From an uncultured Mycoplasmatota bacterium (GTDB lineage: Bacteria > Bacillota_I > Bacilli_A > RF39 > UBA660): a DNA stretch of 64,000 bases. The DNA is taken from NCBI GenBank assembly GCA_948467605.1, contig CAOKET010000005.1:1-64000 (forward strand). Reading direction: 5' to 3'. This document shows, in pieces, positions 1 to 64,000 of the stretch. Numbering within the stretch: the stretch's first letter is position 1; every line of letters begins with the position of its first letter. The translations under genes and the position numbers were made by a program. A model generated the notes under the pieces. The model was not told where the DNA came from. It worked only from the letters and a program-made list of their open reading frames with translations, and made no database searches.

Positions 1-54
1 TCAGTTCCATTAATAGCTCTTTTTTGAAAATGTCTTTTTTAAACAAACTAACTC

Positions 55-510
55 TTAATCTCTTTTTTTATTAAACTTAGATTTTTGTTTTTCTTCTTTT
101 AATTTGAACTTCAGTTCATTCATCATACTATCTATAGAGTCTGAATAAATATAATTTAAACTAATATTATTCGATGAAGTATTTGGCAAAAATAATATTC
201 CTTTATTACTCATATCCAGATTCGTATTAAAATTAGTTATTTCATCACATATATAAGCAATATATTCATAAATTAAATTTAATATATTTATAACATAATC
301 ATCTAAACTAATATCGCAACTAATATCAAATATTTTAGATATAAACAATAAATTTGTATTCTGTTGTTTTAAAATTTTTATGTGATAAACTATAGTATTT
401 TTATCATTTCTCTTATTCGAGTAACCTAATATTTTAATATACATCAATATCTGGGAAAGTATTAATTTGTTTATCTTTTTTATAGTTAGTTTAATTTTCA
501 AATCTTCCAT
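55..510 (-). CDS. Unknown Lys/Asn-rich protein, about 151 aa
   Basis: I do not recognise this protein. It is predicted to be mostly helical, with a basic start (DLKIKLTIKKINK) and a charged Lys-rich end, and has no signal peptide or clear membrane segment. The reading frame extends upstream to a TTG at 522, but the ATG at 510 lies a suitable distance after AAAAGGTTGGG and is the better start. It lies downstream of the HerA-type gene on the same strand, separated by a terminator hairpin at 543-570, so it is probably its own transcription unit or read only by readthrough. High Asn/Lys/Ile content follows the genome's base composition and does not suggest a function. Confidence 0.6.
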   Translation of the reverse strand: MEDLKIKLTIKKINKLILSQILMYIKILGYSNKRNDKNTIVYHIKILKQQNTNLLFISKIFDISCDISLDDYVINILNLIYEYIAYICDEITNFNTNLDMSNKGILFLPNTSSNNISLNYIYSDSIDSMMNELKFKLKEEKQKSKFNKKRD

Positions 511-542
511 ACTTTTACCCAACCTTTTTAAATTATACTAAC

Positions 543-570
543 ATAAAGAAAAGACCTTTACAAGGTCTTT
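543..570 (-). terminator. Rho-independent terminator after the HerA-type gene
   Basis: On the minus strand, AAAGACCTT-gta-AAGGTCTTT forms a hairpin followed by TTCTTT. It sits 160 bases after the stop of the HerA-type gene, ending that transcript before the next minus-strand gene. The 523-732 gap otherwise shows no convincing gene. Confidence 0.75.
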
Positions 571-732
571 AAAGAGTTTTATAGGAGTCATATTTATTTT
601 GGAGTGAAATAAAGTCATTTCATCATTATTTTTATTATTATTATTTGTACTTTTTAATTCTTCTTATAACATCACCTTCCTTATGTTTTAAGTATATATT
701 AGGAGTGTGACAGAAATATGTCATAAAAAGCA

Positions 733-2502
733 TTATTTAACGAACCATGTATTTGATATATTACAGTTGTTACTATTAGGAGTTGGATTAGGTAAATCAA
801 ATGCTAAATAACAAGGAATTTTAAATGCAACACCAAATGCAATACATGTTCCTGCTTGTAAATTTTTTAATTTAGATAATATTTCACTAGTCATATTAGG
901 GACCATTTTAGAAATATAATCTAAATCTAATGGGTGTAACATTCTAAATATAAGAAAGTTAGATACTTGAGATAAAACAGTCTCTGATAACTCGGATGGT
1001 CTTTGTGATATAAGTCCTAATAACACACCATATTTTCTACCTTCTTTTGCTATTCTCTCGAATATATTATAGCCTAATAATTCAACATCAATATCTCTTT
1101 GAACATATCTATGTGCCTCTTCTAATATAATATGAAAAGGTAAAGACGCACGTTTTTTCAAAGATGTCGAATAATCAAATAATAACTTAGAATATATTTT
1201 AGTTAGTGATTTAGCAAATCTATCGTCTACATAACTTATATTAAAATCTATTATTTGAGCCTTTTTACCACTATTTGTTAGTAAAAGTTCTTTTATATAA
1301 TCCTCTTTTGTTATATATTTTGGATATTTAAAATAAGAAGCAACTTCACTATTTATTAAATTCTCAAGTCTTACTTTAAGTACATTTATATTATCATATA
1401 CTTTATCACTCTTTAAAATGCCTTCTGATATTACAGAAAACTCAAATGCTTCTCTAAGAGTATCTAAAGTATATGGAAATGATCCATCAGGCAAAATAAG
1501 TTCAAGTGAATTATCTATATATTTTTCGATAAACTCTGTTACTAATTGTATTTCATTTAATTTACCCATATTATCAATTATTAAACATTGCCTTAAAGTT
1601 CTAATATATCCAGGTTGAACTATCTTTGTATCTAAGTTTAACTCTTCTGTATTAAAAGAAGTAAGTATAGAAATTACTTGATCTCTTACATGAGATGAAT
1701 TTTTACCACTATTTAATATATCTAAAAGTGTTCTTGCTATTATATTATTTTTATGTTTTATTGTTATTTCATCATTTTTACTAAAAACTGTTACTAACTT
1801 TAATGCTTTTTCAATTATTGGAAGTTGAGATACCATTGTCGCACCCAATAATAATGCTATATCATCTACTCCTAGAAACCATAAAGGTATTCTTACTAAT
1901 GACGTAAATTCATCCTCTACACGCTCTGTATTAGTCGTATATACCTTAAAATTTACATAAGGGTCCATTTTATTCAATTCAGTAAATGCACTAGTGTATT
2001 CACCATAAGCATCAAACATAAATATATTAGCCATATAAGGTATCTTTTCACCTGAAAATATATTTTGCATTATTCTAGAAACAGAACAAGACTTACCACT
2101 TCCAGTATTTCCAAATATTGCAAAATGATTGCTAAAAAACTCATTTAAATCAACACTTACACTAGTGTTATCATAAAGAAGCATATTTCCAAAATTAACA
2201 CATATACTATCCTTATTTGTACTAGTAAGTAATTTAAGTTCATCCAATCTTAACATTCTTATTCTAGCATTAAATGAAGGTTTATTAATAACACCCGCCT
2301 TAAATTCATTATTAATTACCTCACCATGTAAAAGTATTAATACTTGAGTTTTCTCTAAAGATAAGATTTCACCTAAAAATTCTTTATTACTATCACTTAT
2401 AATTACATATTTTCCAACAATTATCCCCGCATCATTTATATCTACATCTAATTCTACTCTTAATTCTCTACCAACTATATTTATTATTCTACCTATAGAC
2501 AT
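733..2502 (-). CDS. HerA-type AAA+ ATPase (HAS-barrel, DUF87 family)
   Basis: A 589-residue hexameric DNA-translocase-type ATPase. The first ~95 residues look like a HAS barrel. Walker A is GNTGSGKS (131-138), followed by the family motif FDAYGEYT (163-170). Walker B is LEEAH (460-464) and a sensor-like ISQRPSE follows at about 498. HerA proteins pump DNA and usually partner a nuclease (NurA in archaea; Sir2, DUF4297 or other effectors in bacterial defence). Here the gene starts 10 bases after the stop of the three-repeat gene upstream, and its ribosome site (AGAGG) overlaps that end, so the two are co-transcribed and probably function together. No NurA-like gene is adjacent. The ATPase assignment is firm; the biological role is inference. 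Confidence 0.9.
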   Translation of the reverse strand: MSIGRIINIVGRELRVELDVDINDAGIIVGKYVIISDSNKEFLGEILSLEKTQVLILLHGEVINNEFKAGVINKPSFNARIRMLRLDELKLLTSTNKDSICVNFGNMLLYDNTSVSVDLNEFFSNHFAIFGNTGSGKSCSVSRIMQNIFSGEKIPYMANIFMFDAYGEYTSAFTELNKMDPYVNFKVYTTNTERVEDEFTSLVRIPLWFLGVDDIALLLGATMVSQLPIIEKALKLVTVFSKNDEITIKHKNNIIARTLLDILNSGKNSSHVRDQVISILTSFNTEELNLDTKIVQPGYIRTLRQCLIIDNMGKLNEIQLVTEFIEKYIDNSLELILPDGSFPYTLDTLREAFEFSVISEGILKSDKVYDNINVLKVRLENLINSEVASYFKYPKYITKEDYIKELLLTNSGKKAQIIDFNISYVDDRFAKSLTKIYSKLLFDYSTSLKKRASLPFHIILEEAHRYVQRDIDVELLGYNIFERIAKEGRKYGVLLGLISQRPSELSETVLSQVSNFLIFRMLHPLDLDYISKMVPNMTSEILSKLKNLQAGTCIAFGVAFKIPCYLAFDLPNPTPNSNNCNISNTWFVK

Positions 2503-2512
2503 CTTTAACCTC

Positions 2513-4219
2513 TTAATTGTTTAATCTATTTAAAAATTTATCAATTATTTCATTATTTTTTGGCATATTTAACACAACAGTATTTTCCTGATTTTGAAAT
2601 GAGTTTTCTCTGCCAATAAGCATATTTTTAACCTTATCTACAATATTTAAGCTTTGATTTATAGATAAATTATTTTTTTCACCTATAACATAAGCACAAA
2701 AATATGGATATAACTCATATACCTTTTTCATTTCTATATCATTTAACCCACTTACTTCACAAATACTCTTTAATTTTTCATCATTTAATTTCTCGTCATT
2801 TACATATGAACTAAGTACATTAATATATAATTCTTCAGGTAATATAAACTTATCTATTTCACTATTTAATTTATAAACTCTATTTACAAAATTCATTGCT
2901 TGAAGTTTTAGCCAAACTTCTGGTGTTTTTTCTTCAGATATATATGTACTGTTTTTATAATCACAATATATTATATTTTTATCTTCCATAAAAGCAACTT
3001 TATAATCATAATAAATTTTATCAAATTCTATTTCAAATTGCTTTTCATCAACAACTGGTACATCCTCTTTTATTTCAAAGAAACTATCATCTTGTACGTA
3101 TAATATCTTTGGAATATTTTTCATTTCAACAAGTGCTTTAGTTGTTGAAATACCATAATTTTTTACCCATAAATAAGCACAAAAATATGGATATAACTCA
3201 TAAACTTTTTCTATGCCAGATTCCTTAACATTATTATTTTTACATAAATTATATAAATAATCTTTAAGTTCGCCTTCATCTACTGAACTTGTATAAAGTT
3301 TAGTTGCTATTAAAGTTTCTTTTTCAGGAACTTTAAAAGTTTTCTGACTACTTACATTTTCAATACCAACATTATATTCTTTAATTTCTTTTAACTCATG
3401 TTTAAACAACTTATTTATAAAATTCATTGCCTGTAATTCTAACCACAAATTATTATCATTCTCTCTACAAATTAACTCACCTGTTATTTTATTAGAGTAT
3501 ACGTAGTCTCCTTCTTCTTGACCTTCATATTTTCCATTTCTATAGTTAAAATAGTCATTATTAAATATAATCTCTTGTTTTTTAGCATCAGACATAGTCT
3601 CTATATTTTCTTCTCTTTTCTCTTCTACTTCCCCTTTTTCTATTTCTTCATCAGGTACTATTGTCTTTGAACTTTGAACTACTAATTCATCTTGTTTTTC
3701 ACTTTCAAAGGCCTTCTTAAATTTAGTTATTATATTATCTAATTCTTTTTCATCAATATCATCTGTATTTAAGAAAAGAATATATGCATAAAGATATGGA
3801 TACAATTCCTTAACTCTATCCCTATCTTTTTGAGTAAGATTATTTTCCTGACACATATCATCCATCTCATCAAAAATATCAGCATACACACTATCATTAT
3901 CATCTAAGATCTTAGAACATTTATAAGTCATTCCATTATAATCTTCAACAGGCATCTCAAAATGTCTTTTATTTTTCTTAGAGAAAAGACCAGACCTTAA
4001 TTCATCATCACTTTCTATCTCATTATGATATATGATATAAATACAATTCATTGCTTGTAATTCTAACCATAGTTCAAAATCATTTTCCCTAGTAATAGTT
4101 CTCTTTTTACTTATATGTTTATATGCATATGGTCCGTTTTCCCTCTCACGTACCCTATTATATTGTTCAACTAATTTATAATCATATTCTATAGTTTCAT
4201 CTTTTCTATTTTTTCCCAT
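2513..4219 (-). CDS. Three-repeat acidic protein paired with the HerA-type ATPase
   Basis: About 568 residues (571 if the in-frame GTG at 4228 is used). The ATG at 4219 is preferred because AAGGTG lies six bases upstream and the GTG lies inside that site. The protein contains three diverged copies of one ~170-200 residue unit. Each copy has a LWLELQAMN-like motif (about 53, 261 and 438, in long-form numbering) and an ELYPYxxAY-like motif about 65-90 residues later (141, 344, 505). Glu/Lys-rich linkers separate the copies. I recognise no catalytic motif and no known domain. It is the first gene of a two-gene unit with the HerA-type ATPase. It could be a scaffold, a substrate-binding adaptor or an unknown effector. 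Confidence 0.85.
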   Translation of the reverse strand: MGKNRKDETIEYDYKLVEQYNRVRERENGPYAYKHISKKRTITRENDFELWLELQAMNCIYIIYHNEIESDDELRSGLFSKKNKRHFEMPVEDYNGMTYKCSKILDDNDSVYADIFDEMDDMCQENNLTQKDRDRVKELYPYLYAYILFLNTDDIDEKELDNIITKFKKAFESEKQDELVVQSSKTIVPDEEIEKGEVEEKREENIETMSDAKKQEIIFNNDYFNYRNGKYEGQEEGDYVYSNKITGELICRENDNNLWLELQAMNFINKLFKHELKEIKEYNVGIENVSSQKTFKVPEKETLIATKLYTSSVDEGELKDYLYNLCKNNNVKESGIEKVYELYPYFCAYLWVKNYGISTTKALVEMKNIPKILYVQDDSFFEIKEDVPVVDEKQFEIEFDKIYYDYKVAFMEDKNIIYCDYKNSTYISEEKTPEVWLKLQAMNFVNRVYKLNSEIDKFILPEELYINVLSSYVNDEKLNDEKLKSICEVSGLNDIEMKKVYELYPYFCAYVIGEKNNLSINQSLNIVDKVKNMLIGRENSFQNQENTVVLNMPKNNEIIDKFLNRLNN

Positions 4220-4309
4220 AATTATCACCTTACTATCAGTATACCACGTATCTTAAAATTTTTCGATATTAATTTTGCTATTTAACACTTATTTTAATAA
4301 CAAAATATA

Positions 4310-4338
4310 TTTACAATTACATTATGTGATGTTATAAT
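4310..4338 (+). promoter_or_regulatory. Sigma-A type promoter for the 4367-6168 operon
   Basis: TTTACA at 4310-4315 and TATAAT at 4333-4338 are separated by exactly 17 bases, and a GGGGG ribosome site follows at 4355. The 147-base space between this operon and the divergent three-repeat gene holds the control of both. Confidence 0.7.
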
Positions 4339-4366
4339 AATCGCTATCAAAAAAGGGGGTTTGTAT

Positions 4367-5725
4367 ATGAATGAATTAATTAAAAAAGTAAAATCAACTA
4401 GATTCTCAAAAATAACTACAGAAGAACTATTTGAATTACTAAAAGAAATTAATACAAGTGAAAATATAAAAGAAATATATGATGAAATATTTCCAATATT
4501 ATTAAACAACATATACGAAAATACCCTATTAAATAAAATATACAATATTCCTGAATTAAATGATTACTGTATATACTTATTATATAATAAAATTGATTTA
4601 TCAACAGTTGATATAGATATATTAATATATTTTATATATAATACACCTTGGAGAAAAAAATTCTTTTTAGATAATATAGATATAATCTCAAAAAATAGGA
4701 TTCCAGAAATAATACGAAGAATATATAACCTTGATATATCATTATATAATCTTATGTTAAATTCATATAAATCAAAAGAAAATAAATTAGAATTTATAAC
4801 CTATTCAGTAAAAATGATGTGTATAAGTCTAGAAGAAGGTACTATTATAGAATCTATAAAAAGGGATGAAACTACTTTAATACCAAATAATCTCGGATAC
4901 TACCTCGCACAAACATCAGAATATAAAAATCTAGCATTAACACATAAAGATATATTATTTGAGTCTGCGAATAATCAAAAGTTTAGATTCTTAAGCCTAT
5001 TAAATGATAAAGCACCTGAGTTGTGTAAAAAATATAAAGTTGCCTTAAAATTATATGAGTTAAGCAATCATTCAGAAAGAACAGATAGTTCTCTAAGCAA
5101 CCTTATTAATTTTGGAAATTATAATAATATTAATAAAAGTATACTAACAATATCACCAGATTTACAAATAACCCCAATTTCAATAAATAAAACATCTACT
5201 AACGACGTATTTGGTTTGGGGAGTAATAATATATTAAAACTAGGTACAAAAAGATATACATATGATATTGACTTAAACTTTTTTAGAATTATACCATCTA
5301 AAGTATATTATATTAGAAATAAATCAGGACAAATATGTTCTGTAATAGAATTTCAACCTAATATATATACTGACCCCAATATTATTACACTAGAAATGAT
5401 TAAAGAACTATTTTTAGACTTTATGAGACATGGTTTATATATTGCTGACCCAAATTGTTTAAAATATGAAGTAAATAACTTCGGATTACTAAGAGATTAT
5501 AGGGACGCTAATTTAGGACAATATAAAAGTCACGAAGACCTTCCTGAATCATTCAAAAGATATCCATTAGTATTATTAGATGTAGACTTAGTATATAGAT
5601 ATGACGGACCACAAGTACCACCAATAACTATGTTAGACAACATAACTAATTTCCATAGTGATATATTAGACTATGGAAAAATAAAACAAATAAAATCATG
5701 TATAAGAAATGGGGGAAAATTATGA
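4367..5725 (+). CDS. Unknown 452-aa protein with a kinase-like C-terminal half
   Basis: The start is the ATG at 4367, seven bases after GGGGG; an earlier in-frame TTG at 4361 is too close to that site. The N-terminal half is helical and resembles a repeat scaffold. From about residue 275 the order of elements recalls the protein-kinase fold: a glycine-rich FGLGSNN, then LKLG, a strand with VIEF, a helix with FLDFMRHGLYIAD, and VLLDVDLVY near the place of a DFG-like strand. The usual HRD and DFG triads are not evident, so if it is a kinase relative it is very diverged or inactive. It overlaps the next gene by four bases (ATGA), indicating translational coupling. Family assignment is tentative. 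Confidence 0.75.
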   Translation: MNELIKKVKSTRFSKITTEELFELLKEINTSENIKEIYDEIFPILLNNIYENTLLNKIYNIPELNDYCIYLLYNKIDLSTVDIDILIYFIYNTPWRKKFFLDNIDIISKNRIPEIIRRIYNLDISLYNLMLNSYKSKENKLEFITYSVKMMCISLEEGTIIESIKRDETTLIPNNLGYYLAQTSEYKNLALTHKDILFESANNQKFRFLSLLNDKAPELCKKYKVALKLYELSNHSERTDSSLSNLINFGNYNNINKSILTISPDLQITPISINKTSTNDVFGLGSNNILKLGTKRYTYDIDLNFFRIIPSKVYYIRNKSGQICSVIEFQPNIYTDPNIITLEMIKELFLDFMRHGLYIADPNCLKYEVNNFGLLRDYRDANLGQYKSHEDLPESFKRYPLVLLDVDLVYRYDGPQVPPITMLDNITNFHSDILDYGKIKQIKSCIRNGGKL

Positions 5726-6168
5726 TTAAATTAAAAATTGATGATGTAGAAGTATTAAGAGAAGAATTAGAATCAATATACAAGGAAAAAGAAAGAGAAA
5801 AAATTCTAATATGGCATTTAGAACTAACAAAACATATATGTGAAAAATCAAAGTATCAATTTAGTGAAAACGATAATATTTTACACGCAATATCTAAGTA
5901 TGAATTATGGTTAGATAGTAAATGTCAAATAAAGGAACTAAAAATTGAATGTGAAAAACTTAAAAAAGTAATAAAAAAAGAAAAAAATATTTTAACTCAA
6001 TCTATATTATATGCAATATATTATTCACTATCAAACTGTTATAAACCAAAAAATGCCTTATTAGCAACCGACTATTCTATTAAAGTTATAAATATTATGT
6101 ATAAAGACAATAAACAAGAAATAATAAATGAGAGAATCTGGCAAATAAATAAACTTAGAAATATATAA
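5722..6168 (+). CDS. Small helical protein, possibly immunity-like (Imm5-type), 148 aa
   Basis: The ATG at 5722 overlaps the stop of the preceding gene (ATGA) and lies after GGGGG, so the two are coupled. The C-terminal part (YAIYYSLSNC, then an alanine-containing helix and ERIWQINKL) resembles the ending of Imm5-type putative immunity proteins, where a helix is followed by E-R-x-WQ. This is resemblance recalled from the family and was not searched. There is no signal peptide or membrane segment. If the resemblance holds, its partner (the upstream kinase-like protein) might be a toxin or a protein it controls. Otherwise it should be treated as unknown. Confidence 0.7.
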   Translation: MIKLKIDDVEVLREELESIYKEKEREKILIWHLELTKHICEKSKYQFSENDNILHAISKYELWLDSKCQIKELKIECEKLKKVIKKEKNILTQSILYAIYYSLSNCYKPKNALLATDYSIKVINIMYKDNKQEIINERIWQINKLRNI

Positions 6169-6221
6169 AAAATATTAAAATATAATAATAAAGCCAACAG
6201 GCGCTATATTAAATAAATAAT

Positions 6222-6250
6222 AAAAAGTAAGCCAATACTTACTTTTTTTA
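6222..6250. terminator. Bidirectional terminator between the 4367-6168 operon and pnp
   Basis: AAGTAAG-ccaata-CTTACTT has a T-run on the plus side and also on the minus side, so it can end both the plus-strand operon and the minus-strand pnp gene. Confidence 0.7.
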
Positions 6251-6301
6251 GTGAAAAAAATACATTTGCCACTAACAAACGTATTAAAAGGTTAAATTAC
6301 A

Positions 6302-8464
6302 TTATTCTTTACTTGATGTACATTCCTCTTTTTTTATTGCTTCTTTTCTTGATAAATTAAGTTTACCCCTATCATCATATCCTGTTGCCTTAACTATTAT
6401 CTCATCTCCCTCAGACACAATATCAGTAACTTTTTCAACATGTTTTTCATCTAATTGAGATATTCTAACTAAGCCTTCACATCCAGGCCATAGTTCAACA
6501 AAACAACCGAAATCTTTTATTTTAACCACTGTACCTGTATATATTTGACCTATTTCAACTTCTTTGACAACATCAAGTATCATATCTTTAGTTTTTTGTA
6601 TTACATCTTGATCCTTATGATAAATAACTACTCTACCATCGTCTTCTAAATCTACTTTAACTGCATTTATATCAGTAACTGATGTAACGCAACTAGCATC
6701 ACAAATAATCTTAGTAATCATTTCTCCACCTTTTCCAATTACATCTTTAATCTTAAGTGGATTAATCATAAATGTTTCTACCTTTGGAGCATATTTTGAT
6801 AATTCCTTTCTAGGTTCTTTTATAACACCTTCCATTAAATCAAGAATCTCCATACGTGCAAGTCTAGCCTGTTCTAATGCTTCTTTTAAAATCTGTCTAG
6901 TAATTCCTTTTATTTTTATATCCATTTGAAGTGCACATATACCATTTCTTGTACCTGCAACTTTAAAATCCATATCTCCTAAATGATCTTCCATACCTTG
7001 AATATCAGTTAATATTGTGTAACTGTCTCCATTAGTTATAAGTCCCATAGCAATACCAGCAACAGGTGCCTTTATTGGTACACCAGCGGCCATCAAAGAA
7101 AGACAACCAGCACAAATTGATGCCTGACTAGATGAACCATTACTTTCTAATATTTCAGAAACTACTCTTATAGTATAAGGAAATTCCTCTTCACTTGGAA
7201 TAACTTGAGAAAGTGCTCTTTCACCAAGTGCGCCATGTCCTATTTCACGTCTACCTGGACTTCCATATCTTCCTGTTTCACCTACTGAAAAAGCAGGGAA
7301 ATTATAATGCAACATAAATCTTTTAGTTTCTTCTATTTCTATACCATCTAAAATTTGATTTTCGCCTAATGATCCCAACGTAGTTATACTTAAACTTTGA
7401 GTTTGACCCCTAGTAAATAATGCTGAACCATGAGTTCTTGGAAGTATATCAATAGATGCTGATAAAGGTCTTATCTCAGTCATTGTTCTACCATCTGGTC
7501 TTATATGTTCCATTACAACTATTTTTCTAAATTCTCTATACTCTATCTCATCTAATTCTTGTTTTACTTTAGCCAAAAGTACTTTTAAATCCTCTTCTTT
7601 TAAATCTGAGTTTTCATCTTCATAAATTTTAAGTACTTCTTCTTTTAAGGCATCAATAGCGGCATATTTTTCTAACTTATCTTTTATTCTTAACGCTAAA
7701 GACATTCTAGAAGATACTAATTCATCAATACGATTTTTCATATCAATAGGTGCTTCTAAGATTTCATACTCCATCTTTTCTTTTCCAACTTCGCTAATAA
7801 TTTCTTCCTGGAAAGCAACTAATTCTTTTATTGCTTCATGTCCAAACATCAATGCCTCTAACATAAGTTCTTCTGATACTTCATGACTTCCTGCCTCAAC
7901 CATATTAATCGCATCTTTTGTACCAGCAACAGTTAATTGTAAATCGCATTTTTTCAATTCATCTTTAGTAGGATTTATAACAAAATTACCATCTATTAAT
8001 CCAACTATAACACCAGCAACTGGTCCATCAAATGGTATTTCGCTAATACATGTACATAATGAAGACCCAAATAATGCTGTCATTTCAGGACTATTATCTT
8101 GATCAACTGATAATACTGTATTTACTATTTGTACTTCATTTTTAAACCCTTCTTTAAATAAAGGTCTCATAGGTCTATCTATCATTCTAGCACTTAAAGT
8201 TGCATTTTCACTAGGTCGACCTTCTCTTGGAATAAATCCACCTGGAATTTTACCAACAGAATATAACTTTTCTTGAAATAAAACCATCAAAGGAAAAAAA
8301 TCAGATAATAAATTTACATTTTTAGATACAACTGCTGTTGATAATACAACAGTATCCTCATATCTAACTAAAACAGAACCATTTGCCTGTTTAGCAAGTT
8401 CGCCATGCTCTACTATTAATTTTCTTCCTCTAAAATTAAATTCAAATATTTTCTTTTCTTCCAT
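6302..8464 (-). CDS. pnp: Polyribonucleotide nucleotidyltransferase (PNPase)
   Basis: 720 residues, the usual length. It carries two RNase PH-type domains (roughly 1-220 and 300-540) joined by a helical linker, then a KH domain with IGKGGEMI at about 570, then an S1 RNA-binding domain ([15 protein letters not shown] near 640). PNPase degrades RNA 3' to 5' using phosphate and works with RNase Y and helicases in the Firmicutes degradosome. The start at 8464 follows AGGAGA. The short charged tail after S1 is normal. It stands alone between the terminator at 6222-6250 and the rplT terminator, rather than next to rpsO as in many relatives. Confidence 0.98.
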
Positions 8465-8512
8465 AAACTTCTCCTAACATTTAACTTCTATATAATTATA
8501 ACATAAATTTGT

Positions 8513-8538
8513 AAAAAAAAAGTTGATATATCAACTTT
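8513..8538 (-). terminator. Terminator of the infC-rpmI-rplT operon
   Basis: On the minus strand AAAGTTGATATATCAACTTT is followed by a run of Ts. The hairpin begins right at the rplT stop codon. Confidence 0.8.
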
Positions 8539-9058
8539 ATTCTTTATCTTCTGACTTTTTTGTTGTTTTAGCAGTAGTTGCCTTTTTAGTTGTTTTTTCT
8601 GTAGTTTCTTTTTTAACAGTTGTTTTCTTTACTGGTTTTTCTTCAGATACTTCTTTTACTACTGCTTCTGTCTTTTTAGCAGATACTTGTTTTACTGGTT
8701 TACCTTCTAATGCAGATTTTGCAATTTCAACTAAATCTGTAAATGTTGAAGGTGAATCAATAGCAATTTCAGATAACATTTTTCTATTAACTGTTACACC
8801 TGCTTTATTAAGACCATTTATAAATTTTGAATAACTTATATCATTTAAACGACATGCAGCATTAATTCTAGTAATCCATAATTTTCTAAATTCTCTTTTA
8901 TTTTGTCTTCTATCTCTATATGCATATTGATATGAATGCATTAATTGTTCTTTAGCAGTTTTATATAATCTATGTTTACTACCAAAGTAACCTTTTGCTT
9001 GTTTTAATATTTTTTTATGACGTGCCTTTGTTTGAACACCGCTTTTAACTCTTGCCAT
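8537..9058 (-). CDS. rplT: Ribosomal protein bL20 with a long C-terminal extension
   Basis: The first ~118 residues are a standard bL20 (start [16 protein letters not shown], then [16 protein letters not shown]), which binds 23S rRNA early in 50S assembly. In related bacteria it also represses its own operon through the leader RNA. The protein is 173 residues, about 55 longer than usual. The extra tail is low-complexity and charged, made of Lys, Thr and Glu ([17 protein letters not shown]), resembling tails seen on ribosomal proteins of some Mollicutes-related lineages. The ribosome site is GGAGGGTG. It is the last gene of infC-rpmI-rplT. Confidence 0.97.
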
Positions 9059-9072
9059 TGTTTACACCCTCC

Positions 9073-9267
9073 TTATATGAAATCTTTCAATCTGTTGTAG
9101 TCAGCTCTACTCAAAGTAGATCCTGATCTTTTCTTTCTATTTAATTTTGTTGTTTGTTTACCAGTATTATGTCTACTTGCTGGACAACCTATTTTAATTT
9201 TTCCACTAGGTCTTACCTTTAATACTTTACTAATTCCATTATGTGTTTTTTGTGTTTTCTTTGCCAT
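9073..9267 (-). CDS. rpmI: Ribosomal protein bL35
   Basis: 64 residues, typical of bL35: start MAKKTQKTHNG, then the conserved SGKIK, basic core RHNTGKQTTKLNRKKR and final RLKDFI. It is a component of the 50S subunit. It lies between infC and rplT in the conserved order, with AAGGAGGG before the ATG. The conserved surface SRADYNRLKD near the end is intact. Confidence 0.97.
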   Translation of the reverse strand: MAKKTQKTHNGISKVLKVRPSGKIKIGCPASRHNTGKQTTKLNRKKRSGSTLSRADYNRLKDFI

Positions 9268-9280
9268 ATATATTCCCTCC

Positions 9281-9805
9281 TTAATTTTTCTTAGGTATTA
9301 ACAACATACTCATATTTCTACCTTCTATTTTAGGTGGTTCACCTATTTCAGAAATTTCATTAAGTTTCTCTGCGAATTTTAGCAATACTTCTTTTCCAAG
9401 TTCAGTATGTGCCATTTCACGCCCCTTAAACCTTATCGTAACTCTAATTTTATTGTTTTTCTTTAAGTGTTTTTCAACATTTCTTAATCTTGTTTCAAAA
9501 TCATGTACATCAATATTTACTGATAATCTAAACTCCTTAAGTTCTTGAATATTTTCACGAGACCTTTTTTCTGACTCCTTCTGCTTCTTATTCCTTTCAT
9601 ATTTGAATTTATTATAATCCATTATTTTACAAACTGGCGGATTTGCATTTCCATTCATTAGAACTAAATCAAATCCAGCATAAGAAGCAAGAGTAAGTGC
9701 ATCTTCTCTTGATTTAACCCCTAATTGTTCCCCCTTAGGACCAATTACAAGTACTTGAGGATGTTTTATCCTATCATTAATTAACATTTCCTTATCGTTT
9801 GCTAT
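9281..9805 (-). CDS. infC: Translation initiation factor IF-3 with an apparent AUA start codon
   Basis: IF-3 binds the 30S subunit, blocks premature 50S joining and rejects wrong start codons. The N-terminal (INDRIKHPQVLVIGPKGEQLG) and C-terminal domains (LRNVEKHLKKNNKIRVTIRFKGRE) are both present. The start at 9805 is ATA, eight bases after GGAGG and giving 174 residues, the usual family length. The next in-frame ATG (9787) is 26 bases from the ribosome site, and the upstream in-frame GTG at 9850 lies inside the leader hairpin. Non-AUG starts on infC are known elsewhere (AUU in E. coli) and let IF-3 limit its own synthesis; AUA here is my reading of the sequence. Confidence 0.95.
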   Translation of the reverse strand: MANDKEMLINDRIKHPQVLVIGPKGEQLGVKSREDALTLASYAGFDLVLMNGNANPPVCKIMDYNKFKYERNKKQKESEKRSRENIQELKEFRLSVNIDVHDFETRLRNVEKHLKKNNKIRVTIRFKGREMAHTELGKEVLLKFAEKLNEISEIGEPPKIEGRNMSMLLIPKKN

Positions 9806-9810
9806 ATTAA

Positions 9811-9940
9811 GCACCTCCGAAAAAAAAGTGAACACTAATCGCGTGTTCACCTAATAACCCATTAATTTTAATAACTTAGGCATTATACCCATTGATCTAG
9901 CAATCGGGTGGATGAACACATCGCTTTCCTTTTTTAAATT
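9811..9940 (-). promoter_or_regulatory. L20-type leader with competing terminator before infC
   Basis: The 5' region of the infC transcript contains GTGAACAC-gcgatta-GTGTTCAC followed by eight Ts, a clear intrinsic terminator 13 bases before the infC ribosome site. Further upstream a second GTGTTCA (in GTGTTCATCC, about 9911-9920) can pair with the left arm of that terminator and so form an antiterminator. The position before infC-rpmI-rplT and the switch match the Firmicutes L20 leader, where L20 favours termination. A family-model search was not possible. Confidence 0.85.
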
Positions 9941-9949
9941 TACTATATT

Positions 9950-9978
9950 AGTATATTAAATATTATTCAATTTGTCAA
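9950..9978 (-). promoter_or_regulatory. Promoter of the infC operon
   Basis: On the minus strand TTGACA (9973-9978) and TATACT (9950-9955) are separated by 17 bases. The position fits transcription starting just before the L20-type leader. Confidence 0.85.
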
Positions 9979-9981
9979 CAA

Positions 9982-10392
9982 TTATTTAATCTTTGAATCA
10001 ATTATCTTTCTTAATGTTTCTATTTCCTCATATTTTTTAGATTGAATAGAATAAGAATTATTATTTGTAAATTTAATTATTAAGAATATAGTTAATACAA
10101 AACTTAAAATAGAAAATATTATTCCTAAAGTATAAAACTGTATACAAGTTAAAAATAATCCTAAAATTAATATTAATAATCCTATTAATACAATAATAAC
10201 TTGTTTTAAAGTATTCTTTCTAGAGGCTTCTAATAAAGTCAATTTTTCCTTAAAATACTCTATTTGATCTTCTTTAGATATATTTTCATTATTCATAGTA
10301 TTCATTATATTATTATATACTATCTCACTTTTGTACTTTTCATCCCCATTAATCGCTATATTTATCTTACCCTTTTTAGTTTCTTTTGCCAT
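9982..10392 (-). CDS. Small two-helix membrane protein, unknown function
   Basis: 136 residues. A hydrophilic N-terminus (MAKETKKGKINIAING) is followed by a charged helix, then two hydrophobic segments at roughly 64-84 and 88-107 with almost no loop between them, and a charged C-terminal helix. Both ends should lie in the cytoplasm. There are no recognisable motifs. The ribosome site is GGGGGTAATA before the ATG. It lies between the infC promoter and the Nudix gene, all on the minus strand. Confidence 0.7.
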   Translation of the reverse strand: MAKETKKGKINIAINGDEKYKSEIVYNNIMNTMNNENISKEDQIEYFKEKLTLLEASRKNTLKQVIIVLIGLLILILGLFLTCIQFYTLGIIFSILSFVLTIFLIIKFTNNNSYSIQSKKYEEIETLRKIIDSKIK

Positions 10393-10486
10393 ATTATTAC
10401 CCCCAACTTAAAATAAATTATGACTTTTATATTACTACAATTCATTTTATTAGTCAATCAAATATTAGTTTATAACTTGAATACAA

Positions 10487-11083
10487 TTATTTATTAATAT
10501 ACTCTTTATAAATTCTAATTAAATCTTCATCAATTAAATTTTGTGGTAAATTATCTAAATCAAAAAATCTCATTTCCTTAGATTCTGCATCCCACTTTAA
10601 ACAACCACTATAATTCTTAATTAAATATAGTGCAGTATTATTTATAACGACATCTCCATTTGGATATTCACCCATTCTACCTTTACCAGAAACTAAGGAT
10701 ATTAAATGTAAATCTTTCTCTAACACATCTAGGTTTGTTTCTTCTTTTACTTCTCTAATAATCGTTTCTTCAAATCTTTCACCCAGTTCCTGACAACCAC
10801 CTGGCAATCCCCATTTATTTCTATCTGATCTACTTTGTAATAATATTTGATTATTTTCATTTACTATTATCGCAGATGCCCCATCTTGTAATAAAACAAA
10901 TTTATGTTTTAACTCGCCCATACATAATCTTGTAAAAACAGGATAACCAATTAACTTACTAAGTTCAATAATCTCATCCTTAGATAACCAATTAATAATT
11001 TGACACAATTCTGAATAAGAAATATTTCTTTTCTCACTTTGTGTCATATTTCTTACCTTATCTAAAATTTCCTTACTATTCAT
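10487..11083 (-). CDS. Nudix hydrolase with an N-terminal helical domain
   Basis: 198 residues. The Nudix box runs from GGCQELGE through REVKEETNL (about 95-117) and has all consensus Gly, Glu and Arg positions, so the Mg2+-dependent pyrophosphohydrolase site should be active. The first ~60 residues form a helical domain seen in a Firmicutes subgroup of Nudix proteins. The substrate cannot be read from sequence; nucleotide sugars, ADP-ribose-like or modified nucleotides are typical. The start follows GAGGTG. It is preceded by the phosphatase gene on the same strand, with 29 bases between, so the two may be one unit. Confidence 0.9.
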   Translation of the reverse strand: MNSKEILDKVRNMTQSEKRNISYSELCQIINWLSKDEIIELSKLIGYPVFTRLCMGELKHKFVLLQDGASAIIVNENNQILLQSRSDRNKWGLPGGCQELGERFEETIIREVKEETNLDVLEKDLHLISLVSGKGRMGEYPNGDVVINNTALYLIKNYSGCLKWDAESKEMRFFDLDNLPQNLIDEDLIRIYKEYINK

Positions 11084-11112
11084 ATTTATTCACCTCACTA
11101 ATACAAAAGATT

Positions 11113-11961
11113 TTATAACTGTTTATATAATATAATTGTTTTTTCTGCACCATATTTATTATAATCACTTTCTGATTTCATATTTATATATTCTTCGAAT
11201 TTGCTTTTTTCAAATTCCATTATATGTTTAATAAAATCTTCATCATGTAAAAATTTAGCAAATCCATCACTATATAAAACAACTATATCACCAGAATTTA
11301 AGTTTAATTTTCCAAATCTTATAAATTGAGTTGCTGACTCTTCACCAGTTAAAGCACCATATGATACAATTCTCCCATTTCTTACATTGTCTAAATTATT
11401 TCTATAATTTTTTCTAATTATAACTCTCATATCTGGATTACTCCATGGTATTCCTTGCTGTTTTATCTCTTCATCTATATATGGATCACTATATAGTTCT
11501 TTTTCATCCTCTGTTTGAAATTTAATATTACCTAAACTATCATATACAATTACACCACTATCACAAATAAATGAGTAATTTAAAATATTATTTTCTATTT
11601 TTATACAAGATGCTACTGCACCATAATAATCATTTTGTAAGTAATCACAAATCTTTATATATTTATCATTTAAAGTTTTAACTGCATTATTACATTCTAT
11701 TAATCTTTCCTTCAATGTTACAGTACTATTTTTAAACGTTTCTACTACTCTTTTAGCAGCCATTTCTCCACCACTTGGTCTAGGATATTTTTCTAACATT
11801 TCTTTAAAAGTACAAGAACTCAAATCAAATACATGAGTGGGATCTCTCGTTATCCCATCTGCTACTACTGCCTCATTATTACTTGCATAGTACTGATCTT
11901 CTATGGGGAAACAACAATTAATCGTCTTTATATTTTCAAATGTATTTTTATATATAAGCAT
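11113..11961 (-). CDS. PP2C-like serine/threonine phosphatase
   Basis: 282 residues with the order of PP2C metal-binding motifs: VADGI at about residue 33, a central GAVASCIK strand, ICDSGVIVYD near 133, and LYSDGFAKFL near 231. These supply the aspartates that hold two metal ions. The usual first motif (RxxNQD) is replaced by PIEDQYY, still with an Asp. PP2C enzymes reverse Ser/Thr phosphorylation, but no PASTA-type kinase gene is adjacent, so the partner is unknown. The start follows GGAGGTAATC. Confidence 0.85.
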   Translation of the reverse strand: MLIYKNTFENIKTINCCFPIEDQYYASNNEAVVADGITRDPTHVFDLSSCTFKEMLEKYPRPSGGEMAAKRVVETFKNSTVTLKERLIECNNAVKTLNDKYIKICDYLQNDYYGAVASCIKIENNILNYSFICDSGVIVYDSLGNIKFQTEDEKELYSDPYIDEEIKQQGIPWSNPDMRVIIRKNYRNNLDNVRNGRIVSYGALTGEESATQFIRFGKLNLNSGDIVVLYSDGFAKFLHDEDFIKHIMEFEKSKFEEYINMKSESDYNKYGAEKTIILYKQL

Positions 11962-12129
11962 ATGATTACCTCCAAACTAAGTTTAAATTTTAGAATATAA
12001 CACTTATATCATAATTTATAATTATATATTATCACAATTTTATCAAAATAAAAAACAAACCTAAGCTTGTAATATTCACTTTAATACAAATAATCATTAT
12101 AAATACTCGTATGCAAAACACATGTTTAG

Positions 12130-12153
12130 TATAATTTTAATGGATACATTTGA
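12130..12153 (+). promoter_or_regulatory. Sense -10 element and 5' repeat A of toxin locus 1
   Basis: TATAAT at 12130-12135 is followed by GGATACATTTGA (12142-12153), near the expected transcript start. The flanking bases match the promoter of locus 2 (ACA-ATGTTT just before TATAAT in both). No good -35 is visible. The repeat is exactly complementary to 12363-12374, downstream of the peptide gene. Confidence 0.65.
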
Positions 12154-12212
12154 AATATATCAGATGCTTTCCCTTTCTGTTATCAAAAGATAAAAGAAAG
12201 GTGGTGGTAGTT

Positions 12213-12290
12213 ATTACAAAAAGAGAAATTTCTCTATTTATTGTAATTCTACTATTATTCTTTGTAGCAATCACCTTACTATTTAAATAA
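12213..12290 (+). CDS. 25-aa hydrophobic peptide, candidate type I toxin (locus 1)
   Basis: The peptide has a charged start (TKRE) and then one membrane-spanning stretch (ISLFIVILLLFFVAITLLF) ending in Lys. Aligning it with the locus 2 peptide (MNKKDFLIF) puts the start at ATT 12213, eight bases after AAGGTGG. Two in-frame GTG codons at 12201 and 12204 would give a slightly longer product but sit within the ribosome site. Size, single helix and surrounding inverted repeats match type I toxins such as Fst, TxpA or BsrG in kind. There is no clear sequence match to a named family. It should act at the membrane. Confidence 0.65.
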   Translation: MTKREISLFIVILLLFFVAITLLFK

Positions 12291-12296
12291 TAAAAA

Positions 12297-12402
12297 CATC
12301 TGATTTCAACATTAGTTGATTTCAGATGCTATCCTATAAGGGATTGCATTTGATTCTGCCAATCAAATGTATCCTTTTTATTTTATGAAGTTTCCCTCAT
12401 CT
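12297..12402 (-). ncRNA. Predicted antisense RNA of toxin locus 1 (3' end not determined)
   Basis: A minus-strand promoter (TTGTAA-17-TATTAT, 12409-12437) would start an RNA at about 12402 that is complementary to the 3' part of the toxin transcript, including repeats A' (12363-12374), B2 (12322-12328) and B' (12297-12303). The sequence just downstream of this promoter is strongly conserved with locus 2 (an AAAATAAAAAAGG stretch). Only the promoter and complementarity are seen; the RNA itself is inferred. Confidence 0.5.
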
Positions 12403-12408
12403 ACATAC

Positions 12409-12437
12409 ATAATAGCATAAAAAAAATCTTTTTACAA
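12409..12437 (-). promoter_or_regulatory. Antisense promoter of toxin locus 1
   Basis: TTGTAA at 12432-12437 and TATTAT at 12409-12414 are spaced by 17 bases and point toward the toxin gene. The same arrangement and flanking bases recur at locus 2. Confidence 0.65.
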
Positions 12438-12548
12438 GTTTTCTATTTAAAGTTCAAACAAATTTCATTATTACTAAATTTTATCTTTCTAAATTATAAA
12501 AAGGATTTAACGATTTGTAATACTCACCCTGTATTTCGAGAATATCAT

Positions 12549-12647
12549 TTAAATTAAGGAATGAAAGTTGCTATTATTGTCATTATGTTCAGAATTATCA
12601 TTATTTTCTTCAAAATCATAATATAGTTCTATATTTTCATTCATCAT
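12549..12647 (-). CDS. Short acidic ORF directly after the radical SAM gene, 32 aa
   Basis: MMNENIELYYDFEEN followed by an Asn/Asp/His-rich tail. It begins nine bases after the radical SAM stop codon. No good ribosome binding site is seen, so it may be translated by coupling or not at all. A short peptide next to a radical SAM enzyme could be a substrate, but it has no Cys or typical RiPP leader, so this is weak. Confidence 0.25.
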   Translation of the reverse strand: MMNENIELYYDFEENNDNSEHNDNNSNFHSLI

Positions 12648-12656
12648 TTTTTCTAC

Positions 12657-13406
12657 TTAGTCATTATTTAATTGTATATATTCACTTAATATACTTAAAA
12701 ATGATGAATCATGTAAATTACCTAATGCTATTTCATCTTCTTCTATATAAGAACCACAACTACAGTTAACTACATTTCCATTAGCAGCAATCACTAGAGT
12801 ATTGCTAACCTTTACTACATCATCCAGAACTTTAACATCCATTTCTTCTATGAAATCCTTATAAGTCATACTACCACCAATATTATTATCTTTAGCATTT
12901 CCTTCATTTACTGTACTTTCAATAGTTCTTATTCTAGATTCCAAAAATTTCTTATCTAAAAATGGCACCTTAGAATATTTATCTAAAGTATCCTTATCAG
13001 GACGTTTATGATATTGATCGTTAGAAATCTCAAATATTAGTTGTACTTCTTTACTTTTTTCTTTAGATGTTAAAAAATTCATAAGTTTATTTATATTATC
13101 AATTATACTTTGATCATAAATAAAACCATTAGTAATAAAAATAACATTATCAGTAATATCAATATCAAGTTCTATAATAGTATTAACCAAATATTCTATT
13201 ACTTCTGGTACTAGTGTTGGTTCTCCACCAGTCATTGAAAAATGTCCTATTTCCGTTATTCTATAATCATTATTCCTAAATAAATTATCGATAACTTCTT
13301 TTGTCATATCAACATTTTGAAACTTACCCTTACAACAATGAGCACAAGTTTGATTACATCTACGAGTAGTTTGAAATGCTAATGCATCTAAAATTATATT
13401 TTTCAT
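12657..13406 (-). CDS. Radical SAM protein with a SPASM-like C-terminus
   Basis: 249 residues. The CxxxCxxC cluster motif is CNQTCAHC near residues 17-24, and the SAM-contact motif MTGGEPT is near 58. The C-terminus has CSCGSY and GNLHDSS, like the short SPASM or twitch ends of peptide-modifying radical SAM enzymes. It is shorter than most SPASM proteins, so a second FeS cluster would be incomplete. The start follows TAGGAGG. No obvious precursor peptide or transporter is adjacent; the gene sits between the two toxin-like loci. Substrate unknown. Confidence 0.88.
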   Translation of the reverse strand: MKNIILDALAFQTTRRCNQTCAHCCKGKFQNVDMTKEVIDNLFRNNDYRITEIGHFSMTGGEPTLVPEVIEYLVNTIIELDIDITDNVIFITNGFIYDQSIIDNINKLMNFLTSKEKSKEVQLIFEISNDQYHKRPDKDTLDKYSKVPFLDKKFLESRIRTIESTVNEGNAKDNNIGGSMTYKDFIEEMDVKVLDDVVKVSNTLVIAANGNVVNCSCGSYIEEDEIALGNLHDSSFLSILSEYIQLNND

Positions 13407-13615
13407 TAAAAACCTCCTAAAAAACTAGATAATATTGTTTTTCAACATATATTAAATTGTTCTTATAAAAATATTATATCATGTATAATTTAAATTAGTA
13501 AATTTATAAAGTTATAAATAATAATTTTAATTAATTAAACCACACTAACATTCAAACAGTTTATCAATATACAAACAAGTATATCCCTAAAACAACAAAA
13601 TTTAGTATAAAATCA

Positions 13616-13644
13616 TTGTTTCGAGAACAAATGTTTGTTATAAT
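13616..13644 (+). promoter_or_regulatory. Sense promoter of toxin locus 2
   Basis: TTGTTT (13616-13621) and TATAAT (13639-13644) are spaced by 17 bases. Seven bases later comes repeat A (GGAACATTTAAT), then repeat B (AGTTGGGTGATT), before the ribosome site. Confidence 0.75.
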
Positions 13645-13705
13645 ATATCTGGAACATTTAATAGTTGGGTGATTGCCAAACTTCATAAAGAAGGGAGGCG
13701 ATATA

Positions 13706-13789
13706 ATGAATAAGAAAGATTTTCTAATCTTTTCACTACTTATATTTATCTTCCTTTTAATATTATTGTTATTTGTAACCTTAATATAA
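13706..13789 (+). CDS. 27-aa hydrophobic peptide, candidate type I toxin (locus 2)
   Basis: MNKKDFLIF followed by one long hydrophobic helix (LLIFIFLLILLLF) and VTLI. The ribosome site GGGAGG is seven bases before ATG, so translation signals are strong. The leader has repeat A (13651-13662) and B (13663-13674). Downstream are B' (13795-13806, complementary to B with one G-U pair), a second B copy (13817-13825) and A' (13857-13868, complementary to A with one wobble). The 5' and 3' ends of the mRNA can therefore pair, a hallmark of type I toxin mRNAs. It is a paralog of the 12213-12290 peptide. Confidence 0.8.
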   Translation: MNKKDFLIFSLLIFIFLLILLLFVTLI

Positions 13790-13794
13790 AAGAA

Positions 13795-13896
13795 AATCAC
13801 CTAACTCAACAATGATTTAGGTGATACACAATCTGGGCAACACTCAACACTGCAATATTGAATGTTCCTTTTTTATTTTATTCAAGTTCCCTTGAC
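13795..13896 (-). ncRNA. Predicted antisense RNA of toxin locus 2 (3' end not determined)
   Basis: Transcription from the minus-strand promoter at 13903-13931 would begin near 13896 and copy the complement of A', B2 and B' of the toxin mRNA, giving a convergent 3' overlap like TxpA/RatA or BsrG/SR4. The RNA is inferred from the promoter and the matching locus 1 arrangement. Confidence 0.55.
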
Positions 13897-13902
13897 ATAT
13901 TC

Positions 13903-13931
13903 ATAATAACATAAAAACGTACCTTTATCAA
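13903..13931 (-). promoter_or_regulatory. Antisense promoter of toxin locus 2
   Basis: TTGATA (13926-13931) and TATTAT (13903-13908) have 17-base spacing. The -35 lies in the loop of the tRNA operon terminator (13911-13940), so the antisense promoter is nested in the end of the upstream tRNA transcript. Confidence 0.7.
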
Positions 13932-13940
13932 GTACGTTTT
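13911..13940 (-). terminator. Terminator of the Ile-Asn-Glu tRNA operon
   Basis: On the minus strand AAAACGTAC-ttgataaag-GTACGTTTTT ends the tRNA transcript. Confidence 0.75.
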
Positions 13941-13974
13941 ATTGTTACTCGAAAACACGAGTTATCATTCAAAT

Positions 13975-14051
13975 TGGTGACCAGTACGGGATTCGAACCC
14001 GTGAATGCCGCCGTGAAAGGGCGGTGTGTTAAGCCACTTCACCAACTGGCC
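13975..14051 (-). tRNA. tRNA-Glu (TTC)
   Basis: Acceptor GGCCAGT/ACTGGTC, anticodon loop CTTTCAC in a CCGCC/GGCGG stem, a standard T-loop GTTCGAATC and an encoded CCA end. Third gene of a three-tRNA operon. Confidence 0.96.
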
Positions 14052-14059
14052 AAAAAAAA

Positions 14060-14135
14060 TGGCGCCTGATGTAGGACTCGAACCTACGACCTATCGGTTA
14101 ACAGCCGAGTGCTCTACCGACTGAGCTAATCAGGC
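14060..14135 (-). tRNA. tRNA-Asn (GTT)
   Basis: Acceptor GCCTGAT/ATCAGGC, anticodon loop CTGTTAA, T-loop GTTCGAGTC and encoded CCA. It lies nine bases from the neighbouring Glu gene. Confidence 0.96.
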
Positions 14136-14141
14136 ACAAAA

Positions 14142-14218
<77 letters not shown>

Positions 14219-14248
14219 ATCTTGTTGCACAACCAAATGACATAATTC

Positions 14249-14277
14249 ATTCTACCTTATTTTTTTGGTTTTGGCAA
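14249..14277 (-). promoter_or_regulatory. Promoter of the Ile-Asn-Glu tRNA operon
   Basis: TTGCCA (14272-14277) and TAGAAT (14249-14254) have 17-base spacing on the minus strand, 30 bases before the Ile tRNA. Confidence 0.65.
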
Positions 14278-14345
14278 TATTTTTTTTGATTTTTTTTATA
14301 TTTTTTTATTATATGTTATAATATATGCATGTTTTGGAGGAATTT

Positions 14346-15041
14346 ATGAAAAAATTATATAAATTTAAACTTGATTTAGTATTCTTAAATATCGGTTCTA
14401 TCGTTTTATTTTTAATATGTTTTATACCAGTTATAATATTTAACAAAGACTTTATAATAAACTTTGATTTTAATCTAGTTGTTCTATTAATATTATGGAT
14501 GGGATTGCATGAATTATTACATGGTATTGGGTTTGGCATATTTAAAGGAGTAAATAAAAATAATATTAAATATGGAATACAATTAGAAAGTGGAATATTC
14601 TACTGTATGTGTAAACAAAAAATAAGTAAAACTAATATACTAGTTTCATTAATGTTTCCATTTACATTTATTGGTGTAGTTACTTTAATATTAGGATTAA
14701 TATTTAAAAATTCTAGTTTAATAATGTTATCACTTGTTAATATAGCTGGTGCTATTGGTGACTTAGCAATGTTTATATCAATATTATTAATGCCAAAAAA
14801 CATAGAATATATTGATTTAGATGACACTACTGGATTCTTTCTAATATCATCAAGTGATTTATCAAAATGTAGACTTATTGGTTTTAAATATGACGGTTGT
14901 GTAGATGCTAGTGAAGAAAATTTAAAATCAAAGGAAAGAGATAAAATTACTGTTACAAAACCATCATATATAATACTATTTATTTTATTAGGACTTAATA
15001 TATTATCTAATATTATTACATTAATAACTAATTTAGTATAA
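14346..15041 (+). CDS. DUF3267-type membrane zincin, putative metalloprotease
   Basis: 231 residues from the ATG at 14346, which follows GGAGG; an upstream in-frame ATG at 14325 lies before that site. The HExxH motif is HELLH, after the hydrophobic WMGL, as in DUF3267 zincins. Four or five membrane helices are visible, and GDLAMF in a later helix probably supplies a third metal ligand (Asp). Members are thought to be intramembrane or membrane-linked peptidases of unknown substrate. The C-terminal ~60 residues include a soluble strand segment and a last helix. The gene is alone and ends in a bidirectional terminator shared with leuS. Confidence 0.85.
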   Translation: MKKLYKFKLDLVFLNIGSIVLFLICFIPVIIFNKDFIINFDFNLVVLLILWMGLHELLHGIGFGIFKGVNKNNIKYGIQLESGIFYCMCKQKISKTNILVSLMFPFTFIGVVTLILGLIFKNSSLIMLSLVNIAGAIGDLAMFISILLMPKNIEYIDLDDTTGFFLISSSDLSKCRLIGFKYDGCVDASEENLKSKERDKITVTKPSYIILFILLGLNILSNIITLITNLV

Positions 15042-15044
15042 AAA

Positions 15045-15072
15045 CAAAAAACTTCAATTGAGAAGTTTTTTT
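15045..15072. terminator. Bidirectional terminator between the zincin gene and leuS
   Basis: AAAAAACTTC-aattga-GAAGTTTTTTT is flanked by A and T runs on both sides. Confidence 0.8.
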
Positions 15073-17469
15073 CTATTTTACTACTATATTTATAATCTTA
15101 TTTTGGATTGGTATAACTTTTACAATTTCTTTTCCTTCAATATATTTTTTAACATTCTCATTATCAAAGGCAACTTGTTTCATAACTTCTATAGAGGAAT
15201 TCATTTGTATATTTTCTTTTCCTCTTACCTTTCCATTTACCTGTATTACCATTTCATAAGTATCATCTACTATTTTACTATCATCATAAGTTGGCCATAC
15301 TTCATAAGAAATAGTATTATTATACCCTAATACTCTATTCCAAATTTCCTCTGTTATATGAGGTGCAATTGGATTTAGTAGTTTAATAAATCCTTCTGCA
15401 TATTTCTTTGGAAATATATCCTCTTTATATACAGAATTTACAAATACCATCATTTGACTAATTGCAGTATTAAAATTAAGGGTTTCATAATCTTCAGTAA
15501 TTTTCTTAACAGTTTGGTTATATATTTTATCTAAGGATTTATTCTCCTGATCCTTTATCTTATCCTCCTCAGCATATAATCTCCATACTCTATCTAAAAA
15601 TCTTTTAGCACCTTCTACACCTTGTTTACTCCATGGTTTATCTGCTTCTAATGGTCCCATAAACATTTCATATAATCTTAAAGTATCAGCACCATATTCA
15701 CTCACTATATCATTAGGATCTACTACATATTCTGGGAATCTTTTACCCATTTTTATACCATTTGCACCAAGTATCATGCCTTGATGAACCAACTTTTTAA
15801 ATGGTTCTTTTACTCCAACTATTCCCTTATCATATAAATAATTATTCCACATTCTAGAGTATAATAAGTGTCCAACAGCATGTTCTGGTCCCCCTACATA
15901 TAAATCAACTGGCATCCAGTAATCAATAAGTTTTTTATCTGCTATCTCCTCATCATTATTTGGGTCAATATATCTTAGGAAATACCATGATGAACCAGCA
16001 GAACCAGGCATTGTTGAAGTTTCTAGTTTCCCTTTTTTGCCATTATATGTAATATTTTTCCAATCATCAGCATTCTCAAGTGGTGCCATTCCATTTTTAC
16101 CCTTATAATCTTTTAGTTCAGGAAGTACTAGTGGTAAATCGCAAGTCTTTAAAGCACAATCTGTTCCATCCTCAAAATGTACTATTGGAATTGGTTCCCC
16201 CCAATACCTTTGTCTTGCAAAAATCCATTCTCTTAATCTGTAATTGATTTTCTTAGTTCCTATATTATTTTGTTCTAACCATTCAATCATTTTATCAATT
16301 GCGTCTTCTTTATTAAGACCATTTAAAAATTCTGAGTTTATATGAATACCATCACCTGTATAAGCATGCTCTGATATATCATCCCCATCAAGAACCTGTA
16401 TAATATCAATTCCAAATTTTTTAGCAAATTCATAATCCCTATCATCATGAGCAGGTACTGCCATTATAGCACCTGTTCCATAAGAGATAAGTACATAATC
16501 ACTAATCCATATAGGAATTTCTTTATTGTTTACTGGATTAATCGCATATGCTCCTGTAAATACACCTGTTTTTTCTTTATTTAATTCTGTTCTTTCCATT
16601 TCTGATTTTTTAGAACACTCTTGCTTATATTTATTAACACTATCCTTATGTTCATCAGTAGTTATAATATCTACTAGTTCATGTTCAGGTGATAAAACGC
16701 AGTATGTTGCACCAAATAAAGTATCTGGTCTTGTTGTAAATACAGTAAATTCATGGTTCTTACCACTTACCTTAAATTTTACATGAGCACCTACACTTTT
16801 ACCTATCCAATTTCTTTGCATTTCTTTTGTTGATTCTGGCCAATCTAATTCATCTAGTCCATCAATTAACCTATCAGCATATTTAGGTATATCTATTACC
16901 CATTGTTTCATATTTTTTCTAACAACTGGATAACCACCACGTTCACTTTTTCCATCAATCACTTCATCGTTTGCTAAAACAGTTCCTAATTCCTCACACC
17001 AGTTAACTGGCATATCTATATATTTAGCAAGTCCATCTTCATATAGTTTTTTAAATATCCATTGTGTCCATTTATAAAATTTTGGATCACTTGTTGATAC
17101 TTGTCTATCCCAATCATATGATAAACCGATATTCTTTAATTGTGTTATAAAGGTATTTATATTTTTTTGTGTAAAACCATCTGGATGATTACCTGTTTTA
17201 ATAGCAAATTGCTCAGCAGGAAGTCCAAATGAATCAAATCCAATTGGATGAAGTACATTATACCCCTGCATTCTTTTCATTCTAGCAACTATATCAGTTG
17301 CAGTATAACCTTCTGGATGCCCTGCATGCAACCCAACACCAGATGGATATGGAAACATATCTAGTGCATAATATTTTGGTTTTGAAAAATCCCATACATC
17401 AGTTTTAAATGTTTTATTATCTTCCCAATACTTTCTCCACTTTTCTTCTACTTGTTTAAATTCATACAT
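15073..17469 (-). CDS. leuS: Leucyl-tRNA synthetase
   Basis: 798 residues, normal for bacterial LeuRS. It charges tRNA-Leu. The HIGH-type motif appears as [14 protein letters not shown] near residue 45. The editing domain follows from about 220 ([12 protein letters not shown]), and the catalytic return includes [11 protein letters not shown]. The KMSKS loop reads KMGKRFPEY (about 576), with Gly and Arg in place of the two Ser positions, a variant that I believe occurs in related Firmicutes LeuRS. The gene starts one base after the stop of a small membrane protein, and both sit downstream of a leucine-type T-box. Confidence 0.98.
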
Positions 17470-17470
17470 A

Positions 17471-17866
17471 TTATTTACCTCTCTTCTCTTTATTTTTATA
17501 TTTTTTACCTAAAATGAAATACCCTAATAAAATAAGTGGTACCAAAACAACTATTCCAAGTAATAATTGCCATATATACCCATCAATTATCTCTAATCCT
17601 ATAACTACTACTGTAGTAGCCATTATAAAACTATTAGTAAATGAAATATCCCATAACAGTTGATTTACATCTATATTCTTAATATCAATTTTATATTTTT
17701 TAACTAAAAATTGAATTTCTACTCTATCACTTAACTGCTTTTTACCTTTCTTAGTTTTATCATTATTACTTTTATTATATTTTCTTATAACTAATATATA
17801 ATATCCTAAATATATAACAGTAAATACTACTAAAAATAATATTAATTTTTCTACAACAGTATCCAT
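17471..17866 (-). CDS. Small membrane protein co-transcribed with leuS
   Basis: 131 residues. One membrane helix at the N-terminus (about 8-28), a basic cytoplasmic stretch with [12 protein letters not shown], then two close hydrophobic helices (about 72-92 and 95-115) and a Lys-rich tail. I know no function. Similar small proteins next to aminoacyl-tRNA synthetase genes are seen in related uncultured lineages, but that is recollection. It follows the T-box terminator directly (AGGAGG site), so it responds to leucine-tRNA charging together with leuS. Confidence 0.8.
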
Positions 17867-17879
17867 AATACCTCCTAAA

Positions 17880-18080
17880 AAATAAAAAAGAATTATTCTT
17901 TAAGGACGAAGATATCGCGGTACCACCTTAATTCAGAACAATTCTGCACTTTAAACTTTTAACGCAAGTAACACGGCATAAGCACCCATAAAGTAAGTTC
18001 ATAAATAATATTTAAAAGTTTTCACCAACCACTTTTTCTCTATATAAATATTTATTTACTAATACTCTTTAAGAAAGTTT
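17880..18080 (-). promoter_or_regulatory. T-box leader (leucine specifier) for the leuS operon
   Basis: The minus strand carries the T-box sequence AAGGTGGTACCGCG (about 17914-17927) and a distal stem I region with GGTTGGTG. The likely specifier segment is GAACTTAC, where CTT reads Leu. A hairpin (AAAGAAT-AATTCTTT) with a T-run is the terminator just before the first gene. Uncharged tRNA-Leu would prevent termination. The T-box core is certain; the exact specifier codon is inferred from position and from leuS downstream. Confidence 0.93.
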
Positions 18081-18128
18081 TATCATTCATAATATATCAT
18101 ATATTTTTTACAATTTCAATTACTAACT

Positions 18129-18152
18129 TAAAAAAGCAAGAAATTCTTGCTT
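18129..18152 (-). terminator. Terminator after the GH31 gene
   Basis: On the minus strand GCAAG-aattt-CTTGC is followed by a T-run. It ends the GH31 transcription unit upstream of the T-box. A 24-codon ORF with a TTG start after GGAGGGG (about 18203-18129) overlaps this hairpin. It begins MNKKIEDLVEV and could be a tiny helical peptide, but its reality is uncertain. Confidence 0.65.
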
Positions 18153-18291
18153 AATGTCTTCTATGACCTCTACCAGGTCTTCTATTTTTTTATTCAATTT
18201 CTTTTCCCCTCCATTAATGAAATTGAATACTAGTACATCATTAATTGTAAAAATGTCAATAAAAATTTAAAGTTTATAACATCACCTATTA

Positions 18292-20601
18292 CTAATTATC
18301 ACTATACATATAATCTAATAATTTTAATATTAAAGGATAATAGTTTTTCGGTATTAATTTTTTTAGTTTTATTATTTCTATTCGTTTTTGTTTTAAATCA
18401 TTATTACTAAATATTATACTGCTAAGTTTTTCTTTTAATGGAGTTTCTATAGGTAAATCACTTATAGTTAAATCTAAATCTTCTTCATATTTTTTTAATA
18501 AATCTAATTCTAAATTATTGCCTGTTAATTTTATATTTAAATCTGTTAAAGTATTAACGTTACTTAATATAATTATTAAATTATTATCTTCCAATCTATA
18601 TTCAAAATTTATATCGATATTATTATTCTTACATACTATTTGTGTTGGTAATGAAGTGTTCCTTAATATAAACTTATATTTTCTATATGTAGGTATTACA
18701 TTATTAACACCTTTTATTGGTTTTAAATTTATATTTATTTCATTATCACTATAAGTATAATTTATATTAGTTATAATAAAATATCCTTGTTTATACATCA
18801 AAGTATTACCATCATCTTCATAAAGTTCATAATTATTACTTCTACCAGGAAAAATCATTATATCAAGTTCATCTTTATTATCAAAATTTTTATCTATATT
18901 TAATGGAATAATTCCACCTGCTTTTACAAATACTGGATATTCTTCCTTTTTATAAAGACCTACATATTCTTTTCCACCAATATATTTCCTACCAGATCTT
19001 AAATCATACCATATACCATCTGGCAATAAAAACTTATGAACTACTCTTTTTATCATATAATCTCTTTTTACTGTTATTGGAGATACAAACATTTGCGATC
19101 CAAAATAGTATTCACTTATATATTGTGGTTCATCATATACTTCTTTATTAGTATAATAAAATGGTTTTATAAATGGTATTGCATTAAAAGAATAATTATA
19201 ACCTTCAGAATATATATATGGTATTAACCTATGTCTTAAGTTTAAATAATCTTTTACTATATATTGTGTACTAATAGATCTATTCCATGGTTCTTTCTTA
19301 TAATATTTTGAAGTTCCACCATGAAATCTTAATATTGGACTAAAGACACCCAACTGTACATATCTAATATATAACTCATCATCTTCCATTCCACCATAAT
19401 AACCACCAATATCATGACTTATCCAAGATACACCTATATTAGCAGCCCTTGATGTATAATATGGCAATTTATTTAAGGTTTCATAACTTACCTTTGTTCT
19501 ACCAGAATATACTATACAATTTCTATGAGGTGCGATTGTACAAGCACGGCTTAAAACAACAGGTCTATTTTCTCTAAAATCATTTGTCAAATTTAAATAT
19601 CTATCTATAATATTTATATCTAAAATATTTTTTCTATAATCTAACCAAAATGTATTAATACCCATACCTTTATATGTAAAAACTACATTTGCAATCAAAG
19701 TTTTAATAAACTTTTCATCTAATACGTTATATGTTAAAAGTATATCATCCCCAAATTTATTTGTATATTTTATCCCAGAATCAAAATTTACATTTAACCC
19801 TAATCTTACATTATGCTGCTTCATATAAGTAATTAAATCAGTAGGTGATGGTACTAAATAATCATTAAATATATATTTAGATGTATCAATAGTTTTATCA
19901 TCAAGATCAAATTCATGCCAATATTTATCAAGTAAAATAACTGATAGAGGGATACCATTTTCTTCAAAATTCTGAACAAGATCAATTAATTCATCTGTTT
20001 TATATCTATAATCTCTACTCCACCATACACCAAATGCATACTTAGGTGGTAACACTGGAAAACCAGTTAATAAAAAATAATCTTTTAATGCAAGTTCAAA
20101 GTCATTTCTATACATAAATAAATAAATATCTATATGTATATTTTCTCTATTTGTATATATTCCATTTTCTAGTAAAACTCTAGATTTTGAATCATCAAAA
20201 CTAGCAAATCCATCTATTGAATATAACCCTTTTATAGTTTTAACTCCACTATTAAATGATGGCTTTATTCCACCATAATTTCTAATTTCCGGATGACCAT
20301 AATACCAAGTTTTATCTTGACTTACTAATTCAACCTTTAAATTAGTAGATGGATTAATTTTATTTCCTAAAAAGGGCATATCTTTTTTATATGTTAATAT
20401 AAAATATTTAGTTGTTATTTTTAATAACTTACCATTTTCTTCTACTTCAAATTGTGGTATTTCAAAATTTCTATTTACCACAAATTCGGTTAATCTATCT
20501 TCAAAAATACCATTAGTACTATATTCTAATCTTACTAATCTTTCAGTTAATACAGTTATTCTATAATATTTACCTTGAAATACATTAGTCCTATTATCCA
20601 T
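18292..20601 (-). CDS. Glycoside hydrolase family 31 protein
   Basis: 769 residues in GH31 order: an N-terminal beta-sandwich, a barrel starting near FGVWWSRDY (about 196), and C-terminal beta domains. The nucleophile Asp is in FWLDYRKN. The usual acid/base WSGD is YSGRTKVS here, with Arg where Asp is expected. The later SHDIGGYYGG and SPILRFH motifs are intact. There is no signal peptide, so it acts in the cytoplasm, probably on an imported alpha-glucoside. Members in Mollicutes and lactobacilli may share the SGR form, so this may be a subfamily with another proton donor rather than a dead enzyme. The last ~70 residues (Leu- and Lys-rich) are an unusual addition. Confidence 0.92.
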   Translation of the reverse strand: MDNRTNVFQGKYYRITVLTERLVRLEYSTNGIFEDRLTEFVVNRNFEIPQFEVEENGKLLKITTKYFILTYKKDMPFLGNKINPSTNLKVELVSQDKTWYYGHPEIRNYGGIKPSFNSGVKTIKGLYSIDGFASFDDSKSRVLLENGIYTNRENIHIDIYLFMYRNDFELALKDYFLLTGFPVLPPKYAFGVWWSRDYRYKTDELIDLVQNFEENGIPLSVILLDKYWHEFDLDDKTIDTSKYIFNDYLVPSPTDLITYMKQHNVRLGLNVNFDSGIKYTNKFGDDILLTYNVLDEKFIKTLIANVVFTYKGMGINTFWLDYRKNILDINIIDRYLNLTNDFRENRPVVLSRACTIAPHRNCIVYSGRTKVSYETLNKLPYYTSRAANIGVSWISHDIGGYYGGMEDDELYIRYVQLGVFSPILRFHGGTSKYYKKEPWNRSISTQYIVKDYLNLRHRLIPYIYSEGYNYSFNAIPFIKPFYYTNKEVYDEPQYISEYYFGSQMFVSPITVKRDYMIKRVVHKFLLPDGIWYDLRSGRKYIGGKEYVGLYKKEEYPVFVKAGGIIPLNIDKNFDNKDELDIMIFPGRSNNYELYEDDGNTLMYKQGYFIITNINYTYSDNEININLKPIKGVNNVIPTYRKYKFILRNTSLPTQIVCKNNNIDINFEYRLEDNNLIIILSNVNTLTDLNIKLTGNNLELDLLKKYEEDLDLTISDLPIETPLKEKLSSIIFSNNDLKQKRIEIIKLKKLIPKNYYPLILKLLDYMYSDN

Positions 20602-20660
20602 ATTATCTCTTCCCTTTTATTCTATATAAATATTATCATAAATACTAAAATATAACAAGA

Positions 20661-21146
20661 TTATAATCCCCAAATACCTAACCCCTTAACTCTAGCATGA
20701 CCTTCTGCCTCTTTTAAAATACTTAAATACTTATAATCTCCATATATATATTTTACTTCTGCATACCCATTTTTTACTAAATTAAGTTGTAAAAGTTCAT
20801 TATCTATAAAAATCCATGCCAAAACTCTACCATACTTATCATATTTATCCGAAGATTTATCAAATTCTAACTCTATTTTTTTAGCATTCTTTAACATATT
20901 ACAAGTATAAATACTTGCTTCCCTTCCATATGGTTCTTCATTTTTACCAATTTCTTTAGTGTTAATAGCAAGAAATCTTAAATTCACTATATCACCATTA
21001 TAATTTATCTTTGCAGTATCTCCATCTATACAATTAACTAGAGTCACACTTACTCTTTCATTATAGTTTTCTTCTTGTTTTTTATCATATATAATTACAA
21101 ATATTATTATAGTAAGCATAATTATACTACTAATAATCTTTTTCAT
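20661..21146 (-). CDS. Exported thermonuclease-like (SNase) protein
   Basis: 161 residues. An uncleaved or signal-anchor helix at the N-terminus (IISSIIMLTIIIFVII) is followed by a staphylococcal-nuclease fold. The catalytic residues are recognisable: DGDTAKI, LRFLAINTKE (Arg and Glu), and DKYGRVLAWIF (Arg). It should cut DNA or RNA with Ca2+ outside the cell or at the membrane surface. It sits 22 bases after the autolysin gene on the same strand and may be co-transcribed with it. Confidence 0.9.
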   Translation of the reverse strand: MKKIISSIIMLTIIIFVIIYDKKQEENYNERVSVTLVNCIDGDTAKINYNGDIVNLRFLAINTKEIGKNEEPYGREASIYTCNMLKNAKKIELEFDKSSDKYDKYGRVLAWIFIDNELLQLNLVKNGYAEVKYIYGDYKYLSILKEAEGHARVKGLGIWGL

Positions 21147-21168
21147 TTTTACCTCAAAAGAACTAGTA

Positions 21169-24100
21169 TTAATAAATTACTAGTTCCACTCTCATCCTTA
21201 CATCTTTATTTAATCTTAAAGTTGCCTTTTTTCCATTAGATAAATTAATTGTTTTATTTGATAAATCTCTTGCAAATATATCAGTTAACTCACCATAATC
21301 ATCTATACTTAAGGCCTTTGTTCTTATATATATAACATAAGTGCCCTTCTCTAGTGTAGATATATCCATCTTAGCATCAAACCAAGAACGTTTCTTAGAT
21401 AAATTATCAGGTACTCTTAATGTAACCTCATAATCCCCATTATCTATAAAACCAACATCATATGTTTTCCTATCAAAATTAGATGTATTTTCTAAAATAA
21501 TTTGTCTTTCAACATTTATGGAATCACTATAATTTCCACCTACATTATAAGAAGTTCCTCTAATAAATAAGTTATTATTTTCAAAACCTATATTTACATA
21601 ATCATTAAACATATTATCATTTGTAGGATTATTTACATTAGTTATGTTTCCACTATCTCTAATTGATAATTCTATTGGAACATAATTAGAGTAATAGTTT
21701 GTTCTAAATAAATATCCTCTATTATCTATAGTAACTTTCTTAACTGTTTGTCTTCCAAATACATTGTTTAATAAAACTTCTGACTCAAAATCATTTACTC
21801 TAGCCCTAACATATAATGCATAATCCCCTTGTTCAATAGAACTTAAATCAATACTTGCATTTATATTTGTATTAGAATAACTATGCTCATTTAATGCGAT
21901 TACTTTATCTTGTTTTGACTTTGTAAAATCCTTTAATATAAGATCATATTTTACATTATAATTTTCAGATAATTCTACACCATCAACTTTTAAAGTAGCA
22001 ATGAGATTAAACTTTTTACTTGTACTATCATATGTCAACTTTGTTAAATCAAATACCCCTGTTTTCTTAATATAATTCTTATTATCTTCTTGTTGATTAT
22101 CTTCAGGTTTAACATCTGGTTTATTATCATTTTCCCCATTTGATGGAGCATCAGTAATAGAGGCATATGAGGCACTTATATAACCAACTAAATTATTAGG
22201 AGAATTATATATTATTTTATACCATTTATTATTTCCATTTACACTTGCACCTGTAACTTCTTCAAGAACAACAAAATTAATATATTGTAATGCTATTTGG
22301 CCCACTTTACTTGAAGTAGTATTTGCTTCACTTCTTATATAAAGTGAATTATTATTCATATTATTTCCTATTTTATAATCAGAAACTTGAGTAACTTTAG
22401 ATGCATCTATAAAACCAGTTGAACCAGCAGATACATCATAAGTTATTTGATATGAATAATTTTTTTCATCTGTGTATGCTAATTTTGTTGCAACTACATA
22501 TGTGTCTTTCTTTTGTGTTAAAGATAAAGAGTTAACAAGCACACTATCACTATATATAGAAGTATCTTCTTTTAATTTTAATAGTATTGGTTTATCTAGT
22601 GTTTTATATTTAATAGATGCGAGTAATTTATTATATTCATTATCATATTTTAAATCAGACGCCTTAATCCATTCAGTTCTATTATTATAATTTACTAAAT
22701 AACCAATATCGCCTTTATCATTATATGCCCTCTCTACAAGTAATACTTTAGAACCTGCCTTTATAGTTTGATAAGTGTTTAATGTAAATAACGAATCATA
22801 ATACATATTAGTATCAACAGATACTTCATAGTATTCATCAGTATCAGCTTTTTTATAGTTTATACCTGTATCTTTAGTATTAACAGATGATGGATTTCTA
22901 TATGAGTCAGGATTATTTATCTTTTCTAATGTTGTAGAGTGAATATAAACATATTCATTAAAATTATATAATCCAGTTTTATATGGTTGATCATTATTTA
23001 AAGCAGAATCAAATAATACTTTATACCATATTTTACTTCCCTGATATTCCTCACCTTCTACTTCATCAACTATTATAAATGTAGGGTATCTATCCCATGG
23101 TATTTTATGTATAACTTTACTAGAAGTATTTGGTTCTTTTCTTACATTTACTGGGTTCCCTATAGTTTTTAATCCAATAGTATAATAATTGTAATCCCTT
23201 AATCCATATAATTTATCTATTTTATAGTAATAAGAAGTTGCCTTCTCACCCCAGTATGGATCAGAAGCATACTTTACATTTACACCGGCATATTTATTTC
23301 CCAAATAACTACCAAAATATCTCCAATCTCCTGTATAAGCATATCCCCTTGACATGTATACATCAGCATGATAATAGATACTGTACATTACACTTGAATA
23401 AGCAGTAGAACTTCCCATTGGATCATAATCGTATGCAGCATGCCCAAAAACATTATTTTTAGTCATTGCTATATTAGATGACCCTTTAGCACTTTCATTT
23501 AGTGAAATACCATAACTGATAAGAGCATTAATTCCATATGTATTTTGAGAAGTTATGAAATAATGACCTTGTCCATAAAGCTTAGAATTACTTATTGTTT
23601 TACCTTCACTTCTTAAATAAGCATCTAATTCAGCACTAGTAATATTAGTCTTAGATCTTTGAGGTAAGTATTGATAATAATTATAATATGGTCTCCATCT
23701 ATTATAAGTATTATCTCTAGTATCATTTTTATAATCATCTATCATTTGATATAAACTAGTATAAAAATAATGACCATCATAACTGTAATAATCTACATTT
23801 TCACTTAAATACTCAGGTGCAGGTCCTAAAGAATATGAAGCACTATATGAATTATCCCGTCCAACCTCATTTGTAATATAATGTACAAGAGAGCCATTTA
23901 CTACTCTATATTTATTAGGAGATTTAACTAGAGTTAAGGGCACAATTTCATACGCTGTATTTCCATCCTCTTTTTTTGTTATAAATTGCTCCAATCCACT
24001 AAGTGATATTTTAGCCCTAGTAGTTGAATCATTTCCTGTATAATAAACTGATATTAATGCAGCATCTGATGCATAATAACCATTAACATAACTTGCCTGA

Positions 24101-24432
24101 CTATTAGATGTAGAAGATGTATATAAATATGTATTAAAATTAGCACTTGGCTTTGTCCTAAGGTTAACTAAAGCATACTTACTATCTACATAATTATTCT
24201 TATATATAATACTTGGTATACCATTATCAATGCCCATATCGTTCATAGCAGTTAAGGCATCATTATATGAATCATAACATGCAACATGATTTATACTATT
24301 AGATGAAACAGTAACTAATTCATAATTACTACAATCACTTCTATTTATATTAGATACTGTATATGCTAATACTTTAGAATTTGAGAAAAATAAACATATA
24401 AACACAAAAATAAATAATATCTTTTTATTCAT
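21169..24432 (-). CDS. Secreted autolysin with glucosaminidase and SH3-type domains
   Basis: 1087 residues with a cleavable signal peptide ending about KVLAYT (residue 24). A glucosaminidase-type (PF01832-like) domain spans about 250-410 (INALISYGISLNESAKG, then NVFGHAAYD); the Glu in LNES is the likely catalytic acid. At least three SH3-like wall-binding segments follow (NVRKEPN near 430, further ones near 600 and 700, the last with YIRSEANTTSSKVG). A Glu/Asn/Lys linker and a C-terminal beta-sandwich region end the protein. It probably trims peptidoglycan during growth or separation. A promoter lies upstream at 24461-24490. Confidence 0.9.
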   Translation of the reverse strand: MNKKILFIFVFICLFFSNSKVLAYTVSNINRSDCSNYELVTVSSNSINHVACYDSYNDALTAMNDMGIDNGIPSIIYKNNYVDSKYALVNLRTKPSANFNTYLYTSSTSNSQASYVNGYYASDAALISVYYTGNDSTTRAKISLSGLEQFITKKEDGNTAYEIVPLTLVKSPNKYRVVNGSLVHYITNEVGRDNSYSASYSLGPAPEYLSENVDYYSYDGHYFYTSLYQMIDDYKNDTRDNTYNRWRPYYNYYQYLPQRSKTNITSAELDAYLRSEGKTISNSKLYGQGHYFITSQNTYGINALISYGISLNESAKGSSNIAMTKNNVFGHAAYDYDPMGSSTAYSSVMYSIYYHADVYMSRGYAYTGDWRYFGSYLGNKYAGVNVKYASDPYWGEKATSYYYKIDKLYGLRDYNYYTIGLKTIGNPVNVRKEPNTSSKVIHKIPWDRYPTFIIVDEVEGEEYQGSKIWYKVLFDSALNNDQPYKTGLYNFNEYVYIHSTTLEKINNPDSYRNPSSVNTKDTGINYKKADTDEYYEVSVDTNMYYDSLFTLNTYQTIKAGSKVLLVERAYNDKGDIGYLVNYNNRTEWIKASDLKYDNEYNKLLASIKYKTLDKPILLKLKEDTSIYSDSVLVNSLSLTQKKDTYVVATKLAYTDEKNYSYQITYDVSAGSTGFIDASKVTQVSDYKIGNNMNNNSLYIRSEANTTSSKVGQIALQYINFVVLEEVTGASVNGNNKWYKIIYNSPNNLVGYISASYASITDAPSNGENDNKPDVKPEDNQQEDNKNYIKKTGVFDLTKLTYDSTSKKFNLIATLKVDGVELSENYNVKYDLILKDFTKSKQDKVIALNEHSYSNTNINASIDLSSIEQGDYALYVRARVNDFESEVLLNNVFGRQTVKKVTIDNRGYLFRTNYYSNYVPIELSIRDSGNITNVNNPTNDNMFNDYVNIGFENNNLFIRGTSYNVGGNYSDSINVERQIILENTSNFDRKTYDVGFIDNGDYEVTLRVPDNLSKKRSWFDAKMDISTLEKGTYVIYIRTKALSIDDYGELTDIFARDLSNKTINLSNGKKATLRLNKDVRMRVELVIY

Positions 24433-24460
24433 ATTTTTTCTCCTCCTCTACCTAAATAAT

Positions 24461-24490
24461 ATTATAACAAATTTATACCCATTTTGACAA
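24461..24490 (-). promoter_or_regulatory. Promoter of the autolysin gene
   Basis: TTGTCA (24485-24490) and TATAAT (24461-24466) have 18-base spacing on the minus strand, 29 bases before the start codon. Confidence 0.6.
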
Positions 24491-24545
24491 ATTTTTGAGT
24501 ATTTAAAAAAACTTTACGTTAATATATTTTATATTTCTTTTACCA

Positions 24546-24574
24546 TTGTTTTAATAACAAATTTATTATATAAT
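24546..24574 (+). promoter_or_regulatory. Promoter of the LCP gene
   Basis: TTGTTT (24546-24551) and TATAAT (24569-24574) have 17-base spacing, followed by the ribosome site CGGAGG. Confidence 0.7.
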
Positions 24575-24600
24575 ATAATAGTTGAAAACGGAGGAATACT

Positions 24601-26631
24601 ATGAATCAAAAGAGAAAGAAAAAATCAGTTAATAAAATGGTAAATATAGTATTAATTGTATCTACTATATTAATATGTATATTATTAGCAGGTTCATCTA
24701 CATATCTAATATACAATATAACTTTATTTAATGGAATCGAAAACTTTATTAGAAATTGCGCTATTGTAATACTTATATTACTTGCCTTAGTTTTAATTTT
24801 ATGCTCAGTAAACTTAAAGATAAAGGGTAAAAAAATTGGTTTAATTATAATATTAGTAGTTATGACTATTATAAGTATTGGAGAATTATATGTATCAAGT
24901 ATTGCAAAAAAAGCATCTGATACTTTAGATAATATAACTAGTACAAAAATTACATACTCAACTAGTATAGTTACATTAAAATCTAATTCATATAATTCAA
25001 TAAATGATGTTAAAAACAAAAAAATAGGAATGATAGATGATGAAACTAGCATAGATGCACATGTAATAGCAAAAGATATAATAAAAGAACAAAAAATATC
25101 AGAAAATAATATAATTGTGTATGAAGATTTCTATACAATGATGGATGACTTATATGCAGGTAAAATAGATGCTTTATTTATAATGACTAATTATACTGTA
25201 TTATACACAACTATAGAAAAATATGCTAATATCGCTAATGAAACTAAAATAATACATACAAAAGAAAAGAAAATGGATAAACAAGTTGATAAAAATGCAG
25301 CAACTGCCTCTATAACCGAACCATTTACAGTACTTATTATGGGTGTTGACTCAACACTACAAGAAGTTAAAAATGGTGCTGCTAATGGAGATGCATTAAT
25401 ATTAGTTACATTTAATCCAAAAACTCTAAATGCAACTGTACTAAGTATTCCAAGAGATACGTATGTTCCAATAATGTGTTTTAAAAACCACATTAGAAAT
25501 AAAATTACACACTCTGCATGGTATGGTGAATCATGTGTAGAAAGAACAATAGAAAATTTTACAGGAATTAATATAGATTATTATGTAACAATAAACTTTA
25601 AAGGTGTTGTAGGATTAATAGATGCAATTGGTGGAATTGATATAGATGTACCATTCAAATTCTGTGAACAAGATAGTAACCGTCTATGGGGTGAAAACCA
25701 AATATGTCTTGAAAAAGGATATCAACATCTAAACGGAGAACAAGCACTAGCATTTGCAAGACATAGAAAAACATTAAAAACAGGAGATATACAACGTGGT
25801 CTTGACCAACAAATAGTAATTGAAGGTATAATGAATCAACTTACAAATATAAAAAGTGTTGCTCAAGTTATAAATATCTTAGATGTAATTGGTAATAGTA
25901 TGGATACTAACTTCTCAAGAAGTCAAATATTAGATTTCTATGAAGTAGGTAAAAATATATTACTATCATCAGATTCAAGTGCTAATACATTCAAAATGCA
26001 ACAACTATTCCTTAATGGATATGGTGCAATGATATATGATGCAGGCATGGGATTAGTATTATATAATTATATTTACTATGATAGTAGTCTTGCTGCAGTA
26101 ACAAAAGCAATGAAAGTAAACCTAGGACTAGAAAATCCAGAAATTATAAAAAAATTCTCATTCTCAGCAAATACACCATATGAAACAACAATAATAGGTA
26201 AAAAAGAAAATAAAACCTCAACTAGTTACCCTGTTATACCATCATTTGTTGGAAAAGATAGATCAGTCGCAGAAGCATGGGCTAGAAAAAACGGAAAAAG
26301 TATAAAAGTAGTAGAAATTCAATCTACAAACACTAATGATACTGATGGAACAATAATTTCACAAAATGTTCATGCAAATACTTTATTATCAAGTTTCTCA
26401 AGTTTTACAATCAATGTAATAAAAAAGACAACTAGTGGAAACAATAGCAGTGCCTCATCTAAACCATCTAACAGTAGTTCTTCAAAACCATCTAATAGTT
26501 CTTCATCAAATACATCGTCTACAACAAGTTCTAATAAACCTTCATCTAGCTCTCAAATAAACAGTTCTAGCACAAGTAAACCATCTAACTCTTCAAGTAA
26601 AACAACTAGTGCAAGTGCCACTAGTAATTAA
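24601..26631 (+). CDS. LytR-CpsA-Psr (LCP) protein with a solute-binding-like insert and PASTA-type tail
   Basis: 676 residues. Three membrane helices (about 13-35, 50-70, 79-100) are followed by an extracytoplasmic region resembling a type-3 solute-binding domain (KNKKIGMIDDETS to LYAGKIDALF, about 120-225). The LCP catalytic domain covers about 242-470, with GVDST, ANGDALILV, SIPRDTYV and FARHRK. LCP enzymes attach teichoic acids or other polymers to peptidoglycan. A PASTA-like module (about 545-605, PSFVGKDRSVAEAWA) and a Ser-rich tail follow. PASTA on an LCP protein is uncommon. The start follows CGGAGG. The gene is monocistronic and ends in a strong terminator. Confidence 0.92.
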   Translation: MNQKRKKKSVNKMVNIVLIVSTILICILLAGSSTYLIYNITLFNGIENFIRNCAIVILILLALVLILCSVNLKIKGKKIGLIIILVVMTIISIGELYVSSIAKKASDTLDNITSTKITYSTSIVTLKSNSYNSINDVKNKKIGMIDDETSIDAHVIAKDIIKEQKISENNIIVYEDFYTMMDDLYAGKIDALFIMTNYTVLYTTIEKYANIANETKIIHTKEKKMDKQVDKNAATASITEPFTVLIMGVDSTLQEVKNGAANGDALILVTFNPKTLNATVLSIPRDTYVPIMCFKNHIRNKITHSAWYGESCVERTIENFTGINIDYYVTINFKGVVGLIDAIGGIDIDVPFKFCEQDSNRLWGENQICLEKGYQHLNGEQALAFARHRKTLKTGDIQRGLDQQIVIEGIMNQLTNIKSVAQVINILDVIGNSMDTNFSRSQILDFYEVGKNILLSSDSSANTFKMQQLFLNGYGAMIYDAGMGLVLYNYIYYDSSLAAVTKAMKVNLGLENPEIIKKFSFSANTPYETTIIGKKENKTSTSYPVIPSFVGKDRSVAEAWARKNGKSIKVVEIQSTNTNDTDGTIISQNVHANTLLSSFSSFTINVIKKTTSGNNSSASSKPSNSSSSKPSNSSSSNTSSTTSSNKPSSSSQINSSSTSKPSNSSSKTTSASATSN

Positions 26632-26642
26632 TATATAAATAT

Positions 26643-26683
26643 AAAAAGAATACTTATAACAAATAAAATAAGTATTCTTTTTC
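26643..26683. terminator. Bidirectional terminator between the LCP and Rpn-like genes
   Basis: AAAGAATACTTAT and ATAAGTATTCTTT form a 13-base stem with T-runs on both sides. Confidence 0.85.
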
Positions 26684-26689
26684 TTATAC

Positions 26690-27610
26690 CTAATTGGATA
26701 AGGATTCTATTTCTTCTTTTGTAAGATTAGTATATTTAATTATCATATTAATATCTACACCATCTTCCAACATATTTCTTGCTATTTCCTTTTGTTCCTC
26801 TTTAGCACCTTGTTCAATTCCCTGCTTGATTCCTTGCTTGATTCCCTTTTCAATACCCCTCTCCATTCCTCTTTCTTCTCCTATTTTTTCTGCATACTTT
26901 ACTTTTGTATTCCATACTTTCCTTGCCTCTTCCTCTGCATCATATAATCCTAGTATATTCTCATCTTCATTTAACTCTTCTATTCTCTTTTCTATTTTCT
27001 TCATTATATTATCATCTCCTGCGATCTTCTTAGCGAACTTTCTTGTCTCTGCTTTTAGTAATAAGCAATATCTTTCAAACTCACTTAAAAACTCTACAGG
27101 TTTATTATAACATGTATTATATATGTATTCTAGGTCTATGTAATATTTAATAGGATTTTCTGGCAATATTATATTAGTATCTTCTTCCATATATATAAAT
27201 TTATATATCTCTTTATTTTTCTTAAAACTATCAAAATTATTGAAGTTTATCTGTATTACTTTTTTTACATCTATATAATCTTCATCCTCTTTATATAGTG
27301 ATGATGATATCTTATGCATATAAGCATCATTTTTTAAGAATAATCCATCATAGTAATCCTTATTCATTTCTAGATTTATTATATTATTTCCTATATTTAC
27401 TATTATGTCACTTCTCATTTTTTTATCTTTTTTATTATCTACTATATGTTCTACATTTTGTACTTTAATATCATTTAAATCTTCTTTTTTAATACCCGTT
27501 ACATTTGATATTATTCCTATTAGATAATCTTTATTAGCATTATCTAACATTATCGCTTTAAACATAAAATCATATGTTCCTGGTATTAGTTCCGTTTTTT
27601 CCTTTATAAT
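26690..27610 (-). CDS. Rpn/PD-(D/E)XK family nuclease, likely AUU (or AUA) start
   Basis: About 306 residues. The family start (EKTELIPGTYDFMFKAI) lies upstream of the first ATG (27563-27565) in the same frame, after a TAA at 27611-27613. GGAGGTG (27617-27623) is eight bases from the ATT at 27608-27610, so ATT is the best start; ATA at 27605 is the alternative. PD-(D/E)XK features are present (a SDI strand and INLEMNKDYYDG in place of the usual EIQ). The end contains a repeated GIKQGIKQG/GIEQG pattern typical of Rpn proteins. These promote recombination and are often mobile. The ribosome site can be hidden in a hairpin (27613-27646). Confidence 0.85.
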   Translation of the reverse strand: MIKEKTELIPGTYDFMFKAIMLDNANKDYLIGIISNVTGIKKEDLNDIKVQNVEHIVDNKKDKKMRSDIIVNIGNNIINLEMNKDYYDGLFLKNDAYMHKISSSLYKEDEDYIDVKKVIQINFNNFDSFKKNKEIYKFIYMEEDTNIILPENPIKYYIDLEYIYNTCYNKPVEFLSEFERYCLLLKAETRKFAKKIAGDDNIMKKIEKRIEELNEDENILGLYDAEEEARKVWNTKVKYAEKIGEERGMERGIEKGIKQGIKQGIEQGAKEEQKEIARNMLEDGVDINMIIKYTNLTKEEIESLSN

Positions 27611-27612
27611 TT

Positions 27613-27646
27613 AAAACACCTCCATTATTATTATTCGAGGTATTTT
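27613..27646 (-). promoter_or_regulatory. Hairpin that buries the Rpn ribosome binding site
   Basis: On the minus strand AAAATACCTC and GAGGTGTTTT pair over ten bases (one G-U), with the GGAGGTG ribosome site in the 3' arm. The short T-run suggests it can also act as the terminator of vanY. Confidence 0.6.
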
Positions 27647-27658
27647 TCTTTTTTCCTT

Positions 27659-28243
27659 TTAAATATTATTATTTCCTATTTTCTCATAATATTCCTCTAA
27701 AGTAATACCACAATTAAATATCTCAGTGGAAATGCTTTTACCAACATACCTAATATGCCATGGTTCATAACTATAACCAGTAATATCTTCTCTACCTTTT
27801 GGATATCTTAATATAAAACCAAAGTCACTTAAATGCTTATGTACTTTTTCTTCAAATACTAAAGTTGTTCTATCAAAATTATCATTGCAAGAAATAAATC
27901 CTTCTTTATCAAAATATATTATTAAATCTATCGCAAGACCCGTGTGATGTTCACTACATCCTATTGGTGCTACAAAAGAAGAAGCATAATTTTCCCCATA
28001 CATTGATACAAACTCTTCATATATTATTTCTTGTTCAATCTTTGATCTATACGCACACTCTATTTCTACTATAATATCTTCATACTCCATAAGATAATGC
28101 TTTAACTTTAGAAATTGACTAAATGCCTTTTCTTCTATTAGAACATCATTACCATTTACATCTTTAATATTAATAAGTTTTACATCATTAATAAAATCAT
28201 CACTTATTTTATTTTGCCTATTTACTAATATATCATATTTCAT
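27659..28243 (-). CDS. D-alanyl-D-alanine carboxypeptidase, VanY type (M15B)
   Basis: 194 residues with the M15B zinc motifs: a YRSKIEQ lead-in, SEHHTGLAIDL (first His and Asp ligands), and EPWHIRYVG near the end (catalytic Glu and last His). It removes the terminal D-Ala of peptidoglycan stem peptides. No signal peptide or membrane helix is visible, so it is cytoplasmic or exported another way; most VanY relatives are membrane-anchored. The start follows AAGGAGAT. It is divergent from the dipeptidase, with a 49-base shared upstream region. Confidence 0.93.
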   Translation of the reverse strand: MKYDILVNRQNKISDDFINDVKLINIKDVNGNDVLIEEKAFSQFLKLKHYLMEYEDIIVEIECAYRSKIEQEIIYEEFVSMYGENYASSFVAPIGCSEHHTGLAIDLIIYFDKEGFISCNDNFDRTTLVFEEKVHKHLSDFGFILRYPKGREDITGYSYEPWHIRYVGKSISTEIFNCGITLEEYYEKIGNNNI

Positions 28244-28292
28244 AATTTAAATCTCCTTATATATATTATAATATATATAGGAGGAGATTACT

Positions 28293-29240
28293 ATGTTTGA
28301 TATGCATTATGATTTACTGTCTAGAATTTATTATGATTATATAAAATATGGAAATATAACTGATGATACAAAAAATGATATAAAAAATATTTTTAATACT
28401 AATAATATAATAGGTAGTTGTATTAATCTATATTTTATGAATGAACAAGAAATGTTAGAAGAAATAGGACTGAACAGTAACCAATTAGAAGATGTGCTTG
28501 GTATTTTCAAAAAGTCAGTAGAACTCATTAATAGTTTAAAAGATGAAGGAATAATAGATAAAAATATAAAATTTATTTATAGTATTGAGGGTTGTGACTA
28601 TATTAAGGATGAAAACACTTTAGATGAACTATATAAACTAGGTCTTAGATCGATCCTATTAGTATGGAATAATAAAAATAAATATGGTTCTGGTAACGAA
28701 AGTGAAATTGGACTTACTAAACTTGGAAAAAGCTTTATTAAACATGCGATTGATCTTGGAATCATAATAGATGTATCACATGCTAATTATAATACATTCT
28801 GTGATATATTAAATGTGGTTAAAGAGGAAAAGAAAAAAGGAAAGGCACCAATTTTAATCGCATCACACTCTAATTCAAGACAGTTACACAATGTTCCTAG
28901 AAATTTAACATACCAACAATTAATAGATTTAAAAAATCTAGATGGATATATAGGAATAGTTGCATATAATCCATTTATTGGAGATAGTAACTTTAAAGAA
29001 AACTATTTAAAACATATAAATTATATGATTGAAGAAATAGGATTTTCTATAGATAGAGTTTTACTGAGTACAGACAATATGAGTTTTATAGATAATACTG
29101 ATTGTACATTTAATGTATATAATATAGCAAATGAACTATATACACTGTTATCTAGCAAATATTCTACTAGTGATATAAACAAAATGTTATATGAAAATGC
29201 CTATGAAATTCTTAAAAAAGTTAAAAGAGACAAAATATAA
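28293..29240 (+). CDS. Membrane dipeptidase family (M19) peptidase
   Basis: 315 residues, slightly shorter than the usual ~320-400. M19 zinc motifs: DMHYD at the start (HxD), SIEGCDYI with the bridging Glu, SHAN and ASHSNSR with the two His ligands, and LLSTD near 265. It hydrolyses dipeptides, including D-amino-acid forms, and may recycle wall fragments together with VanY next door. No signal sequence, so it works in the cytoplasm. GGAGG precedes the ATG. The end overlaps a bidirectional terminator. Confidence 0.92.
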   Translation: MFDMHYDLLSRIYYDYIKYGNITDDTKNDIKNIFNTNNIIGSCINLYFMNEQEMLEEIGLNSNQLEDVLGIFKKSVELINSLKDEGIIDKNIKFIYSIEGCDYIKDENTLDELYKLGLRSILLVWNNKNKYGSGNESEIGLTKLGKSFIKHAIDLGIIIDVSHANYNTFCDILNVVKEEKKKGKAPILIASHSNSRQLHNVPRNLTYQQLIDLKNLDGYIGIVAYNPFIGDSNFKENYLKHINYMIEEIGFSIDRVLLSTDNMSFIDNTDCTFNVYNIANELYTLLSSKYSTSDINKMLYENAYEILKKVKRDKI

Positions 29241-29252
29241 TGTCTCTTTATT
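29223..29252. terminator. Bidirectional terminator after the M19 gene
   Basis: AAAGAGACA and TGTCTCTTT form the stem. It contains the M19 stop codon and lies beside the end of the convergent AAA+ gene. Confidence 0.7.
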
Positions 29253-30243
29253 ATTTATCTAAATCATCAATTGTCATTCCATCATCTTCTAATATAGCTT
29301 TAAATTCATTTTTAAACACTATAGCCTGCTTTTTTATTACATCAGGATATATTGTTTGAGAATTTATTAATGCCTTATAAACATGCTTTAAAGTAACAAC
29401 AGGGGAGTTCTCAAATAGTGCATATGAAAATGCCTTAGAAAGATGTGTTAAACATATATCAGGATATTGACTAGACATACCAAATATTCTTTTATATTCA
29501 GAAGTTGAGTCAATTAAAAACTTACATATAAGTTCAATTACAAAACTACTATATTTAAGTTTAATACCAGTTTTGGCTTCAATTCTAGGATATGAACCCA
29601 TCATTATTTTAAGTGCAGTTTCTTGATCTGGTTCAGGAGCATCTACACGTTCAAAACGTCTTAAAAATGCCCTATCTCTTACTATATATCTATCATATTC
29701 ATCATATGTAGTAGCACCTATCATTTTTATTGAACCCCTATCTAGACATGGTTTTAACATATTTGCAATATCTAGTGAACCTTCTGTATTACCTATTAAT
29801 GTATGTATTTCATCAATAAATAATATTACATTATCCATCTCTTTAAGTTCATCAACTAATGACTGTAATCTAGTTTCAATGCTTCCTCCTACACCACCAA
29901 TAAGTGCAGTTGTATTAACCTTTATAATAGACCAATTCTTAAGCAAATCTGGTACTTCTCCTCTTGCAATCCTATATGCTAAACCCTCAACTATTGCAGT
30001 CTTACCAACTCCAGGAAGACCAACTAAAATCGCTGATTTATCAGGTGTTAATAAAATAAGAATTAACTCCTTTATTTCCTCATCACGCGCTATTGCTGGA
30101 TTTGTAATATACTTCCTTAAAGTATAATCTTCACCATACAAACTAAGCATACCATTTTCCCTTAATTTAAGTGGCTCCCTTGTTTGCACTTTACCATCTA
30201 ATACTTCATCATCAAAATCTAATATTTCATCACTATTATTCAT
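29251..30243 (-). CDS. Stand-alone ClpA/B D1-type AAA+ ATPase
   Basis: 330 residues from the ATG at 30243, which follows AAGGGTG. Walker A is GLPGVGKT, then the ClpB/ClpC D1 pattern (VNTTALIGG, then LFIDEIHTLIG for Walker B) and GATTYDEYDRYI with sensor residues; RRFERV gives the Arg finger. It has one AAA+ module only: no Clp N-domain, no middle domain, no D2 ring, and no ClpP-binding loop is apparent. A single D1-like ring may act as an adaptor or a dedicated remodeller. The short acidic N-terminus (ILDFDDEVLDG) may be a docking segment. The next gene upstream (flippase) is 13 bases away, so they form one unit. Confidence 0.88.
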   Translation of the reverse strand: MNNSDEILDFDDEVLDGKVQTREPLKLRENGMLSLYGEDYTLRKYITNPAIARDEEIKELILILLTPDKSAILVGLPGVGKTAIVEGLAYRIARGEVPDLLKNWSIIKVNTTALIGGVGGSIETRLQSLVDELKEMDNVILFIDEIHTLIGNTEGSLDIANMLKPCLDRGSIKMIGATTYDEYDRYIVRDRAFLRRFERVDAPEPDQETALKIMMGSYPRIEAKTGIKLKYSSFVIELICKFLIDSTSEYKRIFGMSSQYPDICLTHLSKAFSYALFENSPVVTLKHVYKALINSQTIYPDVIKKQAIVFKNEFKAILEDDGMTIDDLDK

Positions 30244-30256
30244 ATTACACCCTTCT

Positions 30257-31825
30257 TTATACATTTCTTTTTTTCTTAAATACACTTAATAATAATCCTC
30301 TAGCCCTATTTATTAAATTACTAAACTCTTTAAATGTAAATTTTAATATTATAGATACTAAAGATAATATAACTATAAATGAAACTCCCAACATTAATGT
30401 TAGTTTAAAATAGCTACTAGAATTATTAACAATAATACTTTCTATAGGATTTAATAGTAAAGCACCTAATATAAATAACAAAATAGTTATTACATAAGTC
30501 ATTATTATTTTAGACATTTTTATATTAGGAAATACTCTTTTTGAAATTAAATTTGCTCTTAATACCATAGATGTTATTATATCTATAGTAGTAGATAATA
30601 ATATTCCAATAACTCTTAGTTTAATAGTTGGCATCAATATTATAAATAATACTGATAAAACTAAGTTTATTAATGAAGTAATAAACATATATGGTTTGCT
30701 TTCCTTATATAATCCATTTGCAGTTATCGCAGTTATTAATGGCATAGTACAAGTAACACTTAAAAATAAATTTAATCCAAATAAAATAACTGTGACATAA
30801 TTAATATAATCTGTTAAATAATTAACTGTTTTATCACTAACCCAAATACTAATAAAACCTCTTATTCCAAGTATATAACATATACCTATAGTAGCACCAA
30901 GTAATATCATTAATACTTGATATTCCCTAAATAATTTATATGTTTTTTTATTATCATCTTTGGCAAATGAATTACCGAATGGATGAGCAATTACTTGTGC
31001 TATTCTATTCATTATTGTATATAAGAATGATGAAATATAATTATAAGCACCATACACACTTACCATTACCGCTCCTATAAACTTCATTATAAGAACTGAA
31101 TCTACGTTGTTAGCAACCAAATAACCAACTTGATGCCAAAATACATCCTTTGTCATTGCTTTTGCTGATGTATCAATTTTCATACTTTTCTTTAACCATG
31201 GATATGCCTTTTTGCCAACGATATATACTAATAACTCTTCTAAGATTTTTACAAACAATATTATAAGTGCAATGGTTACTAAACTAGGTATAAGTTTTAC
31301 TATAAATATTATTAATATATCACATAAAATTCTTATTATATTAGTTATGAGTGAATATATATATTTTCTTTGATCTGCAAAAAGTACACTACTATATGAA
31401 TATGAACAACAAAAAAATGGAAGTAAATATGATGAAGATATTATTGCAAAGCATATTATTACTTCTGATATATGAGTTTTTACTCCAAAGATCGTAGGGA
31501 GTAAAAAACATGTTATAAATATTAATCCTGCTATTATAAGTCCTAATTTTCTATATATTTTTTTAGAACCATTAAATATCTTTACTATTGCTTCTTTATC
31601 GTCATTAGCAAATGGCTTATATAATTTATATGTAACAGCAGAAGTAAAACCTGCTTCTACTAAAAATAAATAAGATATTATTCTATTTATAAAATCATAA
31701 TAACCATTAAGTTCAGAACCCAAATTATTTATTAATACACTAAATTTTACTAATCCTAATAACCCTATTATAAAATATGGTACTATCTCAATTATCCAAG
31801 AAAGTGCAATTCTTTTTGTCCTCAA
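30257..31825 (-). CDS. MOP-superfamily flippase (oligosaccharide/polysaccharide type)
   Basis: About 522 residues with roughly 12-14 membrane helices typical of Wzx/MurJ-like exporters, for example the start IVPYFIIGLLGLVKF and the repeated long helices in the second half. It probably moves lipid-linked sugars across the membrane. The ATG at 31834 is only a base or two from GGAG, so TTG at 31825, nine bases after it, is the better start. It is co-transcribed with the AAA+ gene. The substrate cannot be told from sequence. Confidence 0.85.
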   Translation of the reverse strand: MRTKRIALSWIIEIVPYFIIGLLGLVKFSVLINNLGSELNGYYDFINRIISYLFLVEAGFTSAVTYKLYKPFANDDKEAIVKIFNGSKKIYRKLGLIIAGLIFITCFLLPTIFGVKTHISEVIICFAIISSSYLLPFFCCSYSYSSVLFADQRKYIYSLITNIIRILCDILIIFIVKLIPSLVTIALIILFVKILEELLVYIVGKKAYPWLKKSMKIDTSAKAMTKDVFWHQVGYLVANNVDSVLIMKFIGAVMVSVYGAYNYISSFLYTIMNRIAQVIAHPFGNSFAKDDNKKTYKLFREYQVLMILLGATIGICYILGIRGFISIWVSDKTVNYLTDYINYVTVILFGLNLFLSVTCTMPLITAITANGLYKESKPYMFITSLINLVLSVLFIILMPTIKLRVIGILLSTTIDIITSMVLRANLISKRVFPNIKMSKIIMTYVITILLFILGALLLNPIESIIVNNSSSYFKLTLMLGVSFIVILSLVSIILKFTFKEFSNLINRARGLLLSVFKKKRNV

Positions 31826-31887
31826 TACTACCATCTCCTATTATTAATAATACCATTTTTCATGTATATAAGCAAATAAAAACTCAA

Positions 31888-32076
31888 TTATTTAACAATA
31901 ATTAAGTTTTCTGCAACTTCTTCAAGAGCCTTACCTATACTCTTCTTAGATTTATATTTTTTTAATTGATAATACTTATCTTCATCTATTTGTCTAGCCC
32001 TTTTTGCTGCGATGTGAACTAGGCGATATTTTGAATCAACTATAAGTAACATTTTATCAATTGATGGATATATCAC
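31888..32076 (-). CDS. rpoZ: RNA polymerase omega subunit
   Basis: 62 residues matching the omega core: YPSIDKMLLIVDSKYRL, the invariant AAKRARQI and KSIGKALEEVA. Omega stabilises the beta' subunit and core assembly. The ribosome site GGAGGAG lies before the ATG. It stands apart from gmk and other usual rpoZ partners here. Confidence 0.95.
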   Translation of the reverse strand: MIYPSIDKMLLIVDSKYRLVHIAAKRARQIDEDKYYQLKKYKSKKSIGKALEEVAENLIIVK

Positions 32077-32513
32077 ACTATCTCCTCCTCTTATTTTTAT
32101 AATAACCTACCATTATAATTTTTTCAATATTAGTTTACATCATATTTAATATACTTTACATAAAAAATTATATGCTTGTACATAACAATATATCTACTTT
32201 TATATTATATTCAGTTTAAATATTATTATTACTTACATACAAAAACAAAATTTATAAATAAATTACACATCAGACCTAACAATTTATTTTTTTAATACCT
32301 ATGCCATTTACCTACCACCAAGCAGACTTAAACTCCGATAGTTGCTACCATACTCATATTTTATTATTATTTGTTTTAACTTAAAATTTGAATTTATCCT
32401 AAATTTATAAGTTCTATTTATTAACATAATTAAACATCTTAAGTTTTCTTAGTGAGTTAATTACATACAAGGAACATCTGTTAAACGCTTTTTAAAAGAA
32501 CCTTCCTATTATA
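32077..32513. other. Gap between rpoZ and ezrA with a GC-richer patch
   Basis: About 440 bases without a confident gene. Most is very AT-rich, but about 32305-32350 has noticeably more G+C. On the minus strand it contains ATG AGT ATG GTA GCA ACT ATC GGA then TAA, and a further short in-frame stretch after it. It is too short and interrupted to call a gene. It could be a decayed ORF or a structured RNA. Confidence 0.4.
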
Positions 32514-32536
32514 TAAAAAAAGAGATTAAAAATCTC
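32514..32536 (-). terminator. Terminator of ezrA
   Basis: GAGATT and AATCTC form a short hairpin followed by TTTTTTT on the minus strand, directly after the ezrA stop. Confidence 0.7.
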
Positions 32537-32544
32537 ATATAATT

Positions 32545-34269
32545 TTACTTAATATCATTTTCATAAGCCGCTTTTATTTTCTTATATACACCAGGTTCAA
32601 TCAGATCAATTGTACTTATTGCAATTTCTAATGATTTTCTATAATCTCCTTTTAAAAATAAGTCTTCAGCAATATCTAATCCTTCTTTTATATCATAATC
32701 ACTTGTCCTATACCTATTACCATAAACAATAGAAGTTTCTGTAAGAATAGCATTCTTAATCATCTCATCAGTTGTACTATATAATTTAAAAACTAAATCT
32801 CTTGCAGTATCTACCCTAGTATTTAATACTTTTATAGATATCGGTTTTCTAGATAATTCCTTTACTATTTCTTTTATTGCTTCCTTGGCATCTTGCAACT
32901 CCACATAATAATTATTAGGAATTACAGGAAGTTTATATTCTCTTGTTTTAAAATGTGCTTTTTTAAGTAAAGATATTATTTCATCAAGTTGCCCTCTTGC
33001 TCTTGTCTCATCCTCTTTCATACTGCCAATAGAACTTAAAAACTCATCAAAACTAGTTTCTAAATTTCCAAGCCTAACAGATAAGGCTTCTATTTCACCA
33101 TATAACTTGCTATATGCGAATGCTTTCTCTTTTCCTTGTTCAGCAAGAATTTTATAGTCATCACTTAATTCACACAATTCTGAATACAATTTATTTATAT
33201 TATCTATTTCTTCTTCTTTCAAATCATAAGTAGTTTGTATACTATCAAATTGCTTATATATATCATTCATTATTGTAGTTATCTTATTTAAAGTTCTTTT
33301 TAATTCTTCTATTCCATTTTCATACTTTCTCTTATAATCCTTTTCTTTCTCTAAATCACCAAATAATGAATCCAAATACTCAGATATAGTTTTTAATTCA
33401 AAAACACAATCTTCCAAATTTAAACTTTTAGTTCTATCATAAATATCAACTAATTTTTTATTAGTTTCTTCAATATTGTATTCAATGTTTAAATAATCAA
33501 TCACATATCCTTCTTTTTCCATTGTATTACACATTTGAGTTAAATCTCTTTGCTTTTTAGGGATTATACTTTTGACCATTAAAATTATATTAGGAACCTC
33601 TTCTAATACTATTTCCATATAATTAATCATTTCTTCAATTGAACTTATTATATGTTCAACTTCGTCATAATTATTTTTTTCCATTTGAATTTCAAAATCA
33701 GAAAACCTTTTCTCTATATTTTCAAATTGCAACTTTATGAATTTAGATATTTCACCAAACTCATTTTCAGTTTCATTATACCTATCAAATATTTCTCTAT
33801 ATCTAGTTTTTAATTTTATTATTTTAGTACGATTTTCTTCTTCACTTAATGTAATACTTTTAATATTATTTAAAATTTTATTAGTCTTCGATTTTATTTT
33901 ATATATTTCAAGTTCTATTTTAGAAAACTTTTCTACTGCTTGCTTATACTTCTTATTCTCAATCAACTCGTCTGCTTCGATAAGCATATCCGTTATTAAT
34001 GGTATATTGTTTTCCTTTATGCCTTCTACTTTTCCATTCCAATAATCATATCTTGCCTGCATTTGATCATTTTTTATAAGATCATGTGCCTTTGATAATT
34101 CGGATAATATATCAGAATCTAAAATTAAATTCTTGTTTCTTTCTAATTTTTCTAATTCCTGTTTATATTTTTTATTTTGAAACTTACTAATAACAAATAA
34201 TATTCCTATTATACATGCAATTGCTAATATGAAAAAAGTAATAATCAGTAATAACATAATATCATCCAT
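32545..34269 (-). CDS. ezrA: EzrA-like septation ring regulator
   Basis: 574 residues, the normal EzrA length. One N-terminal membrane helix (about 5-27) is followed by long coiled coils (KYKQELEKLERNK, then MQARYDYWNG with the family Tyr-Trp). EzrA limits FtsZ ring formation away from the division site and links FtsZ to wall synthesis in Firmicutes. The conserved C-terminal region is present (IAEDLFLKGDYRKSLEIAI). It lies between rpoZ and rpsD, divergent from the rpsD leader, reminiscent of ezrA-rpsD-tyrS order in bacilli. Confidence 0.92.
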   Translation of the reverse strand: MDDIMLLLIITFFILAIACIIGILFVISKFQNKKYKQELEKLERNKNLILDSDILSELSKAHDLIKNDQMQARYDYWNGKVEGIKENNIPLITDMLIEADELIENKKYKQAVEKFSKIELEIYKIKSKTNKILNNIKSITLSEEENRTKIIKLKTRYREIFDRYNETENEFGEISKFIKLQFENIEKRFSDFEIQMEKNNYDEVEHIISSIEEMINYMEIVLEEVPNIILMVKSIIPKKQRDLTQMCNTMEKEGYVIDYLNIEYNIEETNKKLVDIYDRTKSLNLEDCVFELKTISEYLDSLFGDLEKEKDYKRKYENGIEELKRTLNKITTIMNDIYKQFDSIQTTYDLKEEEIDNINKLYSELCELSDDYKILAEQGKEKAFAYSKLYGEIEALSVRLGNLETSFDEFLSSIGSMKEDETRARGQLDEIISLLKKAHFKTREYKLPVIPNNYYVELQDAKEAIKEIVKELSRKPISIKVLNTRVDTARDLVFKLYSTTDEMIKNAILTETSIVYGNRYRTSDYDIKEGLDIAEDLFLKGDYRKSLEIAISTIDLIEPGVYKKIKAAYENDIK

Positions 34270-34384
34270 AAGTTCACCTTCTCTATTCTAAAAACATTTT
34301 ATCACATTTTTCGACTTTTTTTACTCCTTTTTTTATTATTCCACAATTTTGTTATTATTTACATATATTTAGAATATATTTTTA

Positions 34385-34413
34385 TTGACTATATTGAAAA
34401 TAAATAATATAAT
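34385..34413 (+). promoter_or_regulatory. Promoter of rpsD
   Basis: TTGACT (34385-34390) and TATAAT (34408-34413) have exactly 17-base spacing. Confidence 0.85.
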
Positions 34414-34414
34414 A

Positions 34415-34577
34415 TTTTTGTTTGATTACAAAAACAGCGTTATTGCAGATAATGTAATGTGTTGATTGCCTTTTATAGGTTATTTTAGTAACTATAGCAT
34501 GGTAGCGAAAAAATCAAAATCAACTCCCTATATTATTGTGTAATAACCTTCTTGTATCAAAAAGAAGGAGGACAAAA
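34415..34577 (+). promoter_or_regulatory. rpsD leader (S4-type autoregulatory RNA)
   Basis: About 160 bases of leader lie between the promoter and rpsD. CCTTCTT (in AACCTTCTTG) can pair with AAGAAGG in the ribosome site region AAGAAGGAGG just before ATG, so translation can be blocked. In other Firmicutes S4 binds its own leader; that the same occurs here is inferred from position and structure. Confidence 0.7.
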
Positions 34578-35180
34578 ATGTCAAGATATACTGGACCAAG
34601 TCATAGACAAAGTCGTCGTGTAGGATTTTCTTTAACAGAAACTGGTAAAGATTTAAAAAGACCATATAAACCAGGTCAACATGGACAAGGTGGAAGAAGA
34701 GCAAAAGTTTCAGAATATGGTACTCAATTATTAGAAAAACAAAAAGTAAAATTTATGTATGGACTTACTGAAAGACAATTTAAAATTCTTTTCAATAAGG
34801 CTGCCAAAATAAAAGGTATTCATGGTGAAAACTTCTTATTCTTACTTGAATCAAGATTAGATAACTTAGTTTATCGTATGGGATTAGCAAGTACTAGAAG
34901 AGCAGCAAGGCAAATAGTAAACCATGGACATATATTAGTAAATGGTTCAAAAGTTGATATACCATCATACCAAGTTAAACCAGGTGATGTTATTAGTGTA
35001 AAAGAAAAATCATTATCACATCCTGCTATGTTAGCATCTCTTGAAGAAAGAACATCAATCTCTGATTTTGTTACTTTCGATAAGAAGAAAATGGAAGGTA
35101 CATATGTTAGATTACCTGAAAGAAGCGAACTTAGCGCAGATATTAATGAATCATTAATAGTTGAATTCTACAGTAGATAA
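34578..35180 (+). CDS. rpsD: Ribosomal protein uS4
   Basis: 200 residues from the ATG at 34578, right after AAGAAGGAGG; the longer in-frame ATG at 34536 precedes that site and adds an unrelated stretch. It has the uS4 N-terminal region ([14 protein letters not shown]) and the S4 RNA-binding domain ([19 protein letters not shown] to NGHILVNG). It is a primary 16S rRNA-binding protein of the 30S subunit and the likely repressor of its own mRNA. It is monocistronic, with a terminator directly after. Confidence 0.98.
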
Positions 35181-35184
35181 TAAT

Positions 35185-35213
35185 TAAACTTCACAAAAAG
35201 TGAAGTTTTTTTA
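35185..35213 (+). terminator. rpsD terminator
   Basis: AAACTTCAC-aaaaa-GTGAAGTTT is followed by a T-run. Confidence 0.85.
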
Positions 35214-35447
35214 GTTTAAACTATCATTAAATTTTTCTATTAAAATCATTTTTAAATCATTATCAGTTATTTCCTCTAATTCATCACTATTAATAATCTC
35301 GCTAAAATTTATATTTTTATTGTCATTAACATCTATTAAATAACAATAATTTCTTTCATTGTATTCGACTATTGATACAACAATATAATCCCTATTATCA
35401 CTTAAAGTTAAAATATCACCTTTCTCTAACAATTCCATCATCTCCAT
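35211..35447 (-). CDS. Small DUF1292-like protein, 78 aa
   Basis: A compact beta-rich protein: LEKGDILTLSDNRDYIVVS then a middle segment, ending LKMILIEKFNDSLN. The pattern of a Glu/Asp-rich strand core is like DUF1292 (YrzB) proteins, which have no firm function; the match is by eye. The start is ambiguous among close Met codons. It overlaps the upstream gene by 32 bases, so translation is probably coupled. Confidence 0.65.
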   Translation of the reverse strand: MEMMELLEKGDILTLSDNRDYIVVSIVEYNERNYCYLIDVNDNKNINFSEIINSDELEEITDNDLKMILIEKFNDSLN

Positions 35448-35748
35448 TCAAAATCCAATTGGAAAAATGTTGTGGATTTTTTATATTTAATCTATTTGGC
35501 TTTATTATTACTCTACCAAAATTATTTTGACTATTAACTAACTTACTAGCACATAAAATACAAGTTTTATAAAAAGCATCATCAATATCATAAGAATCCG
35601 CTAGAGTTTTAGAATATGAATTTATATCTTCAATACTAATTCCCCTTTTTAATGCAGTTGCAATTAAAACAATTAATTTCGCAGACAAAATAGATCTATT
35701 AATATCATTATCAGATATAATACCAATCTTAGTTCTTATATTTCCCAT
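35416..35748 (-). CDS. Unknown 110-aa protein
   Basis: No family recognised. It starts GNIRTKIGIISDNDINRS, continues with an amphipathic helix (ILSAKLIVLIATALKR), and ends in a basic, Asn-rich tail. The ribosome site GAGGTG lies before the ATG. It is paired with the DUF1292-like gene, which overlaps its 3' end. Two short, coupled cytosolic proteins with no membrane segments suggest a small regulatory unit, but nothing further can be said. Confidence 0.6.
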   Translation of the reverse strand: MGNIRTKIGIISDNDINRSILSAKLIVLIATALKRGISIEDINSYSKTLADSYDIDDAFYKTCILCASKLVNSQNNFGRVIIKPNRLNIKNPQHFSNWILNGDDGIVRER

Positions 35749-35803
35749 TACATTGCACCTCTATAATAAATATATTACTTAAAAATAAAACATCTGTCAA
35801 ACT

Positions 35804-35831
35804 AAAATAAGAAGCGTATAGCTTCTTATTT
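35804..35831 (-). terminator. tyrS terminator
   Basis: AATAAGAAGC and GCTTCTTATT form a ten-base stem with a loop of five bases just after the tyrS stop. Confidence 0.8.
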
Positions 35832-35834
35832 ACA

Positions 35835-37058
35835 TTAAAACTTAAGTAAGTAATATTTTTTCTTACCTCGTTTTAATATACTAAACTTATTGTATATAGC
35901 ATTGTCTTTAGAAACTATAAAATTTTCATCATTTATCACTTCATCATTAATAGAAATAGCGTTACTTGATAAAAATTCTCTTAATTCTCTCTTGCTAGAT
36001 ACAACATTATTATTTACAAGTAATTCTGTAATATTCATAGATTCATCAACTTTTATTGATGGAACGTCTTTAAATGCCATATTTATTTCATCTTCTGACA
36101 AGTTATTTATACACCCACTAAAAAGTGCTTCACTTATTTTAAGTGCTCTATTATATTCTTCTTCTCCATGTAAGAATGTAATTACTTCGCGTGCTAATAA
36201 CTTATGTGCTTCTCTTAGATGTGGATTTTCTTTATGTCTTTTTTCTATCTCTTCTATTTCTTCCTTTGTTAGGAATGTATATATTTTTAAGTAATCTATT
36301 ACCATTTCATCTTCTACATTTAAGAAAAATTGATATAACTCATAACTAGATGTTTTATTTTTATCAAGCCATAATGCATTACCTTCACTTTTTCCAAACT
36401 TAGTTCCATCTTTTGTAGTTACTAAAGGCATAGTAAATGCATAAACCTCATTACCAGTTTTCTTCTTTATTAAATCAACACCAGCAGTAATATTTCCCCA
36501 TTGGTCAGATCCAGCAACTTGTAATGTACATCCTCTTGTTTGATATAAATGTAAAAAATCCATTGCTTGCATTATCATATAAGAAAATTCAGTATAAGTT
36601 ATTCCAGTTTCAAGCCTTCTTCTAATTATATCTTTATCTAGCATATAATTAATATTAAAATACTTGCCATATTCCCTTAAAAAAGTTATAAAATTGATAT
36701 CCTTAGACCAATCATAATTATTAACAACTTCAAATCCAAATATTTCCTTTGCTTGCTTAGTTAGTCCATTTATATTCTCTTCTATTTCATCTTCTGACTT
36801 CATTTCACGTTCAGTAGTTGGTCTTGGATCACCTATTCTACCAGTTGCTCCACCTATTAATAAAATTGGATTATGACCATGTTCTTTTAATCTTTTTGCA
36901 ATTAAAAAACTCGATAAATGTCCTATATGCATTGAAGGTGCGGTAGGATCTGTACCTATATAAAAAGTCATACCACCCTCATTTAACTTTTTTTCTAATT
37001 CAGGACTAGTAATATCTTTTATAAGTCCTCTCCATTTTAATTCTTCATATAATGTCAT
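35835..37058 (-). CDS. tyrS: Tyrosyl-tRNA synthetase
   Basis: 407 residues, normal for bacterial TyrRS. Class I signatures: TAPSMHIGHLSSF near residue 40 and KFGKSEGNA (KMSKS equivalent) near 230. Tyr-binding residues YTEFSYMIMQ and QVAGSDQWGN are present. The C-terminal S4-like domain is recognisable (SKRELREFLSSNAISIND). It charges tRNA-Tyr. No T-box is apparent upstream; it follows a terminator at 37106-37135 and has its own AGGAGG site. Confidence 0.98.
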   Translation of the reverse strand: MTLYEELKWRGLIKDITSPELEKKLNEGGMTFYIGTDPTAPSMHIGHLSSFLIAKRLKEHGHNPILLIGGATGRIGDPRPTTEREMKSEDEIEENINGLTKQAKEIFGFEVVNNYDWSKDINFITFLREYGKYFNINYMLDKDIIRRRLETGITYTEFSYMIMQAMDFLHLYQTRGCTLQVAGSDQWGNITAGVDLIKKKTGNEVYAFTMPLVTTKDGTKFGKSEGNALWLDKNKTSSYELYQFFLNVEDEMVIDYLKIYTFLTKEEIEEIEKRHKENPHLREAHKLLAREVITFLHGEEEYNRALKISEALFSGCINNLSEDEINMAFKDVPSIKVDESMNITELLVNNNVVSSKRELREFLSSNAISINDEVINDENFIVSKDNAIYNKFSILKRGKKKYYLLKF

Positions 37059-37105
37059 AAAGTTTCCTCCTAAAAATGATTATAACAAAAACAATAAAAA
37101 TAATA

Positions 37106-37135
37106 AAGAAAAAAGCACTAGTTTGCGCTTTTTTT
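37106..37135 (-). terminator. Terminator after the YtxH-like gene
   Basis: On the minus strand, a GC-containing stem (AAAAAGCGC with GTGCTTTTTT) is followed by a T-run. Confidence 0.7.
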
Positions 37136-37549
37136 AGCCTTTGTTTCTTGTTTTTCTAACTTTGAAACAATTTCTTTTAATGCTACTATTGTTTTTTCCC
37201 TTAAATCTTCAACCATATTTTGTAATACTGGTGTACCTTTTTCTTTAACTACTAAAACTAATTCTTCAGTTTTGTTTTTTAATTGTTCTGCTTTTTGTTT
37301 GGCCAAAGATAATGCTTTTTCTTTATCTAAATCTTTTAAGTCTTCTTTTATTTGATTAATCTTTTTTTCTAAATCTTCTCTTACTTCTTTAATATCTATT
37401 TCTTTTACTTTATTTAAAAGTTCACTTAGTTTTAATTTTAATTGCTTTCTTGTTTCACTACCAGATTGTGGTGCCAATAAAAGTGCAGCCCCAGCACCAA
37501 CTAATGCTCCTAGAAAAAATTTACCCTTACCACATTTTTTATTCTTCAT
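37118..37549 (-). CDS. YtxH-like membrane-associated protein
   Basis: 143 residues. The N-terminus KFFLGALVGAGAALLLAPQSGSETR is the YtxH signature: a short glycine-rich membrane helix, then APQSG. The rest is a long amphipathic, Lys/Glu-rich coiled coil. YtxH-type proteins are stress- or envelope-linked with no known enzyme activity. It overlaps the DUF948-like gene by 11 bases, so both are translated together. The end lies within the downstream terminator. Confidence 0.85.
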   Translation of the reverse strand: MKNKKCGKGKFFLGALVGAGAALLLAPQSGSETRKQLKLKLSELLNKVKEIDIKEVREDLEKKINQIKEDLKDLDKEKALSLAKQKAEQLKNKTEELVLVVKEKGTPVLQNMVEDLREKTIVALKEIVSKLEKQETKAKKSAN

Positions 37550-37844
37550 CCTCTTCTATTTCCTCCTTAACTTTTTTTCTTTTTTTACGGTTAAAAATTG
37601 CATTTATTAAGTCAACGATCTTATCTACTAAAAAATCGTTTACTGTAGATAGTTTATCCGTAACTACATCTATTATACTAAACATTACATCTAAAGATGA
37701 CACTTTTCCCTCAATATCATCTGCTATCCTATTTACTTTATCAACTGTCTTTATTAACTTAAACGCAAGTATAATAAGCATTACTAATGCAAATGCACCT
37801 AATAAATATAATACTATTACTAATATATTATTCGCTAATTCCAT
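37539..37844 (-). CDS. DUF948-like small membrane protein
   Basis: 101 residues from the ATG at 37844, which follows AAGGAGAC. A single N-terminal helix (LVIVLYLLGAFALVMLIILAF) is followed by a repeat of hydrophobic heptads (VDKVNRIADDIEGKV) and a very charged end. In many Firmicutes DUF948 and YtxH genes sit next to each other, as here, and probably make a membrane-linked complex. It overlaps the upstream gene by 17 bases. Confidence 0.8.
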   Translation of the reverse strand: MELANNILVIVLYLLGAFALVMLIILAFKLIKTVDKVNRIADDIEGKVSSLDVMFSIIDVVTDKLSTVNDFLVDKIVDLINAIFNRKKRKKVKEEIEEDEE

Positions 37845-38601
37845 TATTTTCGTCTCCTTCTTTTTCTTCCTTATCGTACATTGAATCAATTAAGTTAAAT
37901 AAATCTTGCTCTATAGTATCCTCTAATATTGACTTTTTATCTTTTTTTAATTTAATTATATCATCTTCAGTATTATTATCTGTATTATATACCATACCTA
38001 AATTATCATAATTTCCTATTGCCTCTTCTATAGTTATATCTTTATTAGGATTTATTTTTTCTTCCACTTGTTTCTTTAAGTTATTATCACCAGTCATAGT
38101 TTTTTCTATTTCATCGGCTAAAGTGCCATATGCTTTTTTTCTTACATTTTCAAAACTCATTTCATTGTCTTTATGTCTTGTAACATGAGTATCTTTAGTT
38201 TTAATATCTTCTTTTTTATAATTTTTATCTAGCACTCCATATATTGGAGATATTGCAGGAGACACCCTAAAAGTTTTTACAGGTTCTGATTGTTTAGTTT
38301 GATTTTGAGATTTAATTTTATCATCTTTAACATCAGATTCTACTCTACTATTATATTCTTCCCTTTGTTTATTGCTTACTGACTTTTCAGGTGGAATAGT
38401 TTTAGCAAAATCTTCTTCTGTAAATACTACTGGGAATTTAAAACTAGCATCAGTTTTAAATAAATCTCTCTCATTTATCATCTCAGATTGTTCTTCTTTT
38501 ACTCTCCTTTTAGGCTTTTGTACCTGTTCTAGTTCCTCATCCTCATCATCATCATCTTCATTATCCCAAAAAATTGTCTTTACCTTATCTAAAATTTTCA
38601 T
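37828..38601 (-). CDS. Acidic, mostly disordered protein in an envelope operon
   Basis: 257 residues. An N-terminal ILDKVKTIFWD followed by a run of Asp/Glu gives a strongly acidic start. A central segment VSPAISPIYGVLDKNYKK is the only recognisable conserved-looking part. The rest is Lys/Glu/Asn-rich and probably disordered. It resembles proteins seen in relatives annotated as hypothetical; the SepF-like acidic layout suggests a link to cell division, but no SepF core is found. It is the second gene of a lipoprotein to YtxH operon. Confidence 0.75.
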   Translation of the reverse strand: MKILDKVKTIFWDNEDDDDEDEELEQVQKPKRRVKEEQSEMINERDLFKTDASFKFPVVFTEEDFAKTIPPEKSVSNKQREEYNSRVESDVKDDKIKSQNQTKQSEPVKTFRVSPAISPIYGVLDKNYKKEDIKTKDTHVTRHKDNEMSFENVRKKAYGTLADEIEKTMTGDNNLKKQVEEKINPNKDITIEEAIGNYDNLGMVYNTDNNTEDDIIKLKKDKKSILEDTIEQDLFNLIDSMYDKEEKEGDENNGISE

Positions 38602-38617
38602 TATGACACCTCTTTAT

Positions 38618-39307
38618 TTATTCATTAGCGTTTTCTTTTGTTATTATATCGTCCTCTAAATCAGTAGTTTTATCTTGATTATCACCAGTAATATCTATAT
38701 CTGGTCCTTCGTATTTATCATATTGTTTCTCATAATCAAGAAAGTTAACTTTCTCTCTATCATTAGTCTTAATATTAAATTTTTCCTCATAACTTCCAAC
38801 TATTTCACTATTTTTGCCAAGAGTTAATATATTATCCGAAAAACTAACTGATTTTAATATAGATAAAATATTTATCAAAGCAGAATTTAAATTACCTTTT
38901 TCAATATAAGATTCTACATATGAATAGTTATAATATATTTTTGCAAAATATTTATTATCTACTTCTGATATAACAACATAACCATTTTTATCTAAATCTT
39001 TATAAAAATATGAATTTTCTTTTGATGGATATAAAACTTCAGTTTTATTTAAATAACCTACTACATCTATAAAAAGATAATATGTATCACCAGATGAGTA
39101 TAACCTTTCATTAAAATCATCAACACTTTGCCTACTTACACCCATTGGAAGATAATACTTATATCCCCTACCTACTGCATTAGTATACTTAAGTTTTTGC
39201 GATAATATTGTCGTAACAACACCATCAATTGATTTATCATCAATACGACTTAATGTACACCCAGTTAATAACATAATAACAGATAATAGTAACATTACTC
39301 TTTTCAT
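38618..39307 (-). CDS. Lipoprotein of unknown function
   Basis: 229 residues. The signal peptide ends in a lipobox, LTGC, with the modified Cys at 17, so the protein is anchored to the outer face of the membrane. The mature part is beta-rich (YYLFIDVVGYLN, then YFAKIYYNYS) and ends in an Asp/Glu-rich tail. No enzymatic motif is seen. It opens an operon with the acidic protein, the DUF948-like and YtxH-like genes; the shared location suggests a cell-envelope or septum role. Confidence 0.8.
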   Translation of the reverse strand: MKRVMLLLSVIMLLTGCTLSRIDDKSIDGVVTTILSQKLKYTNAVGRGYKYYLPMGVSRQSVDDFNERLYSSGDTYYLFIDVVGYLNKTEVLYPSKENSYFYKDLDKNGYVVISEVDNKYFAKIYYNYSYVESYIEKGNLNSALINILSILKSVSFSDNILTLGKNSEIVGSYEEKFNIKTNDREKVNFLDYEKQYDKYEGPDIDITGDNQDKTTDLEDDIITKENANE

Positions 39308-39369
39308 TTATCCACCTACTATAACTAATTATATCAAAAAATAAGAGAATTGCATATATTTTTTAAATA

Positions 39370-40005
39370 TTATTTTTTATATGCCTCTAATTTAAATATT
39401 TTTTTATTTAACAATGAAAACTTCATTTCATACTCAGTTTGAATATTATTATCATTAAACTTACTATTATGCAAATCAAAAGTAATATTAGATAATTTAT
39501 ATCCATGACTACTTAAAGTTTCAATTGAATATATAAATAACTCCTCATTATCAGTTTTTTGAACTATTTTACAATCACTACTAAAAATCCTATCATACAC
39601 ATCTAAAAATTGCTCACTAGTTAAACGTCTTTTATAATGGCGTTTTTTAGGCCAAGGATCGGAGAAATTCAAATATATAGTATCAATCTCTTTATCAAAT
39701 ATATCACTTAAATATAAAGCATTAATTCTAACAAACCTTAAATTAGGTAATTTTAATTCCTCTTGTTTTTCAATTGCTCTTAGTAAAACACTATCAAACA
39801 TCTCTATTCCAATAAAATTTGTATCAGGATTTAAACGTGCCATTTCAGTTATAAAGTTTCCTTTACCGCAACCAATTTCTATTCTTATTTTATTATTATT
39901 TTTAAATACACTGCTCCAATTACCTTTATAATTTTCAGCATCTAAAACCAAATAACTACTTGCTTCAATTTTTTCCTTAGCATATTTTATTTTTTTAATT
40001 CTCAT
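39370..40005 (-). CDS. trmB: tRNA (guanine-N7-)-methyltransferase
   Basis: 211 residues, typical. SAM motif: IEIGCGKGNF, then IGIEMFDSVLLRA, and LNFSDPWPKKRHYKRRLT, the TrmB signature. It methylates G46 of tRNAs. The start follows AAGGTGG. It stands between the lipoprotein operon and a transporter gene on the same strand, 63 bases from the lipoprotein gene. Confidence 0.97.
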   Translation of the reverse strand: MRIKKIKYAKEKIEASSYLVLDAENYKGNWSSVFKNNNKIRIEIGCGKGNFITEMARLNPDTNFIGIEMFDSVLLRAIEKQEELKLPNLRFVRINALYLSDIFDKEIDTIYLNFSDPWPKKRHYKRRLTSEQFLDVYDRIFSSDCKIVQKTDNEELFIYSIETLSSHGYKLSNITFDLHNSKFNDNNIQTEYEMKFSLLNKKIFKLEAYKK

Positions 40006-40028
40006 GATACCACCTTATATAGATAATA

Positions 40029-41129
40029 TCATCTTTTTACATCAATATCAAACTTAAATAAAGAACACACAATAAAACCTATAATACAAATAAAAATCAT
40101 AAGTTTTATATCACCAATAAATAAAAGGATAAAAGATATTATAACCCTAGATATATTAAACAGATTTTCAGTTATTAAAATATAACTCATATAATCAAAA
40201 CTCTTACCCAAATTATACACACTAGAACCAAAAGATAACTCTTGCATTTTTATAAATATTCCCTCTACTATAGCAAGAGATAAAAATATATATTGATCAT
40301 GAACCAATAATTTTAAGAAAAAAGATACTGCTAAACATATTATCATAAATCCTAAATAAGTATTATGTTTTATCTTAATTACTTTAGAGAAAATATATAT
40401 TACTAACATACTTGCTAAACCAATTAAAAAATTAAAAATTCCTAAATAAGTATAAGTTTTATTTATATAGATAAATATATATAATGGAAATAAACTAAGT
40501 ATAACAGTTTTAAACTGCTCAAAAACCATTACTAATTTACTTTTTAATGGTATATCTGATAGTTTTTTTAAACCACAACTATGTATATCATCTATTTTTA
40601 TATATAGTAAAGGTATTATACTTATTAAATTTATCACAAATACTATTATTATAAGTATATATAAGTTAAACTTTTCCATTACATAAGCACCTATATAAAC
40701 AGATGGCATAAGTGCTAGTATATTAATAATTGATATACTCCCAATACCACTAGTAACATTTGATTTTTTAATAACCTGTAACATATATATATTTCTTATA
40801 GTCCAATAACTATATACATAAATAGATGTAAGTAAAGATAATATAATAATACTTATAATATCATTATTCATATTATATAAAAAATAATATGTAACACCTA
40901 TGGCAATAGAACTTATTAAAATAAGCACCTTATAACTAACTTTTTTTAATAACTTAATAAATATACAATTAATTGGTATTGCAAATAAATACCTAAAAAA
41001 GAAATACAATACTATATCTTTTATACTAAACCCATAATTATATAAAATAAGCGGTGGAAAAGTTTCGATTAAACCACGCCCAAACATAGACAAAAATACA
41101 AATATATTATATTTCTTCAAGTTATTCAT
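40029..41129 (-). CDS. MFS-type membrane transporter
   Basis: 366 residues with about 11-12 hydrophobic helices and a central basic loop, as in the Major Facilitator Superfamily. It is shorter than the usual ~400, so one helix may be missing. No substrate motif is recognised. A close relation to drug/sugar exporters is possible but not shown. The start follows AGGTGATA. It is 23 bases from trmB. Confidence 0.75.
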   Translation of the reverse strand: MNNLKKYNIFVFLSMFGRGLIETFPPLILYNYGFSIKDIVLYFFFRYLFAIPINCIFIKLLKKVSYKVLILISSIAIGVTYYFLYNMNNDIISIIILSLLTSIYVYSYWTIRNIYMLQVIKKSNVTSGIGSISIINILALMPSVYIGAYVMEKFNLYILIIIVFVINLISIIPLLYIKIDDIHSCGLKKLSDIPLKSKLVMVFEQFKTVILSLFPLYIFIYINKTYTYLGIFNFLIGLASMLVIYIFSKVIKIKHNTYLGFMIICLAVSFFLKLLVHDQYIFLSLAIVEGIFIKMQELSFGSSVYNLGKSFDYMSYILITENLFNISRVIISFILLFIGDIKLMIFICIIGFIVCSLFKFDIDVKR

Positions 41130-41218
41130 ATTATCACCTATTTTATTATTTACAAAATTAATACTATTTATTAAAAAAACAAAAAATTTATATATGTTAT
41201 AATATATTTGGTGATATT

Positions 41219-42157
41219 ATGAACTTTAAATATTCCTTAGATAATAAACGTTATCATACTCTAAATTACCATTATAAATCTTTATTTAATTGCAAAATTG
41301 CCAAGGTAAGTTTAAATGCTAATTTTACATGCCCAAATATTGATGGTACAAAAGGATATGGAGGATGTATATATTGTTCCAAACTAAATAGTGGAGACTT
41401 TGCTGGTAATAAAAATGACGATTTAATTACCCAATTTAATTCAATAAAAAGTATTATGGAAAAAAAATGGAGTGATTCAAAATATATTGGATACTTTCAA
41501 GCAAATAGTAATACATATAGTGATGTTGAAACTTTAAAAGAAAAATACGAACCAATTTTAAAAATTGATAATGTTGTAGGATTAGCAATTGCAACACGCG
41601 CTGATTGTATAGATGATGAAATACTAGAATATTTAAGTGAGTTAAATTCTAGAACATATCTTACTATAGAACTTGGATTACAAACTATACATGATAAAAC
41701 CGCAAAACTAATAAATAGATGTCATACATTAAAAGAATTTGAATATACAGTAAATAAATTAAAGGAAAAAGGCATTAGAGTAGTTGTGCATATAATGAAT
41801 GGACTTCCATTTGAGGATAAAAATATGATGCTAGAAACAACTAAATACTTAAACAATTTAAATATTGATGGTATAAAAATACATATGTTACACATCTTAA
41901 AAGATACCGCAATGGAAACATTATATGAAAAAACCAAATTTCACATATTAACAAGAGAAGAATATGTAGATATTGTATGTGATCAAATCGAATTATTAAA
42001 CGAAAATGTTGTTATTGAAAGAGTTACAAGTGACCCTAATCTGGTAGATTTAATAGAACCACATTGGCTTATAAAAAAACTATGTGTTCTTAATGAAATA
42101 GATAAGGAATTAAAAAAACGCAATTCTTATCAAGGAATAAAAGCACAAAAAAAATAA
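41219..42157 (+). CDS. TIGR01212-type radical SAM protein (YtqA-like)
   Basis: 312 residues. The cluster motif is CPNIDGTKGYGGCIYC, the long-spaced form specific to this family (CX12CX2C), then ELGLQTIHD (SAM-binding) and VHIMNGLPFEDK. The reaction is not known; proteins of this family are widespread in Firmicutes and are presumed to modify RNA or protein. ATG follows GGTGATATT. It ends in a bidirectional terminator shared with the next gene. Confidence 0.95.
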   Translation: MNFKYSLDNKRYHTLNYHYKSLFNCKIAKVSLNANFTCPNIDGTKGYGGCIYCSKLNSGDFAGNKNDDLITQFNSIKSIMEKKWSDSKYIGYFQANSNTYSDVETLKEKYEPILKIDNVVGLAIATRADCIDDEILEYLSELNSRTYLTIELGLQTIHDKTAKLINRCHTLKEFEYTVNKLKEKGIRVVVHIMNGLPFEDKNMMLETTKYLNNLNIDGIKIHMLHILKDTAMETLYEKTKFHILTREEYVDIVCDQIELLNENVVIERVTSDPNLVDLIEPHWLIKKLCVLNEIDKELKKRNSYQGIKAQKK

Positions 42158-42178
42158 AGCACTCCAAATGCTTTATTT
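42152..42178. terminator. Bidirectional terminator between the radical SAM and zinc-ribbon genes
   Basis: AAATAAAGCA and TGCTTTATTT form the stem between the two convergent genes. Confidence 0.75.
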
Positions 42179-43129
42179 TATTATAGAATTTTTTTTGTAA
42201 AAACTTAATGTTACACCTTTACTTGAATAGCCAGCCAAATAATCAACTGTTGATGAATCCTTTACTATTAAGGTTGTTGGAGTTCCCCACTTAGTATTAT
42301 TTTCAAAAAAATCCACACTATTTATAAGTTGATTATACTCACTATCAGTTAGTTTTGTAATATCAAGATAATAAATATTAATATTTTCATCATATGCAAT
42401 CTCATCTATTATAGGTTTATACATATTACAATAACCACAAGTAGTTTGTACTAATACTACTACACTTGGTGTACTCCTTTTATAAAACAACATAAATCTA
42501 TCGAAATCTATTTCAATTAAATTATCATATTCATCATAATCATAATCATATGTATCATCTTCATCATAATAATCTTCCCAATGATCATCATGTTCATATG
42601 ATTCATCACTATATTCATTAAAGAGTATCATAGGAATTAATATTAAAACAATACATATAATTCTAATTATAACACCTATACCAAATATAGCCCAAGAAAC
42701 TATATTAAGTACTTTACCATTATGCATTTTTCTTTGTTTTAAATCAACATTGGTCTCATTCTTACAAATACTTAAATAAACAATTGCTATAATACTAAAG
42801 GTTAATGCAGTAAAGTTTAATGTTAAAAATGAAAGTATAGTAACTACTATAGATGCTACAAAAGCACCATTAGAATTTTTAATAGAGTTAATACCAATAT
42901 TGTTAGTAGTATTGTTATTGTTGCTACTATTATTAACAGTATTTTCTTCTACATTTATATTACTTTCTTCTTTATTTTTTATAGAATCTAATTTTTCTTC
43001 TACAATATTATCCTTTTCTTCTTTAACTTCTTCACTATTTACTTTAGAATTTTCTTCTACTTTCATACCACAATTTGGGCAAAACTTACTAGTTTTTGAT
43101 AACTTTTTGCCACATGAACTACAATTCAT
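42173..43129 (-). CDS. Zinc-ribbon, membrane, thioredoxin-fold fusion protein
   Basis: 318 residues from the ATG at 43129 after GGAGG. N-terminus: a four-Cys zinc ribbon (CSSCGKKL, then CPNCG), followed by Glu-rich and Asn-rich linkers. Two membrane helices lie at about 95-165 in a DUF4190-like region. An Asp/Glu/Tyr-rich stretch then leads to a thioredoxin-like domain with the active-site CGYC. The cytosolic ribbon and the redox domain are on opposite sides of a double span or the same side, depending on topology; I cannot decide which. The combination may be a redox-sensing membrane protein. Confidence 0.8.
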   Translation of the reverse strand: MNCSSCGKKLSKTSKFCPNCGMKVEENSKVNSEEVKEEKDNIVEEKLDSIKNKEESNINVEENTVNNSSNNNNTTNNIGINSIKNSNGAFVASIVVTILSFLTLNFTALTFSIIAIVYLSICKNETNVDLKQRKMHNGKVLNIVSWAIFGIGVIIRIICIVLILIPMILFNEYSDESYEHDDHWEDYYDEDDTYDYDYDEYDNLIEIDFDRFMLFYKRSTPSVVVLVQTTCGYCNMYKPIIDEIAYDENINIYYLDITKLTDSEYNQLINSVDFFENNTKWGTPTTLIVKDSSTVDYLAGYSSKGVTLSFYKKNSIIK

Positions 43130-43283
43130 AAATACCTCCACAATCTAGATATATAATATCACTTTATTATATGATTATCAACTAAGTAATTATTATTAAT
43201 TACTTGATTTCAAACCAATCACCCTCGCTTATAACTTTAATATTGCCATTATTTACAAAAACATTATATCACATTAAAATCAA

Positions 43284-43320
43284 GAAAAAAGTGCTAGATT
43301 CTCTATAAATCTAACACTTG
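43284..43320 (-). terminator. Terminator of the Arg-Pro tRNA pair
   Basis: GTGTTAGATT and AATCTAGCAC form a hairpin followed by TTTTTT on the minus strand. Confidence 0.75.
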
Positions 43321-43331
43321 ATATTCAATAA

Positions 43332-43408
43332 TGGTCGGAAAGACAGGATTTGAACCTGCAACCCTTTGGTCCCAAACCAAATGCTCTGCCAAGTTGAGCC
43401 ACTTTCCG
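43332..43408 (-). tRNA. tRNA-Pro (TGG)
   Basis: Acceptor CGGAAAG/CTTTCCG, anticodon loop TTTGGGA in a TTTGG/CCAAA stem, T-loop GTTCAAATC and encoded CCA. Confidence 0.95.
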
Positions 43409-43412
43409 AGAA

Positions 43413-43489
43413 TGGCGCGCCCGATAGGATTTGAACCCATAGCCTCTTGATCCGTAGTCAAGCGCTCTATCCAATTGAGCTACGGGCGC
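43413..43489 (-). tRNA. tRNA-Arg (ACG)
   Basis: Acceptor GCGCCCG/CGGGCGC, anticodon loop CTACGGA in a CTTGA/TCAAG stem, T-loop GTTCAAATC and encoded CCA. The A34 is expected to become inosine. Confidence 0.95.
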
Positions 43490-43642
43490 ATCAATAATTT
43501 GCTATTACCGCCCCATGCTTTAGTATTATATAACATATATAAAAATTTTGCAATATATTTTACAAATTTAGTTAAATAAATTTGAATACATAAATCACTA
43601 TAATATATTATATGACATATAACAATAAATATAATAAAGTAA

Positions 43643-43948
43643 TTAATATTTCTGTGCCAACACAATTAAGGAAGAACTTAATGTAGGAAATGTTAATGCT
43701 TCATCAGATATATCTGCAACACTAACTGTATAGCTATTATCTTTAAGGAATTTTGAAATTACACCAGTATTACCACCAATGTCAATTATTTTAAAATCTG
43801 ATTTTTCTTTTTTACTTTTTATAAATGCAACATCTACTAAATTTAGTATTATCTCTATTCTCTTTTTATGATTTTTCCAAGTAGAATATTTATCAAACTC
43901 ATCATCATTGCTATATCTTTTTAAATTAAACTCAGTTATGGCATTCAT
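43643..43948 (-). pseudogene. Truncated SAM-dependent methyltransferase
   Basis: 101 residues. The region up to motif I is present (IIDIGGNTGVISKFL, a Gly-rich SAM site), then VSVADISDEAL. The product stops soon after, where a full methyltransferase should continue for 100 or more residues. The final stretch (FPTLSSSLIVLAQKY) is unlike the family. The gene lies 154 bases from tRNA-Arg, a typical place for island ends, and seems to be a 5' remnant or a frameshifted copy. Confidence 0.75.
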
Positions 43949-43967
43949 ACTTATTCTCCTTAAAAAT

Positions 43968-45425
43968 TTAATATTTTAATTGTTTTTGCTTATCTTGTTT
44001 ATTTAGTTTTACATCATCATTAACCCTAATTAAAGTTAACATTTCCTTAAAACCATCCAAAGTTTCTCTAATATTTTTTCTTAATTGACCATTAGTTGCA
44101 ACCTTTGTAATAGTATCTGTAATACCATATTTTAAAGTGTTTTTTAATGCTTTTGGTACTATATTTAAACTAGTAATTGCTAAATTTTTACAATTAGATA
44201 AATTCAATTTTACCATAAATTGCACTACTTGTTCTTGAACTAATTCTATTGCACTACATTTATTACTAGAGAAATTACTTATCCCATTTAAACATACAAA
44301 CGCTTTAGCCATACTAAACAAAAAATTAGGTGGAACAAATTCATATTTCAAACAAATATTAACCATATCAATAAAATAACAAGTTACCTCTTTACCTTTT
44401 ATATTTTTGCAATATTCCATTAAATCTTTTTTAAACATCTCTCTTTTTAAATCACACATATCACCATAATTAATCAACATATTATACATTTTCTCATAAT
44501 TACCAGAATATACAGTTAAAAAGAAGTCTCTACACATTTTAGCATCACTATCACTCAAAGCACATAATAAACCCATATCTAAAAAACAGATATTACCATT
44601 TTCATCTATACATATATTACCACTATGAGGGTCTCCATGAAAAACGATTTGTTTATCATTGAACATTGCATAAAAACTAAGTTTAATATAACTATTAATC
44701 GCATTAGCAATTACTTTTTTATTTTTACTATCTAATTCCATTTTATTAATTGTCTTTGATTTTATAAACTCCATAATAATTATATTATCAGTACAATACT
44801 CTTCATATAGTTTAGGCACCTTTATTTTTTTTGTATCTCTTACCTTCCCATTAACACTACTAGCAAAATTTTGGTATGTCTTAATATTTTCTATTTCATT
44901 TCTAAAATCAGTTTCTTGTTTTATCCATTCTAAGTATAAATCTAATGCATGATCCCCACCAGTAATATTGCTAATATTGACAAATTTACCAAATCTATGA
45001 ACTATTTTTCTTATTCTTTTTATATCTCTATCTATTGTTTTAGTTATATCTCTTCTTCTTATCTTTATAGCAACCTCTTCACCAGTTTTAAGTATTGCTC
45101 TATGAACTTGTGATACAGATGCAGAACCAACTGGTTGTTTTTCTATATAACTAAATATATTATATAACTCTTCACCATATTCAGTTTTTAATATTTTTTC
45201 AATCTCATCATAACTAATAGGATTACAATCATCACAAATACCAGATAACATCTTTCTATCTTCTTCAGTAAATAAATCACCGTAGTTCTGAGTTGCTAAT
45301 ATCTGTGCTAGTTTAATATAAACTACACCCATGTTTTGAGAAAATTTTTTTATCACTAATCCATTATTTTTTCTAAGAATAAATTTATTAAACAATAATT
45401 TTACTATTTCCAAATATAATTTCAT
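43968..45425 (-). CDS. AarF/UbiB (ABC1) family kinase-like protein
   Basis: 485 residues. UbiB-family motifs: YIKLAQILATQ in place of the KxGQ motif, EEVAIKIRR (ATP-lysine), and the catalytic region HGDPHSGNICI then FLDMGLL. The start is ATG 45425 after GGGGG. UbiB-type proteins act on isoprenoid lipids and quinones or control their use; the classical QxxS and A-rich loop cannot be confirmed by eye. It lacks the C-terminal membrane pair of UbiB. The gene is alone in an accessory segment. Confidence 0.88.
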   Translation of the reverse strand: MKLYLEIVKLLFNKFILRKNNGLVIKKFSQNMGVVYIKLAQILATQNYGDLFTEEDRKMLSGICDDCNPISYDEIEKILKTEYGEELYNIFSYIEKQPVGSASVSQVHRAILKTGEEVAIKIRRRDITKTIDRDIKRIRKIVHRFGKFVNISNITGGDHALDLYLEWIKQETDFRNEIENIKTYQNFASSVNGKVRDTKKIKVPKLYEEYCTDNIIIMEFIKSKTINKMELDSKNKKVIANAINSYIKLSFYAMFNDKQIVFHGDPHSGNICIDENGNICFLDMGLLCALSDSDAKMCRDFFLTVYSGNYEKMYNMLINYGDMCDLKREMFKKDLMEYCKNIKGKEVTCYFIDMVNICLKYEFVPPNFLFSMAKAFVCLNGISNFSSNKCSAIELVQEQVVQFMVKLNLSNCKNLAITSLNIVPKALKNTLKYGITDTITKVATNGQLRKNIRETLDGFKEMLTLIRVNDDVKLNKQDKQKQLKY

Positions 45426-45482
45426 TTTAACCCCCATAAAATATAGTAAATATTATAACATGAAATTACAATTTTTAAACCC

Positions 45483-46496
45483 TTATTTTATTATAATATC
45501 ACCCTGATTATATTCATTCTTAACCTTAATTGATTGTTCAATAGTTTGTATTACTGAACTGGATAACAGTTTATGATCTACATTAAAATTATTTTTTCTT
45601 TCAACATCAAGTTTATAATCAATCATCATATCTACATTATTCTTTATAACTTCTGCATCATGTCTATCTTTTGGTCTAGCATTTTTCTTTGCATTATAAA
45701 TACTCTCTAAACTCATCATCCTATATGAAATACCATTATGATATCTTACTAAATTAGAAAAAGACATATCTGTATATGATTTAGAATAATGATGTTCATC
45801 AACAAATAGTTGTCTATTAGTATCTTCACCTTCATAATAATATTCTTTAGTAGTTATACTATTATCATCTTGTCTTTCAAATAAAAATAAACCAATACTC
45901 ATAGGAGTTCCTTTACATACAATCATATACTCATGACCATGTTCTTCTTTATAATCCATATTACTAACAAACTCAAAATCAGAACTAGAATCTACTAATT
46001 CCTTTAATAAAGCTAATTGTTGTTCATTTATAAATAAATCTAAATCGCCATGATATCTTTCAAGTTTGTGATTAGTTGCTAAATATCCCATTAATCCACC
46101 TGTATAATAACAGTCAAATTTTCCGCTAATTAATTCATTAAATCTATCAAATGTTTCTATTACTAATCTATGATTTTCATCTAAAGACATTTTAGTACAT
46201 TCCATGTTCATACCCTTAATCCAGTTTAATCTACCAATTAAATCATCAACTGATCTATATTTTTCTGGATTTAACTTTATAATATTACCAGTTTCAGAAT
46301 AAATATCATCAAGATTTATAATTTTTCTTTGATATAAATCATTTAATAAAATTAAAATATTATCAATAGCATCGTCTATATTCATATAACATAATCTATT
46401 AATTATATTATCTATTTCGTTCTTATCTGATATATTAGCCATTTTAGAAAAAGTATAAACTAGTTCAGTAATTAACCTATTTTTATCTTGGTCCAT
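45483..46496 (-). CDS. Nucleotidyltransferase-like protein
   Basis: 337 residues from ATG 46496, which follows GAGGTG; the GTG/ATG at 46508 is inside that area. The core motif is CYYTGGLMGYLA followed by RYHGDLDLFI, a DxD nucleotidyltransferase pattern. Later RPKDRHDAEVI fits the helix found in MNT/AbiEii-like proteins. The N-terminus is an extra helical domain of ~110 residues. It could be a toxin of a toxin-antitoxin pair, an antibiotic-modifying enzyme, or house-keeping; no small antitoxin-like partner is next to it. Confidence 0.8.
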   Translation of the reverse strand: MDQDKNRLITELVYTFSKMANISDKNEIDNIINRLCYMNIDDAIDNILILLNDLYQRKIINLDDIYSETGNIIKLNPEKYRSVDDLIGRLNWIKGMNMECTKMSLDENHRLVIETFDRFNELISGKFDCYYTGGLMGYLATNHKLERYHGDLDLFINEQQLALLKELVDSSSDFEFVSNMDYKEEHGHEYMIVCKGTPMSIGLFLFERQDDNSITTKEYYYEGEDTNRQLFVDEHHYSKSYTDMSFSNLVRYHNGISYRMMSLESIYNAKKNARPKDRHDAEVIKNNVDMMIDYKLDVERKNNFNVDHKLLSSSVIQTIEQSIKVKNEYNQGDIIIK

Positions 46497-46649
46497 ATTA
46501 CACCTCATACATGTTTAATTATATCATAGATTACTATTAAAACTTAAATTATAATATTAAATCTAATAAAAGTTGACATGCTCATTTTAAAATTTTATTT
46601 CAATTATTTTATATTACGTGTGCTATAATACAATTAAGGGTGTGAATAT

Positions 46650-46838
46650 ATGAGTAATAGTAACTATTTTAATAATTTATATGATGAATCTACCCCATTA
46701 GTATTTTCTGATGGAACAGAAATCTACAATGACTTAAAAAAAGAATATAATACACACAACAAAGGATACTTTATATATGGTCCATCAGGAGTTGGTAAGT
46801 CATACTTCATTAATAATCAAAAGCAAAAAACATTTTAA
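46650..46838 (+). pseudogene. Truncated P-loop ATPase, 62 aa
   Basis: The fragment has a ribosome site (AAGGGTGTGA), an ATG and ends soon after the Walker A (GPSGVGKSYF). Everything else needed for an ATPase is missing; the coding sequence ends in a TAA right after the P-loop helix. A short 3' coding-like remnant at 47446-47529 on the same strand may be its end, with the P-loop kinase gene in between. Confidence 0.65.
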
Positions 46839-46875
46839 TACATCTTTGTTATTTAAATTACTAATAGTTACAATT

Positions 46876-47406
46876 TCAGTTTCCTTTTAAATTCTTGATG
46901 AATTCTTTTGAATTACTATTTTTTATTTCATAAACAAAATTTAAAGCAGCATTATCTAGTTTTTGTAAAGTAGTATTCTCAATTATATAATCATATGGAT
47001 AATTATCTACATTAGCATCAGAATAATTAGTTTCTATATTTGCAAGACCAGTTCTTTTCACTAACAATGCTTTAGCACCAAAAGCATTTACTGCTCTTTT
47101 TATTTCCTCTGGTTCACGTATATGAATAAATAAAATTTCATCATCAGAATTTTCAAACTGAGTAACCGCAACTCTAATACTATTAAATGCCATATCATTA
47201 TAATCTGTAGTCAACTTCTTTAAATCACTTAAGAATTTGCGATCTTTTTCTGTTTTTTGACCATTCCATCCAATTAATTTTGCAACTTCTTTTACTTTGT
47301 CTACTGAAGAAAAATTCATAACTTTACCATATTTTGAGCAATATTCAACAAAAGTGTCCTTTCCACTTCCACCAGTACCATTAATAATTATTATTTGTTT
47401 GTTCAT
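46876..47406 (-). CDS. P-loop nucleotide kinase-like protein
   Basis: 176 residues. Walker A is GTGGSGKDTF, followed by a helix with EYCSKYGK and a lid-like region with KTEKDRKFLSDLKK. HIREPEEI resembles the segment of deoxynucleoside monophosphate kinases and similar enzymes. The substrate is unknown. It lies opposite to and between two remnants of another ATPase gene, so it may be an insertion. The start follows GGAGGGTAA. Confidence 0.8.
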   Translation of the reverse strand: MNKQIIIINGTGGSGKDTFVEYCSKYGKVMNFSSVDKVKEVAKLIGWNGQKTEKDRKFLSDLKKLTTDYNDMAFNSIRVAVTQFENSDDEILFIHIREPEEIKRAVNAFGAKALLVKRTGLANIETNYSDANVDNYPYDYIIENTTLQKLDNAALNFVYEIKNSNSKEFIKNLKGN

Positions 47407-47445
47407 ATTATCCTTACCCTCCTAACTAATATTATTATACTATAA

Positions 47446-47529
47446 AATCAAAGAACATTAAAGGACGAATTTAGTATCAATCTAGTACATTGGGAAGTAG
47501 TACAACAATACATTAGTCAAAAGAAATAG
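47446..47529 (+). pseudogene. Possible 3' remnant of the truncated ATPase
   Basis: In one frame, RTLKDEFSINLVHW to QQYISQKK reads without a stop up to TAG and has a coding-like composition, but there is no start codon. It is on the same strand as 46650-46838. Low certainty. Confidence 0.25.
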
Positions 47530-47607
47530 TTAGTAATAAACTTAAAAATATAGTTACAGTAATAAAAATAAACGCAATTATTAATTTTCGCGCTTATTTT
47601 ATAAACT

Positions 47608-48804
47608 TTATTGATCATTTTGAGTTAATTGCTTTGAATAACCCCTCTTTTGCATATTATCGATAGTAATTGTAGAAGCTAAATTAATTGCTTTTAACAG
47701 TTCATCATAAATCCACTCTTTTTGTTCTAAAGTTATAGAACTTTTTTCACCACATGTCTTTCCAACAACTCCATGTGTAATATTATATCTAACATCTATT
47801 TCTTGTGGAATATTATCACCGAAATAATTTATATAGATTACCTCGCCTATATCATCCTGTTCTACTCTTGTAGAATAATAATGTAAAACACTCAAATATT
47901 GTTGATTACCTAGTATGTACATTAATTGATAAGAAAAACCATCAGGGCGTCTATAATAACTTACTTCATTTTCTGATGCAATGTCTGTAATATGAATTTG
48001 ACAACAATTTTCTCTTTGCATTCCATTTTCAAAATTATAAACGTCAGAACTAATATTAACTTTTGAAAGATAATTAATCATTTCATCTAAATCTATTTTC
48101 TCATTTATATAAGGATTTACAACTTTATCAAATTTATCAATTGCATTTCTAAATTGTTTTCCAAAAGATGTTTTTCTATCATTTTCTACTGTTCTTAAAA
48201 ATATTTCTGAATTTTTTGAATCAGATTTCATCCACTCATAAGTAGAAATATAAGGATTTACTTTTTTCAAAATTCTTGAGTTAATAGTGGCCATTAGTTC
48301 ATCAAATCTTTTTACTTCTGTTTCTACTAATCCTTGTTTTCTAGCAAAATAATCTTTCATTTCTAACAAAAGAATTACTAGACCTTCCTTTGTATCAATA
48401 TGATAAGTACCAATATATTTATTTTCATTTACCCTACGTGAAAGATTTTTTCTTGCTTTCTTACACTTTTCTAAATATTCTTCATCATTTAAATTTTGCT
48501 CCACATATTCTTGAATATCTTTTTTATATTTATCATCGATACATCGTTCATTAGGATTCCAATCACTACATCCTCCATCAACTCTTATTTCATAAGGGTT
48601 ATTAGGATATTTTTCATATATAATATTTGCCACTTCAAGAGGGATTTTACCCTTTACAACAGTAAAATAACTACCTCCAAAATAAATTGCAATATTTTGC
48701 CAATAATGAACTTCCTCACTAGAGTTATATATTCCAGTAGTAGTTGTTAAAGGATTATTTATTCCAACATTTTTCATTACCTCATTAAATTCTAAACGAT
48801 TCAC
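47608..48804 (-). CDS. Unknown 398-aa protein
   Basis: I do not recognise the family. The start is GTG at 48804 after GAGGTGG. The N-terminal part contains HYWQNIAIYFGGSYF and ends a compact domain near DGGCSDWNPNER. The middle (about 120-240) is Lys-rich and helical. The C-terminal part (YYRRPDGFSYQ, then INYFGDNIPQEIDVRY) appears beta-rich. No catalytic motif is apparent. It is separated from the tRNA cluster by ~200 bases and from the kinase gene by a 200-base gap, so it is probably an accessory gene. Confidence 0.7.
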   Translation of the reverse strand: MNRLEFNEVMKNVGINNPLTTTTGIYNSSEEVHYWQNIAIYFGGSYFTVVKGKIPLEVANIIYEKYPNNPYEIRVDGGCSDWNPNERCIDDKYKKDIQEYVEQNLNDEEYLEKCKKARKNLSRRVNENKYIGTYHIDTKEGLVILLLEMKDYFARKQGLVETEVKRFDELMATINSRILKKVNPYISTYEWMKSDSKNSEIFLRTVENDRKTSFGKQFRNAIDKFDKVVNPYINEKIDLDEMINYLSKVNISSDVYNFENGMQRENCCQIHITDIASENEVSYYRRPDGFSYQLMYILGNQQYLSVLHYYSTRVEQDDIGEVIYINYFGDNIPQEIDVRYNITHGVVGKTCGEKSSITLEQKEWIYDELLKAINLASTITIDNMQKRGYSKQLTQNDQ

Positions 48805-48974
48805 AAACCCACCTCTTTAATTAGTATTCAATATATTATATGGTATAGCATTTGTAAAATTAATTAGAATCTAAAACAATTAATTGTCTTCACACGTTCA
48901 TTGATGTTATCAATATACGTTTTTCTAAATTGGTAAAACAATTTAAGTTCTATAGATATCATAAATTTAGGCAT

Positions 48975-49006
48975 ATTAAAACTCGAAACATAAAAGTTCG
49001 AGTTTG
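48975..49006 (-). terminator. Terminator of the Asp-Phe tRNA pair
   Basis: AAACTCGAA and TTCGAGTTT form the hairpin, directly downstream of tRNA-Phe. Confidence 0.75.
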
Positions 49007-49015
49007 ATATCAATC

Positions 49016-49091
<76 letters not shown>

Positions 49092-49103
49092 AAAAAAAAT
49101 AAA

Positions 49104-49179
49104 TGGCGGTTCCGACGGGACTTGAACCCGCGATCTTCTGCGTGACAGGCAGACGTGATAACCACTACACTACGGAACC
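49104..49179 (-). tRNA. tRNA-Asp (GTC)
   Basis: Acceptor GGTTCCG/CGGAACC, anticodon loop CTGTCAC in a TCTGC/GCAGA stem, encoded CCA. Confidence 0.96.
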
Positions 49180-49255
49180 AAAACCAACGCATAAATAATA
49201 TAACATACTAATACGAAATATGTCAACAAAGATTTTACATTTTTTAAATTTTATA

Positions 49256-49279
49256 TAAAAAAACAGTTTTTAAACTGTA
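49256..49279 (-). terminator. Terminator after tRNA-fMet
   Basis: ACAGTTT-aa-AAACTGT with a following T-run splits the cluster into two transcripts. Confidence 0.75.
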
Positions 49280-49287
49280 ATTATCAA

Positions 49288-49364
<77 letters not shown>

Positions 49365-49421
49365 ATAATTAATATTCTAATATATTATATACAAATATTT
49401 TAGAAATATTACAAAAATAAA

Positions 49422-49514
49422 TGGCGGAGGAAAAGGGATTCGAACCCCTGCGCCGCTCACACGACCTTCCGGTTTTCAAGACCGGTCCCTTCAACCAGAC
49501 TTGGGTATTCCTCC
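49422..49514 (-). tRNA. tRNA-Ser (TGA)
   Basis: Anticodon loop CTTGAAA in a CCGGT/ACCGG stem, long variable arm (93 bases in all), encoded CCA. Confidence 0.96.
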
Positions 49515-49518
49515 AAAA

Positions 49519-49602
49519 TGGTGCGGGTAGAGGGACTTGAACCCCCATGTCTAGGACACTAGATCCTAAGTCTAGCGCGTCTGCCAATTCCGCCATACCC
49601 GC
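49519..49602 (-). tRNA. tRNA-Leu (TAG)
   Basis: Anticodon loop CTTAGGA in a CTAGA/TCTAG stem, a variable arm (84 bases in all), encoded CCA. Confidence 0.96.
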
Positions 49603-49604
49603 GA

Positions 49605-49681
49605 TGGTGGACCCTGTAGGACTCGAACCTACGACCGTCCGGTTATGAGCCGGATGCTCTAACCAACTGAGCTAAGGGTCC
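49605..49681 (-). tRNA. tRNA with CAT anticodon, more likely Ile2 than elongator Met
   Basis: Anticodon loop CTCATAA in a TCCGG/CCGGA stem. The acceptor GGACCCT has C4-G69 and C5-G68 pairs, which TilS favours for lysidine-modified Ile2, and the body resembles the Ile2 type I know from Bacillus. It begins the transcript of Ile2-Leu-Ser-fMet. Elongator Met is the alternative. Confidence 0.85.
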
Positions 49682-49766
49682 ATTGCTTTTATATAATATC
49701 ATATTCCTAATCTTTATGCAATATTATTCTTTTAAATTTTAAAAAAAAATTAAAGAGGAATATATT

Positions 49767-49934
49767 CTAGCAGCCTCTACAAACCACAATCTTATATATT
49801 CCCCTTAAAAATGTTCCTAATTGCTGACCTGAATAGAAAAACATTTCATAAATAACAGTTAATATTACAAATATAATTGGTATTAGTATTATTAACAACA
49901 TCTTTTTTAAAATATTTGATTTATTAACTAACAA
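49767..49934 (-). CDS. Small membrane peptide overlapping the double-glycine peptide gene
   Basis: One hydrophobic helix (LLIILIPIIFVILTVIY), then SGQQLGTFLRGIYK and a Cys-containing end (VVCRGC). The C-terminal GQxLGT motif recurs in the neighbouring double-glycine peptide, so the two are related. The start is uncertain: TTG at 49934 overlaps the previous stop, and ATG at 49901 lacks a ribosome site (44 residues). Immunity or partner peptide is the likely role. Confidence 0.5.
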   Translation of the reverse strand: MLVNKSNILKKMLLIILIPIIFVILTVIYEMFFYSGQQLGTFLRGIYKIVVCRGC

Positions 49935-50089
49935 TAGTTCTTCTTTCTCATTCTATTAATTGATGTTCCAAGAGATTGACCTAATTGATACAAAAATTGT
50001 ACACCTTTTATTATACTACTTAAAACTGTGCCAGAAATACCTGAACCACCACCAACTATTGTTAATAATTCTTCTTTTTCTATATTCAT
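49928..50089 (-). CDS. Double-glycine-leader peptide, class II bacteriocin-like
   Basis: 53 residues after a perfect GGAGG site. The leader MNIEKEELLTIVGG has the pattern of ComC/bacteriocin leaders cut by peptidase-containing (C39) ABC transporters after Gly-Gly. The mature part, roughly GSGISGTVLSSIIKG followed by a YQLGQSLGTS core and ending NYC, is a small amphipathic peptide. It may be an antimicrobial or a signal peptide. No transporter with a C39 domain is in the window, so it would need one elsewhere. A hairpin with a T-run (49741-49806) follows the overlapping second ORF. Confidence 0.8.
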   Translation of the reverse strand: MNIEKEELLTIVGGGSGISGTVLSSIIKGVQFLYQLGQSLGTSINRMRKKNYC

Positions 50090-50174
50090 ACACTACCTCC
50101 TTTAATTACAGCGAAGCGGTCTAACATAACCATACAAACCTTAATGATGTAACAAAGAGAATTGAGGATTGAAT

Positions 50175-50639
50175 ATGAACTGCAAATACTTTAAAAGAAG
50201 AAGAAAAAAAGGAAAAGTATATTACTATTGTAACATACTTAAAAAAGTAATAACATATGAATATTGTAAATGCTGTGGAAAAAAGGAATATAGACAATAC
50301 AAAAGTATTAAACAAAGAACTTATAAACAGGAAAAGAAAGAAAAGAACAGATTTAGTGTATTCACTAAAGATTTAGAACATTGTATTATATGTGGAAAAA
50401 CTCATATTAATAAACACGAAATATTCTTTGGAAGAAATAGAAATAACTCTATAAAACATGGATTTGTTATACCTTTATGTGAAGGGGAACATCACAATCA
50501 AGTTGGTTGTACTGGAATTCATTTTGATACTGAATTATGTTTAGAATGGCAAAAAAAAGCGCAGATGTATTTTGAGAAAAACATTGGCACTCGTGAGGAA
50601 TTTGTTAGTATGTTTGGTACTAACTATTTATCAAAATGA
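50175..50639 (+). CDS. HNH-like phage protein with zinc knuckle
   Basis: 154 residues from ATG 50175 after GAGG. Two Cys pairs near the N-terminus (CKCCGKKEY), then CIICGKTH with a HEIFFGRNR loop, a HHNQVGC core and a helical end. The layout is of DUF968/NinG-like phage recombination proteins with an HNH-type zinc site. It has a basic N-terminal half (RRRKKGK). Presence between tRNAs and the prophage suggests it belongs to a remnant of a phage replication or NinG-type region. Confidence 0.7.
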   Translation: MNCKYFKRRRKKGKVYYYCNILKKVITYEYCKCCGKKEYRQYKSIKQRTYKQEKKEKNRFSVFTKDLEHCIICGKTHINKHEIFFGRNRNNSIKHGFVIPLCEGEHHNQVGCTGIHFDTELCLEWQKKAQMYFEKNIGTREEFVSMFGTNYLSK

Positions 50640-50678
50640 TTAGCATAATTTCTTCATCTTTAATTAATTCATACATAT

Positions 50679-50727
50679 AAAAACACCTCCCAATTAAATT
50701 ATTCTATATAAAGGGGTGTTTTCCTTT
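50679..50727 (+). terminator. Terminator after the HNH-like gene
   Basis: AAACACCTC and a GGGGTGTTT arm form a stem-loop followed by TTTT. An 18-codon minus-strand ORF with a ribosome site (GGAGGTG) overlaps it, but it is too short to call. Confidence 0.6.
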
Positions 50728-50766
50728 TAAATAATCAAATAAATTTATAAAATGTTATTAAAAGCA

Positions 50767-50795
50767 TTGACATATAGTACTATATGTGGTATAAT
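50767..50795 (+). promoter_or_regulatory. Strong promoter with a palindromic operator in its spacer
   Basis: TTGACA (50767-50772) and TATAAT (50790-50795) with 17-base spacing. The spacer holds CATATAGTACTATATG (50771-50786), a perfect 16-base palindrome and a likely repressor site that would block RNA polymerase. Confidence 0.85.
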
Positions 50796-50818
50796 TAATA
50801 CAGAAAGGAGATGAAGAA

Positions 50819-50917
50819 GTGACAATTACATTAAAATTGTTCAAAATGAAAATAACTTTAGAAATTGCTTTCGAACGAAAATCTAAAGTTACAAAAATCA
50901 GAAGAAGTTGGCATTAA
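50819..50917 (+). CDS. 32-aa basic peptide under the palindromic promoter
   Basis: The GTG start follows AAAGGAG. The peptide begins TITLKLFKMKITLE, alternating hydrophobic and basic residues, and ends KVTKIRRSWH. Short peptides of this look occur beside phage/plasmid regulators, but I know no function. It is followed by a hairpin (GAAGTTGGC, GCCACTTC) without a T-run before the next gene. Confidence 0.6.
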   Translation: MTITLKLFKMKITLEIAFERKSKVTKIRRSWH

Positions 50918-50967
50918 GCCACTTCCTATGATTATTATAGTATTAATAATGTAATTTGTCAAATAAT

Positions 50968-51552
50968 ATGGAAAAAGAAGAATTTAATCAAAAAGATTAT
51001 ATAAAGGGGTATAATAAAGAAAATTATTCACAATTTAAAGCATATTTAAAAAAGGAAGAAAAAAAAGAAATTGACGAATATTTAAACCAAAATAATTTAA
51101 GCAAATCGGAATTTATATTACATTCTTATATTAAAGTTATGGAGGAAAATAGAATGAAAATACAAGATTTATACAAAATTAATATTTTAGATAGAAAGGC
51201 AGCATTACTATTAAATAATAATATTGATAATAGTTTTTATGACAACTATATGTTTAAAGACTTAGAATGGTTGTTAGAAAATCAAAATAAAATAGAATCT
51301 GATTTTAATAACAACATAGATAAATTAAAATTTGATATTATACTAAATTCTAATTTAGATGAGAGGATTAATTTAATAATAAATTTAAAAAATGGAACTA
51401 TAGAAGAATTTTCAAATTATATAAATTATATTCCATATCAAAATTTAGATCAAAAGGATAAAAATGATATGATGAGTTTATTTTATGAATTTAGAAAAAT
51501 TAATGATACTCATGAGTTAATTGAGTTTTTTGAAAAATTTAGAAGAAGATAG
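50968..51552 (+). CDS. Ribbon-helix-helix-type DNA-binding protein
   Basis: 194 residues from ATG 50968 (TTG 50956 also possible). No ribosome site precedes either start, so translation may depend on coupling to the peptide upstream. The segment KGYNKENYSQFKAYLKK followed by LSKSEFILHSYIK resembles the RHH/Arc-like N-terminus of phage and plasmid regulators. The C-terminal ~120 residues are helical and unrecognised. It is the best candidate for binding the palindrome in its own promoter, giving a self-controlled two-gene operon. Confidence 0.7.
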   Translation: MEKEEFNQKDYIKGYNKENYSQFKAYLKKEEKKEIDEYLNQNNLSKSEFILHSYIKVMEENRMKIQDLYKINILDRKAALLLNNNIDNSFYDNYMFKDLEWLLENQNKIESDFNNNIDKLKFDIILNSNLDERINLIINLKNGTIEEFSNYINYIPYQNLDQKDKNDMMSLFYEFRKINDTHELIEFFEKFRRR

Positions 51553-51554
51553 AA

Positions 51555-51591
51555 AAAATACCCTAGCGATTACATGCTAAGGTATTTTTTT
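51555..51591 (+). terminator. Terminator of the RHH operon
   Basis: AAATACC-ctagc-gattacat-gctaa-GGTATTT with a long T-run. Confidence 0.8.
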
Positions 51592-51710
51592 AAACTCTTA
51601 TACTTGATATTATCTACTAATACATAATCATCAAATATAATTACTTTTTTACATTTTATTTCAATTTTTTTTATAAATTCCTTTAGCTCTTTTCTATTTA
51701 ACTTTTTCAT
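51570..51710 (-). CDS. Small basic ORF, 46 aa
   Basis: MKKLNRKELKEFIKK then KVIIFDDYVLVDN, with GGGGATTTTGT before the ATG. It is convergent with the RHH operon and its 3' end overlaps the terminator. Unknown; may be a short regulator. Confidence 0.45.
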   Translation of the reverse strand: MKKLNRKELKEFIKKIEIKCKKVIIFDDYVLVDNIKYKSLKKYLSM

Positions 51711-51780
51711 ACAAAATCCCCTTTCTTGATGAGATATAATATATCATTTAATTGCAGAATTTTGTCGTTTTATGAAAACA

Positions 51781-51808
51781 AAAAAAGACTAGTCATTAAG
51801 ACTAGTCC
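51781..51808 (-). terminator. Strong terminator beside the prophage end
   Basis: GACTAGTC-ttaat-GACTAGTC followed by seven Ts on the minus strand. Each arm is itself a palindrome. Confidence 0.75.
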
Positions 51809-51862
51809 CAATTGGAGCGACGTACTCAATATTACGTTTAAATTTTCATTCGACATCCAACT

Positions 51863-51899
51863 GTAGACCTGACAAGACTCGAACGTCTCCGGTGTATAC
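51863..51899 (-). other. tRNA-like 3' fragment, possible prophage attachment site
   Basis: On the minus strand, CACCGGAG is followed by a T-arm-like ACGTTCGAGTC and an acceptor-like end. The 5' half of a tRNA is missing. It lies at the left edge of the prophage, where an integrase that targets a tRNA would leave such a core. The T-stem pairing is imperfect, so this is tentative. Confidence 0.35.
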
Positions 51900-51981
51900 A
51901 TATTATCATATTTTGAGCATAATGTCAATTATATAAATGTATACATTTTATTTATATGCTATTTTCATCATATTATTACTG

Positions 51982-52761
51982 TTAAGGCAACAACAATCTT
52001 ATATTAAGATACTCTAATTGCATATGGATAGGACGTACATTTTGTGAAATCATAGCTCTCCTTGTTTCTCCAGCAACAAAATCTGATGCTTGTATACATT
52101 CATGCGTATGTGATAATACGTATTTTAAATCAACTTCTAGGTCAGAAAATAATATTGGAGAATATTTTATTTGATAATTAAAATTTACATGTCCAATTGT
52201 TAATTCTTTTTTTATGTCTTCTACAAATTGCCTATTTGTGTCTGTTGATGTACCCTGCTGATCTATTCTTATTATAAGTTTCACAGGATTGTTTGGATTA
52301 ATATTACCTTTTTGAATATAAAACTTTAAGATTTCTTTTATGATTCTTCTTTGACAATAGTCTCTAAACCTCCCTCTTTCTTGTTTTGTTTCCATCTTGT
52401 TACTTGTTATTTTTTGGTTGTTTATTATTACTGCATAATTAGTTTGCCTTTTTACTAAATTAAACAGCCATCTCTTATGTTTTGGCGTAATATTTGTATC
52501 TTTAATTTCAGGGCATTTATGATTACAATTTGGCTTAATTTCTTTACTTTTACAATAATAGCATTTTATAGTATCTACTATTTTTTTGTATTCCCTTACA
52601 AACGTATCTCTTTCATCTTTTGAAGCAAAACATACACCACCATAAATGCAAAATTGATCATTTAAATGTAACACGCCTGAATCATCCATATCAATATAAA
52701 TAGTTTGTATCGTATTCGATGTTTTAGTTTCTTCATCTAATTTAATCTGTTCTTCTGTCAT
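51982..52761 (-). CDS. DUF3800 protein in the prophage's terminal position
   Basis: 259 residues. DUF3800 pattern: IYIDMDDSGV at residue 22 (Asp-rich start), FCIYGGVCF, a four-Cys insert (CYYCKSKE to CNHKC) that is unusual for the family and likely binds zinc, LIIRIDQQGT, and HECIQASDFVAGETRRA. The fold is RNase H-like. The gene lies after the late-operon terminator (52835-52866) and has its own start after AAGGAC, typical of an accessory gene carried by a prophage. Roles in phage exclusion have been suggested for some DUF3800 proteins; it is unproven here. Confidence 0.85.
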   Translation of the reverse strand: MTEEQIKLDEETKTSNTIQTIYIDMDDSGVLHLNDQFCIYGGVCFASKDERDTFVREYKKIVDTIKCYYCKSKEIKPNCNHKCPEIKDTNITPKHKRWLFNLVKRQTNYAVIINNQKITSNKMETKQERGRFRDYCQRRIIKEILKFYIQKGNINPNNPVKLIIRIDQQGTSTDTNRQFVEDIKKELTIGHVNFNYQIKYSPILFSDLEVDLKYVLSHTHECIQASDFVAGETRRAMISQNVRPIHMQLEYLNIRLLLP

Positions 52762-52834
52762 AATAGTCCTTCCCAGACGATACTGCTGTCTTATATAAGA
52801 GTATTATATTACAAATATCTAATTTATTCAACAA

Positions 52835-52866
52835 AAAAGGACCTAGACTTTATGTCTAGGTTTTAT
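52835..52866 (-). terminator. Terminator of the phage late operon
   Basis: ACCTAGAC-ataaa-GTCTAGGT followed by TTTTTT. Confidence 0.85.
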
Positions 52867-52867
52867 A

Positions 52868-53581
52868 TTATAAATTAATATGTACAGCTCTACCCATGTT
52901 AGTATTATTTGTGTATGTATATTTGATAATACCCTTTTTAACTAATTCCTTACAATATGCTAGTACTTTAGACTTGTCTACACCTACTACATAGAAATCT
53001 GCTGCATTACCATATAAGTGAGGACTATTTTTAACACTACCTTTTAAACTATCATTGAATGTTTGGCATCGCACTCCACTAGTTATGTTAACAGCTGCAT
53101 TAAAATAATCTCTAATCATTTGTAGAACTTGTACAAGTTTTAAATTTGGTTCGTATGGATAACCTCCACATTTACCACATGGGCATTTAAACTCTTCTCT
53201 TTTAAAGTTCTTAAAATCATCCCAAGACAATGACTTTACTGATTCATTTAACTTAGCTAAGGTTAATGGTCCACAAGAACTATCTACAGTTAATCCATTT
53301 GATTTTTGAAATTGCCTTAAAGCATTTATAGTGTTATTACCAACTAGTCCATCAATTTTACCAGGATTAAAACCTTTACTATTAAGTTTAGTTTGAATAT
53401 CTTTCCAAACCTCAATAGATTTTTGCTCTGTTTTTGGTCCAAAAGAGCCATCTACAGTAAGATTATAAACTTGTTGAAATTTAATTGTTGCTGCTTTGAA
53501 TTTTGGGCCTAGTAAACCATCTATCTTACCAGTGTAATATCCGAGATGTTTAAGTTGAAGTTGTTTTTGCTTATTTGTCAT
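52868..53581 (-). CDS. Phage endolysin: two PG-binding repeats plus M15-type peptidase
   Basis: 237 residues from ATG 53581, eight bases after GGAG. Two peptidoglycan-binding-1 repeats (LGYYTGKIDGLLGPK and GFNPGKIDGLVGNN) are followed by an M15_3 peptidase domain with a Cys-rich lead (CPCGKCGG), the zinc motif SPHLYGNAADF and the last ligand AVHINL. It breaks the stem peptide cross-link to release phage. It overlaps the holin by 11 bases. Confidence 0.93.
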   Translation of the reverse strand: MTNKQKQLQLKHLGYYTGKIDGLLGPKFKAATIKFQQVYNLTVDGSFGPKTEQKSIEVWKDIQTKLNSKGFNPGKIDGLVGNNTINALRQFQKSNGLTVDSSCGPLTLAKLNESVKSLSWDDFKNFKREEFKCPCGKCGGYPYEPNLKLVQVLQMIRDYFNAAVNITSGVRCQTFNDSLKGSVKNSPHLYGNAADFYVVGVDKSKVLAYCKELVKKGIIKYTYTNNTNMGRAVHINL

Positions 53582-54035
53582 TTTCTTCATCTCCTTCTAA
53601 TATTTCAATTTTTGTTTCAGTTGTACTTTTAATTAGTTTAATTAATGGTAATAGAAATTTAGGTAATGGTGTTCCTATATCAACTAGGTTTTCCAAGATT
53701 GATATAATCTCGTTACATATTAACCATACTGCAACAATACAACTAATTATTGTTGGAAAATTAAATGTAAATCCTAAATTCTCTATACTATATAAAATAA
53801 GGACATCAATCATAAAACCTACTACAATAAGTAAATACATAGTTATTTTTTTCTTTATCCCCTCAAAAGATTTATAAGAATTTATCTTCTCACCTCTTTT
53901 AGGGCAAGCCATTAAACCTGTTATATAGTCAATAACATTTGCTGATACTAACAATATTAGAGGTACAGTTAATAACCCAAAAAAGCTAAATAATGCTCCA
54001 AATATTGTTGTTAAAAATATTTTAAATTTATCCAT
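53571..54035 (-). CDS. Phage holin (phi LC3/toxin-secretion type)
   Basis: 154 residues with three or four membrane helices in the first 120 (GALFSFFGLLTVPLILLVS, then VIDYITGLMACP as in Holin_4-type proteins). The basic loop between helices contains KRGEKINSYKSFEG. The end is charged. It forms the membrane hole for the endolysin, directly downstream. Confidence 0.9.
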   Translation of the reverse strand: MDKFKIFLTTIFGALFSFFGLLTVPLILLVSANVIDYITGLMACPKRGEKINSYKSFEGIKKKITMYLLIVVGFMIDVLILYSIENLGFTFNFPTIISCIVAVWLICNEIISILENLVDIGTPLPKFLLPLIKLIKSTTETKIEILEGDEENDK

Positions 54036-54036
54036 T

Positions 54037-54234
54037 TTATTTCACCTCAAAATTTTCTTTAAACTTTCTTATTATCTCTCTTGCTTCTTCTCTCTTGCTC
54101 AATATTTCTGTATAGTCTTCATCTATTTGTTTATTCATAAATTGATATTCAATTATTTTATTTGCAACATAATCAGTAGTTGCTAAATAGTTATAAGCAT
54201 TTATAACTTCTAAACCCATATTTTCTGTGCTCAT
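54037..54234 (-). CDS. Small phage protein, 65 aa
   Basis: Unknown, helical: TENMGLEVINAYNYLAT then a Lys/Glu-rich end. GAGGTGATA precedes the ATG. One base separates its stop from the holin start, and a similar small ORF commonly sits between tail and lysis genes in siphoviruses. Confidence 0.75.
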   Translation of the reverse strand: MSTENMGLEVINAYNYLATTDYVANKIIEYQFMNKQIDEDYTEILSKREEAREIIRKFKENFEVK

Positions 54235-54254
54235 ATTATCACCTCAATTATTTT

Positions 54255-56474
54255 TTATACTAATCTTATTCCAATTACATCTGATACTGTAATCTTTTTG
54301 ACATCATATCCACTAACTTCACGTACACAGAAGTCAAGCCACTCATTACCTACTACTTTAATGTAACCTCTAAAATACCAACTACCTAACATAGTTATAT
54401 TAAAATAATAATATTCATTACCTCCATAAGGTATAGTTAGCCATTGCCCTTCATCACCATTATTATTTGACACTCTAACACAAAGTAAATCGAATTGATT
54501 AGCATATGCTGACATTCTAACACCGACTACATTCCCTATCCCTGTTGAATATACAGGAGATGTTATTAATTTTTCTTTATTTGTGGTCATTCTTGAGATT
54601 AATTTCCACTCACTCCATGCTCCAGCATTAATTCTTTGACGTCTAAATCCATTACCATATGTATCCATAAAAGTCTGCCAAATCCAGTTGTTTGAACCAT
54701 TGTAGGTAGTACAATTATTAATATCTGTTGTTAGTTTTCCATAGATGTTTCCACTATAAGGGGCACCATCTACATTTGAACCAGCTATACTATAATATCC
54801 TTCATGAATAGCATCATTAAAACCAATTTGATTTCCATAATATTTTTTAACATATCCACTATTAGAGATTAATTCTCCTGTAAAAACAAAATTTCCATTT
54901 GGGTCAACATATGCTTGTTTTTCATAATTTGCTGCTCCATTTGGTCTAAAAACTATATTGCTTCCACTTCCACAGATAAGTGCTTCTCCCCATTTATCGA
55001 AAAATATTCTACCTTTTTCTTCTCCATTAAGTTGCCCTACAAATCCACAATCACTGTCATTTTCGCAATTTAATATAAATTTATCTCCATTTTCACCTGC
55101 ATTTTTGGCATTCCACCATAAAATTGGATTACCTTTAGTAACAGCTTGTTGTACACCAGTCGATATTAATTTATCAGTATAATACAAAATAAATTCATAA
55201 TTGTTTCGATAATCAAAATTCTCACCTACTATAAATGGAGAAGGATAAGAACCTGTACCACTATGAAATGTGTTACCATCTATTACATAATGTTTGCCTT
55301 GTTCTAAAACTCCACCATGTATATAATCTCCTTGCCCTTTTATTCTATAACTCCAAGTTAAAACTAAAGTATTAGCAACTTGTCCAAAATTGTCATTAAA
55401 ATAATTACCACTAAATGACAACGAGACTTGTCCATTAGTAGGTTGAGTTCTATAAAAGTTAGGATTTACGGATAATGGTATGTAATTTATAAGCTCTTTT
55501 TCTATAATTACAGTTGTTGAGTAACCTCTGCTGTCAGTTGCTACCACTGTAATTGTCCCTGTCATTATTTTATTTATTATTGTAGGACTACTAGCACTAA
55601 TGCCATTTACTGTTACACTTGTTAGTGTTGCATTATTTCTAGGATTTGCACTATATGTTACTTGTGCATTTGAATATCCATTTACAAGTTTATTATTATC
55701 ACCAGTTAGTTGAATTGTATAATCATTAATATCAATAGCACTAGCACTTAATAATGGTTTACACAATTCTTCATTTGCAATTGCAGTAAATGTAGTATCT
55801 TTAGTTCCTATTAATTTATCACTATTATAAGTTTCACAAGTTATTGTACACTTACCACTTTTTGCATTTGGTATTTGTGTATAAAAACTTGTTGGCACCT
55901 TAAATGGAACTGTTGTTAGGTTTGTCTTTGTTACTATTGTTCCACTTAAATCACCAAAACTATATTTTAATGTATGAGTAAAACTATCACTTGCTCTTGT
56001 TATAACTATATTAGATATACTATCTATGTTACTATCATTTGCAGTTACAGTACTTGCTCGTGGTATTGTTGTTAATTTTATCTTCCCACTAACACTACCT
56101 CCACTCAAATGTGTAGCAGTTGAACTAAATTCTGCTCTTACACTTATTTCTTTTTCACCATTATCATTATGTGTTATATCTCCAGTCCACTCACATAATA
56201 CGTTTTCTTTTTGATTCCTATAATCGGTAGTAGGATTATTATATGCTCTTTCTGCATCATTAACATAGATTTTAGTAGGATTTGCATATCCATAGTTTCC
56301 CCATGTATTGCCCTCAGATTGATTTGTAACTTTAATTGTTATATTAGATTTATTAGTATCTGTATCTATACTATTTTCTGTTACAATAAGTTTTAATATA
56401 TAATGACTACCATAAGTGCCACTACATCTACTTTCATAAGTTTGTGTTTGTAAAGCTTTTTTACTTTCTGCCAT
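54255..56474 (-). CDS. Phage tail/baseplate protein with DUF859-like N-terminus
   Basis: 739 residues. The N-terminal ~150 residues (SRCSGTYGSHYILKLI to SGKIKLTTIPRAS) look like DUF859 siphovirus proteins. Repeated immunoglobulin-like strands fill the centre. Near the end, GAWSEWKLI fits a pyocin-knob-like receptor-binding module, followed by a carbohydrate-binding-like C-terminus. It probably contacts the host surface. GGGGGTGTAA precedes the start. Confidence 0.85.
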   Translation of the reverse strand: MAESKKALQTQTYESRCSGTYGSHYILKLIVTENSIDTDTNKSNITIKVTNQSEGNTWGNYGYANPTKIYVNDAERAYNNPTTDYRNQKENVLCEWTGDITHNDNGEKEISVRAEFSSTATHLSGGSVSGKIKLTTIPRASTVTANDSNIDSISNIVITRASDSFTHTLKYSFGDLSGTIVTKTNLTTVPFKVPTSFYTQIPNAKSGKCTITCETYNSDKLIGTKDTTFTAIANEELCKPLLSASAIDINDYTIQLTGDNNKLVNGYSNAQVTYSANPRNNATLTSVTVNGISASSPTIINKIMTGTITVVATDSRGYSTTVIIEKELINYIPLSVNPNFYRTQPTNGQVSLSFSGNYFNDNFGQVANTLVLTWSYRIKGQGDYIHGGVLEQGKHYVIDGNTFHSGTGSYPSPFIVGENFDYRNNYEFILYYTDKLISTGVQQAVTKGNPILWWNAKNAGENGDKFILNCENDSDCGFVGQLNGEEKGRIFFDKWGEALICGSGSNIVFRPNGAANYEKQAYVDPNGNFVFTGELISNSGYVKKYYGNQIGFNDAIHEGYYSIAGSNVDGAPYSGNIYGKLTTDINNCTTYNGSNNWIWQTFMDTYGNGFRRQRINAGAWSEWKLISRMTTNKEKLITSPVYSTGIGNVVGVRMSAYANQFDLLCVRVSNNNGDEGQWLTIPYGGNEYYYFNITMLGSWYFRGYIKVVGNEWLDFCVREVSGYDVKKITVSDVIGIRLV

Positions 56475-56485
56475 TTTTACACCCC

Positions 56486-58063
56486 CTACAATACAAAAAT
56501 TCCTGTGCCATCTTCATAATCTTCAATTCTACTATTTTTACCTATTGTTAAATATTTCTCTACTGTCATATTTTTTGATGTAACAATAGTTTCACCTGTA
56601 TTTTCATCATATCCTGCAAATAAAAGTTTTTCGCCAGATGAACCAGTATTGTCGATTATTGACAAACCACTTTCATTAAAGTTTCCTTTTGTTTTTGCAC
56701 CTGTTTTTTCAATAGTCAAACCATCATCTGCAAATGTGCCAGTTTCAGTAACAACTTTAGTAACACTACCATCAGTCAATTTCGTATTTACTTCTGTTTT
56801 TGTGAAAGTATCTGTTTGTAATTGAGTGACACTTTTTTCTATTTCAATAGTTTTAGAATTTGGAGTGTAGTCATTAAATTTAGTTAATAATTCTTGATAA
56901 TTATTATTTATTGTTGTATCATATGTATCTACTTGACTTACTAATGCCTGTATTTCTTTAGATTGATGGTCAACTATAAGACTAAGTTTTGTATTTGACC
57001 TCTCTGTCTTATCTGACTTTGTATAATCAGTTATAGTAGTTTCTGGTAGTTCTGTGTATATGTATTCTGATTGTCCACAATCATTACTTATATTAAGTTC
57101 ATCATTTAATAATAAACATGGATATGTAGAATTACCAACATTTACATTGTATTTATCATATATGTCATAATAACAAATACCAGGACTAGAAAAATCATTT
57201 ACAAAATATGATAAACCATTTAGTTTATCAAACATCTCTTGTAAATATTCACCTCTGTCATCCCAATTCATTATTTGGTTATCTTTTATTTTAATTTCAC
57301 ATATCCCGTTTTCGGCTATACTTTCGTCATCCTTTAAAGCAATAAAATCACTATCTGCACTTCTACTTAATACAATAGAATTTACTGGACCATATTTTTG
57401 ACCAAATTGTACATTAGTATCTTGTAGATATTCTTCATCTATAGTGTCATTAGTTTCATTAACATATCTTATTTCTAATTTGCCATCAGTATTTATACAT
57501 ATATTAGATGCTGTTGATTGTGCTAATTCATCCAATACATCTCTATATGTATAACCTAATCCTTTATATAAATCTTTTTTTATCGTTTTATTATAGTTGA
57601 CAAATACATCATCCTTATTTTGAAATTCTAATCCTATTCTGTTGCATATTTCGGTTATATAATCTCTTATTGAAATTGGATATACTATGTCTAACTCTTC
57701 ATAATCAATCATTGAATATAACATTTTATCATAACATACTATAGAATATGTATTACTATCCTCATTTTTAGAGTTTTCGTATACAACAAAGTCACCATAA
57801 TTAATATATTCAAAAGAATTTTTTACTTTTATTCCATGTAAAAAATTAATTACTGTATTTTTAGGTATTTGAGTTTCACATTCAATATTAAGCATTCTCA
57901 TAGATGACTTTAATAAATCAGTATTAATGCTATATCTAATAGACTTTATATTTTCAGAAGGCAATATATGTGTTTCTTTATCAATATCATATGTTAGTAA
58001 TTCATCTAATTCTTTTCCAAATTTTTTTATTTCATCTTTTAAATCAATAGTATGTATTCTCAT
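56486..58063 (-). CDS. Phage tail-associated protein (Tal-like)
   Basis: 525 residues. The N-terminal 330 residues have the tail-hub character of siphovirus Tal proteins (SMRMLNIECETQIPKN, then YPISIRDYITEICNRI). The C-terminal 150 residues contain a coiled-coil stretch and short repeats leading to the fibre interface. There is no visible peptidase or lysozyme motif. The start overlaps the stop of the previous gene by one base (TAATG). Confidence 0.8.
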   Translation of the reverse strand: MRIHTIDLKDEIKKFGKELDELLTYDIDKETHILPSENIKSIRYSINTDLLKSSMRMLNIECETQIPKNTVINFLHGIKVKNSFEYINYGDFVVYENSKNEDSNTYSIVCYDKMLYSMIDYEELDIVYPISIRDYITEICNRIGLEFQNKDDVFVNYNKTIKKDLYKGLGYTYRDVLDELAQSTASNICINTDGKLEIRYVNETNDTIDEEYLQDTNVQFGQKYGPVNSIVLSRSADSDFIALKDDESIAENGICEIKIKDNQIMNWDDRGEYLQEMFDKLNGLSYFVNDFSSPGICYYDIYDKYNVNVGNSTYPCLLLNDELNISNDCGQSEYIYTELPETTITDYTKSDKTERSNTKLSLIVDHQSKEIQALVSQVDTYDTTINNNYQELLTKFNDYTPNSKTIEIEKSVTQLQTDTFTKTEVNTKLTDGSVTKVVTETGTFADDGLTIEKTGAKTKGNFNESGLSIIDNTGSSGEKLLFAGYDENTGETIVTSKNMTVEKYLTIGKNSRIEDYEDGTGIFVL

Positions 58064-58434
58064 TATGGCCTCTTTTTAGTTGATATAAATGCACAACTAA
58101 ATGGTTGTCCATCTTCTATCGCTCTTGAAACTAATTCCCAATCACCTGTATAAGTTTCTATTGTAATCTTCTTGTTTTTTTCAGGATCATAGTATTGCAA
58201 ATTTTGTCTTGCCTTATTTAAAAGAGGGGCTATTATATTTAGCTCCTCTTTTTCTAATTTTCTAAATTTTAAAGTTATTTTTGGAAATATTCCCTTAAAT
58301 GTACCAACCATGTTACCCGCTAGATTTCTACCTGTATCATTGCTCCATAATTTGTTGTACCCAAACTTGGCCTCTGTTATATATTGTCCAATATTAATAT
58401 CATCTATAATTATACTATCTTTATCAATATACAT
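58063..58434 (-). CDS. Phage distal-tail-like protein
   Basis: 123 residues, beta-rich, with KFGYNKLWSNDTGRNLAG and a conserved-looking YYDPEKN segment. This resembles DUF6711-like proteins that lie between tape measure and Tal genes and probably shape the tail tip. It is coupled to the next gene by TAATG. Confidence 0.75.
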   Translation of the reverse strand: MYIDKDSIIIDDINIGQYITEAKFGYNKLWSNDTGRNLAGNMVGTFKGIFPKITLKFRKLEKEELNIIAPLLNKARQNLQYYDPEKNKKITIETYTGDWELVSRAIEDGQPFSCAFISTKKRP

Positions 58435-58445
58435 ATAATCACTTC

Positions 58446-60191
58446 CTACTTATTTGTTGCAAAATCTTTGTATTTTTTAGTGTTATTCATTTGTCTTTCT
58501 ATTAACCTTCCATCAAGATAGATATAGTTTACGTTGCCATTGCCACTGCTTCCACCACCAAATTGTGCTATTTGTTCTGCCAGTGTTGACAAATAATTAG
58601 GTGTCATAGGCACTACTGCCTCAGGATAACCAGCTTCACCTATAATAGCTCTTGTTGGTTGAGTTACTATGTCCCCTAATGCAAATCCTCTACTACTAGT
58701 ATTATGTAATGCTTGCGATGCTGTAATAGCAATAGAGCCAGCACCACTTATAGATTTAACATCAGCTATAGTTTTTTTATACTGATCTGTTTCTTTTGCA
58801 TCAAATGTGGTTACTACTTGAATATTGTATTGTTTTGCTAATCTTTCGTATTCACTTTTTAAAGATTTGGATTCAATACCTAACTCATCCATTATCTTTA
58901 TTTGTTTTCCTAAAGTATCATAATAGTCCTTTGCACTTTGTTCATTTAATAATCCCTGATCATATAGTTTCTTATATTGAGTAGTAGACCATAATAAACT
59001 CTCATATAATGCCATTTGTTGCTCAGTTGCCTTTTGATTAGCACCTGTTATTTGACCCCACCAATTTTTTGATTCTTCCAATTCATTATATTGTTGTACA
59101 ACTCTATCTGTAGTTTCTTTTAGACGTGTCTCCAATACCTTTTGTTGTTCTGCAGTTGCTTTACCCTGACTTTGGAGTTCCCAAAAAGCATTAGATAATT
59201 TTTCATTTTGATTTGTAACTCCTCGTTCATTTTTTGTTAGCTTATCCATACTATCATTTAATTCTTTTACTGATTGAATAACCTCTTGTACACCCTCAAT
59301 TGCCAACGTGACTAGCCAAACTGTAGCTACTGCCATTAAAGCAGTAGACAATCCTCCTAATCCACCAGCACCTACTAGAGATTTTATATTTTTCATAAGT
59401 CCTGCTATCTTGACTGCCCCAAAAGCGACACCTAATGCAATCCCTACTTTACTAATCCAATTCCAGTTTTCTTTTAACCAAAATGCTAAATCTTGTAATT
59501 TCTTTATAATATTTTCATCTAACTCAGGTATTTCTATAAGCCCAGAACCTGTACTAATATTACTTGCTGATGAACTATTATCTTCTATCTTTCTTATTTC
59601 ATCAAAATCGAAAGTTTGATTATTCAATTGTTTTTGTGCAGATGCTTGTTTTTCAAGTGCTTTTGCATTTGCCCTCGCGATAAAATCTATACCTGTTAAT
59701 GCTTTAACAAATTCATTTAAATATCCTAATCCTTTGAGTAAACTATTAGATATATAATCAATTGCTGGTGCTAAAAAGCTTCCTAAACCTACCCATAAAT
59801 TTTGAAGTCGCTTAGCCATTTCTGTATCTTGTGATAAATAAGCACTACTAGCTTTACTCACGGCAGAATATATAGTTCCTATACTAAATAAAGATAACCC
59901 AAATTTTTTTAATGAATTTATACCACTTTCAAAATCTTTACCAATTTTTGAACCTTTATTATTTGGCAACTTTTCTATAGAATTTCTTAGAGATAAAATC
60001 TTATTCTTTGTCTTTTCAACATCTGCCTCTAACTTTATACGTTCATCTTCATTCATTCTTAAACTAACTGGTATTTCTAAATCATTTTTTAATGTTTCTT
60101 CCCAAATAGCTAGTTTATTTTCTAATTCTGCTATTTGTGCATCAACACTTTTGGTTTCTATTTCTGTTCCTAGTACTAGTTTTCCATCCAC
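58446..60191 (-). CDS. Phage tape measure protein (short)
   Basis: 581 residues, short for the family, so the tail would be short (roughly 85 nm if 1.5 angstrom per residue). Coiled coils at 15-90, hydrophobic patches (about 230-300, IAGLMKNIKSLVGAGG) and a C-terminal domain with VTQPTRAIIGEAGYPEAVVP, which is a recurrent tape-measure end. The start is GTG 60191 after AAGGAAGTGATA. Confidence 0.9.
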   Translation of the reverse strand: MDGKLVLGTEIETKSVDAQIAELENKLAIWEETLKNDLEIPVSLRMNEDERIKLEADVEKTKNKILSLRNSIEKLPNNKGSKIGKDFESGINSLKKFGLSLFSIGTIYSAVSKASSAYLSQDTEMAKRLQNLWVGLGSFLAPAIDYISNSLLKGLGYLNEFVKALTGIDFIARANAKALEKQASAQKQLNNQTFDFDEIRKIEDNSSSASNISTGSGLIEIPELDENIIKKLQDLAFWLKENWNWISKVGIALGVAFGAVKIAGLMKNIKSLVGAGGLGGLSTALMAVATVWLVTLAIEGVQEVIQSVKELNDSMDKLTKNERGVTNQNEKLSNAFWELQSQGKATAEQQKVLETRLKETTDRVVQQYNELEESKNWWGQITGANQKATEQQMALYESLLWSTTQYKKLYDQGLLNEQSAKDYYDTLGKQIKIMDELGIESKSLKSEYERLAKQYNIQVVTTFDAKETDQYKKTIADVKSISGAGSIAITASQALHNTSSRGFALGDIVTQPTRAIIGEAGYPEAVVPMTPNYLSTLAEQIAQFGGGSSGNGNVNYIYLDGRLIERQMNNTKKYKDFATNK

Positions 60192-60195
60192 ATTA

Positions 60196-60771
60196 TCACT
60201 TCCTTTTTGGATTTATTTTTGTTAATTCGTAGAATTTTTTTACACTTTCTTTTTGCGATTTTGTTAATTCCTTTTTTGGTTTCTTTAATGCGACTTTTTC
60301 CTTTGCCTTAATTATTCTTTGTTTTTCCTTTTCATCACTTATATTTGAAACATCGTAAGTTCTCAACTCTCTTATTCTCTCTAGTACACTATCAGTAGTT
60401 AATCCTTCAATTAATTCATTAAATTCATACCAATGCAAATAATCTAATTTTAAAATATCTAATCCATGATAGACTTGTTTAATAGAAGTTCTAATATATT
60501 TTTCATCTTGAAAATAATCCATATCTATCTCAGAATTATCACTACTTTCCTCTCTACCACACATTAAATATTCTTTTATTTTTGTTTTTAAGATATATTC
60601 ATCTTGCGACAAAACATCATATCCTAAAAGTAAACTCTCACAAGCATAAAAACGTTCTAAGTCTGTTATACTAACATCTGATATTACTCTTAAACAAGCT
60701 AATGCTACACGATAATCAGTATTGATATTGTATATATGTCCATTAGCTTCCATTTTTGTGGGATATGACAT
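60196..60771 (-). CDS. Phage Gp15-like tail assembly protein
   Basis: 191 residues with the Gp15 pattern (ITDLERFYACESLLLG, then LDILKLDYLHWYEF). It belongs with tail-assembly chaperones before the tape measure gene. The basic tail (KKPKKELTKSQKESVKK) is typical. One base lies between its start and the previous gene's stop. Confidence 0.88.
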   Translation of the reverse strand: MSYPTKMEANGHIYNINTDYRVALACLRVISDVSITDLERFYACESLLLGYDVLSQDEYILKTKIKEYLMCGREESSDNSEIDMDYFQDEKYIRTSIKQVYHGLDILKLDYLHWYEFNELIEGLTTDSVLERIRELRTYDVSNISDEKEKQRIIKAKEKVALKKPKKELTKSQKESVKKFYELTKINPKRK

Positions 60772-60772
60772 A

Positions 60773-61213
60773 TTACATCACTTCTTCATTTTGGGGCATA
60801 TACTTATTTACTAGTTTTTCTTTTGCTTTATCCAATTTAATCTGCATTTTAGGATAATGTTCTTCTAAGGCAAATAGTAGATTTTCAAACATACCATATT
60901 TGTTTTTATCACCAAATATTTTTTGACAAGAACCTGCTCCTAGAAAGCTATCAAACTCTTTTCTTAATTGAATACATTTTTCTTTTTCGAGAGTTATTAA
61001 TTCACGTGTCATTTTTACTTGATCATATTTATATTTTTCACTTATATCAAGTACTTGTTGTCTATATTGTTCATCTATTTTTCTGATTCTATCACTAGCT
61101 TCTATTATTTTTTCGGGCAAACCTATATCAGTTAAATCAAACTCTATATATTCGCCTTTATCATTAACTTCTAGCTTATATGTATCATCACTATCTAATC
61201 TTAACTTTTCCAT
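60773..61213 (-). CDS. Phage DUF6673-like tail assembly protein
   Basis: 146 residues. An acidic N-terminus (LDSDDTYKLEVNDKGEY), then a helical region (YRQQVLDISEKYKYDQVKM) and the final ALEEHYPKMQIK. The position just before Gp15 and the form fit a first tail-assembly chaperone; a programmed frameshift between the two is possible but no slippery site is clear. Confidence 0.75.
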   Translation of the reverse strand: MEKLRLDSDDTYKLEVNDKGEYIEFDLTDIGLPEKIIEASDRIRKIDEQYRQQVLDISEKYKYDQVKMTRELITLEKEKCIQLRKEFDSFLGAGSCQKIFGDKNKYGMFENLLFALEEHYPKMQIKLDKAKEKLVNKYMPQNEEVM

Positions 61214-61268
61214 ATTTCCTCCCTATATAAAAAATGAGGTAGGTAATATTTATACCTACCTTAGATCA

Positions 61269-61778
61269 TTATTCTGCATTTGGTGTAAATACTGGTTTAC
61301 CATCAACAATTGTTGCTGTACCTTCAACTGGATCACCATTAAAATGAATAGAATATCCTATAGTAGCAGTATCACTCATATATGAGCTTACTGGAGTTAT
61401 ACAATTACTTCTCTTCGCTGGATATTTCATAACACCATCTACTTCTTTACCATTCCACAAGTCTATTTCTAGAGCATGGCTTTGAACATCTTTACCACTT
61501 TTATCTCTTTTTGTGTTTAAATATTCAAAACATGGTTCTCCCTTATAGCATTTTTGATTTACATCCATTTGTTTTTGATTACTATCATGTGAACTTGTAC
61601 TATTCTTATGAATTATCCATTTATTTGTAGTAATTTGTGGATTATAGTTTATAGTACCATCGGTTACACCAAAACCTAAAAGTTCCCAATTTTCATTTTC
61701 TGCTTTCGGTGTAGTATCAAGATATATAACATGTTGGTCTCTTGTAATATCCTCATACATTTCTTCATTGCTATTCAT
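61269..61778 (-). CDS. Phage major tail tube protein
   Basis: 169 residues, beta-rich. Early residues INYNPQITTNKWIIH and later SCITP-like region plus PVEGTATIVDGKP fit tail tube proteins. It is the sole gene with its own AGGAGG after a 35-base space. It should form the tube hexamers on the tape measure. Confidence 0.8.
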   Translation of the reverse strand: MNSNEEMYEDITRDQHVIYLDTTPKAENENWELLGFGVTDGTINYNPQITTNKWIIHKNSTSSHDSNQKQMDVNQKCYKGEPCFEYLNTKRDKSGKDVQSHALEIDLWNGKEVDGVMKYPAKRSNCITPVSSYMSDTATIGYSIHFNGDPVEGTATIVDGKPVFTPNAE

Positions 61779-61812
61779 ATTTTTTCCTCCTTACTTAATA
61801 TAAAAAAAGAAG

Positions 61813-62025
61813 CTAATTGGCTTCTTCTGTTACATTCAATTTAATTTTTGACTTTTGTGATTCCTTATACACTTTTACAAATTCCTTTTCAGACATTGGA
61901 TATATATACCCATTCTCATTTAACTTCCATAAACTAGAAAAATCTGTAAAATCTGTTAATATATCATCTTTTTTATATTCTTTTCCATTATAATTACATG
62001 TTCTTTTGAATTTTATTGGTTTCAT
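61813..62025 (-). CDS. Small phage protein between tail tube and tail completion genes
   Basis: 70 residues from ATG 62025 (TTG 62028 possible) after GGGAGGG. Basic N-terminus (KPIKFKRTCNYNGKEYKK). Position between tail tube and completion genes; function unknown. It overlaps the upstream gene by 32 bases. Confidence 0.7.
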   Translation of the reverse strand: MKPIKFKRTCNYNGKEYKKDDILTDFTDFSSLWKLNENGYIYPMSEKEFVKVYKESQKSKIKLNVTEEAN

Positions 62026-62443
62026 CAAATAAACCCTCCCTAAACTTAATATAAGTAATTCTCATTAATATAGCATATTTAGCAGTATTAGGACTAGCAT
62101 CTAATATACCACCATTATCAAGACATTCTATTGATTGTATACCTTTAATTTTTGGTCTAATCTTATGTTTGCTGTTATATTCTATCAAATTATATAAATC
62201 TTCATAAAATGAACTATTAGATATATTTTGTAATACATCAGCACCATAGCTATTACAACTCAATAATTGAAATTGAAATTGTCTTTTGGAACTACCATCT
62301 CTGTATGTTTCTAATATTGGGTTAATAGGTACAGGAACTATCGCAAATTCTGTTGGCTTCTCACTTAAAAAATCAACGTTGATTCTATTGTTCTCATCAA
62401 TTAATTTAATTTCGAATAAATATTTTCTTATTTCTTCTACCAT
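61994..62443 (-). CDS. Phage minor capsid or tail-terminator-like protein
   Basis: 149 residues. LFEIKLIDENNRINV then FAIVPVPINPILE and FQFQLLSCNSYGADVL are like the minor-capsid/tail-terminator proteins that follow minor capsid 2. The start overlaps the stop of the previous gene (TAATG). Confidence 0.75.
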   Translation of the reverse strand: MVEEIRKYLFEIKLIDENNRINVDFLSEKPTEFAIVPVPINPILETYRDGSSKRQFQFQLLSCNSYGADVLQNISNSSFYEDLYNLIEYNSKHKIRPKIKGIQSIECLDNGGILDASPNTAKYAILMRITYIKFREGLFDETNKIQKNM

Positions 62444-62871
62444 TATTTACACCCCCTATTTACATATTCTTGTACTTCTTTAACAACTTCATTTCCTTCT
62501 GAATTCTGCATTTTTTTATCCCAAAATGCACCTGTTCCAGGTGTATGATAAGTTAATGGTATACCAGTTGGAACTTTCGTTATTCCTGGTCTAGACCAAA
62601 AGCCATAATCAGGGCTATAAAATGCACCTTTTTTGTACTTAGGATCTTCATATAATTCACCCATATACATATAATGAGCATCTGGACTATTGTAGATTAT
62701 AGAATCTGGCTTTAAAGTAACATTCTGATTTAAATGGCTAGATGTTCCACCTGGTGTAAATTTTGTCATATGTTTAAAACAAGTATTAGTAAAAAAAGCA
62801 TGAGCAGGTCCATTTGGTTGGATACCTAGTCGTGCTTTTATTACACTTGCTGGTTTAAGTTTAACTGGCAC
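62443..62871 (-). CDS. Phage minor capsid protein 2-like
   Basis: 142 residues. It has the family features: FFTNTCFKHMTKFTPGGTSSHLN, then YMYMGELYEDP and GTGAFWDKKMQ. These proteins sit at the head-tail junction. The start is GTG 62871 overlapping the preceding stop (TAGTG). Confidence 0.9.
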   Translation of the reverse strand: MPVKLKPASVIKARLGIQPNGPAHAFFTNTCFKHMTKFTPGGTSSHLNQNVTLKPDSIIYNSPDAHYMYMGELYEDPKYKKGAFYSPDYGFWSRPGITKVPTGIPLTYHTPGTGAFWDKKMQNSEGNEVVKEVQEYVNRGCK

Positions 62872-63224
62872 TATTTAACACCTAGAAATACATGTTGCAT
62901 ATTATAACTACCATAGTTGTTATTAACATACGTTATGATATTATATGTATCTACTTTTATATCACTTTGCATAGTTATTTCATCTTCTATAATACCTTCT
63001 ACAACAAAGTCACCAATTTCAAAAGGAATAGTTTCTAAATCTTCATTCTCATCGTAAAATATCCATATACTAACATCGTTAGCTTTATCATATCCTTTGT
63101 TTATGCTTGCACCTTCTCCACCTTGCCACATTACATTTTCAATAGGATATCTGTGCCACTCATCAACTTTAGTTTTAGGATTGTAATGTTTATGGTACAA
63201 AGTCATTGATTTATTACTTTTCAT
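62871..63224 (-). CDS. Phage minor capsid protein 1-like
   Basis: About 117 residues from ATG 63224, or 111 from ATG 63206. The core MTLYHKHYNPKTKVDEWHRY and a later IWIFYDENEDLETIPFEIGD are the family pattern. It overlaps the upstream gene by 11 bases. The start is uncertain because both candidates have weak ribosome sites. Confidence 0.85.
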   Translation of the reverse strand: MKSNKSMTLYHKHYNPKTKVDEWHRYPIENVMWQGGEGASINKGYDKANDVSIWIFYDENEDLETIPFEIGDFVVEGIIEDEITMQSDIKVDTYNIITYVNNNYGSYNMQHVFLGVK

Positions 63225-63585
63225 CAGCACCACAATACAAAGCATAAACACCATTAACTTTTACCTCTGATAGGTATTGACTTATGATGTTTTTCTTTGT
63301 TTTCTTACTTTCCTTACTTGATTGATAAGCGACACTATAGTTTCCTACACTTTCACTAGTTAAACTAGCATTATTCTCACTATGTAATATGTCAATTAGC
63401 TCATACACGCATAATTTTAATTCTTGTGGATATTCTTCTTTAGACAATTGTTTAAATCTATTAGATGTCATTTCATCTATATTTTTTTCTGCTCTATATT
63501 CTAATAAATTAAAGGACTTTTCTATTAGTTTGCCCCCTAATTCTTTATACTCATCATAAGTTAAGTATTGGTTTTCAAAGTTCAT
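63214..63585 (-). CDS. Phage head-tail connector-like protein
   Basis: 123 residues with an alpha-helical connector form (YLTYDEYKELGGKLIEK, then EEYPQELKLCVYELIDIL) and a Ser/Lys-rich link. In siphoviruses this sits after the major capsid gene and closes the head. The ribosome site AGGAGGG is strong. Confidence 0.8.
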   Translation of the reverse strand: MNFENQYLTYDEYKELGGKLIEKSFNLLEYRAEKNIDEMTSNRFKQLSKEEYPQELKLCVYELIDILHSENNASLTSESVGNYSVAYQSSKESKKTKKNIISQYLSEVKVNGVYALYCGADEK

Positions 63586-63602
63586 AGATAAGCCCTCCTT
63601 AA

Positions 63603-63758
63603 TTACTCATTTTCTTTCTTTGTTTCTTTTTGATTAGTCTTATCAGTTTTATTTTCTTTCTTTGTTTCTTTTGGTAGGTATCCTTGTCCTTTATAAAGCA
63701 AGTTGTATGCTTTTTCAGTTGCTACAATAACTTTATCCTTTAAAACGTATTCTTTCAT
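63603..63758 (-). CDS. Small phage protein, 51 aa, Lys/Glu-rich tail
   Basis: MKEYVLKDKVIVATEKAYN followed by LLYKGQGYLP and a repeat of ETKKEN. It lies between the capsid and connector genes, with a GGGTG site. It resembles small head-proximal proteins found here in phages and is clearly coding. Confidence 0.75.
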   Translation of the reverse strand: MKEYVLKDKVIVATEKAYNLLYKGQGYLPKETKKENKTDKTNQKETKKENE

Positions 63759-63760
63759 AA

Positions 63761-64000
63761 TTATTCACCCTTTGGAGTAACTACACAGAAAGCTTCATCT
63801 TTAACTGGTAAATATCCTAATCTCATTGTTGCTTTGATTGCTATCATATCTTGTTCTGCTAATGAAATAGGTTTACCATCTTCATCAACAGTACCTTCTA
63901 ATGTAGCTTCTTTTAATATTTCATAAGATAATCCATCTCTTATACCTACTAATGAATATGTTTTAAAATCTCCACCAATAAGTTCTGCTTTTGTTTTATC
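63761..64000 (-). CDS. Major capsid protein, C-terminal part (window edge)
   Basis: 79 residues are seen, ending at the window edge. KTYSLVGIRDGLSYEILKEA and the final IKATMRLGYLPVKDEAF fit the C-terminus of HK97-fold major capsid proteins. The start lies beyond the window. Confidence 0.85.
   Translation of the reverse strand, partial: DKTKAELIGGDFKTYSLVGIRDGLSYEILKEATLEGTVDEDGKPISLAEQDMIAIKATMRLGYLPVKDEAFCVVTPKGE

What the first reader, a model, noticed from the sequence alone, without database searches (positions are those of the whole stretch)
49767..50089. Double-glycine peptide with an overlapping membrane peptide sharing its core motif
A 53-residue peptide with a classic GG leader is followed by an ORF that replaces the leader with a membrane helix but keeps the GQxLGT core and Cys-ending tail. 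This could be a bacteriocin and its mimic or immunity peptide. No transporter is visible.
Basis: partly seen in the sequence, partly recalled or inferred. Interest (0 to 1): 0.65.

Follow-up and report, generated by a model that had tools for sequence, protein, structure and literature searches.

The report
Conserved two-peptide bacteriocin operon, prophage-split
The two small genes are the back half of a secreted two-peptide toxin-like operon that almost every member of one order of uncultured gut bacteria carries, and in this genome a virus has inserted itself inside the first peptide gene, cutting the operon in two and hiding its exporter.

Summary
In detail: a 53-aa double-glycine (GG) peptide (A, 50089-49928, minus) overlaps by 7 nt a leaderless 55-aa membrane peptide (B, 49934-49767). 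Profile comparison shows B is a paralogue of A's mature region (E 3.6e-8). The missing transporter is explained. A and B are the distal half of an operon C39-ABC exporter - mini membrane-fusion protein - P1 (second GG peptide) - A - B. A roughly 37-kb serine-integrase prophage (window 50132 onward, continued on another contig) inserted inside P1. Removing it at its GG crossover restores P1 exactly (...GVIDG|YVRPLRCN). P1 passes the NCBIfam class IIb bacteriocin cut-off. P1 and A each carry an invariant GxxxG and a C-terminal Cys. The operon is nearly universal, usually with one copy of A, in one GTDB order/family of uncultured gut Bacilli (A in 227/241 genomes), and was not found elsewhere. 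Four genomes have insertions at the same P1 codon, made by two unrelated integrases. Best reading: a core two-peptide (class IIb) bacteriocin; B is probably a single-pass immunity peptide that mimics A; P1 is a recurrent phage attachment site, as comK is in Listeria. Killing and immunity are untested. B is absent from about 40% of loci.

The parts
49928..50089 (-). Peptide A: GG-leader precursor, 53 aa; core GSGISGTVLSSIIKGVQFLYQLGQSLGTSINRMRKKNYC
   Evidence: homologues in 264/291 genomes; invariant GG, GxxxG, Cys
49767..49934 (-). Peptide B: leaderless 55-aa single-TM peptide (TTG start) with the A-like GxxxGT..R / Cys tail; probable immunity or mimic peptide
   Evidence: hhalign to A cores E 3.6e-8; B-like ORF after A in about 60% of loci
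50102..50131 (-). 3' remnant of peptide P1 (G-YVRPLRCN-stop); the crossover dinucleotide GG is 50131-50130; stop codon 50104-50102
   Evidence: joining to C13 at GG restores MIELQKKQLLEIKGGASKLGIAASIIAGVIFVIGVIDGYVRPLRCN
50100..50160 (-). attR of the prophage: phage arm TTACATCATTAAGGTTTGTAT + GG + bacterial half-site
   Evidence: reconstructed attP arms symmetric in 19/26 positions, 0 of about 13,700 positions as good
50132..64000 (-). Right-hand part of the integrated prophage, attR to late genes; continues to C5:65798 and on contig C13:1-21750, which ends with the serine integrase at attL
   Evidence: TerL, holin, endolysin by Pfam; capsid/scaffold/portal by reading and order
52868..53590 (-). 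prophage endolysin (PG_binding_1 + peptidase M15)
53571..54035 (-). prophage holin (Phage_holin_4_1)

Best explanation
A and B are the distal part of a core, vertically kept operon encoding a secreted two-peptide (class IIb-like) bacteriocin: C39 ABC exporter - mini membrane-fusion accessory protein - P1 - A - B. The exporter's C39 domain cuts P1 and A after GG and exports cores of about 31 and 39 residues. Each core has an invariant GxxxG helix-packing motif and one C-terminal Cys. They would pair in the target membrane and permeabilise it. B is a paralogue of A's core whose leader was replaced by an N-in/C-out membrane anchor; it stays in the producer's membrane and most likely protects it by mimicking A (occupying P1 or A's receptor). 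In this genome a roughly 37-kb prophage with a large serine integrase has recombined into P1 at the second Gly codon of GVIDG. It truncates P1 before YVRPLRCN and separates A and B from the exporter, so the system should be off in the lysogen and be restored by precise excision. Shown by sequence: operon order, GG leaders, exporter, A-B paralogy, insertion point, exact restoration, order-wide conservation. Inferred: export and cleavage, pore formation, immunity by mimicry, on/off switching.
For: Operon: of 98 distinct A loci, 90 of the 95 with enough upstream sequence have the ABC exporter within 2.5 kb; P1 lies directly upstream of A in 107 of 116 loci, plus several more found overlapping. 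Exporter C39 / ABC_membrane / ABC_tran by Pfam; C39 in 275/291 family genomes and A in 264/291. Restored P1 passes NCBIfam TIGR03949 (class IIb, lactobin A/cerein 7B family), 26.8 bits against a cut-off of 21.5; 29 of 32 P1 relatives match that model at E<=0.05. Invariant GxxxG in P1 (98/100%) and A (100/100%); Cys 99% and 100%. Cores cationic, mean +3.2 for A and +1.0 for P1. B: paralogy to A, N-flank more positive than C-flank in 86%; size and topology as for CbnZ, a 42-aa single-TM N-in/C-out immunity protein of a two-peptide bacteriocin (PMC6957408). Prophage. Same-codon insertions in G241, G125 and L077.
Against: No activity, expression or secretion data exist. Near-universal, mostly single-copy conservation across an order is unusual for a bacteriocin, which is normally patchy. 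B is missing in about 40% of loci that keep P1 and A, so it is not an obligatory immunity gene. A-B residue matching within a genome is not above shuffled pairs overall (p 0.23; only the T/S after GxxxG, p 0.001 uncorrected). A itself passes no NCBIfam or Pfam cut-off.
Confidence: 0.62

Rival explanations
1. P1 and A are not weapons but an order-specific core secreted factor (cell-envelope, self-signalling or colony factor); B is the membrane-anchored partner or receptor-like co-component rather than immunity.
For: A in 227/241 genomes of the order and 206/217 high-quality ones; none with a full-length match in 296 class-level and 295 phylum-level draws outside the family; one copy of A in nearly all; B optional.
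Against: P1 passes a class IIb bacteriocin model; GxxxG in both peptides and a dedicated C39 exporter are the standard two-peptide architecture; I saw no histidine kinase or response regulator among the adjacent ORFs inspected.
Confidence: 0.22
2. B is not immunity but a third, anchored component of the secreted complex, or helps export together with the accessory protein.
For: B and the accessory membrane protein co-occur strongly: 46 both, 28 neither, 9 accessory only, 8 B only; Fisher p 5e-9, not corrected for phylogeny. The accessory model (pLDDT 87.7) gives weak Foldseek hits to membrane-fusion proteins (Spr0693, BesA, MacA; E 0.09-0.3), that is, an exporter-associated part.
Against: Position after the structural genes, translational overlap and the single-TM layout match known short class IIb immunity peptides (PMC6957408).
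Confidence: 0.25
3. The resemblance between A and B is a chance motif and B is an unrelated small membrane ORF.
For: Short, hydrophobic sequences; GxxxG is common in TM helices.
Against: hhalign E 3.6e-8 with the alignment covering nearly the whole A core including GxxxGT..R and Cys; B ORFs overlap A in about 60% of loci across many genera.
Confidence: 0.05

Closest known systems
Class IIb two-peptide bacteriocins (TIGR03949 lactobin A/cerein 7B family; lactococcin G; carnobacteriocin XY)
   Same: Two adjacent GG-leader peptides, GxxxG in each, cationic short cores, C39 ABC exporter with accessory protein, small membrane peptide at the end of the operon
   Different: Near-universal in a whole order; one conserved C-terminal Cys in each peptide; the putative immunity peptide is a paralogue of one bacteriocin peptide; A is outside all named families
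CbnZ and other short class IIb immunity proteins (PMC6957408: CbnZ 42 aa, BrcI 53, EnkIaz 52, AbpIM 55)
   Same: Short, encoded with the bacteriocin; CbnZ is single-TM, N-in/C-out
   Different: B carries the mature-peptide motif of A. The two immunity texts I searched describe no such similarity, and PMC6957408 calls the mechanism of immunity a mystery
comK-integrating Listeria prophages (A118, phi10403S; PMC6872733)
   Same: About 40-kb prophage inserted inside a conserved host gene; precise excision restores the gene
   Different: The target is a secreted peptide of a bacteriocin-type operon; excision not shown here

Membership tests
Class IIb (two-peptide) bacteriocin | Two different peptides encoded side by side in one operon | tested here: met
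   P1 directly upstream of A in 107/116 loci and more overlapping; restored in G000
Class IIb (two-peptide) bacteriocin | Double-glycine leaders and dedicated C39 ABC exporter | tested here: met
Class IIb (two-peptide) bacteriocin | GxxxG (or GxxxG-like) motif in both core peptides | tested here: met
   GVIDG in P1, GQSLG/GRSLG in A, essentially invariant
Class IIb (two-peptide) bacteriocin | Curated family model passed | tested here: met
   P1 passes TIGR03949 (26.8 vs 21.5 bits); A passes none
Class IIb (two-peptide) bacteriocin | Dedicated membrane immunity protein in the operon | tested here: inconclusive
   B is positioned as such but absent in about 40% of loci; function untested
Class IIb (two-peptide) bacteriocin | Activity requires both peptides in about equimolar amounts | not testable with these tools
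   needs synthetic peptides
Serine-integrase prophage with attB inside a host gene | Large serine recombinase (Resolvase + Recombinase + Zn ribbon) | tested here: met
   552 aa; Resolvase and Recombinase over Pfam cut-off, Zn ribbon below it
Serine-integrase prophage with attB inside a host gene | 2-bp crossover and restoration of attB on joining the flanks | tested here: met
   core GG; P1 frame restored; attP arms shared by three phages
Serine-integrase prophage with attB inside a host gene | Excision observed | not testable with these tools
   needs reads or PCR

The most novel reading that the evidence does not exclude
A universal core 'bacteriocin' defines an entire order of genome-reduced gut bacteria. 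Its immunity works by a membrane-anchored duplicate of one of its own peptides, and temperate phages of that order have repeatedly and independently evolved integrases that use the GxxxG codon of the partner peptide as attachment site, so that lysogeny switches off the weapon and excision switches it on.
Probability: 0.3. Interest if true: 0.85.

Novelty: new variant of a known kind. Interest (0 to 1): 0.68.

Why it matters
It links three things. First, an order-wide, almost invariant peptide secretion locus in uncultured, reduced gut Bacilli, which suggests a core ecological function where bacteriocins are usually accessory. Second, an evolutionary clue to class IIb immunity, whose mechanism PMC6957408 calls a mystery: here the candidate immunity peptide is a paralogue of one bacteriocin peptide, a directly testable mimicry model. 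Third, a peptide gene used repeatedly as a phage attB by two unrelated integrases, a possible new case of regulation by prophage excision. It also shows how a contig break inside a prophage hides an exporter from a single-window reading.

Tried and rejected
Phage origin of A/B: no match in phage records or IMG/VR, and they lie outside attR; rejected. Orphan GG peptide without exporter: rejected. Relatives of A outside the order: only leader-level matches in a few f4 genomes. First genome-contig query with an alignment failed for lack of conserved stretches; a consensus query worked. A-B motif co-variation: not significant overall. Promoter carried by the attR arm: nothing above shuffles. Integrase relatives in IMG/VR: none. 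Foldseek on the accessory model: only weak membrane-fusion-protein hits. Literature: RF39 + bacteriocin gave nothing relevant; searches for a prophage attB in a bacteriocin gene and for immunity by mimicry returned no title or abstract reporting such a case; the gut class II bacteriocin atlas (IIBacFinder) may already list these peptides as sequences.

Full report
What was checked. Peptide A (50089-49928, minus) has a textbook GG leader and a ribosome-binding site. Peptide B (49934-49767, TTG start) overlaps its end by 7 nt.

Distribution of A. A protein search of 291 genomes of the same family found A in 264, one copy in nearly all, in 144 of 150 genera. With a profile it is in 227 of 241 genomes drawn from the order, all of which belong to one family. 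In class-level and phylum-level draws the only matches outside that family are weak and restricted to the leader region in a few f4 genomes. Named relatives are uncultured Bacilli, Candidatus Onthousia and Candidatus Pelethosoma. I believe this is GTDB order RF39, but the tools do not print it for this genome. So A is a core gene of one order, not a sporadic bacteriocin gene.

The real operon. In relatives the order is: C39 ABC exporter, often a membrane protein of about 145 aa, a first GG peptide P1 (consensus core ...FLIGVIDGYVRPLKCN), A, and in about 60% a B-like peptide; some loci then continue with rpsU and yqeY. Of 98 distinct loci, 95 had more than 1.2 kb of upstream sequence, and 90 of those have the exporter within 2.5 kb. 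C39 is found in 275 of 291 family genomes.

Why no transporter is visible here. The only C39 transporter of this genome is on contig C13. Downstream of it lie the accessory gene and a P1 that stops early (...GVIDGL*), then a convergent 552-aa serine integrase and phage genes: recombination and replication genes, terminase, portal and head morphogenesis at the contig's end. The window shows the other half: capsid and scaffold at the end of C5, tail genes, holin, endolysin, then attR and, directly before A, the missing P1 tail G-YVRPLRCN-stop at 50131-50102. Joining the two flanks at the dinucleotide GG restores the full P1 frame, followed by A. The phage arms around GG form an imperfect inverted repeat (19/26), better than any of about 13,700 other positions. 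The prophage is about 37 kb.

The site is used repeatedly. G241 carries a P1 broken at the same codon next to a 69%-identical integrase; G125 has a 70%-identical integrase next to the P1 tail and A; both share the phage arm ATAAACCACAATCAT. In L077 a quite different serine recombinase (about 25% identity) sits at the same codon. The codon is the second Gly of the GxxxG motif. The other integrase relatives found (36-43% identity) showed no P1 remnant in the sequence fetched around them.

A, B and P1 compared. A cores: both glycines of GxxxG and the C-terminal Cys are 100% conserved. P1 cores: GVIDG 98/100%, Pro 99%, Cys 99%. B: GxxxG 100/100%, T 77%, R 82%, Cys 55%. hhalign of A against B gives E 3.6e-8; of A against P1 nothing. 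B has a positive N-flank, one hydrophobic helix, and its first motif Gly about 6 residues after the helix core, which fits an N-in/C-out anchor. B and the accessory protein co-occur (46/28/9/8, Fisher p 5e-9, not corrected for phylogeny). The accessory protein is predicted with good confidence (pLDDT 87.7) as one TM helix plus a beta domain; Foldseek links it only weakly to membrane-fusion proteins.

Interpretation. P1 passes the NCBIfam model for class IIb bacteriocins, and the operon meets each class IIb feature that could be tested, except that the immunity role of B stays inconclusive. Known class IIb immunity proteins include short single-TM peptides such as CbnZ, N-in/C-out (PMC6957408). 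B looks like one, but it is a copy of the bacteriocin peptide itself, which suggests mimicry. The prophage should silence P1 and separate A and B from the exporter, as comK phages do with comK (PMC6872733). Activity, immunity and excision are not shown.

Limits. Genomes are fragmented, partly uncultured assemblies; E-values for short peptides rely on profiles; the B and accessory counts are not phylogeny-corrected; B seed sequences were chosen by position after A, but the later HMM rounds favour the motif. Catalogues of gut class II bacteriocins (IIBacFinder) may already contain individual peptides of this family.

Noticed in passing
L040 / G125:C3:19098-20920: The related integrase lies beside attR here, not beside attL as in G000 and G241, although the GG core is not palindromic; the int gene may be flipped relative to attP in this phage.
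   Followed up: partly
L002:6895-7326 (C13) and homologues: Accessory protein of about 145 aa with no Pfam match, predicted as one TM helix plus a beta domain; strongly co-occurs with B (46/28/9/8).
   Followed up: partly
L077:244-1941: A different 565-aa serine recombinase inserted at the same P1 codon; an Arc/BRO-like 285-aa gene lies between B and rpsU.
   Followed up: partly
window 50169-50639 and 51982-52761: HNH-like and DUF3800 genes at the attR end of the prophage; possible cargo next to the attachment site.
   Followed up: no
window 49016-49681: Six-tRNA cluster directly downstream of B in this genome; some relatives have rpsU-yqeY there instead (rpsU found in 22 of 93 loci).
   Followed up: partly
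G381, G538, G592, G686, G707, G709 (family f4): Leader-only matches in small genomes of another family of the class; probably unrelated GG peptides.
   Followed up: no
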